Origin: Schlesneria sp. DSM 10557
GTDB taxonomy: Bacteria > Planctomycetota > Planctomycetia > Planctomycetales > Planctomycetaceae
Length of the DNA stretch: 64,000 nucleotides
Assembly: GCF_041860085.1 (NCBI RefSeq)
Contig: NZ_CP124747.1
Location: 2,480,001-2,544,000, forward strand
Direction of reading: 5' to 3'
Shown: positions 1-64,000 of the stretch, piece by piece
Layout: the number at the start of each line of letters is the position of its first letter
Numbering within the stretch: the first letter of the stretch is position 1
Program-made: the position numbers and the translations under genes
The notes under the pieces: model-generated
Told to the model about the DNA's origin: nothing
Database searches by the model: none
What the model saw: the letters and a program-made list of their open reading frames with translations, nothing else

Positions 1-407
1 AGAGTGACAGCGTCGATCCAGTATCGCTCTGCATCGGCCGCGCGATGTTTCATGGCCGCAACAATTCCCTGCAGCAATTGTCGCCCGGGACTCGGTTCCG
101 TCTCGGGCAACTGACCAAGGAATGTCGCCGCCATGTCAGCGTCGTCGAGATTGATACTGACGAGCGCAAGCCGGAGCACCAACTTTTCGCGAGTCGGCTT
201 TCGTCTCGCCAGATCACGGAGCAGGGGGGACAGTTCATCAGCCCGTTGCTGCTCTGCCAGTTTCTCAACGGTACTGACAGCCCGAGACCAATCTTCGTCG
301 GTGAATTCTTCTTCAGGCTGAAAGTAGCGGTAGAGTCCGACGACGACTATTACGCCCAGAACCGCACCCAGTATCCATCCAATCCGTCTCGATCTCTGCG
401 TTGCCAC
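1..407 (-). CDS. Membrane-anchored TPR-like protein, 3' part beyond window edge
   Basis: An open frame runs off the left edge on the minus strand; about 135 residues are visible. It starts with GTG at 407, preceded by GGAG with an 8-nt spacer, a good ribosome-binding site that decides this start. The protein begins with a short basic stretch, then one hydrophobic helix (about residues 9-25, WILGAVLGVIVVVGLY), then an acidic linker and amphipathic helices rich in Ala, Leu, Glu and Arg, as in tetratricopeptide-type repeats (for example EKLAEQQRADELSPLLRDLA). I infer a single-pass protein with a helical repeat domain outside the membrane. No catalytic motif is visible and the C-terminal part is outside the window, so the function is unknown. 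A plus-strand ORF over the same DNA (45-575) is an antisense shadow. Confidence 0.6.
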   Translation of the reverse strand, partial: MATQRSRRIGWILGAVLGVIVVVGLYRYFQPEEEFTDEDWSRAVSTVEKLAEQQRADELSPLLRDLARRKPTREKLVLRLALVSINLDDADMAATFLGQLPETEPSPGRQLLQGIVAAMKHRAADAERYWIDAVT

Positions 408-1029
408 CGGCTCGACTCCAAGGGACCCTCCAGAAAGAGAGAAGAACTGTATTCCCCGATCAAAAGAAATCACAGCAACCCTGAATTGTTCGACCGCTTT
501 GCAGTGTCCGTCAACCGACACTCTTCAAGCCCCACCCTTGCAGAACCCTGCATGACCGCACATCGCCTTCCCTAGACTAGGGCATCGTCACCGTCAAAAA
601 GCGGGCAGCTTCGGGTCGCCATAAACTTCGCTGCACAGATTGCCAGCCGGTAGCTCTCATGAAGAGATGGCGGTCACACGCCGCAGCCTCACCTCTTTAA
701 TCAGAGACGAGACCGTTTAATCAGAGACGAGATCGTGACTCGCTCTGACCTGATTTATCCAGACGAGCCACGAGGAAGCGACCACCATGTTAAAGCAGGA
801 CTCGGACAATGTTCGCTTTACATGAATTATCACCCTGCGTTTGTACACTCGTACACACACCCCTATAATCTGCGCCTCATCTCGAACGACGATTACGTTA
901 GTTAACGCTCTACAGCGGCAACTGGTCAGGGAGTTACTTTCCCCCTCCTCCGATGAGTCTTGCAAGAAGTGTTTCCGGCGGAAGCGACAGCACGATTGCA
1001 CCGTTATGCCAACTCACAAGGAACTCAAG
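408..1029. other. Intergenic region upstream of S9 peptidase
   Basis: This is a divergent spacer between the left-edge gene and the S9 peptidase. It carries the 20-bp tandem duplication listed separately. The plus frame of the peptidase stays open back to 841, but the residues encoded there do not look like a signal peptide or a family domain. No confident promoter was identified. Confidence 0.5.
696..735. repeat. 20-bp tandem duplication
   Basis: Two adjacent copies of a 20-bp unit beginning TTTAATCAGAGACGAGA lie at 696-715 and 716-735 and differ at one position. It lies in the spacer between divergent genes and encodes nothing recognisable. Similar short duplications occur in other spacers of the window. 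Confidence 0.85.
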
Positions 1030-3099
1030 ATGCAACGTCGTCAACGACTGATCCTTACCCTGCTGGTGATACCGTTCGCTTTGATCTTCACGACAGCGAC
1101 TCCTTCGGCCGGCGAAGAAACAAAGCGAACTCACACGGTCACGATCGCTGATTACTTCACGCAAGGTCACATTACGGAGTGCGAAATCTCACCGAATGGC
1201 CAACACGTCGCCTACGTCGAACGACGGTGGGGCGAGCCCGACGTCCCCGGCAATGTCGACATCTGGCTGGTCGACATTGCAACGAAACGAACGGAAAGAC
1301 TGACATTCGATCCAGGCCCGCAAATGATGGTCAAGTGGGCTCCTGACGGGAAATCGCTGTTCTTTCGGGGAACGTTTAAACGACCGAATGAGACAAGTCC
1401 TCCCTATAACAACAAAGCTCAAGTGTGGAGACTTCATATCGAGTCCACTCGGATCACTCCCGTCACATTCTGCTCGGATGGGATCAGTGCCTTTGAGGTC
1501 GGCACTGGAGGGGATTCTGTCTACTACGTCGAATCGGTCCCCCAGCCGCACGCCGAATGGGCAAAACTGAAGAAGGATTTCAAGAACCTCGTCTATGGTG
1601 AAGGTGCCTCCGAATGCAGTCGCCTGTGCAAAGTCAATTTGACAAATTGGCGAGTCGAGACGCTCTACGACCAGAATCGATACATTCACTCCATGAGTGT
1701 CAGTCCGGATGAAACCAGAATCGCTCTCATCACGACGCCCGACAGCTTCGACGTCACTCATGAAGGAAGCAGCCAGGTTGACATACTGGCCGTCAAGTCA
1801 GGTCGCCTGATTCAGATCCCCGATTCCATCTGGCGGGCGAACGGACCTTCACCCTATGGCTGGCTTGAATCACCCTGCTGGTCGTCCTCAGGAGAACAAC
1901 TGGCGTTCGCCGTCTACTACGACGGCTATCCGAGTGAACTGATCATTGCAGATCTGAAGACTGATGACGTGAACGTGAGAAAGACGCCCCGTCTCGCTGG
2001 CGAATTCATTCGCGGTGGTATTCAAAGAGGAACCGGGGACGAATTCTGCTACCTCGTCGATGATCACGCCGTGGCGCGTCTGATGAGCGTCACGGGACTC
2101 GGCACCGACAAGCTGACAACAAAGACGTTGACTGCCGAAAACGTGAATATCGACGCCTATGGAATTTCGCCGAATGGAACGCATCTGGCACTGTTGCAGA
2201 CAGAACTCGATTACAGCCGGGATGTCTTCCTGTGGGACCGCCAGAACGGAAAACCTGCCGAACGATTGACCACAGTCAATCCCCAAATCGACACCTGGAA
2301 GCTCCCCACCATTTCTCGAGTGAAGTGGAAAGGGGCGGAGGGTGATGAGGTCGAAGGAATTCTCGAACTTCCCCCCGACCACAAACCGGGGACCCTTCTG
2401 CCGATGGTTGTCTGCCTGCACGGAGGCCCCACGGCATGTGACTACTACGGCTTCCAGTTCTGGATTTACGGCCGTACACAGCTCTCAACCAGCGGTTACG
2501 CTGTATTCTGTCCCAATTACCGGGGCTCAACCGGCTACGGCGACGACTTTCTCACGAATCTGATCGGACGAGAAAACCAGATCGAAGTTGAGGACATTAT
2601 GAGGGGTATTGATCACTTGATCGCCGAACAGATTGCCGACCCTGAACGACTGGGAGTCATGGGATGGAGCAACGGTGGCTATCTGACAAACTGCCTCATC
2701 ACCCATAGCGACCGATTTCGTGCTGCCAGTTCAGGTGCCGGAATGTCCGACATGACGATTCAGTGGAGCGAAGGGGAAACCCCGGGCCACGTGGTGAATT
2801 ACCAGCGAGGACTTCCCTGGACATCAGGCGATCAGTATGACCGGTCATCCCCGCTACGCCAGATTCAGAGCACGTCGTTCAAAACACCGCTCCTCCTGCA
2901 CGCTCCCGGTGCAGACACACGCGTCCCCCCAATCAACAGCAGGGCTCTCTACAGAGTCGCCCGACGCTACCTGAACTCCCCCGCGGAACTGGTGACCTAT
3001 CCCGGAGCGGGCCACACCCTGAATTCCTATCAACACCGCCTCGCCAAGATGACATGGGAGCAGGCGTGGTTCGACAAGTACCTCAAGAGCAGCGAGTAG
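1030..3099 (+). CDS. Secreted S9 family prolyl-oligopeptidase-type serine peptidase
   Basis: A 689-residue protein of the S9 (acylaminoacyl peptidase/dipeptidyl peptidase) type, predicted to cleave peptides outside the cytoplasm. The ATG at 1030 is chosen because AAGGAA lies just upstream and the product then starts with a signal peptide (MQRRQRLILTLLVIPFALIF, cleavage near ATPSAGEE); the in-frame ATG at 1006 is an alternative. Residues about 45-400 contain beta-propeller (WD40-like, TolB-like) repeats such as the ISPNGQHVAYVERRW segment. The C-terminal alpha/beta hydrolase domain has the nucleophile motif GWSNGGY (Ser547), the probable acid Asp629 in GADTRVPP and His662 in GAGHTL, so the triad is complete. 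It appears monocistronic. Substrate is unknown. Confidence 0.9.
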   Translation: MQRRQRLILTLLVIPFALIFTTATPSAGEETKRTHTVTIADYFTQGHITECEISPNGQHVAYVERRWGEPDVPGNVDIWLVDIATKRTERLTFDPGPQMMVKWAPDGKSLFFRGTFKRPNETSPPYNNKAQVWRLHIESTRITPVTFCSDGISAFEVGTGGDSVYYVESVPQPHAEWAKLKKDFKNLVYGEGASECSRLCKVNLTNWRVETLYDQNRYIHSMSVSPDETRIALITTPDSFDVTHEGSSQVDILAVKSGRLIQIPDSIWRANGPSPYGWLESPCWSSSGEQLAFAVYYDGYPSELIIADLKTDDVNVRKTPRLAGEFIRGGIQRGTGDEFCYLVDDHAVARLMSVTGLGTDKLTTKTLTAENVNIDAYGISPNGTHLALLQTELDYSRDVFLWDRQNGKPAERLTTVNPQIDTWKLPTISRVKWKGAEGDEVEGILELPPDHKPGTLLPMVVCLHGGPTACDYYGFQFWIYGRTQLSTSGYAVFCPNYRGSTGYGDDFLTNLIGRENQIEVEDIMRGIDHLIAEQIADPERLGVMGWSNGGYLTNCLITHSDRFRAASSGAGMSDMTIQWSEGETPGHVVNYQRGLPWTSGDQYDRSSPLRQIQSTSFKTPLLLHAPGADTRVPPINSRALYRVARRYLNSPAELVTYPGAGHTLNSYQHRLAKMTWEQAWFDKYLKSSE

Positions 3100-3256
3100 T
3101 CTCTGCACTGCCGCGCTAACAAGATCATCGTTCCACATCGACGCTGTACCACGAATTTCACTTTTGCGAAGATGCTTGTGCAAGCCGATCCGTTCACGGA
3201 AATTTTCCATTCCGACCCGGGCAAGTTAGACAGGCAAACCCAGCAGCTTCAATAGC

Positions 3257-3390
3257 GCTGGGTCAAAGTTAGCTGGGTCAAACTTACCAGAGACATTCTG
3301 CGCTGATCGACCGATTCGTCTTCAGATGTCCTGATTCACTTCCTTTGAGAGACCATTTTTCAGACTCTGGTCAAACACCACTGGTCAAAC
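3257..3390. repeat. Two pairs of short direct repeats in the spacer 3100-3474
   Basis: GCTGGGTCAAA occurs at 3257-3267 and 3272-3282, and CTGGTCAAAC at 3367-3376 and 3381-3390; the two pairs resemble each other. They lie in the 375-bp spacer between the convergent ends of the S9 peptidase and the DUF1295 gene, where I see no gene. Confidence 0.7.
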
Positions 3391-3474
3391 AACACCTGTC
3401 AAGCGACACAGGTCGCACGGCACCTCGATGTTACGTTCAGTTGCTCTGATTTCGCTGTCCCTGATTTCGATGTC

Positions 3475-4299
3475 TCAGTGATCCTGATCACGATCTGGAG
3501 GTTGGCGACTGCCCTTCTCGGAGGCTGGAAACCAGGGAAAGAATGCGTTTGTCTGGGCTTGATAAGCTGCGTAATCCGGGCGGCGATCACCGATCGTGCT
3601 TTCGAGCAAAGTCACACCGGATACCTTGAGCAATAAGACTGACATCAAAAGGGGGCTGCCGATTGTCCACCAGGCACCTCCCGCCACTGCAATCAAGTAG
3701 ATTCCCCACCAGACGCAGAAATCTCCGAAGTAATTTGGATGTCGTGTGAAACGCCACAGCCCAGTCCGCATGACTCGGTTCGAGTTCGACGGAATGGACT
3801 TAAACCTGGCCAGTTGCCAGTCTCCCACCGTTTCGAAAATGAACCCGAGGGACCAGATCGCAATTCCCATCGCGTCCCAAACTCCTAACGGTGGTGCGAT
3901 TGGGGTTGTGATCGCGACCTGTTGGGGCAGTGAGATGAACCACATCAACACTCCTTGCAGGAGAAAAACGGTGACGAGGCTCACCCACCAGAAACGTGGT
4001 CCATGGTAGTTGCGCATCGCGGCATATCGGTGATCTTCGTCCTTGCCCCAGTTGCGCCAGGCCAAAAACGACGAAAGACGCAAACCCCAAATGGTCGTCA
4101 ATAAAACGAGAAGCCACGTTCGAGAACTCGCTGGACTATTCAATCCCCACGCTGTCCAGGCGATGATGACAAACCCCATTCCCCAGAAGAGGTCCACGAG
4201 ACTGACATCGCGCCGAACCGTGCCGATGATCCACAAGATCGTCATGCTCACCAGGACGATCACGAGGCTCATCCACATCGTCGTTAACAGAGGATTCAT
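3475..4299 (-). CDS. DUF1295 family membrane protein (steroid 5-alpha-reductase-like)
   Basis: A 274-residue polytopic membrane protein of the DUF1295 family, related to steroid 5-alpha-reductases and isoprenylcysteine methyltransferases. At least six hydrophobic helices are visible. The C-terminal half has the family signature TGLWRFTRHPNYFGDFCVWWG (about residues 180-200), a conserved nucleotide or lipid-substrate binding region. The start ATG overlaps the stop of the upstream methyltransferase by 4 bp (ATGA), so translation is probably coupled. It is the last gene of the five-gene lipid operon. Members of DUF1295 recur beside Cfa-type methyltransferases, which suggests a reductase or methyltransferase step on modified fatty acids; the reaction is not established. 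Confidence 0.85.
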   Translation of the reverse strand: MNPLLTTMWMSLVIVLVSMTILWIIGTVRRDVSLVDLFWGMGFVIIAWTAWGLNSPASSRTWLLVLLTTIWGLRLSSFLAWRNWGKDEDHRYAAMRNYHGPRFWWVSLVTVFLLQGVLMWFISLPQQVAITTPIAPPLGVWDAMGIAIWSLGFIFETVGDWQLARFKSIPSNSNRVMRTGLWRFTRHPNYFGDFCVWWGIYLIAVAGGAWWTIGSPLLMSVLLLKVSGVTLLESTIGDRRPDYAAYQAQTNAFFPWFPASEKGSRQPPDRDQDH

Positions 4300-5375
4300 C
4301 CACGGCCTCGCACTGTCGACTGAGGGTGCTGCACCTGTTCAAGGAGTGATTGAGTCACATACCACTCTTCACCGTCCGAATACCCAAACAATTCCGCCAC
4401 GGCGAGAAAGAACAACCGCCATCGATGGTACCAGCGTTCTGCTGAATCGACTCCGTACACATCGGCGAAAACCTCAATCACCGCGCGTCGATTGCGATCC
4501 AGATTTTGTAGCCAGGCATTCGACGTTTTCTGGTAGTGTTTGCCGTTCCAGTTCCAGCGATGGGCGACCTTCAGATCATTCCCAAACCCGTCAAGAAGCT
4601 TTTCATTGGGCATTATGCCGCCCGTGAAGAAATGGCGGCCCATCCAATTGAGTTCACCGCTGGTCTCGTAGGGGTAACACCTTTCCTTGTGACAGAAGTG
4701 ATGCACAAGCAGCTTTCCGTCAGGAACGAGCCAACCTGAGATTCGGCGCAAAACTTCCTCAAAATTGTGAAGATGTTCAAACATCTCAACGGAGACAATC
4801 CGATCAAACTGGCCAAGCTGGCAGGCTGCTGGCGAGAATTCATTCATGTCGGCGGTGATCACCTTCAGTCGATTCAGACCCCGCCGTCTTGCCTGGCCTT
4901 CGATATACTCCCGCTGTCGATGAGAATTCGACACGGCTACAACGTTGCTCTGCGGGTAATGTTCGCACAACCAGAGCGTCAGAGATCCCCATCCGCAGCC
5001 GAGTTCGAGAATTTCCTGGCCGTCTTTTAAGTCAGCGCGGTCACACGTGATTTCGATTGCAGCCTTCTCGGCCTGCTCCAGGGTCGAGTCTTCATTCTCG
5101 AAGAAACAGCAACTGTACTTGCGATACGGGCCAAGCACGATTTCGAAAAACTTTGCGGGCAATTCATAGTGCTGCTGATTGGCTTCGTGCGTCGAGAGTG
5201 CGATCGGCCCCGACCGAAGTGAATCAAGGAACTTCTCGTCCCTTGCTGCGGCTGAATGAGAGTCAGAACCTGCATGAAGAGTTGTCCGGCACAATTGGCG
5301 GATGATCATTCGAGTGAGGGGATCGGGAATCCATCCGCGTTCCAACGCCTCGACACCCCAAGCGAGTATGCTCAT
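4296..5375 (-). CDS. Cfa-family SAM-dependent methyltransferase (second copy)
   Basis: A 359-residue methyltransferase of the cyclopropane fatty-acid synthase/coclaurine N-methyltransferase-like group. It starts at ATG 5375 (MSILAWGVEALERG), overlapping the stop of the first cfa gene by 4 bp; a longer upstream reading lies inside that gene and is rejected. The sequence YSCCFF precedes the Rossmann SAM-binding motif ILELGCGWGSLTLWL, followed by VSVEMFEHL and the aromatic-rich C-terminal helices of this family. It is clearly different from the adjacent paralogue and lacks its N-terminal domain. The substrate could be an unsaturated acyl chain of a membrane phospholipid, as for Cfa, but the plant-like subgroup also methylates small amines, so this is inference from the operon. 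Confidence 0.85.
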   Translation of the reverse strand: MSILAWGVEALERGWIPDPLTRMIIRQLCRTTLHAGSDSHSAAARDEKFLDSLRSGPIALSTHEANQQHYELPAKFFEIVLGPYRKYSCCFFENEDSTLEQAEKAAIEITCDRADLKDGQEILELGCGWGSLTLWLCEHYPQSNVVAVSNSHRQREYIEGQARRRGLNRLKVITADMNEFSPAACQLGQFDRIVSVEMFEHLHNFEEVLRRISGWLVPDGKLLVHHFCHKERCYPYETSGELNWMGRHFFTGGIMPNEKLLDGFGNDLKVAHRWNWNGKHYQKTSNAWLQNLDRNRRAVIEVFADVYGVDSAERWYHRWRLFFLAVAELFGYSDGEEWYVTQSLLEQVQHPQSTVRGRG

Positions 5376-6718
5376 GATTGTTCCTGCTCGATCGGGACCG
5401 CGAACGAATTCGATTGACGCTTGAACCGCGCTGCCATGTGACTGGTTTCCGCGGCCCAGGTACTGAGGAGCAGGGGATCGCGACGACAATCTGGCTTGTC
5501 GAATTGAACCTGAATCACACCTGCCGCGCGTTCTTCAAACACCGCTTCGCAGTAGCAAAAGTAATAGTGCCACATCCGCAGGAAGCGTTCAGGGAACCCT
5601 TGCCGTCGAATTTCGGGCAAGTGCTGATGAAAGACACGACGCCATTGCCTCAGGGTTTCCGCATAGTGAGGAGCAAAGTCTTCGGCGTGGACGAATCGCA
5701 AGTCCGTGACACGCCCCACCGATTCCAGCATCGCACCGAGGCTGGGCAGACATCCGCCGGGAAAGATATAGCGCTGAATGAAATCGGTGTTTCGTAGATA
5801 TGTTTCGTAATCTCGCTCAGGAAGCACAATCGCTTGAATGGCCATTGTCCCCGAGGGTTTCAACAGTGAAGCACATTTTTTGAAATAGGCATCAAAGTAC
5901 GCATATCCAACCGCTTCGATCATTTCGACAGAGACAAGTTTGTCAAACGTACCAGTGACATCTCGGTAATCCTGTTCAATAACGGTGACTTTGTCCGAGA
6001 GGTTGTGCTGGTCGATTCGATTCCGGGTAAGTCGAAACTGCTCATGTGAAATTGTGGTCGTCGTCACTCGACAACCGTAGTTATGAGCAGCATGGATGGC
6101 CAATCCACCCCAGCCACTACCAATTTCCAGAAGATGATCTTGAGGCCGTAAATCGAGTTTGCGACAAAGTCGATCAATCTTCTCAATCGACGCGTCTTTC
6201 ATGGACTCGTTCGGCGCTAGAAATATTCCACTTGAGTATGCCATCGACTCATCAAGCCAAAGCTTGAAAAAGTCGTTACCCAGATCATAGTGCGCCGCGA
6301 TATTCCTGCGACTGCCTGATTTGCTGTTGTAATGCCAGCGATGATAAATCCTCTGAAAGACTCCAGTAAGGTGAGCCAGTCCTCCAGACAAGCGAGCGGT
6401 TGCATCCGCATTGCGGATCAGGATCCGAAACAGGCTCGTCAACTGATCGCAGTCCCAGTCACCGCGCAAGTAGGATTCGGCAACAGACAAGGCCCCCCCA
6501 CAGACGGCATCTCGATAAAAACGACACCGATGAATATGAAGCACCACACTCAGGTGATCCTTGACCCCAAGCGTTTCCTTTGCGGAGCCATCCTCAACAG
6601 TGATCTCACCGCGGTTCATTCCCCGCAGCCGATTGAAGAGGATTTTCTTCGCCGCTCGGTCAATCCAATTTGGTGTGTTGGTTGCTTCAATCGTTAGTTC
6701 ATCGTCCGTCGAATTCAT
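5372..6718 (-). CDS. cfa: Cyclopropane-fatty-acyl-phospholipid synthase family protein
   Basis: A 448-residue Cfa homologue, predicted to transfer a methylene group from S-adenosylmethionine to a double bond in membrane phospholipid acyl chains. The start is taken as ATG 6718 (MNSTDDELTIEATN); an in-frame ATG at 6769 would add 17 residues. It has an N-terminal domain (about 20-120), HYDLGNDFF before the catalytic domain, the SAM motif LLEIGSGWGGLAIHA, VSVEMIEAVG and DFIQRYIFPGG, all in the family order. The position of E. coli Cys139 (in YSC) is Ser here (MAYSSGIF), a substitution I believe is common in operon-borne Cfa proteins and not fatal. It is translationally coupled to the second methyltransferase downstream. 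Confidence 0.9.
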   Translation of the reverse strand: MNSTDDELTIEATNTPNWIDRAAKKILFNRLRGMNRGEITVEDGSAKETLGVKDHLSVVLHIHRCRFYRDAVCGGALSVAESYLRGDWDCDQLTSLFRILIRNADATARLSGGLAHLTGVFQRIYHRWHYNSKSGSRRNIAAHYDLGNDFFKLWLDESMAYSSGIFLAPNESMKDASIEKIDRLCRKLDLRPQDHLLEIGSGWGGLAIHAAHNYGCRVTTTTISHEQFRLTRNRIDQHNLSDKVTVIEQDYRDVTGTFDKLVSVEMIEAVGYAYFDAYFKKCASLLKPSGTMAIQAIVLPERDYETYLRNTDFIQRYIFPGGCLPSLGAMLESVGRVTDLRFVHAEDFAPHYAETLRQWRRVFHQHLPEIRRQGFPERFLRMWHYYFCYCEAVFEERAAGVIQVQFDKPDCRRDPLLLSTWAAETSHMAARFKRQSNSFAVPIEQEQS

Positions 6719-6796
6719 TGGCCCATTCTCAAGATTACGGAAAGGAAAAAAGGTGAAGCTGAAGTTCATCTGGCAGGTTCATCGGAACAGAATCGC

Positions 6797-7555
6797 TTAC
6801 GGGTGCGGCACGTAGGGCACCCGCTTTAACCACAGTTTGAGCGCTTGCCAGTAAATAGCGATAAACACCTGTAAGGTCATGAGAGGGTAACGCAACAGCA
6901 TACGATTGAGCGTCCAACCGTTAATCGTACACCGATTCATTGCCAGGTTCGCATCGAACAACTTGACACCATCGCACTGATTTTCGATCCGAATCTGGAG
7001 CTTTTCGCCTGGAGTCGAAAACTGCCAACCGTATGACATTTCCATCCCCATGAATGGCGAAACGTGGAATTCTTTCTGCGTGTCGCCAGCGACAGGACAG
7101 AGTCCACGCTCAGGAAACATCTGGCCGCGAGTATCCAGGACGTAGCAGTGACGCTCACCCCACGGAGTGTTGTTGACTTCCGCGATGATGGATTCGACGT
7201 TCTCACAATCTTTGTCGTAACAGTAATAAAAACTGACAGGATTCATCTGAAAGCCGAAGTATCGCAGGTGGGTCAGCAGTCGGACTGGCCCGAGGGGACT
7301 GAAACCCAGACTGGAGTTGACAAGCTCGATAATGGTCTGTTTCAGAGGTTGATTCGCGGGACCGAGATGATCGCTTCGAACAAATGATGCAATGCTTCTT
7401 CGGGCGGTTGACCAAAACCATCTCCCTCGGAACACCTCAGGCAGTTCGTCCAGGTCAAGCAGCAGCATGAACAGCGGGTACTGGAAGCGGTGTACCACCG
7501 GTCTATGACGGACATGGGCAACCCGGCCTTCATAGATGCAACTGGCGTAGCTCAT
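6797..7555 (-). CDS. DUF1365 family protein
   Basis: A 252-residue protein of the DUF1365 family. It starts at ATG 7555, whose first bases overlap the TGA of the FAD gene (ATGA). The family hallmarks are visible: the N-terminal [19 protein letters not shown], then [20 protein letters not shown] and the segment [15 protein letters not shown]. The function of DUF1365 is not firmly established. It is regularly encoded between an FAD-dependent amine oxidase-like protein and a Cfa-type methyltransferase, and an acyl-chain or transport role is usually suggested from context. The C-terminal hydrophobic helix may associate with the membrane. No unusual features are visible. Confidence 0.88.
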
Positions 7556-8841
7556 CGTGCATGTGCTCCCCCTGAAGACACAAGATCTGCTGCATTCGAG
7601 CCATTTTTGAGTGATTCGGCAACTCGCAGTGCACTCACAACGCCATCCTCATGAAATCCGTTACCCCAGTAAGCCCCGCAAAATGAAGTATGGTTTGCAT
7701 TTAATAGTTCCTGGTGCCGAGCTTGTGCTGCCCCTCTTCCTTCGGTGAATACAGGATGTTGATAGACGAACTGTCGCAAGATCTTCGTCGGATCGATCGC
7801 GGACTGCTGATTCAGCGAGACGCAGAACGTATGGCGGGATTTGATCCCCTGAAGGATGTTCATATTATAAGTTAGCGTTGCTTGCTCCTCAGCGGCCTGT
7901 ATGATGCGATAGTTCCAACTGGCCCAGGCGCGTCGCTGGCGGGGAAGCACGGAATCATCCGTGTGCAATACCACTTCGTTCCTTTGATAAGGAAAAGCGG
8001 ACAGGATTTCTCGCTCGGCGACCGTCGCTTGAGGACCAATGATCTGCAACGCCTGATCGCTGTGACAGGCGAAGATGACGTGATCGAATCGTTGGGGGGG
8101 ATGATCCCGAATGACGAGCTCGACCCCTTCGGCATCCCGCTGTAGACCGAGCACCGGTGTATTCGGGCGACGGATCCCTCGAAAGCGATTCAGCAGCGCT
8201 CTGACATAGACCTGCGAACCACCGCTGATCACGCGCCAGACCGGCCTCTGCCAAATGCTTAATAACCCGTGATTTCGATAGAATTCGAGGATAAATCGAA
8301 TTGGAAAATCGTTAAATCGCCCCATAGGACACGACCAGATGGCCGAACCCATCGGCAGAAGGTACTGTTCCGCGAACTGCTCTGAGAAACAATTTCGGTC
8401 CAAGAAACTGCGAACCGTCGATCGGTCGTCAAGCGAATCGATTTGTTGCAATGCGAGCCGGTTGAATTTGAGAATATCGAAAACGAGTCGATGAAATGAA
8501 GGGGAGAAGAAATTGGCAGGTTGAGCGAACAAACCCCCGAGCGACTCACCAGAGTATTCGAGGCCTTTTCGGTCGTCACGTACGCTGAACCCCATCGTCG
8601 TGGGTTGAGAAGAGACACCGAGATCATCCAATAACTCGATGAATTTTGGATAAGTCCAATCGTTGAATACGATAAACCCTGTGTCGACGGCGTGGGTTTC
8701 ATCTCCTATGACAACTTCAACCGTGTTTGTATGTCCGCCGAAGTAGTCGTTCGATTCAAAAAGCGTCACCTGGTGTTGATGATGCAGGCGGTCGGCCACG
8801 ACGAGACCTGAAATTCCTGCTCCGATCACTGCGACTCGCAT
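7552..8841 (-). CDS. FAD-dependent amine oxidase-like protein of the Cfa operon
   Basis: A 429-residue flavoprotein, first gene of the operon. Start ATG 8841 ([13 protein letters not shown]) is chosen because the dinucleotide-binding motif GAGISGL should sit at the extreme N-terminus, and GGGGTGG lies upstream; a TTG four codons earlier is unlikely. After the Rossmann motif come the family segments [14 protein letters not shown] and [13 protein letters not shown], and the C-terminal FAD-contact region [15 protein letters not shown]. Relatives are encoded next to cfa in many bacteria and include a protein I recall from the Rhodobacter furan fatty-acid pathway that dehydrogenates methylated acyl chains; that precise role here is an inference. 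Predicted cytoplasmic, acting on membrane lipid or carotenoid-like substrates. Confidence 0.88.
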
Positions 8842-8876
8842 TGGCCACCCCAAAAACTGTCAAAACTTCCATCGGG

Positions 8877-8905
8877 AGTGTAGGCAGGTCGTAAAACAAC
8901 TTCAA
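8877..8905 (-). promoter_or_regulatory. Predicted sigma70-type promoter of the Cfa operon
   Basis: Read on the minus strand, TTGAAG (8905-8900) is followed after 17 nt by TACACT (8882-8877). Transcription would begin near 8870, leaving a leader of about 30 nt before ATG 8841. The site lies in the 171-bp divergent region shared with the CarH-like regulator, the natural place for its operator. Confidence 0.5.
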
Positions 8906-9012
8906 CTCGGATTCGATCGAGAAGCTTTGACAACAGGCAAGTCCGACCCCGAACTTGATTCTGACCCAGACTTTGCGATACAAACCATCAAAACTATCAC
9001 GAGCGGATTGGC

Positions 9013-9897
9013 ATGGACGATCAATTTCTTTCTCCGAAACAAGCCGCAAGTGCGCTGCAGGTGAGCGAGTCGTCCCTCAGGCGATGGTGTGATCAAGGGC
9101 TGCTGGAAATCGTCCGAACAGCCGGCGGGCATCGTAAGATTCCCATCCGGGAAATTGTGCAGTTCGCCCGGAGCAAGGGGCTGACTCTGTCGCCCGCCGA
9201 AGTCTCGTTGCAAGTGAGTGCGACTCGAGACACCCCCCCAGAAACTTGGGCCAGCTTGTTTGCTGATGCACTCCTTTCCACCGACAGCCTGGCGGCTCGC
9301 CGGTTCTTGATGGAGCTCTTCAACTCAGGAATGGAAGTCAGCGAGATTTGCGACAACGTCATTGCAGCTGCGTTTCATATCATTGGCGACCGCTGGTCAT
9401 GCGATAGCATTGACGTCTATCAGGAACGTCGGAGTTGCGAAATCGTGACGAAGATCATGCATGAAATACGAGGTTTTCAGCAATCTCCACTTCCCAATCG
9501 AATGGCAATCGGGGGCACACTTTCTCACGACTATTACTCCATCCCAACAGCCATGGTCGACCTCGTCCTCAGTGCGGAAAGATATCGTACGGAGAATTTA
9601 GGAACCTCGTTGCCTGCTTCCTCATTCGTTCGGGCGGTGCACGACTTGCAGCCTCAGATCTTGTGGATCAGCGTCTCACATATTCAAGATGAATCTCAAT
9701 TCATTCCAGGCCTGCAGGAGGTATGGTCTGCATGCGTCCAATGTAATGTCGCATTAATTCTTGGCGGACGGGCGCTGACAGAGCCATGGATTCGCCAAAG
9801 GCTGACTTACACGGCTCACTGCGACTCGATGAGGAGCCTCAAGTCGCTCGTTGCCAGCATTTTCCGAATGACGTCACAGAAATCTGCGGCCGAATGA
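9013..9897 (+). CDS. CarH/LitR-like MerR-family regulator with cobalamin-type domain lacking the His ligands
   Basis: A 294-residue transcription regulator, divergent from the Cfa operon. Residues 5-60 form a MerR-type winged helix (LSPKQAASALQVSESSLRRW, then GGHRKIP). Residues about 75-155 match the helical-bundle domain and about 160-290 the Rossmann cobalamin-binding domain (GGTLSHDYYSIPT, ENLGTSLP, LILGGRAL). In CarH the domain signature is E/DxH, whose His is the lower cobalt ligand; here it is DYY (Tyr175). The helical-bundle W-x9-EH motif reads W128-x9-ER, and the residue after Trp is Ser, not His. All three histidines known from CarH are thus missing. Fold and context say CarH/LitR; direct adenosylcobalamin light sensing is doubtful. 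Confidence 0.85.
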   Translation: MDDQFLSPKQAASALQVSESSLRRWCDQGLLEIVRTAGGHRKIPIREIVQFARSKGLTLSPAEVSLQVSATRDTPPETWASLFADALLSTDSLAARRFLMELFNSGMEVSEICDNVIAAAFHIIGDRWSCDSIDVYQERRSCEIVTKIMHEIRGFQQSPLPNRMAIGGTLSHDYYSIPTAMVDLVLSAERYRTENLGTSLPASSFVRAVHDLQPQILWISVSHIQDESQFIPGLQEVWSACVQCNVALILGGRALTEPWIRQRLTYTAHCDSMRSLKSLVASIFRMTSQKSAAE

Positions 9898-9949
9898 CTT
9901 CCATACAATAATTTCCCTGACCCGAATAGGGACACAAAGGAATCTTGCA

Positions 9950-10372
9950 ATGAGCTTGTCGTTGAAGAACTTTTTGACGCTGCTGCCAATCATCCTCGTA
10001 CTTGACCTCGTTTGGCTTGGTCTGCTGATGCACTCGTTCTACGACGCGGAAATCGGATCACTTGCTCGCCGAAGCGACGGGGCAATGTCGCCGCGATGGA
10101 GTGCCGCGATCATCGTATATCTCTTGATTCCTGCCGGAATCGTCCTGTTCGTGCAGCCATTGTTGTCCGGCACAACACCCTATCTTCAGGCATTCGGCTG
10201 GGGAGCAGCCTTCGGGCTGATTATGTATGGTGTTTACGATTTCACCAACCTGGCCGTCATCGAGAAATGGAGCCTCAAGATGGCGTTAGTCGACCTGGCG
10301 TGGGGCTGCACACTCTGTGGACTCAGCGCAGTATGGATCCGATTCCAGTTAGGACTGATATCGAAACACTAA
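9950..10372 (+). CDS. DUF2177 family membrane protein
   Basis: A 140-residue integral membrane protein with four hydrophobic helices (about residues 8-28, 50-70, 78-98 and 106-130). It matches DUF2177 by the pattern LDLVWLGLLMHSFYDAEIG near the N-terminus and YGVYDFTNLAVIEKWSLKMA in the second half. The start ATG 9950 has AAAGGA upstream at proper spacing. It lies 52 nt after the CarH-like gene in the same direction and probably forms a unit with it. DUF2177 genes are often found in the same neighbourhoods as cfa, DUF1365 and the FAD oxidase, so a role in the same membrane-lipid response is likely, but no biochemical function is known to me. Confidence 0.85.
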   Translation: MSLSLKNFLTLLPIILVLDLVWLGLLMHSFYDAEIGSLARRSDGAMSPRWSAAIIVYLLIPAGIVLFVQPLLSGTTPYLQAFGWGAAFGLIMYGVYDFTNLAVIEKWSLKMALVDLAWGCTLCGLSAVWIRFQLGLISKH

Positions 10373-10921
10373 GGATCGCATCGCGAGTCCTGTTATTGCG
10401 TCAGATCCCATTCGTCAACAACGATCGCGCTTCGCGCAGTACAAAACAGAAGCCGCTTCGAAACCTATCCAAGCCGATCATCATCTCGGACGCTGGTGCT
10501 GAAACCGGGGCCTGCTATCGCGGATCGTAAAGATTTATTTCCACGCCTTCGCGCGTGTCGCGGGCAGTACACCGGTGGCTGCGGTCAACTTGGAATTTAA
10601 TTCAATTACAAACTTCCGCGACGGCTATTGCGCAGGCTGCCGCTTCGTAATTTTTCCGTGAAAGCTTTTCGTCGTAGGGGATATTTAATATCCTGGCGTG
10701 TTGCCGATTCGGCTTTCCTGTCGGGGACAGACAGGGCCACCTTGACGAGAGACCTTGCATCGGTGTTTATGCTTTGGGGCAGGGTAGGGGAGCGGCCTGC
10801 TTCTGCGCGACCGCCCCCCGTGCTTGTGGAATTGTTTTCTGGAACCCGACCGAATCGTGCTGAGTTCAGACGGGTGGCAATTCTTGCTTTTCTACCGGCA
10901 AGAACTTCCACCTCAGCCGGC
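10373..10921. other. Intergenic region between DUF2177 gene and esterase
   Basis: A 549-bp stretch between convergent genes. A plus-strand ORF from 10628 continues over the esterase and is a shadow. The only structure seen is a weak 7-bp hairpin (10881-10887 with 10898-10904) just downstream of the esterase, without a strong T-tract. Confidence 0.5.
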
Positions 10922-11800
10922 TTACTTCTTCAACTTCTTGTCAAAGTAATCAAACAGTGCCTGGTCTGCTTTCTCGGCATCGGCTCCTTTGAAACCATGA
11001 CCGGCGCCTTCGAGGGTAAGCAGTTCCGCATCGACCGTGGCGGCTTTGAGTTTGTCGACCAGCCACACCGCCTGTTCGTGGGCGACATACTTGTCTTCGG
11101 TGCCATGAATACACAGGGTCGGCGCCGCATTCGGAGTTACCCAGTAGAGCGGGCTGCCGTGAATGTGCAGCGCTCGTTTTGTTTCGAGGTTACCACCGAA
11201 CCATAATGGCAGCACCTCATGTGCATCGACACTCTTGCCGTAGGATTGGGTGAAATCGCTGGGACCGTAAACATTGACCACGCACGCGACAGTGCTTAAT
11301 TGCTCAGGATTCCCGCCGTCTCCTTCGAACTGGGGGACATGGGCTGTCACCGCCAGGAACTGAGCGAGGTGCCCCCCCGCCGAGCCTCCCGTCACGCCAA
11401 TCCGCTCGGGATCAACATGGTACTTTTTGGCGTTGGCTCGCATCCAGCGAACAGCCGCCTTCGTATCATGGACGGCGGCGGGGAACTGGTACTTCGGTGC
11501 GAGACGATACGTGATTGTCGCTGCCACATATCCCCGTTCGGCAAGTCGTACACAGAGTGTGTCGTAGCCATCTCGTTTCCCCGCACGAAATCCGCCCCCA
11601 TGAATGCAGATGACGGCAGGGAAGGGGCCTTCCCCCAATTTGGGCCGGGCGAGATTGAGCTGCAGGTGCTGATTGTCAGGATTTGAGTATTCGATCCCTT
11701 CTTCCCAGACTACGGTGTCGGGCACAGGGGGAGCTGCCAGAACCGGGGGGCCAGCAACGAGAAACAGCCCCAGCAGGCGAACAATCCACGTACGTCTCAT
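10922..11800 (-). CDS. Secreted alpha/beta hydrolase (BD-FAE/esterase-lipase family)
   Basis: A 292-residue alpha/beta hydrolase with a signal peptide (MRRTWIVRLLGLFLVAGPPV, cleavage near LAAPPVPD), so probably exported. The oxyanion-hole motif is HGGGF (about residue 68), the nucleophile elbow GGSAGG (about 141), the acid probably Asp in HGTEDKYV and the base His in GAGHGF, so the triad is complete. This arrangement is that of the hormone-sensitive lipase/carboxylesterase group often annotated as BD-FAE in planctomycetes, which act on acetyl or feruloyl esters of polysaccharides. It is transcribed alone. Substrate cannot be told from sequence. Confidence 0.9.
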   Translation of the reverse strand: MRRTWIVRLLGLFLVAGPPVLAAPPVPDTVVWEEGIEYSNPDNQHLQLNLARPKLGEGPFPAVICIHGGGFRAGKRDGYDTLCVRLAERGYVAATITYRLAPKYQFPAAVHDTKAAVRWMRANAKKYHVDPERIGVTGGSAGGHLAQFLAVTAHVPQFEGDGGNPEQLSTVACVVNVYGPSDFTQSYGKSVDAHEVLPLWFGGNLETKRALHIHGSPLYWVTPNAAPTLCIHGTEDKYVAHEQAVWLVDKLKAATVDAELLTLEGAGHGFKGADAEKADQALFDYFDKKLKK

Positions 11801-12145
11801 CAGCAGATTCCTTCAGAAGCGAGTGCGAAAAGGAGAGAACCAGTTACAGAGCGAGGACATCCAGCCCCCGTTGTCCGATCTCAAGCAGCCATACTACCCT
11901 TCTTCCAGGACTTTTTCCCTCGGCGAGACCAGACCCGGGGTGACGAGAAAGGGACCTTATCAACCTGTGGACTGAGGAATCGCTCTCTCGTTTTCGGGAA
12001 TGTTGCTTCCGGAGCCCGTTACCGCCTCAGTCAGACTCGACACGTGCTCGGCTTCTGCTCAAAATGCACGGGCCAGATTCTTGTAGGTGGCTCAACTACT
12101 GCAATGTTGGCGTCGCTGCCGACTTCGAATGGGAGAGACTTGTCG
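11801..12145. other. Divergent spacer, no gene seen
   Basis: This lies between the esterase and the small membrane protein gene. The frame of the latter is open back to 12044, but that extension shows no domain and the ribosome-binding site points to 12146. No promoter was identified with confidence. Confidence 0.4.
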
Positions 12146-12451
12146 ATGACCGCACATGCTGAACACCACGCTCCTGAATCGACCCACCTGACCGGCAGCT
12201 CTGATCCCCGTCTTGCCATTGCGGCAGCGTTGAAGTTCGAACCCTCTGAATTGCACGACTTTGAAGCGGCAGACAAGGCAGCGGGCCAGATGATGGGAAA
12301 ACTGCTGGGATTGCTGTTCTGCATCCTGCTTTTCCTGATGACGGGTGTCAACATCTGGATGATGTCCAACAGTTCGACGATCCATGACACTGATCCACAG
12401 GCATTCATCAATAGCGACTCAGGCGAACAACACGCAGCTCCACAGCACTAG
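12146..12451 (+). CDS. Small single-pass membrane protein, unknown function
   Basis: A 101-residue protein starting at ATG 12146, preceded by GGGAGAG. The N-terminal half is polar and His/Ala-rich (MTAHAEHHAPESTHL), followed by a segment with alternating charges (FEPSELHDFEAADKAAG) and one strong transmembrane helix (about residues 51-75, MGKLLGLLFCILLFLMTGVN). The C-terminus is short, acidic and ends in HAAPQH. I do not recognise a family. A reading from ATG 12044 would add 34 residues but lacks a ribosome-binding site. There is no operon partner: the next gene is convergent. Confidence 0.55.
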   Translation: MTAHAEHHAPESTHLTGSSDPRLAIAAALKFEPSELHDFEAADKAAGQMMGKLLGLLFCILLFLMTGVNIWMMSNSSTIHDTDPQAFINSDSGEQHAAPQH

Positions 12452-12486
12452 ACCAACAGAGGAAGCTGGTTCCACCGCATAGCCTC

Positions 12487-12524
12487 TCTACATAGGGAGG
12501 CTGTTTCTACATAGGGAGGCTGTT
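12487..12524. repeat. Perfect 19-bp tandem duplication
   Basis: The unit TCTACATAGGGAGGCTGTT occurs twice without a gap (12487-12505 and 12506-12524). It lies in the 371-bp spacer (12452-12822) between convergent genes; no gene is seen there. A looser echo (TGCCCGCACCGTGG, then TGCCCGGCACCGTAG) follows near 12593-12626. Confidence 0.9.
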
Positions 12525-12822
12525 TCTGCGCGATTTGCCCCCCCCTCAGTCGCAAAACTGTCGTCAACACGAAATTTTACTCGTCGAAGTTTTGCCCGCA
12601 CCGTGGAAGTACTGCCCGGCACCGTAGCAGATGCGTACTCAACAGAGACCTGCGGTGAACCTGACTCTTATCCGGCATCCGAACGCATCCCCAAGTGAGC
12701 TGGGATGGAGTATCAGGGCAGTGCAGAGGGCCGATTCTTCCCCGAGCAGGACACGCCCGCGCTCTTTCAACGAGATTCTCGGCGGGAAATTCCGATCGCT
12801 TGCTTAGCGACTGGAACTGACC

Positions 12823-14058
12823 TCATTGGGCGTCGGGCGATACATGTTCGCGAGCGATTTCTGCCCAGGGACCTCGATCGTCGAAGTCGAGATACCGTCG
12901 CCAGTGCTGCACGGCGGCTTCGGGCTGGCCCAGTTGCTCCAGAACCCCCGCCAGATGGAAGTGAACTTCCGGGCAGTCGGGATGCAGGTCCAGGGCGATC
13001 TGGAAGGCCGCCTGTGCACCGGTGAGATCCCCGATTTCTGACAGCACACAACCGAGCTGCGTCCAGGCCTCGAGGAAGTCGTGGTCGATCTCAACCGCCA
13101 TGTAATAGCGTTCAATCGCTCCGTCCGGCTTTTTCAAGCGGTACAAAACATCGGCGATATGAAAATGAAACAGGGGATTGTTCGCCTCTCCAATCGTGGC
13201 CATTCGCATGGCCTCAAGAGCCGATTCCAGCTCGTTCGCCTCGGCCAGACGACAGCCTTCGTAGAACCATTCATCGACGGTCCAATGCTGCCGATCAACA
13301 TTTCCGACCACGGGAGCAGGGTGGAGAGGCAGAATCGAGTGCTCGTCAGAGGGCTCATCTTCCGGGGAAGGGGGATCAAAATCAAAAATTCGCTGCCCGG
13401 TCGTCTCGACCAATCCCGAATCGTCCCGGAAGACAAGTCCTCCCATCCCGCGGGACATCACTTCCAGTTGGGCGAGTGGCTTGACGACATCAGGCCAGAG
13501 GGTGTGCAACCGCTGCAGACTTGCCGCGATCTGTTCTGACCGAACCCCTGAGGCTGCGAGTTTGCTGAGTCGCCGGGCATTGGCGACTTCTTCAAAATCG
13601 AAGTAGGGGAGGCGATAGACTTTTTTCACAGAGGTGATGAGTCCCGCACGCTCCCACCGACGGATGTCATGCACAGAGACATTCAGGAGCTGACACAACA
13701 TGGCGGGAGTGTAGAGCTGATGCGTTTTGCGCTCGACGGGTTCGATTCCCAGCAGTTTGAGCCATTCCGATTCCGAGACAATTCGAATGGGCTCGCCCTT
13801 ATCGTGCAGTTGTCGAGCCTGTTCGAGCTTCACAGAGGGGAGGCCATCGGGTTCCAGCGGCCATCCCTCTTCACCCACGACAAGAATTGAGGTTTGCTGA
13901 CCCACATGCTGCATCGCCGTACCACCTTGCTGCTCAACCATTTCCATCGCCTGGCGATGCGTCATGGAAGCAAGCGTTCCGGTGAACGCGACACGCTCAC
14001 CACTTAAAATGGGTGAACTTTGCAGGGACGGAACAACTTCGGCCGATGGATCTGGCAT
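12823..14058 (-). CDS. BRCT domain - MerR-type HTH - TPR fusion protein
   Basis: A 411-residue protein starting at ATG 14058 (MPDPSAEVVPS); longer in-frame starts up to 14250 add sequence with no domain. Residues about 20-100 look like a BRCT domain of the NAD-ligase type (LSGERVAFTGTLASMTHRQA, ILVVGEEGWP). Residues about 115-190 form a MerR-type helix-turn-helix (LYTPAMLCQLLNVSVHDIRR, then WERAGLI). After an acidic linker, residues about 285-400 contain at least three TPR-like units (NPLFHFHIADVLYRLKKPDG, EAWTQLGCVLSEIGDLTGAQ, EVHFHLAGVLEQLGQPEAA). I infer a DNA-binding regulator or DNA-damage-related adaptor. I recall similar architectures from planctomycetes only, without a known function. 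Confidence 0.75.
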   Translation of the reverse strand: MPDPSAEVVPSLQSSPILSGERVAFTGTLASMTHRQAMEMVEQQGGTAMQHVGQQTSILVVGEEGWPLEPDGLPSVKLEQARQLHDKGEPIRIVSESEWLKLLGIEPVERKTHQLYTPAMLCQLLNVSVHDIRRWERAGLITSVKKVYRLPYFDFEEVANARRLSKLAASGVRSEQIAASLQRLHTLWPDVVKPLAQLEVMSRGMGGLVFRDDSGLVETTGQRIFDFDPPSPEDEPSDEHSILPLHPAPVVGNVDRQHWTVDEWFYEGCRLAEANELESALEAMRMATIGEANNPLFHFHIADVLYRLKKPDGAIERYYMAVEIDHDFLEAWTQLGCVLSEIGDLTGAQAAFQIALDLHPDCPEVHFHLAGVLEQLGQPEAAVQHWRRYLDFDDRGPWAEIAREHVSPDAQ

Positions 14059-14542
14059 CGTAGGTCGCAGGTATCCAACTGAAAGAGTAGCAAGTTGATA
14101 TCGATCCCGATTATAACGTAAGGCAGGCATTCGTGTCGCTTCGCCGCATGGTGGAGTGACTGATTCGCGAACCGGACAGCCTTTATCAGCACCAATTTCC
14201 GCTTCGACGGAATCGAGCAGGGGGGAACGGTCCCGGATCATCACCTTCACCGGTGTTTGCCGGTTGGTGGGTCAATGCCGTTACCTGCGGACATTTTTTC
14301 CGCGAGATGAGACGTGCAGGACGCACAACCGCTGATGTAATCCCTAACAGCGAAAAGACTCAGCACGGGAAAAATCTCCACGACAAATGTTTCGCCCGAA
14401 AGGGGTACGAGCCAGCGAGAAAATGCCTGACGGGGGAAATTCAACCTCTTGAGACGACTCGGCAATCAGATCGAAGTGTCTATCATTCAGCATCAACCCC
14501 AGCCTTTCAACTTCGCCTATTTTTCCTCGGAGTCTATTGAAA
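14059..14542. other. Divergent region upstream of glyA and the BRCT-MerR-TPR gene
   Basis: A 484-bp spacer expected to hold the promoters of both genes. No box pair was convincing, and no other gene or repeat was seen. Confidence 0.4.
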
Positions 14543-15784
14543 ATGTCCGCGTTGCAAACCGCCGATCCTGCCCTTTGGTCTGCCCTCCAGAAGGAACGGA
14601 CGCGACAGCAAGAAGGTCTCGAACTGATCGCTTCGGAAAATTACACCAGTGCAGCCATTCTGGAAGCGGCAGGAACAATCCTGACGAATAAATACGCCGA
14701 GGGATACCCCGGTCGCCGCTATTACGGTGGCTGTGAATATGTCGACATCGTCGAAAGCCTTGCCATTGAGCGTGCCAAGCAACTCTTCGGGGCTCAGTAC
14801 GCCAATGTGCAGCCCCACGCCGGTTCTCAGGCGAATATGTCGGTCTACCAGACGGTCCTGAAACCAGGCGATACTTTCCTGGCGATGAATCTGGCAATGG
14901 GTGGCCATCTGACCCACGGGATGGGCCTCAATTTTTCCGGCCAGCTTTACCAGCCTATCGCCTACGGGGTTCGCGAGTCAGATCACCGGATCGACTTTGA
15001 TCAGGTTGCCAAGCTGGCGCGGGAGCATCGCCCCAAGTTGATCGTCGCGGGTGCCAGCGCCTATCCACGGGAAATCGACCACGCCAAGTTTGCCGAAATC
15101 GCCAGGGAAGTCGGAGCCAAGCTCTGGGTCGACATGGCTCACTACGCCGGCCTCGTCGCTGCGGGACTTCACAACAGCCCCGTCCCCGTGGCAGATTTCG
15201 TCACCAGTACCTCGCACAAGACGCTGCGTGGCCCACGCTCGGGCTTCGTGCTTTGTAAGGAAGAATACGGCAAGGACATCGACAAGGCCGTCTTCCCAGG
15301 TCTGCAGGGGGGGCCCCTCATGCACATCATCGCCGCCAAGGCGATCTGCTTCCAGGAAGCAATGCAGCCGTCCTTTAAGGAATACGGCAAGCAGATTATC
15401 GCCAACGCGAAAGCACTGGCAGAGACCCTAATGTCCGGGGGAATCAAGCTGGCCAGCGGTGGTACTGACAACCACCTCATGCTCTGTGATGTCACGTCGA
15501 TCGGACTGACCGGCAAGATCGCCGAAAAGGCCCTCGATGCCGCTGGAATCACCGTTAACAAGAACATGATTCCCTACGACCAGCGTAAGGCCCTCGACCC
15601 TAGCGGAATTCGCATCGGAACGGCGGCACTGACCACCCGCGGAATGCGTCAGGACGAGATGAAGAAAGTCGGGGCCTGGATCCTGAGGGTCCTGAAGAGT
15701 CCTGAAGATACCACCGTGATTGCAGCCGTTAAGGGTGAGATCGGCGAATTCACAAAGGCATTCCCCGTTCCCGGGATCGCCTGA
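14543..15784 (+). CDS. glyA: Serine hydroxymethyltransferase
   Basis: A 413-residue PLP enzyme that interconverts serine and glycine while charging tetrahydrofolate with a one-carbon unit, in the cytoplasm. The start is ATG 14543 ([12 protein letters not shown]); GGAG lies 10 nt upstream. Diagnostic segments follow the family order: [50 protein letters not shown] and the PLP-lysine motif [14 protein letters not shown] with Lys226. Length and motifs are normal for bacterial GlyA. The gene stands alone; downstream, hairpins around 15858-15900 without a T-run separate it from the intron that comes from the opposite strand. Confidence 0.97.
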
Positions 15785-15920
15785 TTCCGTCTGCCGCCAT
15801 GGTCGTGATTCCGCAACCTGACGGCGCGGCGTCACCCTGGGGCAGACCAGTTCCTGGCGAGGGGCCGCCACGTCGGCCCTCGCTCAGTTGCTGAGTGAGG
15901 ATTGATTTACACGACGATTA

Positions 15921-15991
15921 ATCGGGTAGGAGGAGGGGTTACCCCCTCCTCCTACCACACCACCGGACGTACTCATCGTATCCGGCGGTTT
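15921..15991 (-). other. Intron domain V and domain VI
   Basis: On the minus strand, ACCGCCGGA pairs with UCCGGUGGU around a short loop (domain V), beginning just after the reverse-transcriptase stop codon. A perfect 14-bp stem follows, arms 15925-15938 and 15943-15956, with a 4-nt loop (domain VI). The GGTGGTGTGG tail of domain V resembles other IIC introns as I remember them. Confidence 0.75.
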
Positions 15992-17410
15992 CTAAGATGG
16001 TTGTAAATCGGCGTGCCTTTGGGTCAGGAAGACGAGGCCGAGACGATGGAACCAGTCGATGGACATGGCATGTTGAGCAGGAGGGCTACCCGCCATGCGC
16101 CACCATCCTTTCCCCGAGTTAGCCAGAATCCACGCGAGGTACCGGGGTACTCCGCACGAGATCAGGAAGTCGGAGATCGGTTTCGCACGTTTCCGCTGTT
16201 TGAGTTGAACGCAGCGCAGACGATGTCGAATCCATTCATCCAGACGTTCGAGGTGAGACCGACATTGGGCATGTCGGTAGTATGTCACCCATCCGGTCAA
16301 GAACGAGTTGAGTTCGGTCACCATCCGTCGGAGGCTGACGCCTCGATTGCGTTTCGTCAGTTCACGCACCTTCTGCCGTGCCCGTGCGAGACTCTGAGGG
16401 GCGACCCCCAGCTTCCCGCCCGGGAGCAGACGGTGGCCCAGGAATTTCCGGTCCAGGATGTACGCTGCTGCGGATTTATCGCGGTTAACCCGCAATCGCA
16501 GATGCGTTTCCAGGAATGTCGTGAGCGAGGCCAGCACGCGTTCTCCCGCTGCTTTTGTCCGCACGTAAATGTTGCAGTCATCGGCATAGCGACAGAACTT
16601 GTGCCCGCGACGCTCCAGTTCCCGGTCGAGATCGTCCAGTAACAAGTTCGCCAGCAGTGGTGACAAGGGACCGCCTTGCGGCGTCCCTTCTTGACGTGCA
16701 AGGCAGGCACCGTCTTGCATCAGCCCCGCTTCCAGGAACCGGCGAATGATGCGAAGCAGACGCTTATCAGGCACGCGTCGCGCCAGACGTCCCATCAGAA
16801 TGTCGTGGTTGACCCTGTCGAAGAACTTCTCCAGGTCCATATCCACGACGATGAGACGTCCTTCGGCCACGTATTGCTGAGCCGCGGCCAAGGCCTGGTG
16901 GGCACTGCGACCGGGGCGGAACCCGTAGCTGGAGTTCGAGAACGTCGGATCAAATAGCGGTTCGAGAACCTGCAGAATCGCTTGCTGTACGAGTCGGTCG
17001 ACAACCGTCGGAATGCCCAATTGTCGCATTCCACCTCCCGGCTTCGGAATTTGCACTCCACGCACCGGTTGGGGCTGGTATCGTCCTTCCAGGAGCGAGG
17101 CGATCAGCGTGTTCTTGTGAGTCGCAATCCAGGCGGCCAAATCGTCGAGGGTCATCCCATCGACGCCTGGGGCACCCTTGTTCGCTTTCACTTTGCGATA
17201 GGCTCGATTGAGATTGTCTCGGTCACAAATCCTTTCCATCAGGTTGTCGGTCAAGGCGCGTGTCTGGTCTGACGCCGCGAGAGTTTGTGACTCCTCGAAC
17301 CGGGCAGATTGGATGCTGTCCGCACCGCCCTGGTCGTGGCGCAGCGGTTCCCCGTCAGCTCCGAAGAGTCGCCGTTGATACCAACTGCCTTCCTGTCGCT
17401 CCGCTCTCAT
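15992..17410 (-). CDS. ltrA: Group II intron reverse transcriptase/maturase
   Basis: A 472-residue intron-encoded protein. The reverse-transcriptase core has LEPLFDPTFSNSSYGFRPGR, DMDLEKFFDRVNHD, GTPQGGPLSPLLANLLLDDL and the catalytic box YADDC; it is followed by the maturase (domain X) and the group II maturase-specific segment (about residues 340-425, ELNSFLTGWVTYYRH). No HNH endonuclease motif is visible after the maturase, as usual for IIC proteins, which rely on target structure. The frame is intact, so the intron may be active. It starts at ATG 17410, about 440 nt into the intron, and stops immediately before domain V. Confidence 0.93.
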   Translation of the reverse strand: MRAERQEGSWYQRRLFGADGEPLRHDQGGADSIQSARFEESQTLAASDQTRALTDNLMERICDRDNLNRAYRKVKANKGAPGVDGMTLDDLAAWIATHKNTLIASLLEGRYQPQPVRGVQIPKPGGGMRQLGIPTVVDRLVQQAILQVLEPLFDPTFSNSSYGFRPGRSAHQALAAAQQYVAEGRLIVVDMDLEKFFDRVNHDILMGRLARRVPDKRLLRIIRRFLEAGLMQDGACLARQEGTPQGGPLSPLLANLLLDDLDRELERRGHKFCRYADDCNIYVRTKAAGERVLASLTTFLETHLRLRVNRDKSAAAYILDRKFLGHRLLPGGKLGVAPQSLARARQKVRELTKRNRGVSLRRMVTELNSFLTGWVTYYRHAQCRSHLERLDEWIRHRLRCVQLKQRKRAKPISDFLISCGVPRYLAWILANSGKGWWRMAGSPPAQHAMSIDWFHRLGLVFLTQRHADLQPS

Positions 17411-17858
17411 CGAGTCGTCTCAGGCGTACCCTGCATCTTAGATTCGGTCCTTCGCCGGTGAGTAAGTCATGACCAACATGTCTGACGATGCACCCCAACT
17501 ACTACGACCTCGGCTGACTTCTCTCCACGCGTCTGACGGTGTTGCCACCGACATAGCCGGATCGACCGGCACGAAGAGAGATCTCCCTGGGTAAGTTGTG
17601 CTTCTTTCCCTTGGGCCTCGCTGGATTTACCGGCGTGAGTGTCCGGATGAGCATTGGGCATCCCCGTCCATTGCCGGGTTACCCCACCACGTCGGCCTTG
17701 TATCCAGTTTCTGTTCGTCGAGTCCAAGTTTCGCTTTCGGCTCCCTTCAGATCCCGCCTCGCGGCGGGCACCCTGTCCTACAGCTCACGGTTCCGGTCAT
17801 CACGGCCCGTAGAGAACTTGCATCTCCGAGAAACACAACATGCCAGGCGCACAGACGA

Positions 17859-17888
17859 CAGGGGGCGGGCAAGATTGCCCGCCCCCTG
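17859..17888 (-). terminator. Terminator hairpin used as intron target
   Basis: A perfect 14-bp stem (17859-17872 with 17875-17888) closed by a 2-nt loop, 11 nt after the stop codon of the 35-residue gene. The intron begins 7 nt beyond it (after TCGTCT), so the original downstream tract is displaced. IIC introns are known to choose such hairpins. Confidence 0.8.
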
Positions 17889-17898
17889 TTTCATGAGT

Positions 17899-18006
17899 CT
17901 ATTTGCCCTTCTTTTCCTGCTTCACCTTACGCTTTTCCTTCAGCGTCAGGGCAGGCTTCTTTTGAACTTCTTTTCGGCCTTTGTCTTTCTTGCCCGATTC
18001 ACCCAT
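17899..18006 (-). CDS. Small basic Lys-rich protein (35 aa)
   Basis: ATG 18006 to TAG 17899 encodes 35 residues beginning MGESGKKDKGRKEVQ and ending KRKVKQEKKGK. GGAGAG lies 6 nt before the start, a strong ribosome-binding site, and a stem-loop follows the stop codon at once, so this reads as a real compact gene. About 40% of residues are Lys or Arg, with the central segment KKPALTLKEKRKVK. The composition suggests an RNA- or ribosome-associated protein, but I do not recognise a named family. It lies upstream of, and in the same direction as, the inserted group II intron. Confidence 0.7.
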   Translation of the reverse strand: MGESGKKDKGRKEVQKKPALTLKEKRKVKQEKKGK

Positions 18007-18118
18007 TGCAACTCTCCGTTTCTGATAGTGAAACCGTTTCGACGAGACTGTGAGTCGAGCCTCGCCAACTCACAGGTTACCAGATTCGCTGGCAGTGGGT
18101 ACCGGACCGCTTGCATTC

Positions 18119-18994
18119 TCATTCCGATAGTAGTCTGGCGGGAATCTGGACGTTCAAGAGTTGCTCGCGGGGAATGGCGGAATTCATACTGCCACTTCGA
18201 AACCCATCCAGATCCACGGTGACGAAGCGAAAGCCCAGTTCGCGCAAGCGACCTCGCACCTGATTGCGCACCACGGGGTCCAGCAATTGGTGAATCTGGC
18301 CCAAAGGCACTTCAATTCGAGCCAGCTCGTTCGCCTCACACCGCACACGCAGCTCATTGAGACTCAGCAGTTCTTTGAGGAACTGTTCTGCCTCATCGAT
18401 CCGCCGAACCCGCTCTGGAGTGACCTCGACTCCATAGGCAATCCGGCTGGAAAGGCAGGGGGTCGCGGGTTTGTCCCAGACTGGAAGATTCCAGATCCGA
18501 GCGAGTTCACGAACGTCCTTCTTGGTGAACCCCGCTTCGATGAGGGGTGAGCGAACCTGAAATTCGGCTGCAGCCTGCATCCCCGGCCGATAATCACCTT
18601 GATCGTCCAGATTGGCACCATTCGCGAGAACTTTTACTCCCAGAGAAGGAGCCAGTTCGACCAGACGTGAATACAGTTCTGACTTGCAGAAATAGCACCG
18701 GTTCGAGGCGTTCCGCTGGTATCCGGGGTCGGAAAACTCCCGCGTCTCGACGATGACGTGTCGAATCCCAATCTGAGCGGCGAGTTGTTCTGCTTCTTCC
18801 CGTTCCCCTGTCGCAAGACTGAGACTGACTGCAGTGACGGCAACTGCATCAGCCCCGCAAGCGAGATGTGCTGCCTGGGCCACGACGGTGCTGTCAACGC
18901 CCGCGGAAAATGCCACTGCAACCTGCCGGTATCCCTTCAGAATTTCCAGCAGTCGGTCTCGCTTCTGTTCGATCTCGGACGGTGTGTTCGACAT
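18119..18994 (-). CDS. larE: LarE-type ATP-dependent sulfur transferase
   Basis: A 291-residue protein of the PP-loop family. LarE adenylates the nicotinate mononucleotide-derived cofactor precursor and inserts sulfur during synthesis of the nickel-pincer cofactor of lactate racemase-type enzymes. Start ATG 18994 (MSNTPSEIEQKRD) places the PP-loop FSAGVDST near residue 33; the longer frame to 19225 has no support. Cys180 in ATPCLSSR is the position of the sacrificial cysteine in Lactobacillus LarE. This protein also has CYFC (Cys100, Cys103); three cysteines of this kind have been linked to LarE forms that bind an iron-sulfur cluster and are not consumed. No larA, larB or larC is nearby. Confidence 0.85.
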   Translation of the reverse strand: MSNTPSEIEQKRDRLLEILKGYRQVAVAFSAGVDSTVVAQAAHLACGADAVAVTAVSLSLATGEREEAEQLAAQIGIRHVIVETREFSDPGYQRNASNRCYFCKSELYSRLVELAPSLGVKVLANGANLDDQGDYRPGMQAAAEFQVRSPLIEAGFTKKDVRELARIWNLPVWDKPATPCLSSRIAYGVEVTPERVRRIDEAEQFLKELLSLNELRVRCEANELARIEVPLGQIHQLLDPVVRNQVRGRLRELGFRFVTVDLDGFRSGSMNSAIPREQLLNVQIPARLLSE

Positions 18995-19392
18995 GTTGGA
19001 AATACTGATCAAATCGGGGAAGAAAACGAACGAAATCGGGTCTTGAGAGGTTTGAGAGTATCGGTTTGTCGGCGCAGGCTCAATCTGCCCGTCGCAAGTC
19101 CTGTCCGGATTCGGGAAATGAGTCGAAGTCTGTCTTGCGAGAGGATGATGCGATATGATCCGACTATAACATGAGTATGGACGGAACGAAGTGACCGGCA
19201 AGTCGCCCTTCGCGACGGACGGCAACGCGACTCCACTGGAACAATCGCTGTTTAACCTTCTGACTGCTCAGTTGAACAGGCTCCCTTCGAGCCAGCCAGC
19301 GAAGCACATCACTTATGAATTGACGTAACGAGGCTTTCGAGAAGTCCCGTTGTTCGATGATCGAATGCATTCCTCAAAACGGATGAATATCG
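18995..19392. other. Divergent region between larE and the dihaem-type protein gene
   Basis: A 398-bp spacer. No gene, clear promoter or repeat was seen; minus-strand frames here have no domain features. Confidence 0.4.
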
Positions 19393-21309
19393 ATGCAACG
19401 AAGCATTCCGACGTTCAGCGTCTGCTGCTTATTGATTTTGGGATGGATGGTCGGCTCTGTCGATGCTGCCCTCACTGCCGAACAGCGGAAAGAACTGAAA
19501 GAGATCACAAGCCAGGTCAGCAAGATCACCTCGCTGATTTCCAAGAAGAAATTTGAAGAGGCCGAAGAGGCGATTCAGTCTTCCGAAGAGCGTGTCGCCC
19601 AGTTCGTGAAAGATGCGGGACTGAATGAGACCGACCCCGCACTCAAACCCGTTCAGCTTCAGCTCGAGAAAGCCCGCACGCTCTTGAGTCGCGCCGCAGC
19701 CAAAGCCGGAGGTGGAGGTGGAGGTGGTGCCGCCAAAGGAGGGTCCATCTTTGCAAAAAACATTGCTCCGATCCTCGTGGCCAAATGCGTCAGTTGTCAT
19801 ACCGAAGACGGCAAGGGAGGCCTGAACCTTGATACGTTCGCAGATCTGGAGAAGGGGGGTGCCAGCGGCAAGGTGGTGGTCCCCGGCAGTGCCGAGAACA
19901 GTCTGCTGATCAGACGACTGGTCGCTCCAGACGCGGAATTGCGCATGCCGAAAGGAGCCCCCCCGCTCTCTGAACAGGAAATTCTGGCAATCGGAGCCTG
20001 GATCGAAGGGGGTGCCAAGTTCGAAGGTGACAAGGATTCGCCGCTCGCGTCACTCGCAAAGGGAACTGCGACTGGCAAACCAGTCACAGCGCCGCGAAAA
20101 GCCGAGATCGTGAAGTCGACCGGGAAAGAAACCGTTCAATTCATGCGAGACCTGATGCCCGAGATGGTCGACACCTGTGGACGCTGTCACAACGACACCA
20201 CCAAACGAAGTGGGTTCTCGGTCATGTCATTCGAGAAGCTGATGAAGGGGGGAAGCAGCGGGGCGGTCATCGTTGCCGGTAACCTCGAAGAAAGCCGGCT
20301 CTGGCGACTCGTCAATGGTGACGACACCCCTGTGATGCCTGCCGGGAACCAGACGGGCATCACTCGCAAATGGTACGATAACCTCAAGACCTGGATTCTT
20401 GAGGGAGCCACCTTTGACGGAGATGATCCCAAGAAGAACTTCCCGACGCAGGAAGAACGGCAAGCGGCTGCCATGGCGAAATACACGCCCGAGCAGTGGG
20501 TGCAGAAGCGAAAAGATGCCTCACTGGCGGACTGGAAGAAGACCTTTCCGAACATTGAACCGAATGTCCGGGAATCCAATGACTTCCTGTTCTATGGCGA
20601 TGTCTCGGAAGAGCGGTTGAGCCAGCTCGACAAGTGGGCCGCCGAACAGGTGGCCGCTCTCAGGCAGACCTTCAAGGTCAAGGATGATCCACTCTGGAAA
20701 GGAAAACTCGCCGTCTTCGTTTTCAAGGAACGATTCGGTTACGAAGAGTTCAACAACTCGGTTCATCGACGTGAAGTTCCCCGGGAAGTCACGGGACATT
20801 CGCAAGTCAGCCCCACCCTGGAAGAGGCCTTCATCGCCTTACAGGACATCGGCGACACACCCTCGGATTCGTCGCCCGGAATGCAGGTCAACCTGGTTGA
20901 ACATGCAACAGGGGCTTTCCTCAAGCGGGGTGGCTCCAATTTGCCCGACTGGTTGATCCGTGGTGCGGGGCTGGCGATTGCGCATCGCAAGGCACCGGGG
21001 AATGTCTACCTGATCGCCCTGCCTCGCGTGGCGGGTGGAATCCTGCAGGAATCGCAGATTACCGAGCCGGAAACAATTTTCTCGAATGGGACATTCGCGC
21101 CGGGTGAAGTCGGACCGATCGGTTTTACTCTGGTCGAGTATCTGCTCAAGCGAGGTGACGTGTCTCAGTTCAATCAGTTTGTTCAAAGATTGCAGTCGGG
21201 AACGGCTCCCGACGCGGCGATTAAAGCCGTCTACAATACGGATGCGAAGACGGTAGCGATGGGCTACGCCAGTTCTCTGCCAAGCGGTGTCAAAAAGGGA
21301 AAGAAGTAG
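19393..21309 (+). CDS. Secreted planctomycete cytochrome-c-domain protein with two CxxCH sites
   Basis: A 638-residue exported protein. A signal peptide (about residues 1-25, ending GSVDAA) is followed by a charged helical region (27-105) that may form a coiled coil, a poly-Gly linker (GGGGGGG), and a planctomycete cytochrome C domain with CVSCH (Cys132) and the downstream MPKGAPPLSEQE segment with a possible Met ligand. A second, more divergent CGRCH site is at Cys262. The C-terminal half (about 380-638) has no recognised motif; it resembles a metalloprotease-like fold in layout but no HExxH is present. Predicted periplasmic electron-transfer or structural protein. thiO follows after 9 nt and may be cotranscribed. 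Confidence 0.85.
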   Translation: MQRSIPTFSVCCLLILGWMVGSVDAALTAEQRKELKEITSQVSKITSLISKKKFEEAEEAIQSSEERVAQFVKDAGLNETDPALKPVQLQLEKARTLLSRAAAKAGGGGGGGAAKGGSIFAKNIAPILVAKCVSCHTEDGKGGLNLDTFADLEKGGASGKVVVPGSAENSLLIRRLVAPDAELRMPKGAPPLSEQEILAIGAWIEGGAKFEGDKDSPLASLAKGTATGKPVTAPRKAEIVKSTGKETVQFMRDLMPEMVDTCGRCHNDTTKRSGFSVMSFEKLMKGGSSGAVIVAGNLEESRLWRLVNGDDTPVMPAGNQTGITRKWYDNLKTWILEGATFDGDDPKKNFPTQEERQAAAMAKYTPEQWVQKRKDASLADWKKTFPNIEPNVRESNDFLFYGDVSEERLSQLDKWAAEQVAALRQTFKVKDDPLWKGKLAVFVFKERFGYEEFNNSVHRREVPREVTGHSQVSPTLEEAFIALQDIGDTPSDSSPGMQVNLVEHATGAFLKRGGSNLPDWLIRGAGLAIAHRKAPGNVYLIALPRVAGGILQESQITEPETIFSNGTFAPGEVGPIGFTLVEYLLKRGDVSQFNQFVQRLQSGTAPDAAIKAVYNTDAKTVAMGYASSLPSGVKKGKK

Positions 21310-21318
21310 CGTCGCCAT

Positions 21319-22431
21319 ATGCCTGATGTCATTGTCATCGGAGGAGGGGTGATTGGGCTGTCAATCGCCTGGGAACTTGCGGGTAAGGGACTCTCTGTTC
21401 GCGTGCTGGAGCAAGGAGCATTCGGCCGGGAAGCAAGCTGGGCAGGTGCGGGCATGTTGCCCCCAGGTAATCTGGCGAACGCAAAGACCGCCGAAGCCCG
21501 GTTGCGCGGCGCTGCTCATGCACTCTGGCCTGACTGGTCGAACGAACTGACATCGAGAACGGGTATCGACAACGGCTTTATTCGCTGCGGGGGGATTGAA
21601 CTCCGCATGGATGACGCGGGTGGGCCGCAGTCCAGCTATCAACTGGAGCTCACGGCGCTCAAATCCGAAGGCGTGACCATCGAAACGGAAGATGTCTCCG
21701 AAGTGCGTCGGCGGTTTCCGGAAATCAGCGCTGAAATCTCCTCCGCCTATTTCCTGCCCGACTTTCATCAGGTTCGCAACCCCAGACACTTACAGGCTCT
21801 TCTGGCGGGTTGCGCAATGCGGGGGGTCGAGTTGCAGGCTGGGTGCCCCGTGCAACAAATTCAGATGAAAGGCGAACGCATCCAGGCGGTTCAAACGGGC
21901 TCTGACACGCACCAAGGTGCCGAGTATGTGTTTGCCGGCGGAACCTGGACGGGTCAACTTCTGAGCCAACTGGGACTGACCGTTCAGATCGAACCCATCA
22001 AAGGCCAGATTGTCTTACTGCGAGCAGAGCCTCTTCCCGTGCGATCGGTGATACAGGTCGGCCGCCAGTATCTTGTTCCCCGAGCCGACGGTCGAATGCT
22101 GGTGGGATCGACGGAAGAACGATCCGGATTCGATAAACGAAATACGGCAGGCGCCGTCGGTGAGCTGATCAACTTTGCACAGCGACTGGTTCCCGCACTC
22201 AAACGGGCGACATTCGAGAAATGCTGGGCCGGGCTGCGCCCGTTCTCGACACGAGGCAGACCGTATCTGGGTCGCTTACCTCAATTCGCGAACGCAACGA
22301 TCGCCGCAGGACACTACCGGTACGGATTGCAACAGTCCTCGATCACCGCCGTCCTGATCCGCCAGGTTCTGTTAAACCAGCCAGTGCTACTGCCGGACGA
22401 GCTGAATCTGGCCGACTCCGTCACCGAGTAA
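21319..22431 (+). CDS. thiO: FAD-dependent glycine oxidase ThiO
   Basis: A 370-residue flavoenzyme of the D-amino-acid oxidase family. ThiO oxidises glycine to the imine needed for the thiazole ring of thiamine. The N-terminal dinucleotide motif is IGGGVIGLSIAWELA, followed by FGREASWAGAGMLPPG, the DAO-family loop typical of ThiO, and the C-terminal GLRPFSTRGRPYLGRLP and GHYRYGL segments that contact FAD and substrate. Length fits. It starts 9 nt after the previous stop, which suggests cotranscription, though the partner has no evident thiamine role. No other thi genes are in the window, so another small-amine oxidase activity is possible. Confidence 0.85.
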   Translation: MPDVIVIGGGVIGLSIAWELAGKGLSVRVLEQGAFGREASWAGAGMLPPGNLANAKTAEARLRGAAHALWPDWSNELTSRTGIDNGFIRCGGIELRMDDAGGPQSSYQLELTALKSEGVTIETEDVSEVRRRFPEISAEISSAYFLPDFHQVRNPRHLQALLAGCAMRGVELQAGCPVQQIQMKGERIQAVQTGSDTHQGAEYVFAGGTWTGQLLSQLGLTVQIEPIKGQIVLLRAEPLPVRSVIQVGRQYLVPRADGRMLVGSTEERSGFDKRNTAGAVGELINFAQRLVPALKRATFEKCWAGLRPFSTRGRPYLGRLPQFANATIAAGHYRYGLQQSSITAVLIRQVLLNQPVLLPDELNLADSVTE

Positions 22432-22520
22432 CACTGCCGGACGGACGAACGGATTGACCGGGGGCTGGTCGAAGCGATGCGTCGAGGCGCGTCTCATTCA
22501 ATTTCAGGAGAACTATCGAC

Positions 22521-22970
22521 ATGCGAGCGGTCGTGCAGCGCGTGAAACGAGCGAAGGTCACGGTAGGCGAAGAGATCACGGGACAAATCCAGCAGGGGTT
22601 GCTCGTACTGCTGGGCGTCTCTGATACGGACACCGAAGACGACGCCAGCGCTCTTGCAGACAAAATTGTGGGGCTCAGAATCTTCAACGACCCCGACGAC
22701 AAGATGAACCTTTCACTTGCCGACGTGGGAGGCCAGATGCTGGTCGTCAGCCAGTTCACACTTCTGGGTGATTGCCGGAAGGGGCGGCGCCCGAGCTTCA
22801 TCAAGGCGGCACGACCAGAGATCGCCGACTCGCTCTATCGCATCTTCGTTGCCCAGGTCCAGGGCCGAGGCATCACGACTGCCACAGGACGTTTCCAGAC
22901 TCACATGGATGTGGAACTCGTCAACGACGGCCCAGTCACGCTGCTGGTCGACAGCCAGAAAGAGTTTTAA
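22521..22970 (+). CDS. dtd: D-aminoacyl-tRNA deacylase
   Basis: A 149-residue protein that hydrolyses D-amino acids (and misattached glycine) from tRNA. All family segments are present: the N-terminal [31 protein letters not shown], the catalytic-site motif [17 protein letters not shown] and the cross-subunit motif [11 protein letters not shown] at the C-terminus. Length is normal. AGGAG is found upstream of ATG 22521. It is 89 nt after thiO in the same direction and could share its transcript. Confidence 0.96.
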
Positions 22971-23326
22971 GAGCTCCATCGCAACCGGGTGCTCGACCAG
23001 CCAGCAACTGCAAACACGCCCCGAAGCCGTACCGGCTGACGCGCCGCCGGTTTGCACTCCGCGATGGTGAAGCCAAGCCGCAGAGAACAGGTGGGACATC
23101 GCGAGGAATTCGATCGTCCGCAGATTCGCTCAATCAAGGCTGATCAGGGTGGGACGCTCAAACCCCGTGCATTCTTGAGATTTTAAAAAACAAAAAGCAA
23201 CATAACAGACATTATCGGACGTTCCATATCGGCTGAATTCGACCGAGAAGGACCGAATTTCAGACGGTGAGCCGGTGCGGCCACAACGCACATCACCGGA
23301 TGAAACCTCGCGATAGACTGCCCCGC
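22971..23326. other. Spacer between convergent dtd and accA
   Basis: 356 bp with no gene or clear terminator seen. Confidence 0.4.
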
Positions 23327-24304
23327 CTACGCATCGCTCACAGCGGCCAACTCTTCAAACTCGCCCATGCGGCGGAACTTCTGATAGCGACGCTCGAGCA
23401 GTTCTGCCTTGGGGATCTGTTCCAGTGCGCGCAGGTTCCGGACGATCGTCGATTTAAGAACACTGGCCATCGCACGATGATCTCGGTGCGCTCCACCAAT
23501 CGGTTCTGGAATCACCTCGTCCACAACACCGAATTTGAGCAAGTCGGGTCCCGTGAACTTGAGAGCGTGGGCGGCCTTGCTGGCGAACTCAACACTCTTC
23601 CACATGATCCCCGCACATCCTTCAGGACTGATCACAGAGTAATAGGCAAACTGAAGAATGCCGACGTAGTCACCAATCCCCAGACCGAGCGCCCCACCCG
23701 AGCCCCCTTCTCCAATGACGACGCAGATGATCGGTACGGGTAGCTGAGACATTTCTCGCAAATTGACTGCGATGGCATAAGCCTGACCTCGCTCTTCGGC
23801 ACCGATCCCCGGATAGGCTCCTGGTGTGTCGACCAGACAGACGATCGGCAGATTAAACTTGGCGGCGAGTTCCATTTTGAGCAGCGCTTTGCGATAGCCT
23901 TCGGGATGCGCACATCCGTAAAGACACTCGTTGCGCTCTTTCAGATTTCGCCCCTTGTGCTGCCCGATGAAGAGAACTTTGCAGTCGTCGATCTTTGCAA
24001 AACCCGCATTGATGGCCCGGTCGTCCCCGAAGGCCCGATCGCCGTGAAGCTCGATGAATTCATCGCAGACCAGCTCGATGTAGTCCCGCGCTTGAGGTCG
24101 ATCCTGATGACGGGCAACCTGGACAGTTTCCCACGGATTCAAGTTTTCGAAAACATCTCGCTTCAACTTCGCGATTTCGACCCGCATATTGCGGATGGCT
24201 TCCAGTGTCGTGGGGACAGGAGCTGGCTGAGCTTCAAGTCTCGCCAACTGTTCTTCGAGTTCGACAATCGGCCGCTCAAAGGGCAGCACATACTGAGGCT
24301 TCAT
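23327..24304 (-). CDS. accA: Acetyl-CoA carboxylase carboxyltransferase subunit alpha
   Basis: A 325-residue AccA. With AccD it transfers the carboxyl group from biotin on AccB to acetyl-CoA, the first step of fatty-acid synthesis. Characteristic segments are VARHQDRPQARDYIELV, ELHGDRAFGDDRAI, IVCLVDTPGAYPGIGAEERG, GEGGSGGALGLG and SPEGCAGIMWKS. The length and order are those of bacterial AccA. accD is not adjacent, as in many bacteria. It lies 246 nt downstream of the kinase gene, with no gene between. Start ATG 24304 gives the expected N-terminus. Confidence 0.97.
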   Translation of the reverse strand: MKPQYVLPFERPIVELEEQLARLEAQPAPVPTTLEAIRNMRVEIAKLKRDVFENLNPWETVQVARHQDRPQARDYIELVCDEFIELHGDRAFGDDRAINAGFAKIDDCKVLFIGQHKGRNLKERNECLYGCAHPEGYRKALLKMELAAKFNLPIVCLVDTPGAYPGIGAEERGQAYAIAVNLREMSQLPVPIICVVIGEGGSGGALGLGIGDYVGILQFAYYSVISPEGCAGIMWKSVEFASKAAHALKFTGPDLLKFGVVDEVIPEPIGGAHRDHRAMASVLKSTIVRNLRALEQIPKAELLERRYQKFRRMGEFEELAAVSDA

Positions 24305-24550
24305 GAATCAGGCCATCCTCACGCAATCACGCAAATTCAATGCACCACATCACAGAGTACGCGATCTACAAATTCGGCAGACGTTGCACTGTGGTTAAAA
24401 TTGCCAAGAGCATCGCGACCGGTTTTCCTGCCGGAAGCAGACATGCGGAACAGGACTTACAGGAATCGTTTCTGGTGAGATTGGTTCGATCCGGAGATCT
24501 GTCTCACATAGAGCGATTTCTCTAACCCCGAAGACCGTTTCTATAGCAGA

Positions 24551-26332
24551 TTAAAGGATATCCGGCAAATCGGTCATATACTCCAGATCGGCGTTCTCCG
24601 GGCTCGCAGGGGTCTGATAAGTGACGGGGCGAGGAGCAGGTCCCGTGTACGGACCCCCTGCCGGAGTCTTCGCTGCAGGTGGTTTTGCCGGTGGCGTGGC
24701 GGGGCGATTCGCTGGCGGAGCCCCCGCCCCCGGTTGTGGCATCGGAGTGATCGGTACGGGATTGACGCGCTGCGCCGGAGCGGCCGGTGGAGTCGCATTT
24801 GGTCGCGCCACAGGTGGCATACCAGGCTGGACTTGCGGCGTTTGCGGGTGCGTCGGTTGCCGCTGTGGAACCCCCTGAGGTCCGGGTGGGGTGGCGGCAG
24901 CGGATGGAGGGCCCTGCTTGACCGCTGGGGGCTGGCCTCCTGAAGGGGGAACCGGAGCAGCCGGTCGCGGAGGCTGGTGCATCGCCTGCGGATTTCCCAT
25001 GGGTGGCTGCGGAGCGTATTGCGGCATCCCCGGCATGGGCTGCGGCATTCCAGGCATCATTTGAGGGGGCATCATCTGCGGCGGCATCATTTGGGGTGGC
25101 ATCATGGGCATCTGCCCCTGCGGATACCCCGGGTACCCAGGTGGATACGGCTGAAAGCCGGGTGGATAGCCGGGCATGGGCATCGGCATCGCTACCTGCG
25201 GAGGCACGGGCTGGGCTGCCGGAGCGGGCGCCGCCCCCTTCTTGCCTTTTGCCCGGGCTGCATCCTCGGTCTCAGCGGACTTGATGCGGTCCAGTTGCAA
25301 CTGATTGGCAGCTTTCTTCTTTTTCTCCTGATTCAGCTTTTCCTCTGCAAATTTTTGTGCGAACTCGGGATTTGTCGCCAGCATTTCCTTGAGCTTCGCG
25401 TCCGCTCGGCTGTCAAGTCGCACTTCGGAAAGCATTTCCAAGGCGTCCTTGTCTTCGTTCGCCTTTTTCACCGCCGCGGCATCGATAATGTCCTCTTTGA
25501 AAATGCGAATCCGTTTCAGCTCCTGCAGCACTTCATCCACACTGGCAGGGCGGTCCGTCGGTTTCTTTTTCAGCAATTTCGCAACAATTCGATCCATCTC
25601 TGGGGTGACATTGGGATTGAATTCGGAGGGATTGGGCGGTTCTGCCCCAAGATGCTTTTGCAGAAGTTCTTCAGGCGTCGGGGCCTGGAACGGAGTCTTT
25701 CCTGCAAGGACTTCAAAGAACAGCACACCAAGACTGTAAAGATCGGTTTGAATCGTGGGCTGACGGCGTCGGATCGTTTCGGGAGCAATGTACGTTCGTG
25801 TCCCCTGAATCGTCTTCAGCTTCCCTCCGAACATTTTGCTGAGACCGGTTGCCTGCCTCGTCGACAGCGAAAAGTCACACAACCGTACCTCACCCGCTTT
25901 ATTCATGAGCACATTGTCGGGCTTGATATCACGGTGAATGAAACCCTTATTGTGAACATGCGACAGAGCAGAACAGATTCCTTCAAACAGCTGTCGGACC
26001 TTCAAATGAACACTGTTTGAGTCTGCCTTGATCTGAAGCTTGAGGTTCGAAGCGCGGAAGTACTCCATCAAAATGTACGTATGATCGCGGTTCGATGAGT
26101 ACCTTTCAAATTTCACAATCAGTGGGTGTTCGAACGTTTTGTGAATTTCCGACTCGCGCTTCATCTGCGCTTTATTTTCTTTGAAGTCGGGAACATCGGT
26201 TTTGAGCAACTTCATGGCCAAGTGCCGTCCGGAAGTTTTCTCGACGACTTCCCACACCTGACTGCTGCCCCCCGAAGCAATACACACCGCAAGCTGATAT
26301 TGATCGTCGACGAGTTGCTCTTCATTAGCCAT
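24551..26332 (-). CDS. Serine/threonine protein kinase with Pro/Met-rich tail
   Basis: A 593-residue Hanks-type kinase. Residues 10-275 are the kinase domain: glycine loop IASGGSSQVWE, ATP-binding Lys41, catalytic loop HRDIKPDN (Asp135), TYIAPETIRRR and later helices. The magnesium-binding DFG is DFS (Asp153-Ser155); Asp is kept, so activity is still likely. Residues 275-365 are charged helices, then about 225 residues are extremely rich in Pro, Met, Gln and Gly, with repeats such as MMPPQMMPPQMMPPQMM. No transmembrane helix is visible, unlike many planctomycete kinases, so it is probably cytoplasmic and the tail may mediate binding. A long antisense ORF over the tail (24977-26020) is a compositional shadow. 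Confidence 0.92.
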   Translation of the reverse strand: MANEEQLVDDQYQLAVCIASGGSSQVWEVVEKTSGRHLAMKLLKTDVPDFKENKAQMKRESEIHKTFEHPLIVKFERYSSNRDHTYILMEYFRASNLKLQIKADSNSVHLKVRQLFEGICSALSHVHNKGFIHRDIKPDNVLMNKAGEVRLCDFSLSTRQATGLSKMFGGKLKTIQGTRTYIAPETIRRRQPTIQTDLYSLGVLFFEVLAGKTPFQAPTPEELLQKHLGAEPPNPSEFNPNVTPEMDRIVAKLLKKKPTDRPASVDEVLQELKRIRIFKEDIIDAAAVKKANEDKDALEMLSEVRLDSRADAKLKEMLATNPEFAQKFAEEKLNQEKKKKAANQLQLDRIKSAETEDAARAKGKKGAAPAPAAQPVPPQVAMPMPMPGYPPGFQPYPPGYPGYPQGQMPMMPPQMMPPQMMPPQMMPGMPQPMPGMPQYAPQPPMGNPQAMHQPPRPAAPVPPSGGQPPAVKQGPPSAAATPPGPQGVPQRQPTHPQTPQVQPGMPPVARPNATPPAAPAQRVNPVPITPMPQPGAGAPPANRPATPPAKPPAAKTPAGGPYTGPAPRPVTYQTPASPENADLEYMTDLPDIL

Positions 26333-26498
26333 GACCGGCTCCCCACTTCAGTTTCGCTCATTGCTCTCAGCAGCGGCGCAAGCGCATCAATCCGCTCGCG
26401 ATTATCGTTTCAAGTATAACCATCGTTGCAACCGCTGTCCCGACGTGTTTTTGAGGAACCGCTGCATCCCGCATCCTCATCGAGATTAAGGTTCCGAT

Positions 26499-27626
26499 TC
26501 AGAACGGGGGGGCCTTGGGGTTCGTATTCGTTGGATTGACTGTGGTGGGAGAGGCGGGGCCTTTCTCAGGCGCCGCGCCCCCTGCAACCGAAGTCCCGGA
26601 CGAAGGCTTCAGTTGAAAACCATCGCCCAATTGGTGAGACGATTCGTAAATCACCTCATCCCCTTCCGCAAACGGCCCGCTGACGAAGACGCGAGAACCC
26701 CCGACCTGCGCCAGAACAGTTACAGGAATATCCCGCACGACATATTGACGAACGACCTGTATTTTTCGATTTCCATCAGGCAGATTCCCCACCGCGGTGA
26801 CAGGCACTTCGGTAACGGGCTGACGTGGAATCAGGGGGACAAAGACGGTCTGCCCTGCCTTGATCTTCTCACCATTGTTGTCCACCACGACCTGCACTGA
26901 CGCGATGGAATCGAAAAGTTCCCGCAGCACATCGAACCGGGCCGGCAGCGGCAGCACCTGATCAATTTTCCCCTGAACTTCAACCCCTTCGATCTTCAGA
27001 GGAAAACTCTTGCCATTTTCCGCCTGTGCTCGCTCAACCGGAATTTCGACTTTCACCTTACTGCTGTCCGCCACGATTGCGACGGGATCCCCTGCACGGA
27101 GAAATTGGCCTTCAGTGACCAGCACGCGCTGCACTTCGCCGGCGAAGGGTGCCCGAATCGTGGCGAGATCCAGGAGTGATTGCGCAAGTTCCACATCGAT
27201 CTTTGCGATGTCGACCCCCGCCTGAGCCAACTCTGCAGTAATCTCTTCCTTCCCCGCTGCTTTTTGTTCGGCAATCGCTTTTTTCAGCATCGCCTGGGCA
27301 TGCGCCAGACGAAGTTTCTGGACGGAATTATCCAGCCGAACGACCTCACCCTGAGCCTGTACCCTGGAATTTGTCTTCGCTGCGAGTTGTTTGACGAGTC
27401 CATCGAACGGAGCCACCAGCGTGACTGTCTGATTCGCTTCGACGGCCAGAGGGACACGATACTTGTGCGGATCAATGACGCGAGTCGCTTCGCGCTTAAT
27501 CACGACCTGCTCCCCCGTCGTCGCCAGCGGGAGGTTCGCCTGAGAGAATCCCTGCTCTGACGAAAACATGATTCCGGATAGTACGATTCCGCTTGTGCAG
27601 AGGAACTTTTGAAATCGAATCATCAT
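26499..27626 (-). CDS. Periplasmic adaptor-like (HlyD/RND family) protein
   Basis: A 375-residue exported protein of the efflux adaptor type. A signal peptide (about residues 1-29) is followed by a biotinyl-lipoyl-like half-motif (TLVAPFDGLVKQLAAKTNSRVQ), a helical hairpin (about 105-145, AQAMLKKAIAEQKAAGKEEI), the second half (ATIRAPFAGEVQRVLVTEGQ), and beta-barrel and membrane-proximal parts to about residue 330. The tail is Gly/Pro/Thr-rich. Partners would normally be an inner-membrane pump and an outer-membrane channel; neither is encoded nearby, so it is an orphan or acts with distant genes. The start is one of two adjacent ATG codons at 27626 and 27623. Confidence 0.82.
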   Translation of the reverse strand: MMIRFQKFLCTSGIVLSGIMFSSEQGFSQANLPLATTGEQVVIKREATRVIDPHKYRVPLAVEANQTVTLVAPFDGLVKQLAAKTNSRVQAQGEVVRLDNSVQKLRLAHAQAMLKKAIAEQKAAGKEEITAELAQAGVDIAKIDVELAQSLLDLATIRAPFAGEVQRVLVTEGQFLRAGDPVAIVADSSKVKVEIPVERAQAENGKSFPLKIEGVEVQGKIDQVLPLPARFDVLRELFDSIASVQVVVDNNGEKIKAGQTVFVPLIPRQPVTEVPVTAVGNLPDGNRKIQVVRQYVVRDIPVTVLAQVGGSRVFVSGPFAEGDEVIYESSHQLGDGFQLKPSSGTSVAGGAAPEKGPASPTTVNPTNTNPKAPPF

Positions 27627-28188
27627 TCTTTCCTTCGGGATGAAGGGTTTGACGGGTATGCAGATTATTTCGGTTGACGGTGAGATAAAAGCTACGAGCG
27701 TCGTTCAACGGTGTCAACGAGGGGGAAGAGTTGCCAGGCTCTGTGCATTCATTCGCCTCCGTCCAAATTTCGCTTACAGGAACACAATCTCGTCCCTGGA
27801 TTCCGTGCCCGGTGCTTGTGGACGATTCTCGCATCGATCAAGATACGCTTGTGGGATCATTTGAGGGTTGCTGAACTGCAACGGCCCTGCTGAGTGCTCG
27901 TTCACCGGGCCAGGAAATCGAATTCCGATTCCGTAGAACTTAAGCGTGAAGAAACTGCGGGAACTGGAAAGGAGTCGACTGCGAGAATTGCCGACAACAC
28001 AACGGTCACCGCGCTCATTTAGGCCCGGACGCAGTCGCTCTTCGACGGAGGGGCTCACTGTGCACGCAGTGGTGCACTCCCGCGTGAGTCCTCGTCTCGC
28101 TCCCTCGTCGACTCTGGCGGCATCACTTTGCAGTCGATCTCGTAGAACAATCAAGCGCTGCTGAAATGCAGTCGAAAGGACGTGGCTT
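27627..28188. other. Divergent spacer, no gene seen
   Basis: 562 bp between the adaptor and the redoxin-fold gene. Weak echoes such as AAACTGCGGGAACTGG then GACTGCGAGAATTGCC (27953-27990) are the only structure noticed. No convincing promoter. Confidence 0.4.
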
Positions 28189-29529
28189 GTGAATGGGGCT
28201 CTGATCGGTTTGGTCGCCTGGTTATCGGTTGCAAATCTTCAACCAGGAACGGAACTGCAATACGTTGGCTCGCTGAGTCAGCAGGCGAAAACGGGTGAGT
28301 CTGAGGTTAAATCATTCAGCCTCTACGCCGTGACCATTGACGATGAAAAAGGTGACCCTCAACTCGCTTACTATCTGGAAGAACGTGGTGGCGGAAGTTT
28401 CGGCTGGCCTGAACGTTTCGGCTTGCTCCCCCTGGCCGGCACCGCGTCCGCAAAGCCCCGGCCGATTCGTCTGCTGTACACTCACAACGATCAGCAGTAT
28501 CCCCTGCCGGTGCGTTCGCCGCTCTGTGAGTTTGCTGACAAGCTCACCCCACAGGCCACTTGGACAGAAGGTCGTTACACCTACGTGGTCACCCGCAAGA
28601 AGAACGTGAAAGGGCGTGAAGGTCTGGTGGTCGAGGTCGCGTCGAACTTCGGCCCGGTTCAGACGATGGTCATTGAACCGGCAACGGGAATCCTCTTGTC
28701 GCTCGAAGAGAAAATCATCATCGGCCGGGGGGACGAGTTCCAACTTAAACTGGATCTGCAATCACAAAAACAAATCCCAAGCTCTGATCTTGATCGAAAC
28801 CGTGCGTCTCTCATGTCACTGCTTAGCGTCAAGGCAGAACTGGGGCGGACGGGCGATCAAAAAGTCGTCGAACTGACACGGGACCAACTGAAGTCGCTCC
28901 AGTCCAATCTCCCTCAGTACGAAAAAGAAGCCGAAGGGACAGGGTGGTCTCGACTCGTCGCCTCCATCGGCCTGGATTTGAAACAGCAGAAAAAGCGTCT
29001 GGACGGAGTTGCTGGTCTGGAGAAAAAACTCGTTGGCCGCCCTGCTCCTGAGTGGACTCTGAAACTGACCGACGGATCGACCTTCACCAGCGACGACGCC
29101 AAAGACAAAGTCGTCGTTCTGCACTTCTGGCAGTACCGTGGTGAACCACTGAATGAACCGTACGGCCAGATTGGCTACCTCGATTTTCTGAATAACAAAC
29201 GGAAAAAACTTGGCGTCCGCGTCATCGGAGTAAACGTCGACGAACGGTTCGCTAATCCCGATCAGAAGAATACCGCCCTCCGTTCCATGAAGAAGTTGCT
29301 GGAATTTATGAATGTTGGCTATGACATGGCCATCGATGATGAAACGGCACTCTCCGAATTCGGTGATCCTCGCGCCACAGGTGCCCCCCTGCCACTTTGG
29401 ATCGTCATTGGCCATGACGGAAAAGTCGCGCACCACCATACGGGCTTTTATGACATCAAGCCTGACGAAGGCTTAAAACAACTCGACGACGCGGTGATCG
29501 AAGCGATCCGGCGTCGGAAAGGAAAATAG
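28189..29529 (+). CDS. Redoxin/TlpA-fold protein without catalytic cysteines
   Basis: A 446-residue protein starting with GTG 28189, preceded by AAAGGA. Residues about 1-20 are a short hydrophobic leader. Residues 20-250 form a domain with no recognised motif, probably beta-rich. The C-terminal part (from about 285, LVGRPAPEWTLKLTDGSTF) is a thioredoxin-like domain of the TlpA/peroxiredoxin type: KDKVVVLHFWQYRGEP, GVRVIGVNVDE and APLPLWIVIGHDGKV occupy the usual strands. The CxxC expected after HFW is replaced by QYRGEP, so it cannot act as a disulfide oxidoreductase. I infer a structural, chaperone-like or binding role in the envelope. It is followed by a weak hairpin at 29559-29575. Confidence 0.8.
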   Translation: MNGALIGLVAWLSVANLQPGTELQYVGSLSQQAKTGESEVKSFSLYAVTIDDEKGDPQLAYYLEERGGGSFGWPERFGLLPLAGTASAKPRPIRLLYTHNDQQYPLPVRSPLCEFADKLTPQATWTEGRYTYVVTRKKNVKGREGLVVEVASNFGPVQTMVIEPATGILLSLEEKIIIGRGDEFQLKLDLQSQKQIPSSDLDRNRASLMSLLSVKAELGRTGDQKVVELTRDQLKSLQSNLPQYEKEAEGTGWSRLVASIGLDLKQQKKRLDGVAGLEKKLVGRPAPEWTLKLTDGSTFTSDDAKDKVVVLHFWQYRGEPLNEPYGQIGYLDFLNNKRKKLGVRVIGVNVDERFANPDQKNTALRSMKKLLEFMNVGYDMAIDDETALSEFGDPRATGAPLPLWIVIGHDGKVAHHHTGFYDIKPDEGLKQLDDAVIEAIRRRKGK

Positions 29530-29558
29530 TCCTGCCCGGGATTTGACTGAAATTAATC

Positions 29559-29575
29559 AACCAGCGCCGCTGGTT
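29559..29575 (+). terminator. Possible terminator after redoxin-fold gene
   Basis: A 7-bp stem (AACCAGC with GCTGGTT) and 3-nt loop 29 nt after the stop codon. There is no real T-run behind it, so the call is tentative. Confidence 0.35.
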
Positions 29576-29786
29576 CTCCGGGAACTCCGAAGAAGCAGCA
29601 TCCGAACCGGCGTCTGCAACGTACCCCATCTGCAGGTGCATTGCTTCAAGTCAACATGAGAATGCCACTGTATGACCGTCTTCGGGCATGCAGTGCGCTG
29701 CATACCCTCATCAAACCGAAAAGGCTGCTACTTCAAGCAGTCCGAAGCAGTGGCATCAGCACCGATGATCGCGTCGTGAGAATGCA

Positions 29787-30476
29787 CTAGCGACAGACGA
29801 ACCAGCGGCGCATCTGGGATGCACTTTTGCGACACGTTGTCGAAGTACAGTTCCAGGCCCGTTCGTACCACGGTCGATCCAGTGCGGGAGGTGGATCGCT
29901 CACCTTCAATTCAAAGTGGCTCCCCTCCTGGTAGGCTTTTGTCGCCGTCACGCCTTCGAAGAGGCTTCCCGGAGAAACTCGCGGCGGTTGTTTCGCGAAC
30001 AGCACTTCTGCGTTCATTAATGCATCCGTCATGTACTCAGCACAGTGAAGTCCGTCACATCGTTTCCCCGTCAGATGGTGCTTGACCGAGTACTTGCGCC
30101 CAAGCTGACTCTCGAGGTGTTGCTCGAATGCGGCAGCCTTTGAGGACGAGAACGGAGCGGTGGGGTGAACAATATGAAGCGTGCTGGGTGTCTGACGGCG
30201 GACGTATTCCTCCAGCGACGTCTTACCGACCCCTGCTCCGTTCATGCTGTCATAGACAATAAACTGTCCGTCCTTAGCCACGACGCCCCCCACGTGTGTG
30301 TAGCTGCTCCGTGAGAAGACCTTGACGGCCAGACAGTCTCCCTGACTGAAGATTAAAGATCCCGTCTGGAGGTTCTGTGAGATTTCTGAGATGAGGTCTT
30401 GTGGCGGTGTGGGCGTTGTCGCGTCAGCACTCGGACCACAACATGCGAACGTACAGGCTACGAATAGGGACCACAT
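29787..30476 (-). CDS. YiiX-like NlpC/P60-superfamily cysteine hydrolase, secreted
   Basis: A 229-residue protein from ATG 30476 (MWSLFVACTFACCG); an in-frame ATG nine codons upstream is possible. The leader ends in Cys-Cys and could be a signal peptide or lipoprotein signal. The core matches the YiiX/permuted NlpC/P60 group: GSLIFSQGDCLAVKVF, SSYTHVGGVVAKDGQF with the probable catalytic His, and later CDGLHCAEYMTDAL with the probable catalytic Cys. In this permuted subfamily the His precedes the Cys, as here. Members hydrolyse amide or ester bonds in cell-wall or lipid substrates; the substrate here is unknown. The C-terminus is basic, with two further cysteines. Confidence 0.75.
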   Translation of the reverse strand: MWSLFVACTFACCGPSADATTPTPPQDLISEISQNLQTGSLIFSQGDCLAVKVFSRSSYTHVGGVVAKDGQFIVYDSMNGAGVGKTSLEEYVRRQTPSTLHIVHPTAPFSSSKAAAFEQHLESQLGRKYSVKHHLTGKRCDGLHCAEYMTDALMNAEVLFAKQPPRVSPGSLFEGVTATKAYQEGSHFELKVSDPPPALDRPWYERAWNCTSTTCRKSASQMRRWFVCR

Positions 30477-30728
30477 GGTATTTCCTTGCTCACACTGCAT
30501 CACAAAGCACCGTTGACCATATTCGCATCAGGCCGCCACGCGTCAATAGTCCATCGAGCCCGCGTAAACCGGTTCGCAAAAAGAATGCACATCGACCCTT
30601 CCCTTGAATCAGCCGCTGAGGTAGGGCGTTTCTGCTGCGGCAAGGCCCGGAAAAGATTCTCTGCCGTAAGCGTATCGCATCTGGAATCGGCCCATTCTAC
30701 ATACCGAAGACTCTGGCGACCTACATAT

Positions 30729-31361
30729 CTAACGTTGCTCTGATTCGTCTCGACCCTGATCTTGTCTCGGTGTTGACATCTCAGTACGGTCCGTGCCTGC
30801 TGGGAGACTTTCCAGCCACTGCGTTGCTTCACTCGGACGACGAAAGACCCTGATGATCCGCCCCTGCTGCGCCCACTGGGGCAGGATTTCTGAAAATTCG
30901 CGTCGGCGCTCATGATAGGTTGTGATCACCCACCAGATGATCGAATCACCAGACAGAAGCAGCCTCAGCGTTTCGCGATTGCCATTACAGCAGGTTTCCC
31001 CTCTGAAGATCCGTCTCCATGAGCGATAGACGGACCTCCAGAGAACCAGGGGAAAGGAATAGTCGAGCCAGACGATGCACGTGGCTTCAGGCCAGATCAA
31101 GTCACGGACGGCATGGTAGTTTCCGTCGATCACCCACCGATCCCCCGCAGTGACAGTCGCGACCCGCTCACGGAATACGTCAACAGGCACCGGTGTCCAT
31201 TCTGCACCCCAGTGGAGGGAATCCAGCTCGGTATGGGGAACTCCCAGAATCCGTCCTACTTCGCTCCCCAAGGTCGATTTTCCGGCGCAACTCGTTCCGA
31301 TGATCAGAATGCGGCGGAGCGAAGACGGATCCGCTTCGGGAACGGGGGTTAATCCAGACAT
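30729..31361 (-). CDS. P-loop kinase of the adenylate-kinase-like/topology-modulation group
   Basis: A 210-residue P-loop protein. Walker A is GTSCAGKST (about residues 22-30), followed by LDSLHWGAEWTPVP and the motif VIDGNYHAVRDLIWPEATCI that marks the 'AAA family/FlaR-like' small kinases related to adenylate kinase. The lid region contains RSWRRIFRGETCCNGNRE and the Arg-rich segment YHERRREF. The true substrate in this group is unknown; nucleotide or small-molecule phosphorylation is inferred. It begins 49 nt after the prolyl oligopeptidase stop on the same strand and may be cotranscribed. The end (RTEMSTPRQDQGRDESEQ) is low-complexity. Confidence 0.8.
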   Translation of the reverse strand: MSGLTPVPEADPSSLRRILIIGTSCAGKSTLGSEVGRILGVPHTELDSLHWGAEWTPVPVDVFRERVATVTAGDRWVIDGNYHAVRDLIWPEATCIVWLDYSFPLVLWRSVYRSWRRIFRGETCCNGNRETLRLLLSGDSIIWWVITTYHERRREFSEILPQWAQQGRIIRVFRRPSEATQWLESLPAGTDRTEMSTPRQDQGRDESEQR

Positions 31362-31410
31362 CGCCTTTCCCGGCTGGTGGAACTGCTGTCACTCGGACGG
31401 GGCACTTAGC

Positions 31411-33528
31411 TCAGCGACCCAACCCCAGGTTTTTCACCAGAAAGGCCCACTGATCCGCGACCTCTTCGATCATTTTGTCCGTCGGTTTTCCAGCACCATG
31501 CCCTGCCCGCGTTTCGATTCGAATCAGTGTCGGAGCCTCGCCCGCCTGACATTCCTGCAACCGGGCAGCAAACTTGAAACTGTGGCTCGGGACAACACGA
31601 TCATCCGTGTCCGCGGTCGTGACGAGCGTCGCGGGGTACTTGGTCCCGGGCTTCAAATTGTGGTAGGGCGAATAAGCGTAAAGGGCGCGGAATTCATCGG
31701 AATGATCGGAACTGCCATAGTCATCGACCCAGAATCGGCCAGCGGTAAATTTCTGGAAACGAAGCATGTCCATCACACCGACCGCGGGCAGGCAGGCACC
31801 GAATAGCTCCGGTCGCTGCGTCAGACAGGCACCGACCAGCAGCCCTCCGTTGCTTCCCCCCTGGATTGCCAGCTTCGAGGGAGAGGTGTATTTGTGTTCG
31901 ATCAACCACTCTGCTGCGGCGATGAAGTCATCGAACACGTTCTGCTTGTTGAGCTTCGTTCCTGCTTTGTGCCAGTCTTCCCCGTATTCACCACCCCCAC
32001 GCAGGTTAGGCATCGCGAAGACTCCCCCCTGCTCCAGCCAGGCGATGCGTGAAATGGAGAAACTGGGGGGGAGTGAAATTGAGAATCCCCCATAGCCGTA
32101 CAGCAGTGTTGGATTGGCGCCATCCAGTTTCATTCCCTTTTTATGGGTAATGAACATTGGCACTCGCGTCCCATCTTTACTGGTGTAGAACACCTGCTCG
32201 ACCTGGTAGTCCTCTGGATTGAACTTGACCGCAGCCTGCCGCAGCTTCGTACTTTTGCCGGTCAGCAGGTCATAACGGAAGATCGTCGGCGGCGTCGCAA
32301 AACTCGAAAACGAGTAGAACGTCTCGGTGTCGGTCCGCCTGCCACTGAATCCACTGGCAGATCCGATTCCCGGAAAATCGACTTCACGGACCAGAGTCCC
32401 ATCCAGGCCGAACATCTTGACCTGTGTTTTGGCATCTTTCAAATAGGTCACAACGAACATATTTGCGACAAGATCCACTCCCGCGAGTGTTTCTGCTGCC
32501 TGTGGCACGAGCTCGCGAACTTCGCTCGGCCGACGAACGTCAATCGAAATGACCCGCTTCAGAGGGGCATCCAGATCCGTCTGGAAGAAGAAGACGCTCC
32601 CCTCATTCCCCAGGAACCGGTATTCATGATCGAAGTTCGTGATGAGGCCAACGGGCATCCCGTAGGGTTCGGTCAGATCCTTATAGACGATCTGGTACTT
32701 ATGATCGGTCCCCTTCCAGATCTGGATCACCAGGTATTTACCATCCTCGCTGACGTCACAGCCGAATCCCCAGGTGGGCTCGTCCGGTCGCTGGTAGACC
32801 AGCACATCGTCCGACTGCAAGGCACCGATGCGGTGGTAGTAGACTTTCTGATTCAGATTCGTCTTCTGAAATGCGGCCCCCGCAGGAGGTTCGTCGTATC
32901 GGCTATAGAAGAAACCTTTGCTGTCTGCTGTCCAGGCGGCACCACTGAACTTGACCCACTTGAGTTCATCCCCCAAGGCCCTCCCCGAGCTGACTTCCAG
33001 AATTCGCCACGTATTCCAGTCCGACCCCGCTTCGGCCACACTATAGGCGACGTACCGTCCATCGGGACTAAATGACATTCCTCCCAGTGCGACAGTGCCA
33101 TCTTTCGACCAGGCGTTCGGGTCGATAAGCACGATCGGTTCAGAGTCCAGCGATTCGAGTTTATAGAGGACCGACTGGTTCTGTAGACCGTCGTTTTTGA
33201 AATAGAAATACAGTCCCCCAGCCTTAAACGGCGTGCCGTACTTCTCGTAATTCCAAAGTTCTGTCAGTCGCTTCTTGATGGCGTCACGTTGAGGAATCGT
33301 AGCGAGGTAGCCGAACGTCACCTTGTTCTGCTCTTCGACCCATCCAGCCACGTCGCGGGATTCGCGAACATCCTCTTCCAGCCATCGATAAGGGTCACGA
33401 ACGTCGACTCCGTGCAGATTATCGATCTGATCTACCTCGCGTGTCGTGGGGTACTTCAATTTCTCACCTGCTTCAACGGCCACCACAGCAAATAGAAAAA
33501 CCGCACAACCCAGCCTGGCGTAATTCAT
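31411..33528 (-). CDS. Prolyl oligopeptidase (S9A), exported
   Basis: A 705-residue prolyl oligopeptidase that cleaves short peptides after proline. ATG 33528 (MNYARLGCAVFLFAVVAVEA) gives a clear signal peptide; the 54-residue upstream extension of the frame has no domain. The N-terminal family segment NLHGVDVRDPYRWLEE is followed by a seven-bladed propeller (about 90-410) and the hydrolase domain: YGYGGFSISLPPSFS, LRGGGEYGEDWHKAG, nucleophile GGSNGGLL, acid Asp in DTDDRVVP and base His in RAGHGAGK. All catalytic residues are present. It differs from the S9 peptidase at 1-3 kb in subfamily (S9A against S9B/C-like). Confidence 0.93.
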   Translation of the reverse strand: MNYARLGCAVFLFAVVAVEAGEKLKYPTTREVDQIDNLHGVDVRDPYRWLEEDVRESRDVAGWVEEQNKVTFGYLATIPQRDAIKKRLTELWNYEKYGTPFKAGGLYFYFKNDGLQNQSVLYKLESLDSEPIVLIDPNAWSKDGTVALGGMSFSPDGRYVAYSVAEAGSDWNTWRILEVSSGRALGDELKWVKFSGAAWTADSKGFFYSRYDEPPAGAAFQKTNLNQKVYYHRIGALQSDDVLVYQRPDEPTWGFGCDVSEDGKYLVIQIWKGTDHKYQIVYKDLTEPYGMPVGLITNFDHEYRFLGNEGSVFFFQTDLDAPLKRVISIDVRRPSEVRELVPQAAETLAGVDLVANMFVVTYLKDAKTQVKMFGLDGTLVREVDFPGIGSASGFSGRRTDTETFYSFSSFATPPTIFRYDLLTGKSTKLRQAAVKFNPEDYQVEQVFYTSKDGTRVPMFITHKKGMKLDGANPTLLYGYGGFSISLPPSFSISRIAWLEQGGVFAMPNLRGGGEYGEDWHKAGTKLNKQNVFDDFIAAAEWLIEHKYTSPSKLAIQGGSNGGLLVGACLTQRPELFGACLPAVGVMDMLRFQKFTAGRFWVDDYGSSDHSDEFRALYAYSPYHNLKPGTKYPATLVTTADTDDRVVPSHSFKFAARLQECQAGEAPTLIRIETRAGHGAGKPTDKMIEEVADQWAFLVKNLGLGR

Positions 33529-33702
33529 AGATCGCAACACCTGATGAAAAACCTGGAAGAGAAGTCGAACTCGACGTGACGCAGCCCCCTGCCCTCCGCC
33601 AGCCTTACGACCGCCGGGACACTTCAAACCAACTTCCGCAGTATGGATTGAGCCTGCGTTCCTGTCCGGTGCGACCTTACGCCTCATCATGGCCTGAAGG
33701 CA

Positions 33703-35133
33703 TCAGGGCTGTTCGGAATCGTCGACGGCGACCCCAACAAGGTCATAGTCTTTGCGTTCGACGATTTCGACGGGAACAAACATGCCCGGTTGAAGGTCTT
33801 CTCCACTCACGAAGACAGCTCCATCGATTTCCGGAGCGTCCATATAACCGCGACCGACCCAGATCCCATCTTCAAGTTGCTCGTCAATCAGCACATCGAT
33901 TTCGCTGCCGACGAGTGAATCGCCGTATTCAAACGCGATCTGCTGCTGAATCGCCATCAGTTCATCGCGACGAGCGTTCTTAACGTCTTCAGGTAGGTGC
34001 CCGTCCAGCTTCGTGGCGGGCGTATCAGGTTCGAATGAGTAAGGGAAGACGCCCATTCGTTCAAACTGGGCTTCTTCGACAAACTGCTTCAGTTCTTCGA
34101 ACTGGGCATCGGTCTCACCGGGGAAACCGACAACGAAGGTCGTTCGCATGACCAGACCGTCAACGCGATCACGCAGCTTGCGCACCAGTTCTTCCGTCTG
34201 GCTGCGATTGACTCGACGCTGCATCCGTCGCAACACCTGATCATTGATATGCTGCAAGGGCATATCGAGATAAGGTATCACTTTCGGTGAATTGTTGATG
34301 GCGTCGATCAGTTCATCGGTGAAATGAATCGGATACAGATACATCAAGCGGATCCAGTCGACTCCGTCGACCTGATCCAGTTCCTTGATCAGATCCGCCA
34401 GTCGGACTTTGCCGTAGAGATCCAGTCCGTAGTACGTGGTGTCCTGGGCGACGAGATTCAGTTCGCGAACACCATCTTTGGCCAGTTCCTGCGCTTCTGC
34501 GATTACCATTTCGATCGGCTTTGTGATGTGCTTTCCGCGCATCTTCGGGATCGAACAGAATGTGCAGGTGCGGTCACACCCTTCGGAAATCTTCAGGTAG
34601 GCATAGTGCTGCGGCGTGATTCGCAGACGAGCCCTGTCATCCATCGCTTTCAGAGGAGCAGGACGGAAAAGTTCCCGCTGTTCGCGTGCCATGCCGATCA
34701 GGTGATCGGCGACACGATTAATTTCGTCACGTCCGAAGACCCCGACGATGTGATCGATTTCGGGTAGTTCGTCGAGCAGCGCGGGGCCCAGTCGTTGAGG
34801 CAGACAGCCTGCCACGATGACCCCCTTGGTTTTGCCTGCTCGCTTCAGATCGAGCATTTCACGGATCACAGCCTTGGATTCGGCACGGGAACTGTCGATG
34901 AATCCGCAGGTATTGACAATGACGAAGTCTGCTCCGTCCGGTTCGCTGACGAGCGAGTAACCGTCGAGAGCCAAGGTTCCCAGCATTTTCTCGCTGTCGA
35001 CCAGGTTTTTGGGACATCCCAGCGACACGAAGGCGTAGGTCCCCTTCGCGATCGATGGCGGGCCATCCTCGGGCTGAAACGAGGGAACGGGATCAACGGA
35101 CGAGATAATCGGCAAATGCATGGGCTTATTCAT
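33703..35133 (-). CDS. rimO: Ribosomal protein S12 methylthiotransferase
   Basis: A 476-residue radical-SAM enzyme that methylthiolates the conserved Asp of ribosomal protein uS12. The UPF0004 domain carries VSLGCPKNLVDSE, NTCGFIDSSR and VAGCLPQR, three Cys for the auxiliary cluster. The radical-SAM motif is CDRTCTFC (CxxxCxxC), then SIPKMRGKH and LVAQDTTYYGLDLYG, which separate RimO from MiaB. The TRAM domain is at the C-terminus. The N-terminus has about 33 residues before the first domain (MNKPMHLPIISSVDP), longer than in E. coli. ATG 35133 or the GTG two codons upstream is the start. Confidence 0.95.
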   Translation of the reverse strand: MNKPMHLPIISSVDPVPSFQPEDGPPSIAKGTYAFVSLGCPKNLVDSEKMLGTLALDGYSLVSEPDGADFVIVNTCGFIDSSRAESKAVIREMLDLKRAGKTKGVIVAGCLPQRLGPALLDELPEIDHIVGVFGRDEINRVADHLIGMAREQRELFRPAPLKAMDDRARLRITPQHYAYLKISEGCDRTCTFCSIPKMRGKHITKPIEMVIAEAQELAKDGVRELNLVAQDTTYYGLDLYGKVRLADLIKELDQVDGVDWIRLMYLYPIHFTDELIDAINNSPKVIPYLDMPLQHINDQVLRRMQRRVNRSQTEELVRKLRDRVDGLVMRTTFVVGFPGETDAQFEELKQFVEEAQFERMGVFPYSFEPDTPATKLDGHLPEDVKNARRDELMAIQQQIAFEYGDSLVGSEIDVLIDEQLEDGIWVGRGYMDAPEIDGAVFVSGEDLQPGMFVPVEIVERKDYDLVGVAVDDSEQP

Positions 35134-35401
35134 TTTCACGAGTACAAATTTTCGACCGGAATTCTAACCGACCAGACCAGCAAGTGACAGCTATTCGGGA
35201 ATTACCCATTTTACGGGAATAACGCACATCGGATTCAGCGTCCACTCGCGAGGGTCCCCTGCACTTCTGAGAGCGTACGGGCCGCGCGATTGCGTTACTC
35301 ACGAAGTTGTACGTTCGAAATCAGCAGGCCCAGCCGAGGATCCCAACATCTTAGGCGACAGACCATACCTGGAACCCGAACTCGTTCCGCTGGCTGGAGT
35401 T

Positions 35402-35435
35402 GAGTGGGTCTCGTGTCGCGGCACGAGACCCACTC
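35402..35435. terminator. 14-bp palindrome/terminator after the decarboxylase gene
   Basis: GAGTGGGTCTCGTG (35402-35415) pairs perfectly with 35422-35435 around a 6-nt loop TCGCGG, 15 nt past the decarboxylase stop codon. There is no T-run. Part of it recurs near 49066-49081. The rest of the 35134-35450 spacer holds no gene that I can see. Confidence 0.65.
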
Positions 35436-35450
35436 CGCCCACGCAGAATT

Positions 35451-37736
35451 CTAATGTCCGTTTCCGTTAAGAGGCTTTTGTCGGACACAGTCGACGTAGT
35501 ACCGGCGGACCCCGTCGATGTCTTCCCCGACCAAACCGTGGATGTCGGTATCGAATCCGGGAAACTTTTCGTTGAACATTCGCGCGAATTTGAGGTACTC
35601 GACAATCGTTCGATTGAACCGCTCCCCAGGGATGAGCAGCGGTATGCCGGGCGGGTACGGGGTCAGCAGAACGGCCGTCGCCCGACCTTCCAGATGGTCG
35701 ATCTCAACGCGGTCGATTTCTCGATGCGCCATCATATCGAAGGCATCGGACGGCTTCATGGCGGGCAGCATGTCCGACAGGTACATCTCGGTGGTAACTC
35801 GTGCGACGTCATGATCTCGGTAGGTCTGGTGAATCTGCTTGCACAGATCCTTCAGACCGATCCCCTCATAGCGGGGATAATGCTGACAGAACTCAGGCAA
35901 GATCCGCCACATCGGCTGATTCTTATCGTAGTCATCCTTAAACTGCTGCAGAGCACTCACCAGAGTATTCCAGCGTCCCTTGGTAATCCCGATGGTGAAC
36001 ATGATGAAGAATGAGTAGAGCCCCGTCTTCTCAACGATGACACCGTGCTCCACCAGATAGCGGGTGACGATGGATGCGGGAATTCCGGATTCGGCGAACT
36101 GGCCACTGACATTCAGACCCGGCGTGATCACGGTCGCCTTGATGGGGTCCAGCATGTTGAAGTTCGGCGCGATGTTACCAAAGCCATGCCAGTCTTCGTT
36201 GGCCTTCAGCAACCAGTCGTCGCGATGACCGATCCCCTCCTCTGCCAGGTTTTCCGGCCCCCAGACCGTAAACCACCAATCCTTGCTGCCCCACTCTCCC
36301 GCCACTTTTCGCATAGCTCTACGGAAGTTAAGTGCTTCGACGATCGATTCTTCAACCAGCGCGGTTCCCCCCGGTGGTTCCATCATGGCCGCCGCAACGT
36401 CGCAGGATGCGATAATCGCGTATTGCGGTGAGGTCGACGTATGCATCAGATACGCTTCGTTGAAGACGCTGCGGTCGAGTTTTTCCGTCTCCGACTCTCT
36501 GACCAGAATCTGTGACGCCTGCGAGATCCCGGCCAGGAGTTTGTGCGTCGAATGCGTGGCAAACATCATCGAGGATTTTGGCCGAGGTCGGTCCTTACCG
36601 ATCGCGTGCATGTCCCGATAGAACTCATGGAATGTGGCGTGCGGTAGCCAGGCCTCATCAAAATGCAGGGTCCCGATCTTTCCGTCAAGCAATCCCTTCA
36701 GCGTTTCAACATTGTAGATAATGCCGTCATAGGTGCTTTGCGTGATCGTGAGGATGCGCGGCTTGCGATGCGGATGCTTAGCCTGAGCCGCTTTCGCAAA
36801 CGGATTCGCCTCGATCTTCTTCTGAATATTCTCGGGAAGAAACTCTTCGAGGGGAATGGGACCGATGATCCCCAGATGGTTGCGTGTGGGAGTGAGAAAC
36901 ACCGGGACTGCACCGGTCATGATGATGGAGTGCAGAATCGATTTGTGACAGTTCCGGTCGACGACCACGATATCGCCAGAGGCGACCGTGGAGTGCCAGA
37001 CCATCTTGTTGGACGTGGAGGTCCCGTTGGTCACGAAAAAACAGTGGTCGGCATTAAAGATCCGTGCGGCGTTCCGCTCGGATGCGGCGACGGGACCCGT
37101 ATGATCCAGCAGTTGCCCCAGTTCTTCGACAGCGTTGCAGACGTCCGCCCGCAACATGTTCTCACCAAAAAACTGATGAAACATCTGACCGACGGGGCTT
37201 TTAAGGAAGGCCACGCCACCTGAGTGCCCCGGGCAGTGCCATGAGTACGAACCATCCTGTGCGTAGTGAACGAGGGCCCGGAAGAACGGAGGGGCCAGGC
37301 TGTCTGTATACGCCTTCGCTTCGCGAATAATATGTCGCGCCACAAACTCGGGCGTATCCTCAAACATATGGATAAAGCCATGCAGTTCGCGCAGGATGTC
37401 ATTCGGAATGTGATGCGAGGTCCTTGTTTCCCCATAGAGGTAGATCGGGATCTCTGCATTACGTCGTCGAATCTCGTCGATGAAAATTCTGAGATTCACC
37501 ACAGCCGGATCCAGTTCCGGGCCGGGTGTAAATTCCTCGTCATCGATCGACAGAATAAATGCCGAAGCGCGGCTCTGCTGCTGGGCGAACTGAGACAGGT
37601 CGCCATAGCTGGTGACCCCCAGCACCTCAATGCCTTCTCCCTCGATGGCATTGGCCAGGGCTCGAATGCCCAATCCGGACGTGTTTTCGGACCGAAAATC
37701 CTCGTCGATGATGACGATCGGAAATCTAAATTTCAT
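35451..37736 (-). CDS. Orn/Lys/Arg decarboxylase (fold type I, AdiA/SpeC group)
   Basis: A 761-residue PLP-dependent basic amino-acid decarboxylase that forms agmatine, putrescine or cadaverine. An N-terminal wing (response-regulator-like, about 1-130) is followed by the PLP domain: SWHCPGHSGGVAF, FFVTNGTSTSNKMVWHSTV, HFDEAWLPHATFH and the PLP-lysine motif ATHSTHKLLAGISQ. The C-terminal domain contains GLNVSGQFAESGIP and TPYPPGIPLLIPGERF. The length and wing domain resemble the AdiA/LdcC/SpeC proteins of E. coli. Which amino acid is used cannot be decided reliably from sequence; arginine is my first guess. No antiporter gene is adjacent, so a biosynthetic polyamine role is more likely than acid resistance. 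Confidence 0.9.
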   Translation of the reverse strand: MKFRFPIVIIDEDFRSENTSGLGIRALANAIEGEGIEVLGVTSYGDLSQFAQQQSRASAFILSIDDEEFTPGPELDPAVVNLRIFIDEIRRRNAEIPIYLYGETRTSHHIPNDILRELHGFIHMFEDTPEFVARHIIREAKAYTDSLAPPFFRALVHYAQDGSYSWHCPGHSGGVAFLKSPVGQMFHQFFGENMLRADVCNAVEELGQLLDHTGPVAASERNAARIFNADHCFFVTNGTSTSNKMVWHSTVASGDIVVVDRNCHKSILHSIIMTGAVPVFLTPTRNHLGIIGPIPLEEFLPENIQKKIEANPFAKAAQAKHPHRKPRILTITQSTYDGIIYNVETLKGLLDGKIGTLHFDEAWLPHATFHEFYRDMHAIGKDRPRPKSSMMFATHSTHKLLAGISQASQILVRESETEKLDRSVFNEAYLMHTSTSPQYAIIASCDVAAAMMEPPGGTALVEESIVEALNFRRAMRKVAGEWGSKDWWFTVWGPENLAEEGIGHRDDWLLKANEDWHGFGNIAPNFNMLDPIKATVITPGLNVSGQFAESGIPASIVTRYLVEHGVIVEKTGLYSFFIMFTIGITKGRWNTLVSALQQFKDDYDKNQPMWRILPEFCQHYPRYEGIGLKDLCKQIHQTYRDHDVARVTTEMYLSDMLPAMKPSDAFDMMAHREIDRVEIDHLEGRATAVLLTPYPPGIPLLIPGERFNRTIVEYLKFARMFNEKFPGFDTDIHGLVGEDIDGVRRYYVDCVRQKPLNGNGH

Positions 37737-38143
37737 CGTGCGTGAATCTCTTGAATGTAGCCCTGCCCGGGCGGGGAATCACAAGTTGAGACAGAGCGCT
37801 CTGCCACATACCCGCAGCGCGAGATGTTATGGAAGGCGAGCCCGAATTGTACACCCTGCGACCCCGGCGGCCGCTCTGCCTGCGCGGGATGCAGAAAGGG
37901 GACTCTTCATGTTACATGTCCTGATCAAGTTTCACTGGACGCCGCCTGTTGGTTTCCCCGGAACAGCGAGCCCCGTTTCGAGAGGTCTTGTATCTCTGCC
38001 GGACGAAACAGCCCCCCGGTTTAATCTATCTAAGTGCTGTTTACTTCAGGGATTCCCGCTGCAATTCTCTTGCCGGACGGGGCAGGAAACTCAGAATCAG
38101 CCAAGGTCTGTGCGGCATCGAAGCGAGTTACGGGCCCGACTCG
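37737..38143. other. Spacer between decarboxylase and PSP1-domain genes
   Basis: 407 bp. Overlapping plus-strand frames (such as 37612-38238) look like shadows. No promoter or terminator was called. Confidence 0.4.
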
Positions 38144-38683
38144 TTAATGGTCGCAACCGCAGCCTCCTCCTCCACTGCCGCAAGACGCGCGGGGCATTGG
38201 CACCAGCCCGGCTGAAGAAACAGGCTGAACTTCAATAACACCGAATCCCCCGGCCGCGGCCTGGAGCGCCAGCTTCGTGGTATCGGGACCACGGTCGCAC
38301 AGGACATAGAGAATCAGCTTTTCCCGGTCCAGCGTCCGCTCAAGGTCAACCAGTTCCAGATTCAGTTCCCACTGACAAATTCGGGCACACCACTCGGGAA
38401 AGTCAGCTTCACACTCGCGGATCAGCTCACGGGCGGTCTCCAGGTCGCGGTCCGTGGCTGAACGTACCAGTTTGAATTCCGTCGGGGACTCGTCCGCTTT
38501 GCTGTAGTGCGGTTTCAGCTGTTCCAGCACGGTCCCAATCTGAAGCCCCCGGTCGGTTTCGACCACGACAGGGGTCCCCCGAGCAAGAATTTCGGGACCT
38601 TCATTGACGAACCGGGCGACTTCCGAGACGACGCCATAACGAATCAGGTAAATCTCGCTCGCCGTCACTTCACTTGTCGTCAT
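38144..38683 (-). CDS. PSP1-domain protein (RicT/YaaT-like), short form
   Basis: A 179-residue protein resembling the PSP1 C-terminal conserved domain: RYGVVSEVARFVNEG, RGTPVVVETDRGLQIGTVLE, FKLVRSATDRDLETARE, and LVDLERTLDREKLILYVLCD, all in the family order. In Bacillus, the longer RicT/YaaT acts with RicA and RicF in a complex that controls RNase Y and phosphorelay activity. This protein is much shorter than RicT and ends in a Gly/Cys-rich tail (SCGSGGGGCGCDH), which could bind metal. It follows the 597-residue secreted protein gene by 64 nt on the same strand. The function here is inferred from family only. Confidence 0.7.
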   Translation of the reverse strand: MTTSEVTASEIYLIRYGVVSEVARFVNEGPEILARGTPVVVETDRGLQIGTVLEQLKPHYSKADESPTEFKLVRSATDRDLETARELIRECEADFPEWCARICQWELNLELVDLERTLDREKLILYVLCDRGPDTTKLALQAAAGGFGVIEVQPVSSAGLVPMPRASCGSGGGGCGCDH

Positions 38684-38747
38684 AGAGAAAACGTCTTTAC
38701 TGACAAAACGGTTAAATTTCTCAACCCGGCAGAAATTGCCGAACGAG

Positions 38748-40541
38748 TCACTTGGTTACAGCGGGCGGTTCGGGCGCGGTCTCTACGGGAAGCTGCTCCT
38801 GATTCCCACGACGCGGCGGGCGAAAGAAGCCATTTTCCATTCCGTTTGAGATCCCTCGCCCCATCAGGCCGAGAAATCCGCTTTCCAATTCTAGCCTGAG
38901 CTTAACTCCCCGATCAGTCGGGCGGAATTCCAGCGTCATGGCGTCGTTGTCGGAATCGAATGATGCCTCGGCCCGCTCGGTAAATCCGGAGGGGTTTTCG
39001 GTGTCGGCCGCCGTCAGCCAGTTATTTGCGTGGGTCACGAACTGAAAGGGGATTCGATTTCGCCCCTTCTGAGAGGTTTGCGGCAACGCCACTTGAGCCA
39101 CAGCCTCTTTCAAAGCATCCAGAGCCAGTTCACCACCAAACGAGAGCCACAAGGCCTGGGGTGTCGTGTAGATGTAAAGCTGTGGCGATTCACCGAACAG
39201 TCGCTGGCTCTCCTCATTCGGGGAATCGACGGGGAGACGATGGACGGGAAGTGTCTCGATCCGCTCTGCATCCGGGTCAAGTTTCAGGAGGATCTCGTTT
39301 CCGTTGGAGTTTTCCTGCAGAAACTCAAGCAATTGGGTAATCTGGGAGGGCAAATTGCGGGACGTGGAAACCTTGATCCCGGCCATCAGAACAAAGTTTT
39401 CCTGCTCCATCCCTGTCAGCTGCGCGAAAGCATCGATATGGCCCGTTTCGGCTGATGCCACCAATGTTTGAAAGATCGGGTCGAGGAGTTTCGCTAATTC
39501 ATCTGCCTGATCAGAGCTGGCATTCTTCACCAGATCTCGCTGCGCCGCTTCAAAATAAGTGACAAACTGTTTTCGTTGCTTTTCTTCCATCTGCCATGAG
39601 ACAGACATCGTGAACGTCGATGGATTTGCGACCAGATTTCCGAAGTAGGTCCGCTTTCCCGTCATGTTCTGAAACAGCTTGGCAAGCTTACTGTCACTGG
39701 TCCCCGAAATATCCAGCTCAATGACAGAGTGCTTTGTTGCAGGATCAATCTGGCCCCCGATCGTGAACTCTTCACCGTAATTGACAACTTTGTCCAGGAT
39801 ATCGACCCAGGCTTCCCCATTTGCGCGACGAAGCCGATACACGGACTCGGGTTCGTCATCCCGCTGCTGCAGATTCGCCATGGCCTGATTTTTGACCGCT
39901 TCGAGCCCCAGCAATTTCATCCCGGGGGGAATGGTCTTAATCAGGACAGACGCAGCGATGTCATAACGATCCGACAGCTTGGCAGTTAACTTAGCGGGGT
40001 CAGGAAATCTAAGATCCAGAGCAGACTTGCTTCCGTCCGGGCCGACCATAAAGAGATATTGATTGAGGTAGCGAGTCCGCAGTGTAAACGACTCGCCGTA
40101 GCGGATATCAAAGCGGTCAGGCTCTCCCTCAACCGGAGAAATCGTCCCGGAATCATAGGCCAGAGTCTGGAGCGCCTCGTCCAGGTTCTCGATCGGAATG
40201 TAGGAAATGCCCATGGGCCGGATGAATTCGTCGGTATTGAGGTACGTCATCATGCCGAAGGGACGACGTCGATCAATCCCCTTGGTCTCTTTCAATGTCT
40301 CAACCGTCCATTGATCGACACGTTCGGTCAGATCCGCTCGCTCGGCCGATTCAAACATCAGATCCGCATGATCACGCAGTCGCTGCAAACTGGCGACATT
40401 AAATACCATCAAGGGAAAATCCGTCTCGGAATCGACTTTCTCCGCAGCAGAGCAGAGTTCCCGCGGTAACGCGTTCACGGCTAGCAGAGTGGTGACGAAG
40501 AGCAGACGTACCCAGACACCCAAATCAATCCGGCGAAACAT
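38748..40541 (-). CDS. Large secreted protein of unknown function
   Basis: A 597-residue protein with a signal peptide (about residues 1-33, VWVRLLFVTTLLAVNALP). The rest is soluble, with no transmembrane helix and no catalytic motif that I recognise. The segment ETKGIDRRRPFGMMTYLNTD and regularly spaced acidic and aromatic positions suggest an alpha/beta fold repeated more than once; two stretches (about 40-250 and 270-480) have similar layout but no strong identity by eye. The tail is Pro- and Glu-rich. I recall similar proteins in planctomycetes annotated as hypothetical. Promoter not identified; the PSP1 gene follows. Confidence 0.6.
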   Translation of the reverse strand: MFRRIDLGVWVRLLFVTTLLAVNALPRELCSAAEKVDSETDFPLMVFNVASLQRLRDHADLMFESAERADLTERVDQWTVETLKETKGIDRRRPFGMMTYLNTDEFIRPMGISYIPIENLDEALQTLAYDSGTISPVEGEPDRFDIRYGESFTLRTRYLNQYLFMVGPDGSKSALDLRFPDPAKLTAKLSDRYDIAASVLIKTIPPGMKLLGLEAVKNQAMANLQQRDDEPESVYRLRRANGEAWVDILDKVVNYGEEFTIGGQIDPATKHSVIELDISGTSDSKLAKLFQNMTGKRTYFGNLVANPSTFTMSVSWQMEEKQRKQFVTYFEAAQRDLVKNASSDQADELAKLLDPIFQTLVASAETGHIDAFAQLTGMEQENFVLMAGIKVSTSRNLPSQITQLLEFLQENSNGNEILLKLDPDAERIETLPVHRLPVDSPNEESQRLFGESPQLYIYTTPQALWLSFGGELALDALKEAVAQVALPQTSQKGRNRIPFQFVTHANNWLTAADTENPSGFTERAEASFDSDNDAMTLEFRPTDRGVKLRLELESGFLGLMGRGISNGMENGFFRPPRRGNQEQLPVETAPEPPAVTK

Positions 40542-40690
40542 GAGATCACTCCCGTCATGACATCTGGCACCGATCCGTCGTTGAAGTGCGGCGGCTCCAG
40601 GTCAGCAGAATCGGGGACCCGGCGATTTCATGCTAACTTAATCTTTTCTGATTGCCAGCCATTGCCCTGGAGTAGAGCATCCAAAGAAAG

Positions 40691-40719
40691 AAAAAGGGTG
40701 CCGGCAGGAAACCGGCACC
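40691..40719 (-). terminator. Rho-independent terminator after the YTV-like gene
   Basis: Read on the minus strand, GGTGCCGG pairs with CCGGCACC (arms 40712-40719 and 40697-40704) around a 7-nt loop and is followed by C, TTTTT and further T-rich sequence. It lies about 47 nt past the stop of the gene ending at 40766. Confidence 0.85.
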
Positions 40720-40765
40720 GCGTGGGGAAAAACAGTCGACGTGAGATGTGAAAGAAAGCAGTGTT

Positions 40766-41986
40766 TTACCGGGAAGAGTCGGCGATGGAGATCGCCGCGG
40801 ACTTACCGCCCGGTTGCGGAGCAGACTTGGATGGGGTCCGAGCGACCCACTGATTAACACGAACAACGGAGGGAGCAGTAAACTTCTTGGCGGGAACAAC
40901 AGATTCCGTCATGCGGACTGCGGATGAGTCTTCGTCACGCATGCTGGTATCATTCTTATCGTAGGGATTGTTATCCCCACTCTTGTCGGCAGAGCGAGGT
41001 GCTCGCTGCTGAGACGAGTTTGCATCGGGAGTTGGCTTGAGGGAGGTCGCAGGTGCTCCGTTCGCCCCTGGTGCAGCGCCGAGTGCGGGCGACCCGATCG
41101 GTGCGTACGAGATACGGGTTCCGGTCTGCATCTGACGAACCACCTGAACGGGCTTCATCACGGTGATTTCCGTAGGAACATAGTCGACCTTGTTTACCGC
41201 CACCTTGCGGGTGGTCTGGGTCGGTTCCATGCGTGTCACGTTATAGGTGACCTGCTTCATCCCTGGAACAGCAACCTTCTTGGTGTAAGGAACCGTACAG
41301 GTCATGGTCTGAGGTACGAACTGACGTTCCTGGCGGTACTGCGGTGTGAATGCGTTCCGCATATCGTACCCGGTCCGATTAATAAACCCGGCAATGTTAG
41401 GACGATTATCATACTGCCATGACGGAACTTTACCCGTGGGAGTGTTCTTAGTGACCCAGTAACCGACCTGCTTACGCTCGGTCTTGTATTCCGTCACATT
41501 CTGATAATCGACGGTCGATACATTCACGGTTTTCTGTTCGGTCACAGGACGCATTTCGGTGACAACCTGATCAACCCACTCGGTGCGCACGACCGGCTTT
41601 GAAATGGTCTGCTTTTCGGGTTGATACTCCGTCACCTGCACATTCTGAATTACAGGATGAACGACCGGCTGCAGTTGCTGAACGGACACCGTCTGCACAA
41701 CAGGCTGTGCGACCTGGACCTGCATCACAGCGACGGGCTGCTCGATATGGCAGATCGCCGGTCCCGACTGAATACCGTCGCCATAGGCGTAGGACGCAGT
41801 CGACATGGAGGCCGCACTATATACGGCCGATTGTTGCATAATGGGAGGAGCTCCCAGGTACGACGGAGCCGAGCAGCCACAGCCCGCCCCCGATCCTGAG
41901 AACCATTGCGCGGACGCCGTTCCACAAAAACTCAGCACGGTGAGGCTAGCCGACAGCGAGGCCAGTCCGAACGATGATCGGGGCAT
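40766..41986 (-). CDS. Repetitive, Val/Thr/Tyr/Gln-rich secreted envelope protein (YTV-like)
   Basis: A 406-residue exported protein. The signal peptide ends near FCGTASAQW. The N-terminal part is Gly/Ser/Cys-rich (GSGAGCGCSAPSYLG). The middle (about residues 70-310) consists of irregular repeats rich in Val, Thr, Gln and Tyr, for example PVAVMQVQVAQPVVQTVSVQ, TEYQPEKQTISKPVVRTEW and RKQVGYWVTKNTP. Such composition is typical of beta-strand repeats in planctomycete surface proteins with YTV-like motifs, proposed to contribute to the proteinaceous cell wall; that link is inference. The tail is disordered. It has its own terminator and probably its own strong promoter in the 231-bp region before the IS. 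Confidence 0.65.
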   Translation of the reverse strand: MPRSSFGLASLSASLTVLSFCGTASAQWFSGSGAGCGCSAPSYLGAPPIMQQSAVYSAASMSTASYAYGDGIQSGPAICHIEQPVAVMQVQVAQPVVQTVSVQQLQPVVHPVIQNVQVTEYQPEKQTISKPVVRTEWVDQVVTEMRPVTEQKTVNVSTVDYQNVTEYKTERKQVGYWVTKNTPTGKVPSWQYDNRPNIAGFINRTGYDMRNAFTPQYRQERQFVPQTMTCTVPYTKKVAVPGMKQVTYNVTRMEPTQTTRKVAVNKVDYVPTEITVMKPVQVVRQMQTGTRISYAPIGSPALGAAPGANGAPATSLKPTPDANSSQQRAPRSADKSGDNNPYDKNDTSMRDEDSSAVRMTESVVPAKKFTAPSVVRVNQWVARTPSKSAPQPGGKSAAISIADSSR

Positions 41987-42209
41987 GAAAACCTTCCTAC
42001 CTGAAAGACGAGGTCTGAAAGCGATGATGTGAATCTAGGGAAGTGAAAAGATGGGGCTTCGGCAGCAATCGCTCGTCTTGAACGGTTACCCCTGCGAAGC
42101 GGGCGGGTTTTTAAGAGAATCTTGATTTTGGGTCAAGACCGCCAGACGAAGGGCCGAGAGGGACTGAAGTGACCCGTAGAGAGCGGAAAGGAGAGGCGGC
42201 GAGGTGGGG

Positions 42210-42217
42210 AAAAAAAT
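42210..42217. repeat. Target-site duplication, left copy
   Basis: AAAAAAAT directly abuts the left inverted repeat of the IS and is identical to 43522-43529. Eight bases is the usual duplication size of ISL3 elements. The sequence is simple, so chance agreement is possible. Confidence 0.7.
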
Positions 42218-43521
42218 GGTCCATCCGGGATTATTGTGGGTCGAGCTTGAGTCCTCCGCAGTAGAAGAAGATTGCGGTTTTGAAGTTTTGTCTGTTACGG
42301 AAGCCACCGACGCGTCGCTTGATGGACATGATTTTGCTGTTCATACCTTCGGCGACTCCATTGGTAACGCAGTGCGTACAGTAACTTACGACGTTGGCCA
42401 AACGCTCCTTAATCGCGCGGGCAACGGTTTTCATCGGCTCCAGTCGCGTGCGAATCACCCGCTGATACCAGGCGTTGAAAAAGGTTGTGGCACTGGCGGC
42501 AGAGTCTTGCGTCCAAAGATCCCGCAACATTTCTTTGAAGGCCCAGGCTTTCCCCGTTTTGAGCTGTAAGGTGAAGGCTTCGTCGAATCGGGATCGCTGT
42601 TTTTCACTGAGATTCTCCTGACTGGTGAGCCAGACGTACTTCGTGTGACTGAGGCGATCATCACCTTCCTTGAGAAGATTTCGATGCTCAGCGCGTCGGA
42701 CTTTGTCGACCCCCTTCGTGGCCATCTGCATGATGTGGAATCGGTCGTGAACGATCTTCGTTTCTGCCAGGGGAATGGCTTGTTTCGCCGCTTTGACATA
42801 GGCGGCGCTCATGTCCATGGCGATCGCTTCGATTGATTGCAGCTGGGTCTGTGAAAGGGCAGAAAGTGCTGCAAATCCTGCGTCGGCGTCATTTCCATCA
42901 CTGATGGCCTCGACAGTGCTGCGATCCAGATCATAGACCAGCGTGATGTAATTCTGGCCTTTGAGGAAGGCCTTCTCGTCAATTCCCACGCGAGGAATGG
43001 CCACGTCTTGTTTGCGCGCACGACCTCGTGCAACAGCCCTTTCCAGGATGGACCAGGTCTGATCCCATTTCGTTCGCAGAATGCTCATGGCTCCTTTCAC
43101 ATTCTGCGTGGCCAAAAGCACCTGAATGGCGAACCGCTCAAACATCAGAGTGAAACGGCTTCCCTTCTCAGCCCACGGGACGCGGACCTGTTTGACGCCG
43201 TGAACGGGACATTCAACACGAGGAATCCGGGCGAACAGAATCGTCTTGAACTGACAACTATCCAGGTGTCGCCACTGACGCTCTTCGGTATGGTCATAGC
43301 AGCTCAGTTCTTGCTGACAGTCCGGACAGCAAAACCGAGTCCCCGATGGATGCTCGACACGAACCTCGACCCGCAACTGCTCGATATTCAAGGCGACGCC
43401 AGACACCGTCCAGGGACTCTTCAACCCCAAGATCTGCTGATACAATTCCCGATCCTGCATCGTCTCACCTGCTCGGAAATTGACAAATCTTACCAAAACC
43501 CACACGAAAACCGGATGGACC
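42218..43521 (-). mobile_element. ISL3-family insertion sequence, 1304 bp, intact
   Basis: Terminal inverted repeats start GGTCCATCCGG at both ends (42218 rightward, 43521 leftward), followed by a second shared block TGTGGGT in each. The element is flanked by an 8-bp direct repeat AAAAAAAT. It has one full-length transposase gene. The right copy of the duplication is the T-tract (minus strand) of the terminator of the preceding 1150-residue protein gene, and the element lies in the direction of that transcription. Confidence 0.9.
42231..43460 (-). CDS. tnpA: ISL3-family transposase
   Basis: A 409-residue DDE transposase. Start ATG 43460 (MQDRELYQQILGLKSPW) lies inside the IS; the longer frame to 43523 starts outside the element and is rejected. 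An N-terminal zinc finger is visible (FCCPDC with CYDHTEERQWRHLD, and CPVHG). The catalytic core follows: the first Asp in RVGIDEKAFLKGQNYITL, the second in EAIAMDMSAAY, HDRFHIMQM, and the C-terminal Glu in TNGVAEGMNSKIMSIKRR. The stop codon lies within the left inverted repeat. The frame is intact, so the element may be active. Confidence 0.93.
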   Translation of the reverse strand: MQDRELYQQILGLKSPWTVSGVALNIEQLRVEVRVEHPSGTRFCCPDCQQELSCYDHTEERQWRHLDSCQFKTILFARIPRVECPVHGVKQVRVPWAEKGSRFTLMFERFAIQVLLATQNVKGAMSILRTKWDQTWSILERAVARGRARKQDVAIPRVGIDEKAFLKGQNYITLVYDLDRSTVEAISDGNDADAGFAALSALSQTQLQSIEAIAMDMSAAYVKAAKQAIPLAETKIVHDRFHIMQMATKGVDKVRRAEHRNLLKEGDDRLSHTKYVWLTSQENLSEKQRSRFDEAFTLQLKTGKAWAFKEMLRDLWTQDSAASATTFFNAWYQRVIRTRLEPMKTVARAIKERLANVVSYCTHCVTNGVAEGMNSKIMSIKRRVGGFRNRQNFKTAIFFYCGGLKLDPQ

Positions 43522-43529
43522 AAAAAAAT
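43522..43529. repeat. Target-site duplication, right copy
   Basis: AAAAAAAT, identical to 42210-42217. It reads ATTTTTTT on the minus strand and forms the T-tract following the hairpin at 43530-43573. Confidence 0.7.
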
Positions 43530-43573
43530 CGCCCAGCAGAGTCAGCCACGGATCTGACTGACTCTGCTGGGCG
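43530..43573 (-). terminator. Rho-independent terminator with IS in its T-tract
   Basis: A perfect 16-bp stem, arms 43530-43545 and 43558-43573, with a 12-nt loop, followed on the minus strand by ATTTTTTT (43529-43522). It ends transcription of the 1150-residue protein gene (stop at 43595). Because the IS duplicated the tract, the terminator remains complete. Confidence 0.93.
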
Positions 43574-43594
43574 CGATGGTTCTATCAGTGTCAG

Positions 43595-47047
<3,453 letters not shown>

Positions 47048-47259
47048 ATCGAATCCACTACTTAAGAGAAATGCCACCGAAAAGCCTCTGGCCGAGGCAA
47101 TCCTTCCAGGCACAACAAGATACACTCATGCGTCCGGACACGATTGTTTCGCCAAGACGTTCGGCGTTCAAGCGACCTGCGGAGAAAGTCGGCTTCCCAA
47201 AATCGTGCTTTCCGTCAAAATCCCTCCTCACCTCAATTCATCTGAACGGCCCGAAGATC

Positions 47260-47892
47260 ATGACAACCTTCCCTGAAATTGTGCTCAGCAGCCGTAATCG
47301 AAAGAAAATCGGCGAGATCGAAGAGCTGTTTGCCCCCCACGGAATCGGCCTGATCGGGGTCACCGACTTTGAAAACGTCCCGGACGTCCTCGAGGACGGC
47401 GACAGCTTCGCGGCCAACGCAGCGAAAAAAGCGACTGAAGTCGCGCGACTGCTCAATCGTTGGGTCATCGCGGAAGATAGCGGACTGTGCGTCGATGCAC
47501 TGGGCGGAGCCCCCGGTATCCATTCGGCCCGCTATGCCGGCGAACAGGGAGCCGATGACAGGAATAACGAAAAGCTCCTGAACGAGCTGGCGAGTGTCCC
47601 TACCGAAAAACGGACCGCTTACTACGTTTGTTACGCCGTGCTGTCTGACCCTCAGGGTCAGATCAGACTGTCAGCGGAAGGACGCTGCGGCGGGCGAATC
47701 CTGAGAGAATTTCAGGGTAGCCACGGCTTCGGTTATGACCCGCTGTTTCTCGTCCAGGAATTTCATCAGACCTTCGGTCAGTTGTCGCCCGTCGTGAAGC
47801 GTCATATCAGCCATCGCGCGAAAGCCTTTGAACGTCTAATTCCTCAGATTGTCCGATTATTTGAAACCCAACAGAGTGAGTCTGCCCCGTGA
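47260..47892 (+). CDS. rdgB: XTP/dITP diphosphatase (RdgB/HAM1 family)
   Basis: A 210-residue pyrophosphatase that removes non-canonical purine nucleotides (ITP, XTP) from the pool. ATG 47260 (MTTFPEIVLSSRNRKKIGEI) fits the family N-terminus; the frame upstream to 47005 overlaps the divergent gene and is not used. Family motifs: SSRNRKKIGEIEEL, DSFAANAAKKATEVAR, AEDSGLCVDALGGAPGIHSARYAG and GSHGFGYDPLFLV, then SHRAKAF near the C-terminus. Its stop overlaps the GTG of the next gene by 4 bp (GTGA), so the two are translationally coupled. Confidence 0.95.
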   Translation: MTTFPEIVLSSRNRKKIGEIEELFAPHGIGLIGVTDFENVPDVLEDGDSFAANAAKKATEVARLLNRWVIAEDSGLCVDALGGAPGIHSARYAGEQGADDRNNEKLLNELASVPTEKRTAYYVCYAVLSDPQGQIRLSAEGRCGGRILREFQGSHGFGYDPLFLVQEFHQTFGQLSPVVKRHISHRAKAFERLIPQIVRLFETQQSESAP

Positions 47893-48956
47893 CGACCGCC
47901 ACACCCAACCCGAACCGCGCAATTCTGATCGTTGCGCTCAAGTGGCTGCTCGCCATTGGACTGCTCTCGGCTCTGCTCTGGTTTTCCCGTGACAACCTGG
48001 CTCAGCTCAGAAGTCGCCGGATCCTCTGGGGAGTTTTCCTCATGGCACTAGCCATTCGGTTCGCCTCGCTGATGGCGACATTCAGCCGGTGGCGATTGCT
48101 GGTCCGCGGGATCGACCTTCCGCTCTCACTCCGCGAGACCTTTCGCCTGGGAATGCTGGGCGAAGCGTGCAACCTGATGGGCCCCGGGGCCGTGGGGGGA
48201 GACCTCGTGAAAGCCGCACTGCTCGCCAAAGACCATCCCCGCAGGATTGCATCTGTCATGGCTACCGTCTTTCTGGATCGAGTTCTGGGGATGTGGGCGT
48301 TATTCGTCCTGGGGGCGGTCGCCTCGCTGAGTCCTGCGGGAACGAAACCGGGCCCTGAATTGCAGTGGGCGGTCTGGGTGCTGTGGGGTGGATCGATCGC
48401 CGGACTGATCGGCATCGGCCTGATGTTTGTTCCCGCATTCACCCACTCACGGCTGATGCACTGGCTGACCACCTGGAAATTCGTCGGTCGGATTGTAAAG
48501 GAACTGATGGACTCAATCGCGCTCTACCAGGGAAAACCCCAGATCGTCATCGGAGCCGCCCTGCTAGGCCTGCTGGGCCATTTTGGATTTCTGACATCGT
48601 TCTTTTTCTGTGCCCAGGCGATTCATAGTGGCCAGACTTATCCCGGCTATATCGACCATGTGGTGGGATTGCCCCTTCCAGAAGCCCTCAGTGCCGCGAT
48701 TCCCTCGCCCGGAGGAGTTGGAGCCCTCGAAGGAGCGGTAGCCTGGTTCTATCAGCAGCACCAGCTCGCGGTGGATCCGCAGAGTACGCCCCAGCAGCTT
48801 TCACTGGCCTTCTCGAATGGAGTCCTCACCGCATTGGGATATCGACTGACGATGATGGTCTGGGGTGCCGTCGGAATCGTCTATTACTTCGCATCCAAAG
48901 GCGAAATCCAGAAAGCGGTCGAAGGAGTCTCCACCGAACCGATTCCCACGCCTTGA
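47889..48956 (+). CDS. Lysylphosphatidylglycerol synthase/flippase-like membrane protein (UPF0104)
   Basis: A 355-residue polytopic membrane protein of the AglD/MprF-N-terminal 'flippase-like' family (YbhN group). It starts with GTG 47889 overlapping the rdgB stop. About eight hydrophobic helices are visible. Typical family segments are FSRWRLLVRGIDLPLSLRET, LGEACNLMGPGAVGGDLVKA, and SAAIPSPGGVGALEGAVAWF in the second half, the latter being the strongest signature. These proteins are thought to move lipids or glycolipids across the membrane; no synthetase domain is attached here. The coupling with rdgB is probably positional. The C-terminus ends in a short soluble tail. Confidence 0.88.
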   Translation: MTTATPNPNRAILIVALKWLLAIGLLSALLWFSRDNLAQLRSRRILWGVFLMALAIRFASLMATFSRWRLLVRGIDLPLSLRETFRLGMLGEACNLMGPGAVGGDLVKAALLAKDHPRRIASVMATVFLDRVLGMWALFVLGAVASLSPAGTKPGPELQWAVWVLWGGSIAGLIGIGLMFVPAFTHSRLMHWLTTWKFVGRIVKELMDSIALYQGKPQIVIGAALLGLLGHFGFLTSFFFCAQAIHSGQTYPGYIDHVVGLPLPEALSAAIPSPGGVGALEGAVAWFYQQHQLAVDPQSTPQQLSLAFSNGVLTALGYRLTMMVWGAVGIVYYFASKGEIQKAVEGVSTEPIPTP

Positions 48957-49044
48957 TCACGCTGCCCCGTGTGTCGCCCCATAAACTCAGCAATCACCTG
49001 CGCAGTCCCTGATAACGGCGCAGGAAGATTCTCGCGGAACGACT

Positions 49045-49075
49045 GCACGAGATCCTTCGTCTGAGGGTCTCGTGC
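49045..49075. terminator. Bidirectional hairpin between convergent genes
   Basis: GCACGAGATCC (49045-49055) pairs with GGGTCTCGTGC (49065-49075), 11 bp with one G-T pair and a 9-nt loop. It lies between the flippase-like gene (+) and the NuoL-like gene (-). It shares GGTCTCGTG and CGGCACGA with the palindrome at 35402. Confidence 0.6.
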
Positions 49076-49084
49076 GGCACGACG

Positions 49085-49792
49085 TCAGATGACAATCAGC
49101 CAGGTGAGCAGCACCGCCGCGGCGCCTAGAACGACCGCGAGTAGCTGCACAGAAATGGGACTCGCTTCGATCACTTCGAATTGCTCGCTGATCCAGTTCG
49201 GAAGAGAGATCATCGCTCCTCGTCCAACGGGCTTACAGAGTTTTTCCCCGATCCACTGCAGCCCGTGGGTCAGCCCCCGCAAACGGGCTGTCGTTTTGCC
49301 GGGCGAGGAGGAAACGGCCGGGCCACTGAGGATTCGGATCAGGACACTGAGCAGCAGGCTGACAACTCCCCAAGACAAGAGCGATTGGGGCAGATTCGGT
49401 GAGAACAGAAAGCCCATGGTAGAGGCAAAAAGCAGCGAGCAGGTCACCTGCACGTTCTCTGGCAAGGGGGGACATTTTCGCAACGAGATAGACCAGGCGG
49501 TCAGCAGGATTCCACCACCGATCAGAGTGACCAGGAGTGCCTTGATCAGCGTCGCCTCAGCCCCGAATTCCAGCGAGAATTGACGGGGATTGGGAACCGT
49601 CAGCCAGGTGAATTTCGGTAACGTCACCAGCGCGGGTTCGGAACTGTTCCCACCCGTCAGCAGCACGGCCAGGATCGCAGCACAAAGAGTCCCACCCAGC
49701 ACCCCCAGATGGGTGGCTACGAGGCTCCATGCGTTCCGCCCCAGCATAAAGCAGGTCAGTGATGCGATTGCTCCCATCACTGCGAATGCCAC
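49085..49792 (-). CDS. Truncated NuoL-like membrane protein
   Basis: At least 235 residues, with six or more hydrophobic helices. The N-terminal 160 residues follow NuoL by eye: LPKFTWLTVPNPRQFSLEFG resembles the NuoL segment before helix 3, then a helix, then LLFASTMGFLFSPNLPQSLL and WGVVS in the place of NuoL's WEGVG (Gly142 for the functional Glu). About 370 residues of the antiporter core are missing; after a linker, KPVGRGAMISLPNWISEQFE and a final helix resemble the NuoL C-terminus. The tracked start is GTG 49792, but the first helix continues upstream in frame (QFLLIATVAF), so a rare start such as CTG at 49822 is possible. Third of three linked genes. Function unknown. Confidence 0.6.
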   Translation of the reverse strand: MAFAVMGAIASLTCFMLGRNAWSLVATHLGVLGGTLCAAILAVLLTGGNSSEPALVTLPKFTWLTVPNPRQFSLEFGAEATLIKALLVTLIGGGILLTAWSISLRKCPPLPENVQVTCSLLFASTMGFLFSPNLPQSLLSWGVVSLLLSVLIRILSGPAVSSSPGKTTARLRGLTHGLQWIGEKLCKPVGRGAMISLPNWISEQFEVIEASPISVQLLAVVLGAAAVLLTWLIVI

Positions 49793-49821
49793 CGTAGCAA
49801 TCAGAAGGAATTGAACAGAGG

Positions 49822-50121
49822 TCAGGATGGTTGATGCTCCTGCTCGTGAGTCGTGTCCTCGTCACACCGCGCCACTGCCCCGCACTCCTGAATGATGAGC
49901 AATGTCACGGCGACCATTCCTGCCAGTTTTAATTCTGTCCGTTCCGGGAAGCTGACAGCACTGACGACGATCGTCATCAGGATCCCCTGCCCCAGCAGTC
50001 CCCGCAAGAGACTGCGCTCACGAGTTCCCCGCGCCGAGACGACTCCCGGGATTCCGATCACCAGAAGTAACAGCACGTAAAGCAGTCGGACGACCCAGAG
50101 GCGGTGTTCAGGATTCATCAA
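49822..50121 (-). CDS. NuoK-like small membrane protein
   Basis: A 99-residue protein, the length of NuoK, with three hydrophobic helices (about 8-28, 37-56 and 66-84). RSLLRGLLGQGILMTIVVSA corresponds in place to the second NuoK helix, where the conserved Glu is replaced by Gly or Gln; the third helix keeps one Glu (Glu79, LLIIQECGAVA) where NuoK has its second. The start ATG 50121 lies inside the upstream gene (14-bp overlap), so the two are translationally coupled; NuoL-like follows after 29 nt. The polar tail (DEDTTHEQEHQ) is unlike NuoK. Family assignment is by pattern and order, not clear identity. Confidence 0.55.
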   Translation of the reverse strand: MMNPEHRLWVVRLLYVLLLLVIGIPGVVSARGTRERSLLRGLLGQGILMTIVVSAVSFPERTELKLAGMVAVTLLIIQECGAVARCDEDTTHEQEHQPS

Positions 50122-50983
50122 TGTCTCCCGGGATCTCCGCGGGCGAATCGTCGTCGGACAGATCAGGCGATGGATTCTGCCCCGGCCGATCAGCCATCCT
50201 CGTCATCGCCAGGTGCAGAAACACGACGACGGTAAGCAGGACAATGATGTCCGCGCGTGCCCCGACAAGCAGTTCACTTAATCGGGGTCGATCCTGCGTG
50301 GGCGGCTGCGGAGCAAACACCTCCGACAGTAGTTCCGCAGGAGGAAGAATCGCATGTCGCGGGCTGGAGATCGCACGGGCGGTCTCTGTCCGTACGGCAT
50401 ACGCCAGCGTCCCGATCAGCAGCAGCGCGACGACTACCGTCAGGCTACCGATCAGCAGGTAATCGCCCCGGTTGTCATCGCTGGAAGATCCGGGCTGGAT
50501 GGTCGTCAGTTGAACCAGATGTTCCCGGACGGACTGACGTTCCTGTCGCGCAAAGATTTGGACGAGCGAAACAGACCGGATGGTGCCAATCGCCAGCAGC
50601 CCCAACCCAGCTTCGAACTGTTTCCAGTAGAAGCAGAGCAGCGCATTGGCCACCGCCAGCAGCACATAGGCAAGCTGCCGACCTTCGAACAGCAATCGAC
50701 TCATGACCGCCACCGCCGCCGTGATACCGATCGCCATCAGGCTGAAGGGAATCAGATCGCCCGCTTTGAGGGGAGACACCGCACCTGCTTGGCCACCCCC
50801 CAGCGCCAGAAAAATCATGACGCAGTAAACGAGCGTGGCAAGCCCCGCCCACAGGCGAATTTCGCGATGAACCTGGGGGCTGTGCCACAGCGTCAGCGCC
50901 ACCGCCCACATCCCGAGCAGCAGCACTAACCACCAGGGTAAAAAAGGATCATCCATCGGTCGGCCCGTCACCTGAGTGGTCAT
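50108..50983 (-). CDS. NuoJ-like membrane protein with extra N-terminal helices
   Basis: A 291-residue membrane protein with seven or so hydrophobic helices. Residues about 100-150 (RQLAYVLLAVANALLCFYWK, then QFEAGLGLLAIGTIRSVSLV) resemble the NuoJ region with its helix 2 and the pi-bulge helix 3, but the conserved Tyr and Gly-Ala there are not kept. The C-terminal part has an insertion before a last helix, as NuoJ does (RLSELLVGARADIIVLLTVV). The N-terminal three helices have no counterpart. The last 30 residues are acidic. First gene of the trio; ATG 50983 is used, ATG 50956 is an alternative. Without its neighbours it would be called an unknown membrane protein. Confidence 0.5.
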   Translation of the reverse strand: MTTQVTGRPMDDPFLPWWLVLLLGMWAVALTLWHSPQVHREIRLWAGLATLVYCVMIFLALGGGQAGAVSPLKAGDLIPFSLMAIGITAAVAVMSRLLFEGRQLAYVLLAVANALLCFYWKQFEAGLGLLAIGTIRSVSLVQIFARQERQSVREHLVQLTTIQPGSSSDDNRGDYLLIGSLTVVVALLLIGTLAYAVRTETARAISSPRHAILPPAELLSEVFAPQPPTQDRPRLSELLVGARADIIVLLTVVVFLHLAMTRMADRPGQNPSPDLSDDDSPAEIPGDIDES

Positions 50984-51145
50984 TCCAGAGCAGCGACAGA
51001 CCGGCCAACCATTTCGGAAAAGTCACCTCCCGAGAATGGCTCTGGCACAACCTTTCAACGACTCTCGGTGTTACAATGACGGCAGGGACTCTTTTCAATG
51101 GGAGTCGTGCTTGTTCATCGTTCCTCACGATCCTGTGTTGCCACG

Positions 51146-51448
51146 TCAGGATTTGACGTTCCGCTGTGGAATCAGCCGCTTGTTGACGTCAATCTGCACT
51201 TCTCCAAAGGCCTGCTCGTGCCGCTGCAGCGATGCGCCCAAGGCCATCCAGAGTCGCTTCGCGGTGAAATAGTTAACCACCAGACGCTGTGTCACCTTAA
51301 CAGGTTGGTTCTGGGCTCCAGGAGCCTGGGAGTTTAATCCGAAATCCAGGACCAGTTCTTCTGGCAGCCCCGAAACGCGAGCAAAATTGGCGTACAGCGG
51401 TTCCAACCCCTCTGACTCAATCACCTGCTGCATTTGCAGGTTCGCCAT
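51146..51448 (-). CDS. DUF3467 family protein
   Basis: A 100-residue soluble protein. ATG 51448 (MANLQMQQVIESEGLEPLYA) is preferred to the frame start at 51592, whose first 48 residues show no domain. The family pattern is clear: PLYANFARVSGLPEELVLDF, then KVTQRLVVNYFTAKRLWMAL and RHEQAFGEVQID. DUF3467 proteins occur widely as short, single-domain proteins of unknown function. The C-terminus is basic. The gene is on the same strand as, and 163 bp upstream of, the NuoJ-like gene, but the spacer is long enough for a separate promoter, so a link is not evident. Confidence 0.85.
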   Translation of the reverse strand: MANLQMQQVIESEGLEPLYANFARVSGLPEELVLDFGLNSQAPGAQNQPVKVTQRLVVNYFTAKRLWMALGASLQRHEQAFGEVQIDVNKRLIPQRNVKS

Positions 51449-51946
51449 CGAACGCTCGTTTTCAGGGATATTTGAAGAGCCGGTTGCTTCGGGCACGACG
51501 TATTCTCCAACGCAGGAATGAGAGCGGAGGGTTCGGTAGACCGCAGAATGCGGAAGCCGAGCATCATGACCTCCACGTACGTAAACTGTCAATAACCGCC
51601 TCAGACGACCATGACGGAATCAGTGATCCGCACCTGTTCCTCCCCACACACGGCCAGTCAATCCTGTCTGCACTGGCTTGACCGGCAAGGCAACTTCGTT
51701 TGTTCAAGGTGTTCAGTTCCTGCACTTCAGAAGAAGGGAAGCTCAAGTCACGACGAGGGATGCCAGAGCATGCGGTTTGGCCCGAGGACGGCCAACCAGA
51801 CAGAGCTCCCTCGCTTTGGATCCGGGGAGCGAAGATACCCCGTCGTCCGTCCGACGGACTCACCACGCGTGAGACCTCCAGTAATTGCCTTCGCTCACAA
51901 ATCACCCCATGATCCGCATCTTCTTCAATCTGCGCAGAATTTCCAT
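51449..51946. other. Spacer upstream of DUF3467 gene
   Basis: About 500 bp. Overlapping frames on both strands (51611-51997 plus, 51564-52010 minus) lack ribosome-binding sites and domain features and are rejected. Nothing else was seen until the sRNA promoter. Confidence 0.4.
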
Positions 51947-51974
51947 TTGACTTCAGAAAAAGTTGAAGTATGTT
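51947..51974 (+). promoter_or_regulatory. Predicted sigma70-type promoter of candidate sRNA
   Basis: TTGACT (51947-51952), 16-nt spacer, TATGTT (51969-51974). Transcription would start near 51981. It is followed by no open reading frame, only by two hairpins and a T-tract. Confidence 0.55.
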
Positions 51975-51980
51975 TAAAGA

Positions 51981-52095
51981 GTCAGTCGTCACACTGATGC
52001 AACACAACATTTGACTTCTCCAGGGGTCAAATGTTCTTAACGCGGCAAGGACGGAGCAGGGAGCTTCGAGGGGACCTTGCCGCGTTTTTCTTTTT
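51981..52095 (+). ncRNA. Candidate small RNA with two hairpins and intrinsic terminator
   Basis: About 115 nt. The first hairpin has 10 perfect pairs, arms 52006-52015 and 52026-52035, with loop TTCTCCAGGG. The second, arms 52039-52050 and 52075-52086, is a 12-bp GC-rich stem with a 24-nt loop and is followed by TTTCTTTTT, a good intrinsic terminator. The large loop contains GGAGC, GGGAGC and GGGGA, reminiscent of ribosome-binding or CsrA-type sites; that reading is speculative. There is no coding gene upstream on this strand that the terminator could serve. Boundaries are predicted only. Confidence 0.55.
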
Positions 52096-52455
52096 CAATC
52101 GCTCTGCCTGAACGGTTCGTACTCTCACGAAAATTTCTCTTACGCTAATCCTGTCATCAGGTTGCGTCTGGATCGATCGCGGCCTCCAGAGGACGAGATG
52201 GCCTGCGAGCACACTGTGCCGCACTTCTGAATTCCCAAGTGAATGCCAAGGTTTCCCCCCGCCCTCCCCTTGTCATGCGTCGGGGTGCGGCAGTCCGCTG
52301 CGAAGATTTTCACAAGTCGCGCCCGGCTTCATCCGATCAACTGATACAGCCCTTCAGGTTCGCGTATTCGGTTTCTACCGGCCTCTGATCGATGCCGACC
52401 CGAATTCCGATGTGCTAACAACCGAATGGCGGGGCCGATCGGGGGGAAATCTTTC
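52096..52455. other. Region upstream of secretin gene
   Basis: 360 bp. The secretin frame is open from 52426; the ATG at 52456 is favoured. No clear promoter pair or repeat was seen. Confidence 0.4.
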
Positions 52456-55065
52456 ATGCCAAGTCAGTCAGGTTCAATCCGTCCCTTCCAGACGGCATTC
52501 TGGTGCGTTGCGCTGGCCCTCGGACTGCCCGCCGTGGCATTCATGTTTGGCATGATTCGTGTGCGGCAGTTGCAGTCGGTTGCCAATCCACGCTGGGCCA
52601 CGTTCGCGAGAGATTTCCAGGCGCAGCAGCGTGAAGAGGTCCAGTCTCCACCTGCTTCCAAACCAGAATCCCAACACGTTGCTCAGCGTCCCGGCCACAG
52701 CAGTGCGTCCGTCCCCTTTCGGGACCGCAACGACGTAGACCTGCACTCGTCGGTGCCAACGGCTCAGAAACTTCCGCAGACGGTCTTTACAGGCTCTGTC
52801 ACCGGACGTCACTCAATCGATTCCCCGGTCAGCTCCCACCCCATTCCGCCGGCAGTCGCCGAGGCGGTGCGGGGACATTCGAATTCGGAAATTGAAGAGT
52901 TACCACCCATCGTATTTCGTCCACTCGACGAAGATTCCTATCCGAAACCAGAAACTCCCACGGCTGAGGCAACTCAGCGACTGGAAATTCAACTCGCCGA
53001 AGTCCGGCAGCAGCTCCGTCAATTGACCAGTCGGCAGCATGAGCGACAACTCGAAGACCGCCAGCGCGAGACCCAGTTACTGGATGCCCTGGCAAAGCTC
53101 AACGATCAAAAGCAAACACGAAAACGCTTCGATGTGCCGGAAACACGGCTCGCGCAGCTTCCACTGCCAGACGAGGATGAATTCTCGGGTCCTCCCGCGC
53201 CTGCACCACCGACGGATGACGAAGACTTGTCTCCCGAGCCCGCTCCATCCTTCGTACCAGAAGCAGAAATGGATGACGAACCGGTCGTTGAGCCGGCGAA
53301 AGAACCGGAAGTCGAGTTTGAACCGCCGTTTGAGACGCCATCCGAACCTGCGGAAAAGCCCGCTGCCGAACCTGCCGCTGAACCTGCACCGGCACGTGAT
53401 CATGAGCCAGAGTTCGAACCTGAAACAACGGAGTCGGCCCCCCCTGCTCCTTCTGTGACCGAGCCGAAAACATCCACTCCAAAAACACCAGAACTGAAAA
53501 CACCAGAACTGAAGGCTCCCTCACGAAGTATCCCGGAATCAAGACCAACCCGAGGATCGGATGAGCCTTTCCGGGAACCTGCCCCGGCCTCACCAAAGTT
53601 CGCTGACAACTCACCTCCCGTCGACGAGGGACCGATCCGCATCCGACGAACTGACAGTACCGGTCCCTACCCCGTCTATACGATTGACATCGAAAACGCA
53701 GACATCCGTCAGGTCTTTGCCAGGCTCAGCGGCGAAGCCCAGATCAGTCTCTGTCCCAGTGCCGACATACAGGGACTGATCACGCTCCACCTGCGTGACG
53801 TCCCAATTCACACAGCACTCAACGCGATCATCAAATCACGCCATTACATCATCGAGCAGGACGCTCAGATCTATTTCATCCGTACCCCCGATGAAATGGC
53901 GCGGGCGCGACAGGAAACCCGCAAGGTGGTGATGAAGATCTACCAGCCTAACTACATCAGCGCCAGTGAACTGAACCGACTGATCGTCCCGCTACTGTCG
54001 AGCGAGGGACGACAGTCCGTTGCACCACCCGCTGCCGAGGGACTGGGTGAGACGAACACTTCTCCCCTCGCCGATACCAGCGGCCAGAATGATCTGGTCG
54101 TTGTGCAGGATTACCCGGAAGTGCTCGCACAGATCGACCAGGTTCTGGTGGATGTGGATGTCCCGCCGTTACAAGTGGGGATCGAAGCCAAGATCCTGCG
54201 AGTGCGACTCTCCGAGAGCCTGCAACACGGCGTCGATCTGTCGCTGCTTCCCTGTCAGCAGGACCTGGGGACGATGTACGCCGAAGGAGGACTCAAACAA
54301 GGTCGACTCTCCTGCAATGTGCCGACCTTCATCAAGTCGATGGAACGACTGGCCGACACGAGCGTGATTTCGTCACAGCGGATTCAGGTTTCCAACAAGC
54401 ATCGAGCTGAAATGCTGATTGGAGACCGCATCGGGTACCAGTCCCAGGCCGGAGGAGAGATCCGGTTTATGGAAGCGGGAACGCGACTGATCCTGCGGCC
54501 GTCCGTTTCAGCAGACGGGTTGATTCGGCTCGATATCCACCCTGAATACAGCTCAGCCACCGTCAACAAGAAACTGAAAGCTCCCGTACAGAACACCACC
54601 GAACTGACAACACAAGTACTGATCCGTAACGGAGCAACCGTGGCGATTGGTGGTCTGATCTCGGAACAGGTCGTCGACACTGGACATCGAATCCCCAAAG
54701 TGGGTTCCCTGCCTATCATCGGAGCACCATTCCGTCATAAACGCGATCGATTGCAGCGAACCGAGTTGATCGTGCTGGTAACTCCACGCATTCTGGTCGA
54801 CTGCGAAAACGAAGTCGAGGGTCCCTACCTGCAGCAGGTTGCAGAATCCCGGGCGGCCGAATTCCGAGATAGTCGCAGCCACCACAGCCGACAGCAACTC
54901 GCAAGGGCTCATTACGAGCGCGCCTGTGCGGAGTTCCAGAGCGGGAACCTCGTCAAGGCCCATCTGCAGATCCATGCTTCCTTGCGCGAAAACAAGGGAG
55001 ACACGGAGGCGCTGCGACTTCGCGATCAGATCCACGCCGGCCTGATGCAGCACACTGTGCAATAA
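52456..55065 (+). CDS. Secretin-family protein with long acidic Pro-rich linker
   Basis: An 869-residue protein starting at ATG 52456 (GGGGGGAAA upstream). Residues about 10-32 form a hydrophobic helix (TAFWCVALALGLPAVAFMFG), a signal anchor or uncleaved leader. Residues about 40-390 are low-complexity, with Glu, Pro and Ala (EPAEKPAAEPAAEPAPARDH) and a coiled-coil part (170-220). A secretin N-terminal (STN/N0-like) domain is near 408-480 (IENADIRQVFARLSGEAQIS), an N1-like domain follows, and the secretin core is about 565-785 (VEIGIEAKILRVRL-like strand, NGATVAIGGLISEQ, GSLPIIGAPFRHKR, ELIVLVTPRIL). The tail (795-869) has TPR-like helices. It would form an outer-membrane channel of type II/IV-pilus kind. 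No other secretion genes are adjacent. Confidence 0.88.
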   Translation: MPSQSGSIRPFQTAFWCVALALGLPAVAFMFGMIRVRQLQSVANPRWATFARDFQAQQREEVQSPPASKPESQHVAQRPGHSSASVPFRDRNDVDLHSSVPTAQKLPQTVFTGSVTGRHSIDSPVSSHPIPPAVAEAVRGHSNSEIEELPPIVFRPLDEDSYPKPETPTAEATQRLEIQLAEVRQQLRQLTSRQHERQLEDRQRETQLLDALAKLNDQKQTRKRFDVPETRLAQLPLPDEDEFSGPPAPAPPTDDEDLSPEPAPSFVPEAEMDDEPVVEPAKEPEVEFEPPFETPSEPAEKPAAEPAAEPAPARDHEPEFEPETTESAPPAPSVTEPKTSTPKTPELKTPELKAPSRSIPESRPTRGSDEPFREPAPASPKFADNSPPVDEGPIRIRRTDSTGPYPVYTIDIENADIRQVFARLSGEAQISLCPSADIQGLITLHLRDVPIHTALNAIIKSRHYIIEQDAQIYFIRTPDEMARARQETRKVVMKIYQPNYISASELNRLIVPLLSSEGRQSVAPPAAEGLGETNTSPLADTSGQNDLVVVQDYPEVLAQIDQVLVDVDVPPLQVGIEAKILRVRLSESLQHGVDLSLLPCQQDLGTMYAEGGLKQGRLSCNVPTFIKSMERLADTSVISSQRIQVSNKHRAEMLIGDRIGYQSQAGGEIRFMEAGTRLILRPSVSADGLIRLDIHPEYSSATVNKKLKAPVQNTTELTTQVLIRNGATVAIGGLISEQVVDTGHRIPKVGSLPIIGAPFRHKRDRLQRTELIVLVTPRILVDCENEVEGPYLQQVAESRAAEFRDSRSHHSRQQLARAHYERACAEFQSGNLVKAHLQIHASLRENKGDTEALRLRDQIHAGLMQHTVQ

Positions 55066-55192
55066 GGAGCAAGCGTTGACCTGAGTGAGGAATTCATGTT
55101 GGCCTAAGGTGTCGCCGTATGGAACGGCCTGGCTCACCCGGCACATCTGTGGGGCGAGACGCCAGATGGATCCTGTAGACCAGTTGCCTGCA

Positions 55193-55216
55193 AATCGCCC
55201 TGAAATCAGGGCGATT
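55193..55216 (+). terminator. Terminator hairpin after the secretin gene
   Basis: AATCGCCCTGA (55193-55203) pairs perfectly with 55206-55216; the 2-nt loop implies that the top pairs open. It lies 128 nt past the stop codon, without a T-run. The rest of the 377-bp spacer to 55442 shows nothing else. Confidence 0.6.
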
Positions 55217-55442
55217 GCATCACGACAAACGACTTTCCGGAGCGTGACTTTGACAATAATTTCCACCCGAAAGGAAGGATCTCGCGGATTGTTTTGAGAG
55301 ATTCATCTGCCGCTAAATCCGTCTTGTCCGGTTTTTCCCATCTGACTAGCATTCGCGCACGTCGAAGTGGGGAGGCTAAATCGCGCATGCGACGCGAAGA
55401 GGGACTGGTGATGTACGCCCCGAACTTGTCCGCGAGACGCTG

Positions 55443-56771
55443 ATGTTCCGTGCTGGGCTGATTTTAATCCGTAGAGTATTCACAGCAGCTTCACTACTTC
55501 TCTTATTAGTTTGTGGGGCCGAGGTTGGGGTGCGCATTTACGAGGTCTCGACCGGCAATTGCGTCTGTGACTCGATCGCCAGCCACTGTGTCGACACGTC
55601 GGGTCTTGTGATTCCGTCGCTGTCTTGCCAGTACGAACTGAAGCCAATGGCTTCCGCCCAAATTGAATGCCGCGATACCGATTCGCTGGTGGAGGTTCAG
55701 ACCAACAGCTACGGACTGCGCGGACCGGAACTCGAGATTCCCAAGCCTCAGAACACGTATCGAATTATCGTTCTAGGCGATGAAACGATTTACGCGCCCG
55801 AGACGGCCGACGAGAACCACTTCTGTACGTTGCTGACAGAGATGCTGCAGGAACAGCTCCCCAAGAACTCGCGGACCCGGATTCAGGTCGTCAACGCTGG
55901 CGTCCCCGGTCAGTGCCCACTGACGGAGTTTCTGTTTTTCAAACAGCGGCTGATGGGACTTCAGCCTGATCTGGTCATCATGCATTTCGACTGGTCAGAC
56001 GTCGCCGATGATCGCCAGATCCGACGGACCACCCGTTGCGATTCCGAGGGTCTCCCGCAGTTGTGCTCGCATACGTCGCTGCTTCCGGCACGTAAGGTTC
56101 GTCCCCATCAGGCCTGGCGCGAAAACTTCCGACTGCTCGACTGGGGAATGACCTATTTCTGCGCTGAGTGGAAGCAGCAGATTGCCCATCAGAAGGCAGT
56201 CAGCCGCGATATCGACACTAACCCTTACGCATGGCTGCGGGAAGAGCATCCCGAAAGCAATCTCGCCTTCCGCCAGTCGGCACGGCCCATCGCTGATCTG
56301 GCTCAATTGTGCCGTACTTCGCAACTGCCGTTCGTCCTCATGACTTCTCCCAAACCCTGGCAAGTATCAACCAAATGCAGTCGAGGCGAAGGGGTTCGTC
56401 TCGCCGCCGGTGTCGCGCAGGATGCCTGCTTCTCGAATCACGCCCCGTTTGATCAACTGGCCAGATTCGCAGAACGGATGAATATCCCGTTCGCAGACGG
56501 TTCCATGGTCCTGGCCCCCGGGGCCGACGCCGAAAGTAACTTCCTTCAGTTCGCCCCACGATGGTCTCAGATGGGACATCAACGTATGGCTGACCTGGTT
56601 GCGGGTTGCCTGGTAGAAAAAGTTGGCGGCCCCTGGAACGCACCTTATCTCAGAGATCAGGAACAACCCATCAGTCGCGATTTCACGCAAGAGTATCCCA
56701 TTCAGCGGATCAGTGAAATCAAGGTCGCTCCTGAACCGCGGACGCGCCGCCCGGCACGAGAACTTCGCTAG
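55443..56771 (+). CDS. SGNH-hydrolase-like membrane-anchored protein lacking the catalytic Ser
   Basis: A 442-residue protein with an N-terminal signal anchor (about residues 8-28, LIRRVFTAASLLLLLVCGAE). The body follows the SGNH fold used by GDSL esterases: block I IIVLGDETIY, block II/III VVNAGVPGQCPLTEF with Asn and Gly, and near the C-terminus SQMGHQRMADLVA with His. In block I the nucleophile Ser is Glu114 (GDE for GDS). Several Cys are scattered in the first 80 residues. Loss of Ser suggests a non-catalytic binding role, or a different reaction. The start has no Shine-Dalgarno sequence. Secretin upstream and gdhA downstream are on the same strand; relation unknown. Confidence 0.6.
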   Translation: MFRAGLILIRRVFTAASLLLLLVCGAEVGVRIYEVSTGNCVCDSIASHCVDTSGLVIPSLSCQYELKPMASAQIECRDTDSLVEVQTNSYGLRGPELEIPKPQNTYRIIVLGDETIYAPETADENHFCTLLTEMLQEQLPKNSRTRIQVVNAGVPGQCPLTEFLFFKQRLMGLQPDLVIMHFDWSDVADDRQIRRTTRCDSEGLPQLCSHTSLLPARKVRPHQAWRENFRLLDWGMTYFCAEWKQQIAHQKAVSRDIDTNPYAWLREEHPESNLAFRQSARPIADLAQLCRTSQLPFVLMTSPKPWQVSTKCSRGEGVRLAAGVAQDACFSNHAPFDQLARFAERMNIPFADGSMVLAPGADAESNFLQFAPRWSQMGHQRMADLVAGCLVEKVGGPWNAPYLRDQEQPISRDFTQEYPIQRISEIKVAPEPRTRRPARELR

Positions 56772-56877
56772 ACGGCCCCGTCCGGTCTGTGGCTTCACGG
56801 ACTCGACGGGCAAGCCTAAACTCATTTTCATCCAATCTCGCATTCACCCCATCGTCCCACTTCCCCTGGAAGAGAAC

Positions 56878-58110
56878 ATGAACCAACAGAGTAAAGCCGA
56901 GATCTACTTCCATTCCGCCGCTGATTATCTAAAGCTGAACGATCGGATGCGCACCTTGCTGCTGATCCCTGAACGGGATGTCAAAGTTCAGCTCGCGATC
57001 CGTCTGGATAGTGGTGAAATCGAAACATTCGTCGGCTACCGCGTACAGCACGACTGTGCGCGAGGACCAATGAAGGGGGGCCTGCGTTACCATCCCGAAG
57101 TCGACGACGCAGAGGTTCTGACACTGGCGCAGTTGATGACCTGGAAAACCGCGGTCGTCGACCTTCCTTACGGGGGTGCGAAGGGAGGAGTCGCCGTTGA
57201 TCCCAAGACACTCAGTACCGGGGAACTCGAACGACTGACACGCAAATTCGTGGACAAGATCCACGATATGGTCGGCCCTGACACCGATATCCCGGCCCCC
57301 GATATGGGGACGAACGCGCAGGTCATGGCCTGGTTCATGAACCAGTATCAGCAATACCACGGCTTTCAGCCCGCCTGCGTCACTGGTAAGCCGCTGGAGC
57401 TGCACGGCTCTGAAGGTCGCGAAGAAGCGACTGGGCGCGGCGTGGTCATCGTTGCGGAACGCCTGATGCATCACTTGGGTAAATCGCTAAAAGGCAAGAA
57501 AGTCGCACTGCAGGGATTTGGTAACGTCGGTACATACACCGCACGTTTTCTGCATGAGCGAGGTGCTCATGTCGTCGCCATCACCGATGTGCGCGGTGGG
57601 TGCGCTAATCCGAAAGGGATCGATATCCCCCACCTGTTCGACTACGCCAAAGCCCACAACGGCGTTCAGGGTTTCCCGGAGACCGAGCCGATCACGAACG
57701 AACAACTGTTTGCAACAAAGTGCGATCTGCTGATTCCGGCGGCTCTGGGAGGGCAGTTAACGGGCGAAACGGCTTCGCTCGTACAAGCCAAATATGTTGT
57801 GGAAGCAGCGAACGATCCGACGACTCCCGAAGGTGACCAGGTCTTCCATGAGAAGGGAATTGTCGTCGTCCCGGACATTCTCGCCAACGCGGGTGGGGTG
57901 ACCGTCAGCTACCTTGAGTGGGTCCAAAACCGTTCCGTCGTCCGCTGGCCGCTTGATGAGATTCGGAACCGCCTGGAACAGCGGATGAACTCGGCCTTTG
58001 ACGCCGTCTGGAAAATCGCGGAAGAGCGAAAAGTTCCACTCCGAACGGCTGCCTACATTCTGGGGATCGGCCGCGTTGCTCACGCGACCGAACTCGCCGG
58101 CGTTTCCTGA
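56878..58110 (+). CDS. gdhA: Glutamate dehydrogenase (Glu/Leu/Phe/Val dehydrogenase family)
   Basis: A 410-residue hexameric-type dehydrogenase that interconverts glutamate and 2-oxoglutarate plus ammonium with NAD(P). ATG 56878 has GGAAGAG upstream; the longer frame to 56623 overlaps the previous gene. The N-terminal substrate domain has GYRVQHDCARGPMKGGLRYH and TWKTAVVDLPYGGAKGGVAV with catalytic lysines, then IPAPDMGTNAQVMAWF; the nucleotide domain has VALQGFGNVGTYTARFL. Length fits the small-hexamer enzymes. Coenzyme preference is not decided here. A hairpin (58153-58175) follows the gene. Confidence 0.95.
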   Translation: MNQQSKAEIYFHSAADYLKLNDRMRTLLLIPERDVKVQLAIRLDSGEIETFVGYRVQHDCARGPMKGGLRYHPEVDDAEVLTLAQLMTWKTAVVDLPYGGAKGGVAVDPKTLSTGELERLTRKFVDKIHDMVGPDTDIPAPDMGTNAQVMAWFMNQYQQYHGFQPACVTGKPLELHGSEGREEATGRGVVIVAERLMHHLGKSLKGKKVALQGFGNVGTYTARFLHERGAHVVAITDVRGGCANPKGIDIPHLFDYAKAHNGVQGFPETEPITNEQLFATKCDLLIPAALGGQLTGETASLVQAKYVVEAANDPTTPEGDQVFHEKGIVVVPDILANAGGVTVSYLEWVQNRSVVRWPLDEIRNRLEQRMNSAFDAVWKIAEERKVPLRTAAYILGIGRVAHATELAGVS

Positions 58111-58152
58111 CACCTGTCGCGGAAATTGTCTCTGCCCCCTCGCCGGTATGGT

Positions 58153-58175
58153 CACCCCTCTGTACCGGAGGGGTG
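58153..58175. terminator. Bidirectional hairpin between gdhA and the DUF1501 gene
   Basis: CACCCCTC (58153-58160) pairs with GAGGGGTG (58168-58175), 7-nt loop, between convergent genes. There is no T-run. Confidence 0.5.
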
Positions 58176-58243
58176 AGAGGCATTGCTGCAGCACTTCGAT
58201 TCGATCTCCGCATCCCATGCCCGGAGATCGACGTCACGTGACC

Positions 58244-59659
58244 TCAGGCAAGCAGACCCTGGATCACGTTTCCGTGGACATCGGTCAGCCGGTAGTCACG
58301 TCCCGTGTGCCGGTACGTCAACTTCTCGTGATCGAGGCCCATGAGGTGCAGGATCGTGGCGTGAAAATCATGGATGTGAACGGGATCGCTGGCGACGTTG
58401 ATTCCGAATTCGTCTGATTCACCGTAGGTTGTTCCCGCTCGAACCCCTGCTCCCGCCAGCCACGATGAGAAGACCCAGTGGTGATGTTCGCGGCCTGCCG
58501 CTCCCGCAGCCGAATTAAACGGTGTTCTGCCGAATTCGGTTGTCCAGACAACCAGGGTATCCTCCAGCATCCCCCGCTGTTTCAGGTCTTTCAGCAGACC
58601 AGCGATTGGCTGATCAACATTGGCAGCAAGCGGTGCATGGGTCAGCATATCCCCATGTGCGTCCCAGTTGGATGACGATCCCACGTCGATTAACTCCACA
58701 AAACGGACTCCCCGTTCCGCCAGTCGACGTGCGACCAGACACTGCCAGGCAAACCCCTTCGTGCTGCCCCGTTCGAGGCCATACAGCTTGAGAGTTGCGT
58801 CGCTTTCCTTCGACAGATCAAACACTTCCGGCATCTCTGCCTGCATACCGAAGGCGGTCTCAAAGGACTTGATTCGTGCTGCCAGCAGAGGATCCTGGTC
58901 GCTGGATTGCAGGTGCCGCTGGTTCCGTCGCGCCAGCGCGGCCAGTTCTAATTCCTGCAATCGACTGCTGGGGGACCGCCGATGAATGTTCGCGACCGGC
59001 TCAGGCCCGGGGACAACCAGAGTCCCCTGATGGGAACCCGGCAGGAAGTCGCTTCCCCAGACCTGCCCCCCGGCGTAGGGTGAGTGTGGTGCGATGACGA
59101 CGAACGAGGGAAGATTGCGATTGTCCGTCCCCAGACCGTAGCTCAACCACGCTCCGATACTGGGTCTCGCGAATGTGAAGGATCCTGTGTGGATCCCCAG
59201 TGTCGCTTCATAGTGATTTGTGTGATCCGATTTCATCGAACGGATCACGCACAGATCGTCGACGCATTCGGCCATATGAGGAAACAGTGAACTGACCTGA
59301 ATGCCCGACTGGCCGTGCGGTACGAATTCCCACTGGGGACGCTTGAGGAACATGCTGAAGTCCCCCTTCCGCCCCTGAAATTCATTTACCGACACCGTCT
59401 TCCCCGCATCTTCGAACAGCTTGGGCTTCGGATCCCAGGAATCGACATGCGAGACTCCACCGCTCATATACAGGAAGATGACTCGTTTTGCTTTGGCGGG
59501 AAAGTGCGTCGACTTCGGTGCCAGCGGATCAACGGATGCCGACCGGCCCGTCTCTTCGGCGAGCAATTCAGAAACGATCCCGGGTAGCAGCATGGAACTC
59601 CCGATCATCGATCGGAGGACGCCGCGTCGAGATGGGTCGAAGTGATTCTGATGTTTCAT
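58244..59659 (-). CDS. DUF1501 family secreted protein (Tat leader)
   Basis: A 471-residue protein with a twin-arginine-type leader (SRRGVLRSMIGSSMLLPGIV) and sulfatase/phosphatase-like fold of the DUF1501 family. Recognisable segments are KRVIFLYMSGGVSHVDSWDP, HMAECVDDLCVIRSMKSDHT, VVWTTEFGRTPFNSAAGAAG and EHHHWVFSSWLAGAGVRAG, spaced as in family members. It starts 23 nt downstream of the PSD1-type gene, on the same strand, the standard planctomycete pair. Together they are thought to take part in polysaccharide breakdown, perhaps desulfation, in the periplasm, but the activity is not established. The hydrolase-type metal ligands were not traced individually. Confidence 0.93.
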   Translation of the reverse strand: MKHQNHFDPSRRGVLRSMIGSSMLLPGIVSELLAEETGRSASVDPLAPKSTHFPAKAKRVIFLYMSGGVSHVDSWDPKPKLFEDAGKTVSVNEFQGRKGDFSMFLKRPQWEFVPHGQSGIQVSSLFPHMAECVDDLCVIRSMKSDHTNHYEATLGIHTGSFTFARPSIGAWLSYGLGTDNRNLPSFVVIAPHSPYAGGQVWGSDFLPGSHQGTLVVPGPEPVANIHRRSPSSRLQELELAALARRNQRHLQSSDQDPLLAARIKSFETAFGMQAEMPEVFDLSKESDATLKLYGLERGSTKGFAWQCLVARRLAERGVRFVELIDVGSSSNWDAHGDMLTHAPLAANVDQPIAGLLKDLKQRGMLEDTLVVWTTEFGRTPFNSAAGAAGREHHHWVFSSWLAGAGVRAGTTYGESDEFGINVASDPVHIHDFHATILHLMGLDHEKLTYRHTGRDYRLTDVHGNVIQGLLA

Positions 59660-59682
59660 CGGTTCTTCAATCTCTCGAGTGA

Positions 59683-62600
59683 TCAGTCTAAATGGAGAAA
59701 TTCGTTCGATCCGAAGAGTGTGCGGAGATAAGCCGCCAGCCTCTTCAGTTCTGCATTTTCCTGTTGGCCCAAACTGGCCAGTTCGGCCCCATACTCCTGG
59801 ACGAACTGAATCGCTTCTGCCCGTTCGGTTGCTGTGGGACTTCGACCAACCGTCAGTTGACTGGCCAGATTGATTTGCTCTTCGATCTGGGATGAACGGC
59901 TTAACAGCCGCGACGCCAGTTTTTCTGATTTTGTATGCAGGAACGGGTCATTCAGAAAGAAGAGCGCCTGAGTCGGGACGGTGGTCCCCAGTCGTTCGGC
60001 CGTCGACGCGTTGGGATCGGCACCATCGAACAACGCCAGGAATGGATGACGCTTCAAACGCTGCGTCATGAGGTAGATACTTCGCTTATTGTGTTCATAG
60101 ACCGCGCTGAACGGACCGTGCTGCGAGTAGCCCCAGTTGATCGGCGCAGGAAACGGATGTCCCTGTGCAGGAGCGGGATCCAGTTCACCGCTGACGAACA
60201 GGATGGCATCGCGAATCTCTTCAGCACTCAACCGCCGCCGACTGAATGAGACGTACAGATCACGTGTATCAGCCGGAGCCGTGGCTGTGGCAGGAACAGG
60301 CTCGGGGATTGTGGACTGTTGATAAGTCGCGCTCAGCAGAATGTGCTTGTGCATCCGTTTGATCGACCATCCCTCGCGCACAAATTGAGTAGCGAGGTAG
60401 TCCAGCAGCTCCGGATGCGTGGGACGCATGCCCCTGAGACCGAAATCGTTCGGGGTCTTCACCAGCCCCCGGCCGAAATGGTACTGCCAGATCCGGTTCA
60501 CCATCACCCGCGCGGTCAATGGATTGTCCGGGCGAGTCAGCCACTGGGCCAGTTCCCACCGTCCGCTTCCACTTGTTCCCGGCGGCAGAGATTCGCCACC
60601 GAGGACTTTCAGAAAGCCACGCGGAACCTCTGCCCCGGGTTGATCAGGTTCACCCCGTAATTGAATCCGCACATTGTGCGGTGTCCCTTCAGCCATTCCA
60701 TAGGTCATCGCGCAGGGCCCCTCGGCCAGTAAGCGGTTCAGCTCCTGCCGGGAAATCTCGGCATCCGCCTGCGTTGCCGCAAGTTGTTGACGTATCTCCT
60801 TCAGCCGAGAACGGCGAGCTTCCTTCGAGTCACTTTGTGGGATGGACGAGGAAACATCCAGCGAGGAGAGCGGCATATCTGACAGCACAAAGTTGTCCGC
60901 ATCCAGAGCCGGCCGGACACCTCCCAAGTGGCCGTAGCTGTCGATAAACGTGTAGTCGATCGTGCCATCCCAGCCACTGGCGAACTGCCCGTTGAACGGG
61001 ACGGATTGCCGCCGCGACAACAGTTGTCCCTCGAAACTTCGGTTGTTGACATCCAGCGTCAGTTGAACCTGGTACCACTCACCAACGACGAGCGAACAGA
61101 CAGCCTCGCGCGCGTCCGCACTTCGCCGGAAGAACTCGCGCCCATTGAAGAATAGTTCGATTGCAGCAGAATTTCCGGGCCCATGTCCCAGATAGTATCT
61201 CCAGGAACCGTCGCCCCCTCTTTCAGCGCTGGCACATCGAAAATCAAAGCTGGCGTATAGCTTTCCATCAGCGCTGGTCTTCACCTGAGTCAGCGATCGC
61301 CCAAACCCGTCGTATTCCGCCCGGTTGGGCAGATGAATGCCCAATTCCCCTGGCTGATACGAATTGAGAAACGGGCTTTGACTCTCTTTCTTGAGTACGA
61401 CAACGCTGTTGGGCCCCGGTCCCCACGGCGTTGCCGGAGGTGCCTCCGAGGTCTGAAGCTCAAAATCGCCGTCGAACCCCGTCAGGGTCTCCAGCTCTTT
61501 CGCGAGGGCGACCGGATCAACGCCCTCTTTCTGATCAGCACTGGAAGGGATCTCAGTGGAAACAGGAGCAATCGGCGATTCCTGCACCCCCAGATTGTCG
61601 AATTCGATCATCGGAATGACTGAGCCAGAATTGCCGTTCGTATCGAACTGGACGAAGTTAATCACTCCCTCGGCCGCAGGCGACAAACGCTTTCCAGTAA
61701 ACTCCGTTACCGCTCCGGGATAGCCCACGGCACCCGACACCGTACCACTTCGCAGATCCAGCGTCAGTTGCAGGTTGTACCACCGACTGGAGGGCGCTGC
61801 TCCGGATTCGGCGGGGACTAAACGGGCAATGACTTCATACTCGTTCCCTTGTCGCAGCATGATCGATTCTGAAGAGATCAACACTTCTGCGGCAGGTGCG
61901 TCGGGGTGAGCCCCCACCCAGAACCGGTGAGTCCCAGGAAACGACCAGTCCGGCAGCGCAATGCGAAAATCCAGGTTCACGTGCAGTACATCACAATTCT
62001 GGCTGGTTCGCTGCGGATAGAGGGCTTGAGAAATCTTGTACTCACCGGCTCCGGCCGAGATGCTCGCACCAACCCTGCCACGCGAGAACAGGTTTTTGAA
62101 TGGGCTTTGGGCCGCATTCGTCACGGCAATTTTTCCCGAGTAAAGCCATGGCGGCACCAGAACACCATTACTTCCCCCCGCTGCCGCCGCCTGCAGTTCA
62201 AAATCCCCGTCCAGATCATTCAGCGATCGTAAAATGGCCGACGGAACGGCTTGCTTCTGTCGCTCAAGACTGGCAGTGATTGCCCCCACGCGAGCATCGT
62301 ATGCGCGCCACTGCGGAATCGACTCGGTCGGCGGCAGAAGCGGTACCATGGCCCGCACCTTCTGCTTTTGCTCAGATCCTGGGAAGGCATATCGACTGCT
62401 GTCAAAAATCCCGTAAAGCGCGTAATAGTCCTGAATCGAGATCGGGTCGAATTTGTGATCGTGACAACGGGCACAGCCGAGGGTCAAACCAAGCACCGTC
62501 TGGCCCAGATTATCGATTGTGTCCTGAATCGTCAGATGATGGTAGTTTTCCGAATCAAACCCGAATCGACGGGAAACAGCGAGATAGCCCGTTGCCGTGA

Positions 62601-63576
62601 CCCTGTCCGAATAACGATCGGCAGATCCCTTCACCGCCAGAATATCCCCGGCAATCTGTTCCCGCAGGAACTCGTCGTAGGGCTTGTCTGCATTGAAAGA
62701 GCTGACCACATAATTACGGTACCGCCAGGCATCCGTGACAGGATAGTCCGCCGTTTCTCCCGCCGTATCGGCATAACGGACCACATCCAGCCAGTGACGT
62801 CCCCAACGCTCGCCGTAGGCAGGTGAGTCCAGCAGTCGATCAACCACCGTTTCCAGAGCCGTGGGAGACTCATCCTTTTCAAATGCGTCGATCTCCTCGG
62901 GTGTCGGGGGAAGCCCGGTCAGGTCGTAGGTGATGCGACGGATGAGTGACAATCGGGAGGCGGGTTTTGCAGGTACGACGCCCACCGCTTCCTGACGTGC
63001 GCGGATGAAGCGGTCGAGATCCGAACGGACCCACCCCTCATCCTGAACGGCAGGAGGAACCGGCGCTTCGACGGGCTGAAATGCCCAGTGCTGAACCGAC
63101 TCAAATCTGGCGGACCCAGCGGGCCAGACAGCGCCATTGCTCACCCAACTGACGAAATCGGCAATCTGATCAGGACGAAGCCGCTTCTCTTTATCGGGAG
63201 GCATCGCAGAAACACCCTCGTGCCGCTGGATCGCCTGGATCAGCAAGCTTGCCTCGGGTTGCCCCGGAATAACGGCCGGTCCCGACTCGCCCCCTCGAAG
63301 CAGTGACTCACGAGAATCGACCCGTAACGTCCCCCCGGATTTCAACTCGCCATGACAGTCAAAACAGACGGTCAGCAAGACAGGGCGAATCTTGGCTTCA
63401 AAATGATCTTCTGCCTGATCGGCCAGAACGGGAACCTGCCGCCCGAAGTAGATCGCAAATACGGTCACGAACATGACGACGTGCGAGATGTCCGACCGTA
63501 CCCGCCCGTTCACACCAGGACCACCGTCAACTCCACCAGTACGTCTTAGACGGCTGACAACAAAACTCAACTTCAT
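59683..63576 (-). CDS. PSD1 (DUF1549/DUF1553) cytochrome-c protein with two inserted beta-sandwich domains
   Basis: A 1297-residue protein. ATG 63576 gives an N-terminal region with a hydrophobic helix (MFVTVFAIYFGRQVPVLADQ). A planctomycete cytochrome C domain has CFDCH (Cys71). DUF1549 follows (about 165-385, SLIRRITYDLTGLPPTPEEI; HWLDVVRYADTAGE). Then come two related insertions, each opening with FDGDFELQ-like (LDGDFELQAAAAGG; FDGDFELQTSEAPP) and continuing as LamG/concanavalin-like strands (LQLTLDLRSGTVSG and VQLTLDVNNRSFEG), before DUF1553 (about 980-1280, RVMVNRIWQYHFGRGLV, RRLSAEEIRDAILFVSG). PSD1 proteins pair with DUF1501; the insertions suggest carbohydrate binding. The family's activity is not proven. 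Confidence 0.92.
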   Translation of the reverse strand: MKLSFVVSRLRRTGGVDGGPGVNGRVRSDISHVVMFVTVFAIYFGRQVPVLADQAEDHFEAKIRPVLLTVCFDCHGELKSGGTLRVDSRESLLRGGESGPAVIPGQPEASLLIQAIQRHEGVSAMPPDKEKRLRPDQIADFVSWVSNGAVWPAGSARFESVQHWAFQPVEAPVPPAVQDEGWVRSDLDRFIRARQEAVGVVPAKPASRLSLIRRITYDLTGLPPTPEEIDAFEKDESPTALETVVDRLLDSPAYGERWGRHWLDVVRYADTAGETADYPVTDAWRYRNYVVSSFNADKPYDEFLREQIAGDILAVKGSADRYSDRVTATGYLAVSRRFGFDSENYHHLTIQDTIDNLGQTVLGLTLGCARCHDHKFDPISIQDYYALYGIFDSSRYAFPGSEQKQKVRAMVPLLPPTESIPQWRAYDARVGAITASLERQKQAVPSAILRSLNDLDGDFELQAAAAGGSNGVLVPPWLYSGKIAVTNAAQSPFKNLFSRGRVGASISAGAGEYKISQALYPQRTSQNCDVLHVNLDFRIALPDWSFPGTHRFWVGAHPDAPAAEVLISSESIMLRQGNEYEVIARLVPAESGAAPSSRWYNLQLTLDLRSGTVSGAVGYPGAVTEFTGKRLSPAAEGVINFVQFDTNGNSGSVIPMIEFDNLGVQESPIAPVSTEIPSSADQKEGVDPVALAKELETLTGFDGDFELQTSEAPPATPWGPGPNSVVVLKKESQSPFLNSYQPGELGIHLPNRAEYDGFGRSLTQVKTSADGKLYASFDFRCASAERGGDGSWRYYLGHGPGNSAAIELFFNGREFFRRSADAREAVCSLVVGEWYQVQLTLDVNNRSFEGQLLSRRQSVPFNGQFASGWDGTIDYTFIDSYGHLGGVRPALDADNFVLSDMPLSSLDVSSSIPQSDSKEARRSRLKEIRQQLAATQADAEISRQELNRLLAEGPCAMTYGMAEGTPHNVRIQLRGEPDQPGAEVPRGFLKVLGGESLPPGTSGSGRWELAQWLTRPDNPLTARVMVNRIWQYHFGRGLVKTPNDFGLRGMRPTHPELLDYLATQFVREGWSIKRMHKHILLSATYQQSTIPEPVPATATAPADTRDLYVSFSRRRLSAEEIRDAILFVSGELDPAPAQGHPFPAPINWGYSQHGPFSAVYEHNKRSIYLMTQRLKRHPFLALFDGADPNASTAERLGTTVPTQALFFLNDPFLHTKSEKLASRLLSRSSQIEEQINLASQLTVGRSPTATERAEAIQFVQEYGAELASLGQQENAELKRLAAYLRTLFGSNEFLHLD

Positions 63577-64000
63577 CTGTTCGTCTCGCTCAGTTCGCCC
63601 CGGACGGAAAGCATCAATGTCGGCAGCGACGTTAACTGCAGTTCGTCCCCTGCCCCTTCCCGGAACGAGTCCCATTCCAGGCACACATCAACACTCATGA
63701 GTATAACTCAAAGCCCTCCGGCTGGTAACCGCATGCGCTGCCCGAAAGACAACTCTTCTCCGATGAGCAGCATTTGTGGGGGGGGTAGCAGCATTTATGG
63801 TGGTAAGCGCACGGTGAAGTGCATCTTGAGCCGTGCTTCGGTCTGAGTGAGTTTTGTGACCCATCCAGAGTGGAGATGTCGCAGGTTGGTTTACAGGAAG
63901 CAACACGGGGAAAGCTGCCGCCCGAGCGCAGTTCTTCCTAAAAGTAGCCCTGTCGCTCCGAGCGCGTGATTTTTTCCCAATCGGCGCTCAGTTTTCCGCT
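63577..64000. other. Right-end spacer, no gene seen
   Basis: 424 bp. Frames here (for example 63688-63906 minus) show no domain. Loose repeats of AGCAGCATTT occur near 63766-63800. The region may hold the promoter of the PSD1 operon. Confidence 0.4.

Follow-up and report, generated by a model that had tools for sequence, protein, structure and literature searches.

Three consecutive genes of Schlesneria sp. DSM 10557 descend from the genes for the complex I subunits NuoJ, NuoK and NuoL, and they may encode a free-standing, non-pumping membrane complex derived from the distal arm of complex I; we put the probability of this reading at about one half. Such a complex would be a pseudo-arm of NuoJ/K/L-type subunits (accompanied by M and N in relatives) with neither redox modules nor a proton path, selected for a role other than transport, and the smallest form seen is the J-K-short L trio of Schlesneria. 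The set has probably taken on a new, non-pumping job in the membrane in Schlesneria and in two related genera, designated here g26 and g81. An initial annotation had read the locus as three consecutive NuoJ-K-L-like membrane-protein genes in canonical order and had offered two alternatives, i.e., a decaying set or a new membrane complex, to be told apart by profile searches, by a survey of gene order among planctomycetes and by dN/dS. The assignment itself is borne out by the homology of relatives' proteins and by profile comparisons.

Organization of the trio locus

The trio lies on the minus strand of the 64 kb window (i.e., the whole stretch of DNA that was analysed), within a genome of 7.07 Mb that is assembled as a single contig. 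The J-like gene, a NuoJ derivative (50108-50956, minus strand), encodes about 282 residues with seven predicted helices in a weak model; its start is placed at an internal ATG used by relatives, although the frame is open from 50983. It overlaps, as had been noticed before, with the K-like gene, a NuoK derivative (49822-50118, minus strand; 98 residues, ATG start, three predicted helices), the shared stretch being 11 nt. The L-like gene, an internally deleted nuoL (49085-49825, minus strand; about 246 residues), likely starts at a CTG at 49825, because the overlap of K stop and L start has the form NTGA in all 14 Schlesneria loci (CTGA in the window, with the CTG at 49823-49825, and ATGA or GTGA in relatives); the GTG at 49792 chosen in the initial annotation is thus probably too far in. 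Together, the three proteins of the window would have about 7 + 3 + 6 helices (J + K + L).

Directly upstream of J lies a gene for a DUF3467 protein (51146-51448, minus strand; PF11950, E 1.8e-14), the frame of which is open to 51592. The same gene is found upstream of J and on the same strand in 12 of the 14 Schlesneria trio loci. An obligatory partnership is ruled out by two trio genomes that are without it (G009 and G014). Since DUF3467 is also common without the trio (158 of 170 family genomes carry it, most of them trio-less), its link to the trio, as a possible operon neighbour, is suggestive only; it may share the trio transcript without belonging to the machine. A transposase of the ISL3 family is encoded at 42231-43523 (minus strand), about 5.6 kb from the trio.

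Homology to NuoJ, NuoK and NuoL

None of the J, K and L proteins of the window exceeds a Pfam or NCBIfam cut-off, the short L returned chance matches only in a search of PDB sequences, and the short L of G014 (298 residues) matched no Pfam family. As the window's proteins fall under every curated cut-off, homology was shown through their relatives. The long L proteins of G008, G009 and G010 exceed the cut-off of Pfam Proton_antipo_M (PF00361) with E values of 4.7e-9 to 1.2e-6, as do all five long trio L proteins examined, including two of those from G011-G013; the 633-residue L of G010 also matches solved NuoL/NDH-5 chains (subunit 5 of NDH-1/complex I) in the PDB, with a best E of 2.4e-12.

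Four trio profiles (J, K, short L and all L) were set against those of canonical planctomycete NuoJ, NuoK and NuoL by hhalign, with reversed and block-shuffled profiles as controls, and the only match of each was to its own counterpart. Trio J (profile A1) aligned with NuoJ over 136 columns in the middle of the protein (probability 94.1, E 1.3e-7; compare 0.5 and 6.9 in its control pairs with NuoK and NuoL, respectively), and trio K aligned with NuoK over 58 columns that cover its first two helices only (89.8, E 1.8e-6; 0.4 and 0.5 against NuoJ and NuoL). The short-L profile matched NuoL at a probability of 82.6 (E 9.7e-6), and the profile of all L proteins, a set that takes in the short rows too, at 99.7 (E 2.7e-26). 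Scores and the maxima of 30 block shuffles were 58.8 and 24.8 for J, 41.6 and 30.6 for K, 49.0 and 26.5 for short L, and 204.4 and 23.5 for all L. The eight off-diagonal pairs gave probabilities of 0.1-6.9%, and reversed profiles gave at most 1.4%; the highest off-diagonal pair, J against NuoL, scored 30.4, which is above its own shuffles (maximum 22.8). In addition, searches of 170 family genomes with trio-J profiles recover canonical nuoJ genes that adjoin nuoI in nine genomes from six other genera. By profile and sequence comparison, the homology of each trio protein to its NuoJ, NuoK or NuoL counterpart is therefore supported.

The two structure models of the trio are weak (pLDDT 54 and 61). 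In Foldseek, the poor model of the window's L has complex I ND5/NuoL and MBS subunit H at ranks 1-3 (probability 0.93-0.96, E 0.28-0.34), and the likewise poor model of J finds Mrp and NuoJ chains among GPCRs (E of 0.03 or above). It was also considered whether trio J owes its two extra N-terminal helices to the longer planctomycete NuoJ. Taken alone, the N-terminal segments do align in place (E 0.12), with shuffles scoring equally high, and the isolated C-terminal segments are likewise non-significant; the idea was dropped because the segment alignments are non-significant.

Absence of redox modules and of DabA

The remainder of complex I was searched for by tblastn (threshold 1e-4) with the organism's own NuoB, C, D, F, G, H and I, with E. 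coli NuoCD and NuoE-I, and with both DabA proteins. Neither the 30 orphan loci, which span 5-19 kb each, nor the 64 kb window gave a match to NuoB-I or DabA. The earlier remark that no nuoH, I, M or N is adjacent to the trio is correct; H and I, and B and C-G as well, gave no match in the whole window. Elsewhere in the genome, the same E. coli queries did detect complex I genes. One canonical cluster (L029, at 4.65 Mb) contains CD, E, F, G, H, I, J, K, L, M and N together with a NuoB-like gene, and a second (L030, at 5.72 Mb) contains H, J, K, L, M and N only. Because canonical J, K and L are present in the organism's own clusters, the trio is no replacement for missing complex I subunits. Two nuoL-type genes were found in all eight Schlesneria relatives searched. 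The frame of NuoJ in L029 has 277 residues, compared with 184 in E. coli. The genome also carries PF10070 DabA and NuoL-like genes at two loci (L031, at 5.04 Mb, and L032, at 4.04 Mb); in L031, DabA is followed by two NuoL-like genes.

Distribution in Schlesneria and related genera

When 99 genomes were searched with the short L, 12 gave a match, i.e., the window's own genome, 10 of the 14 other members of the genus, and G048, the last being a weak match with five stops that was discarded as chance. With the J profile, 14 of 15 Schlesneria genomes proved to carry J-K-L in one and the same order, and the conserved order anticipated for planctomycete relatives is thus present within the genus; the trio was not found in G003, an assembly of 1560 contigs that is 89% complete. 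The J, K and L frames are open at all 14 loci. L is short in eight of these genomes and long in six, in which it comprises 491 (G008), 493 (G009), 633 (G010) or 627-628 residues (G011-G013).

A widened profile (A6), applied to 170 family genomes, matched 32 at E <= 1e-6, namely 14 of Schlesneria, two of the three g26 genomes, 11 of g81, and five with canonical nuoJ (G022, G139, G044, G147 and G148); the g81 genome G162 is absent from the matches at this threshold. Outside the family, neither a class sample of 397 genomes (A6) nor a phylum sample of 392 (A4) gave a match, no more than six candidates being scored per genome, so that distant members could escape. Weak J-profile matches (E 0.003-0.01) occur in G117-G119, G112, G023, G173 and G185, of which G173 is an orphan-J genome by a far stronger match at another site.

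The orphan sets of g26 comprise J-K-L-M-N in G039 and J-K-L in G102. The M protein of G039 exceeds the Pfam cut-off (2e-15); the L proteins of G039 and G102 and the N protein of G039 matched no Pfam family and are named by gene order and tree. Among the g81 genomes, G166 carries orphan J-K-L-M together. Orphan L is present in 10 of the 11 J-bearing members and lies on a contig separate from J-K in all but G166. At five g81 L loci, M always follows L, and an N match comes next in four, the fifth reaching a contig edge. L and M of G166 and L and N of G170 exceed the PF00361 cut-off. In most members, J-K and L-M(-N) of the arm thus occupy two different loci (L109, L157, L159, L160 and L161). One g81 J match (G168) may contain an internal TAG. 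A tree of 37 antiporter-like proteins unites the orphan L proteins of the three genera in one clade (99/94), and the closest to it is one of the organism's own NuoL-like proteins from a DabA locus (93/81, with long branches flagged). Given these long branches, the ancestor of orphan L may have been either NuoL or a DabB-like protein.

Loss of proton-path residues

Orphan proteins were aligned with the E. coli and canonical planctomycete copies, and the canonical rows keep the proton-path residues. The orphan proteins are without most of them. In L, E144 of helix 5 is absent from all 20 orphan rows. The earlier observation that the Glu of the WEGVG-type motif is Gly in the window is correct. 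Where the region is preserved, i.e., in 12 orphan L rows, Arg takes the place of K229 throughout and Tyr, Phe, Val or Leu that of H254; K342 is gone from all 12 (deleted in two of them), and K399 is never Lys, being Arg in four g81 rows. Orphan M has lost E144 in four g81 rows and has Pro or Arg at K234 in all five; in orphan N, K217 and K395 are lost in all three rows (with Arg at 395 in g81), and E133 is Gln in the two g81 rows. None of the 16 orphan K rows keeps E36, which is replaced throughout, nor is there a conserved equivalent of E72. The claim that K keeps one of two membrane glutamates holds for the window's protein in so far as it has E78; however, this column is Glu in only 1 of 11 aligned K proteins, i.e., the residue is private to this genome. 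An invariant Gln of K was considered as a substitute for E36, but once canonical planctomycete K is aligned alongside, the Gln sits four residues beyond that site.

Not all of this pattern speaks for an easy non-pumping story. Arg at the K229 site of long L preserves a positive charge, the M proteins of g81 retain K265 and E407, and in G039 both M and N keep their first Glu (E144 and E133, respectively). Moreover, some polar residues are invariant in the orphan proteins, i.e., E200 of J (18 rows), Q44 of K (11 rows) and E216, E219 and E222 of short L (eight rows, P0003 numbering), the last three of which adjoin the last predicted helix and do not lie within it.

A deletion series in L

The NuoL fold consists of 16 helices. 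Relative to E. coli NuoL, the window's L has lost residues about 170-552, i.e., about 380 central residues, and retains the early helices together with the last helix and the end of the lateral one; the description of L as an N-terminal part and a C-terminal anchor without most of the antiporter core was therefore accurate. Two blocks between 327 and 475 are missing from the L proteins of G008 and G009. In one published account, Y590 of E. coli NuoL marks the predicted beginning of the 16th helix (PMC3274701). The deleted span seems to correspond to helices 6-15, an even number, and therefore both kept parts of L could retain their orientation. The size classes of L require three changes on the J tree, the minimum possible, in which the short-L class forms one group in only 16% of bootstrap trees.

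Purifying selection on the trio

Selection was assessed by the Nei-Gojobori method in 24 comparisons of J, K and L over eight genome pairs. In all 24, dN/dS was 0.20-0.38, with dS of up to 2.45 (G008-G009), and bootstraps of 11 comparisons gave upper 95% bounds of 0.32-0.54 (in two bootstraps with the window, 768 and 855 of 1000 resamples gave a value). Each trio gene, the shortened L included, is thus significantly below 1. Compare canonical nuoL with 0.026-0.077 in six of these genome pairs, and three flanking genes with 0.013-0.12. The trio is therefore under real but relaxed purifying selection, its constraint being weak at about 3-10 times the dN/dS of canonical nuoL. Of the two alternatives left by the initial annotation, purifying selection and the order kept in 14 of 15 genomes favour a derived membrane complex over pure decay; in terms of sequence, this complex is supported as a conserved gene set only.

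Constraint is uneven along long L. Between G012 and G011 (L062), dN/dS was 0.467 for residues 1-170, 0.140 for 171-360, 0.351 for 361-545 and 0.157 for the last 83, and the corresponding values for the first two parts between G008 and G009 were 0.374 and 0.223. The N-terminal part that short L keeps is thus the less constrained one in long L, and the long and short forms may differ in their job. This speaks for a change of role when L was shortened, or for looser constraint in this part throughout.

Alternative explanations

It might be argued that the trio is a slowly eroding relic, i.e., that an ancestor's orphan antiporter-like array became functionless and has been vanishing piecewise ever since (M and N gone, L shortened), held by weak constraints such as the avoidance of a harmful misfolded membrane protein. 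The reduction from J-K-L-M-N to J-K-short L, the lost functional residues, the raised dN/dS relative to canonical nuoL and the absence of the trio from one of the 15 Schlesneria genomes, the fragmented G003, would all fit such a course. However, a relic is hard to reconcile with open frames at every one of the 14 loci, with selection that acts on each gene even after L had been shortened, and with the persistence of orphan genes at two loci in g81, and we regard it as rather unlikely.

Alternatively, the trio could serve a canonical NuoL/M/N-type machine of the same cell (a complex I cluster or DabA/DabB) as an accessory or regulator, docking by its native J/K/L faces and acting, for example, as a plug or an assembly aid. 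Candidate machines abound, given the two complex I clusters and two DabA loci of this genome and the two nuoL-type genes of its relatives, but neither a canonical nuo redox, H or I gene nor DabA was found at the 30 orphan loci or in the window, and most genomes of the family lack the orphan set altogether, which makes such a partnership improbable. More doubtful still is an ion conductor or Mrp-like antiporter in which new polar residues have taken the place of the canonical ones. Orphan J-K-L-M-N has the core composition of the Mrp antiporter as laid out in one account (PMC7419157), and the invariant polar residues named above, the Arg at the K229 site and the better conservation of the middle of long L would suit ion movement. 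The window's L, however, is missing the stretch that would hold both antiporter half-channels, M and N have disappeared, the invariant glutamates of L lie beside the last predicted helix and not inside it, and no Mrp subunit was found among the eight neighbouring window proteins scanned.

A free-standing, non-pumping complex thus remains our preferred reading, and its history can be sketched as follows. The ancestor was probably an orphan J-K-L-M-N arm. Its derivative has neither a redox nor a quinone module and is without most of the proton-carrying residues; in Schlesneria, it is reduced to three membrane proteins, with L shortened in steps. The trio is probably made together from its overlapping genes; we infer that J, K and the truncated L pack via their old complex I faces and that the trio may serve as a non-pumping membrane scaffold or adaptor for whatever partner it might have.

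Relationship to known systems and significance

In its homologous subunits and its canonical J-K-L order, the trio resembles the membrane arm of complex I, and short L still has its N-terminal helices and C-terminal anchor, as well as a predicted beta-hairpin that follows helix 2. It differs from complex I in that no NuoB-I gene lies nearby, the Glu, Lys and His residues of the proton path are mostly lost, and the central part of the window's L is deleted. DabAB provides a further parallel, as a NuoL-like protein, DabB, there partners an inorganic carbon transporter outside complex I; however, DabAB is not known to include J and K, which the trio has, and DabA was not found at the 30 orphan loci or in the window. 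The resemblance to the Mrp antiporter is one of subunit composition, i.e., free-standing L-, J- and K-type subunits (and M/N-type ones in g26 and g81) without a redox module, whereas J and L are separate genes here and not one MrpA, and the eight window neighbours scanned include no Mrp subunit. According to the homology map in the account cited above, NuoL corresponds to the N-terminal part of MrpA, NuoJ to its C-terminal part, NuoK to MrpC, and NuoM/N to MrpD (PMC7419157).

Searches of the open-access literature with narrow terms, DUF3467 among their subjects, returned no description of an orphan J-K-L set. A genome survey lists 2,171 species with incomplete Nuo subsets, and the string 'planctomycet' is absent from its main text (PMC12361115). 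The parts described here are of known kinds, and their combination is new.

The membrane arm of complex I is familiar as a device for moving ions, in Mrp antiporters, membrane hydrogenases and DabAB as well as in complex I itself. Here, it has been cut loose and has lost most of its ion-handling residues, and it is still selected. The natural series of L deletions (about 630, 490 and 250-300 residues) bears on which portions of J, K and L stay associated in the absence of pumping. It also raises the question of what such an arm can do when it moves no protons.
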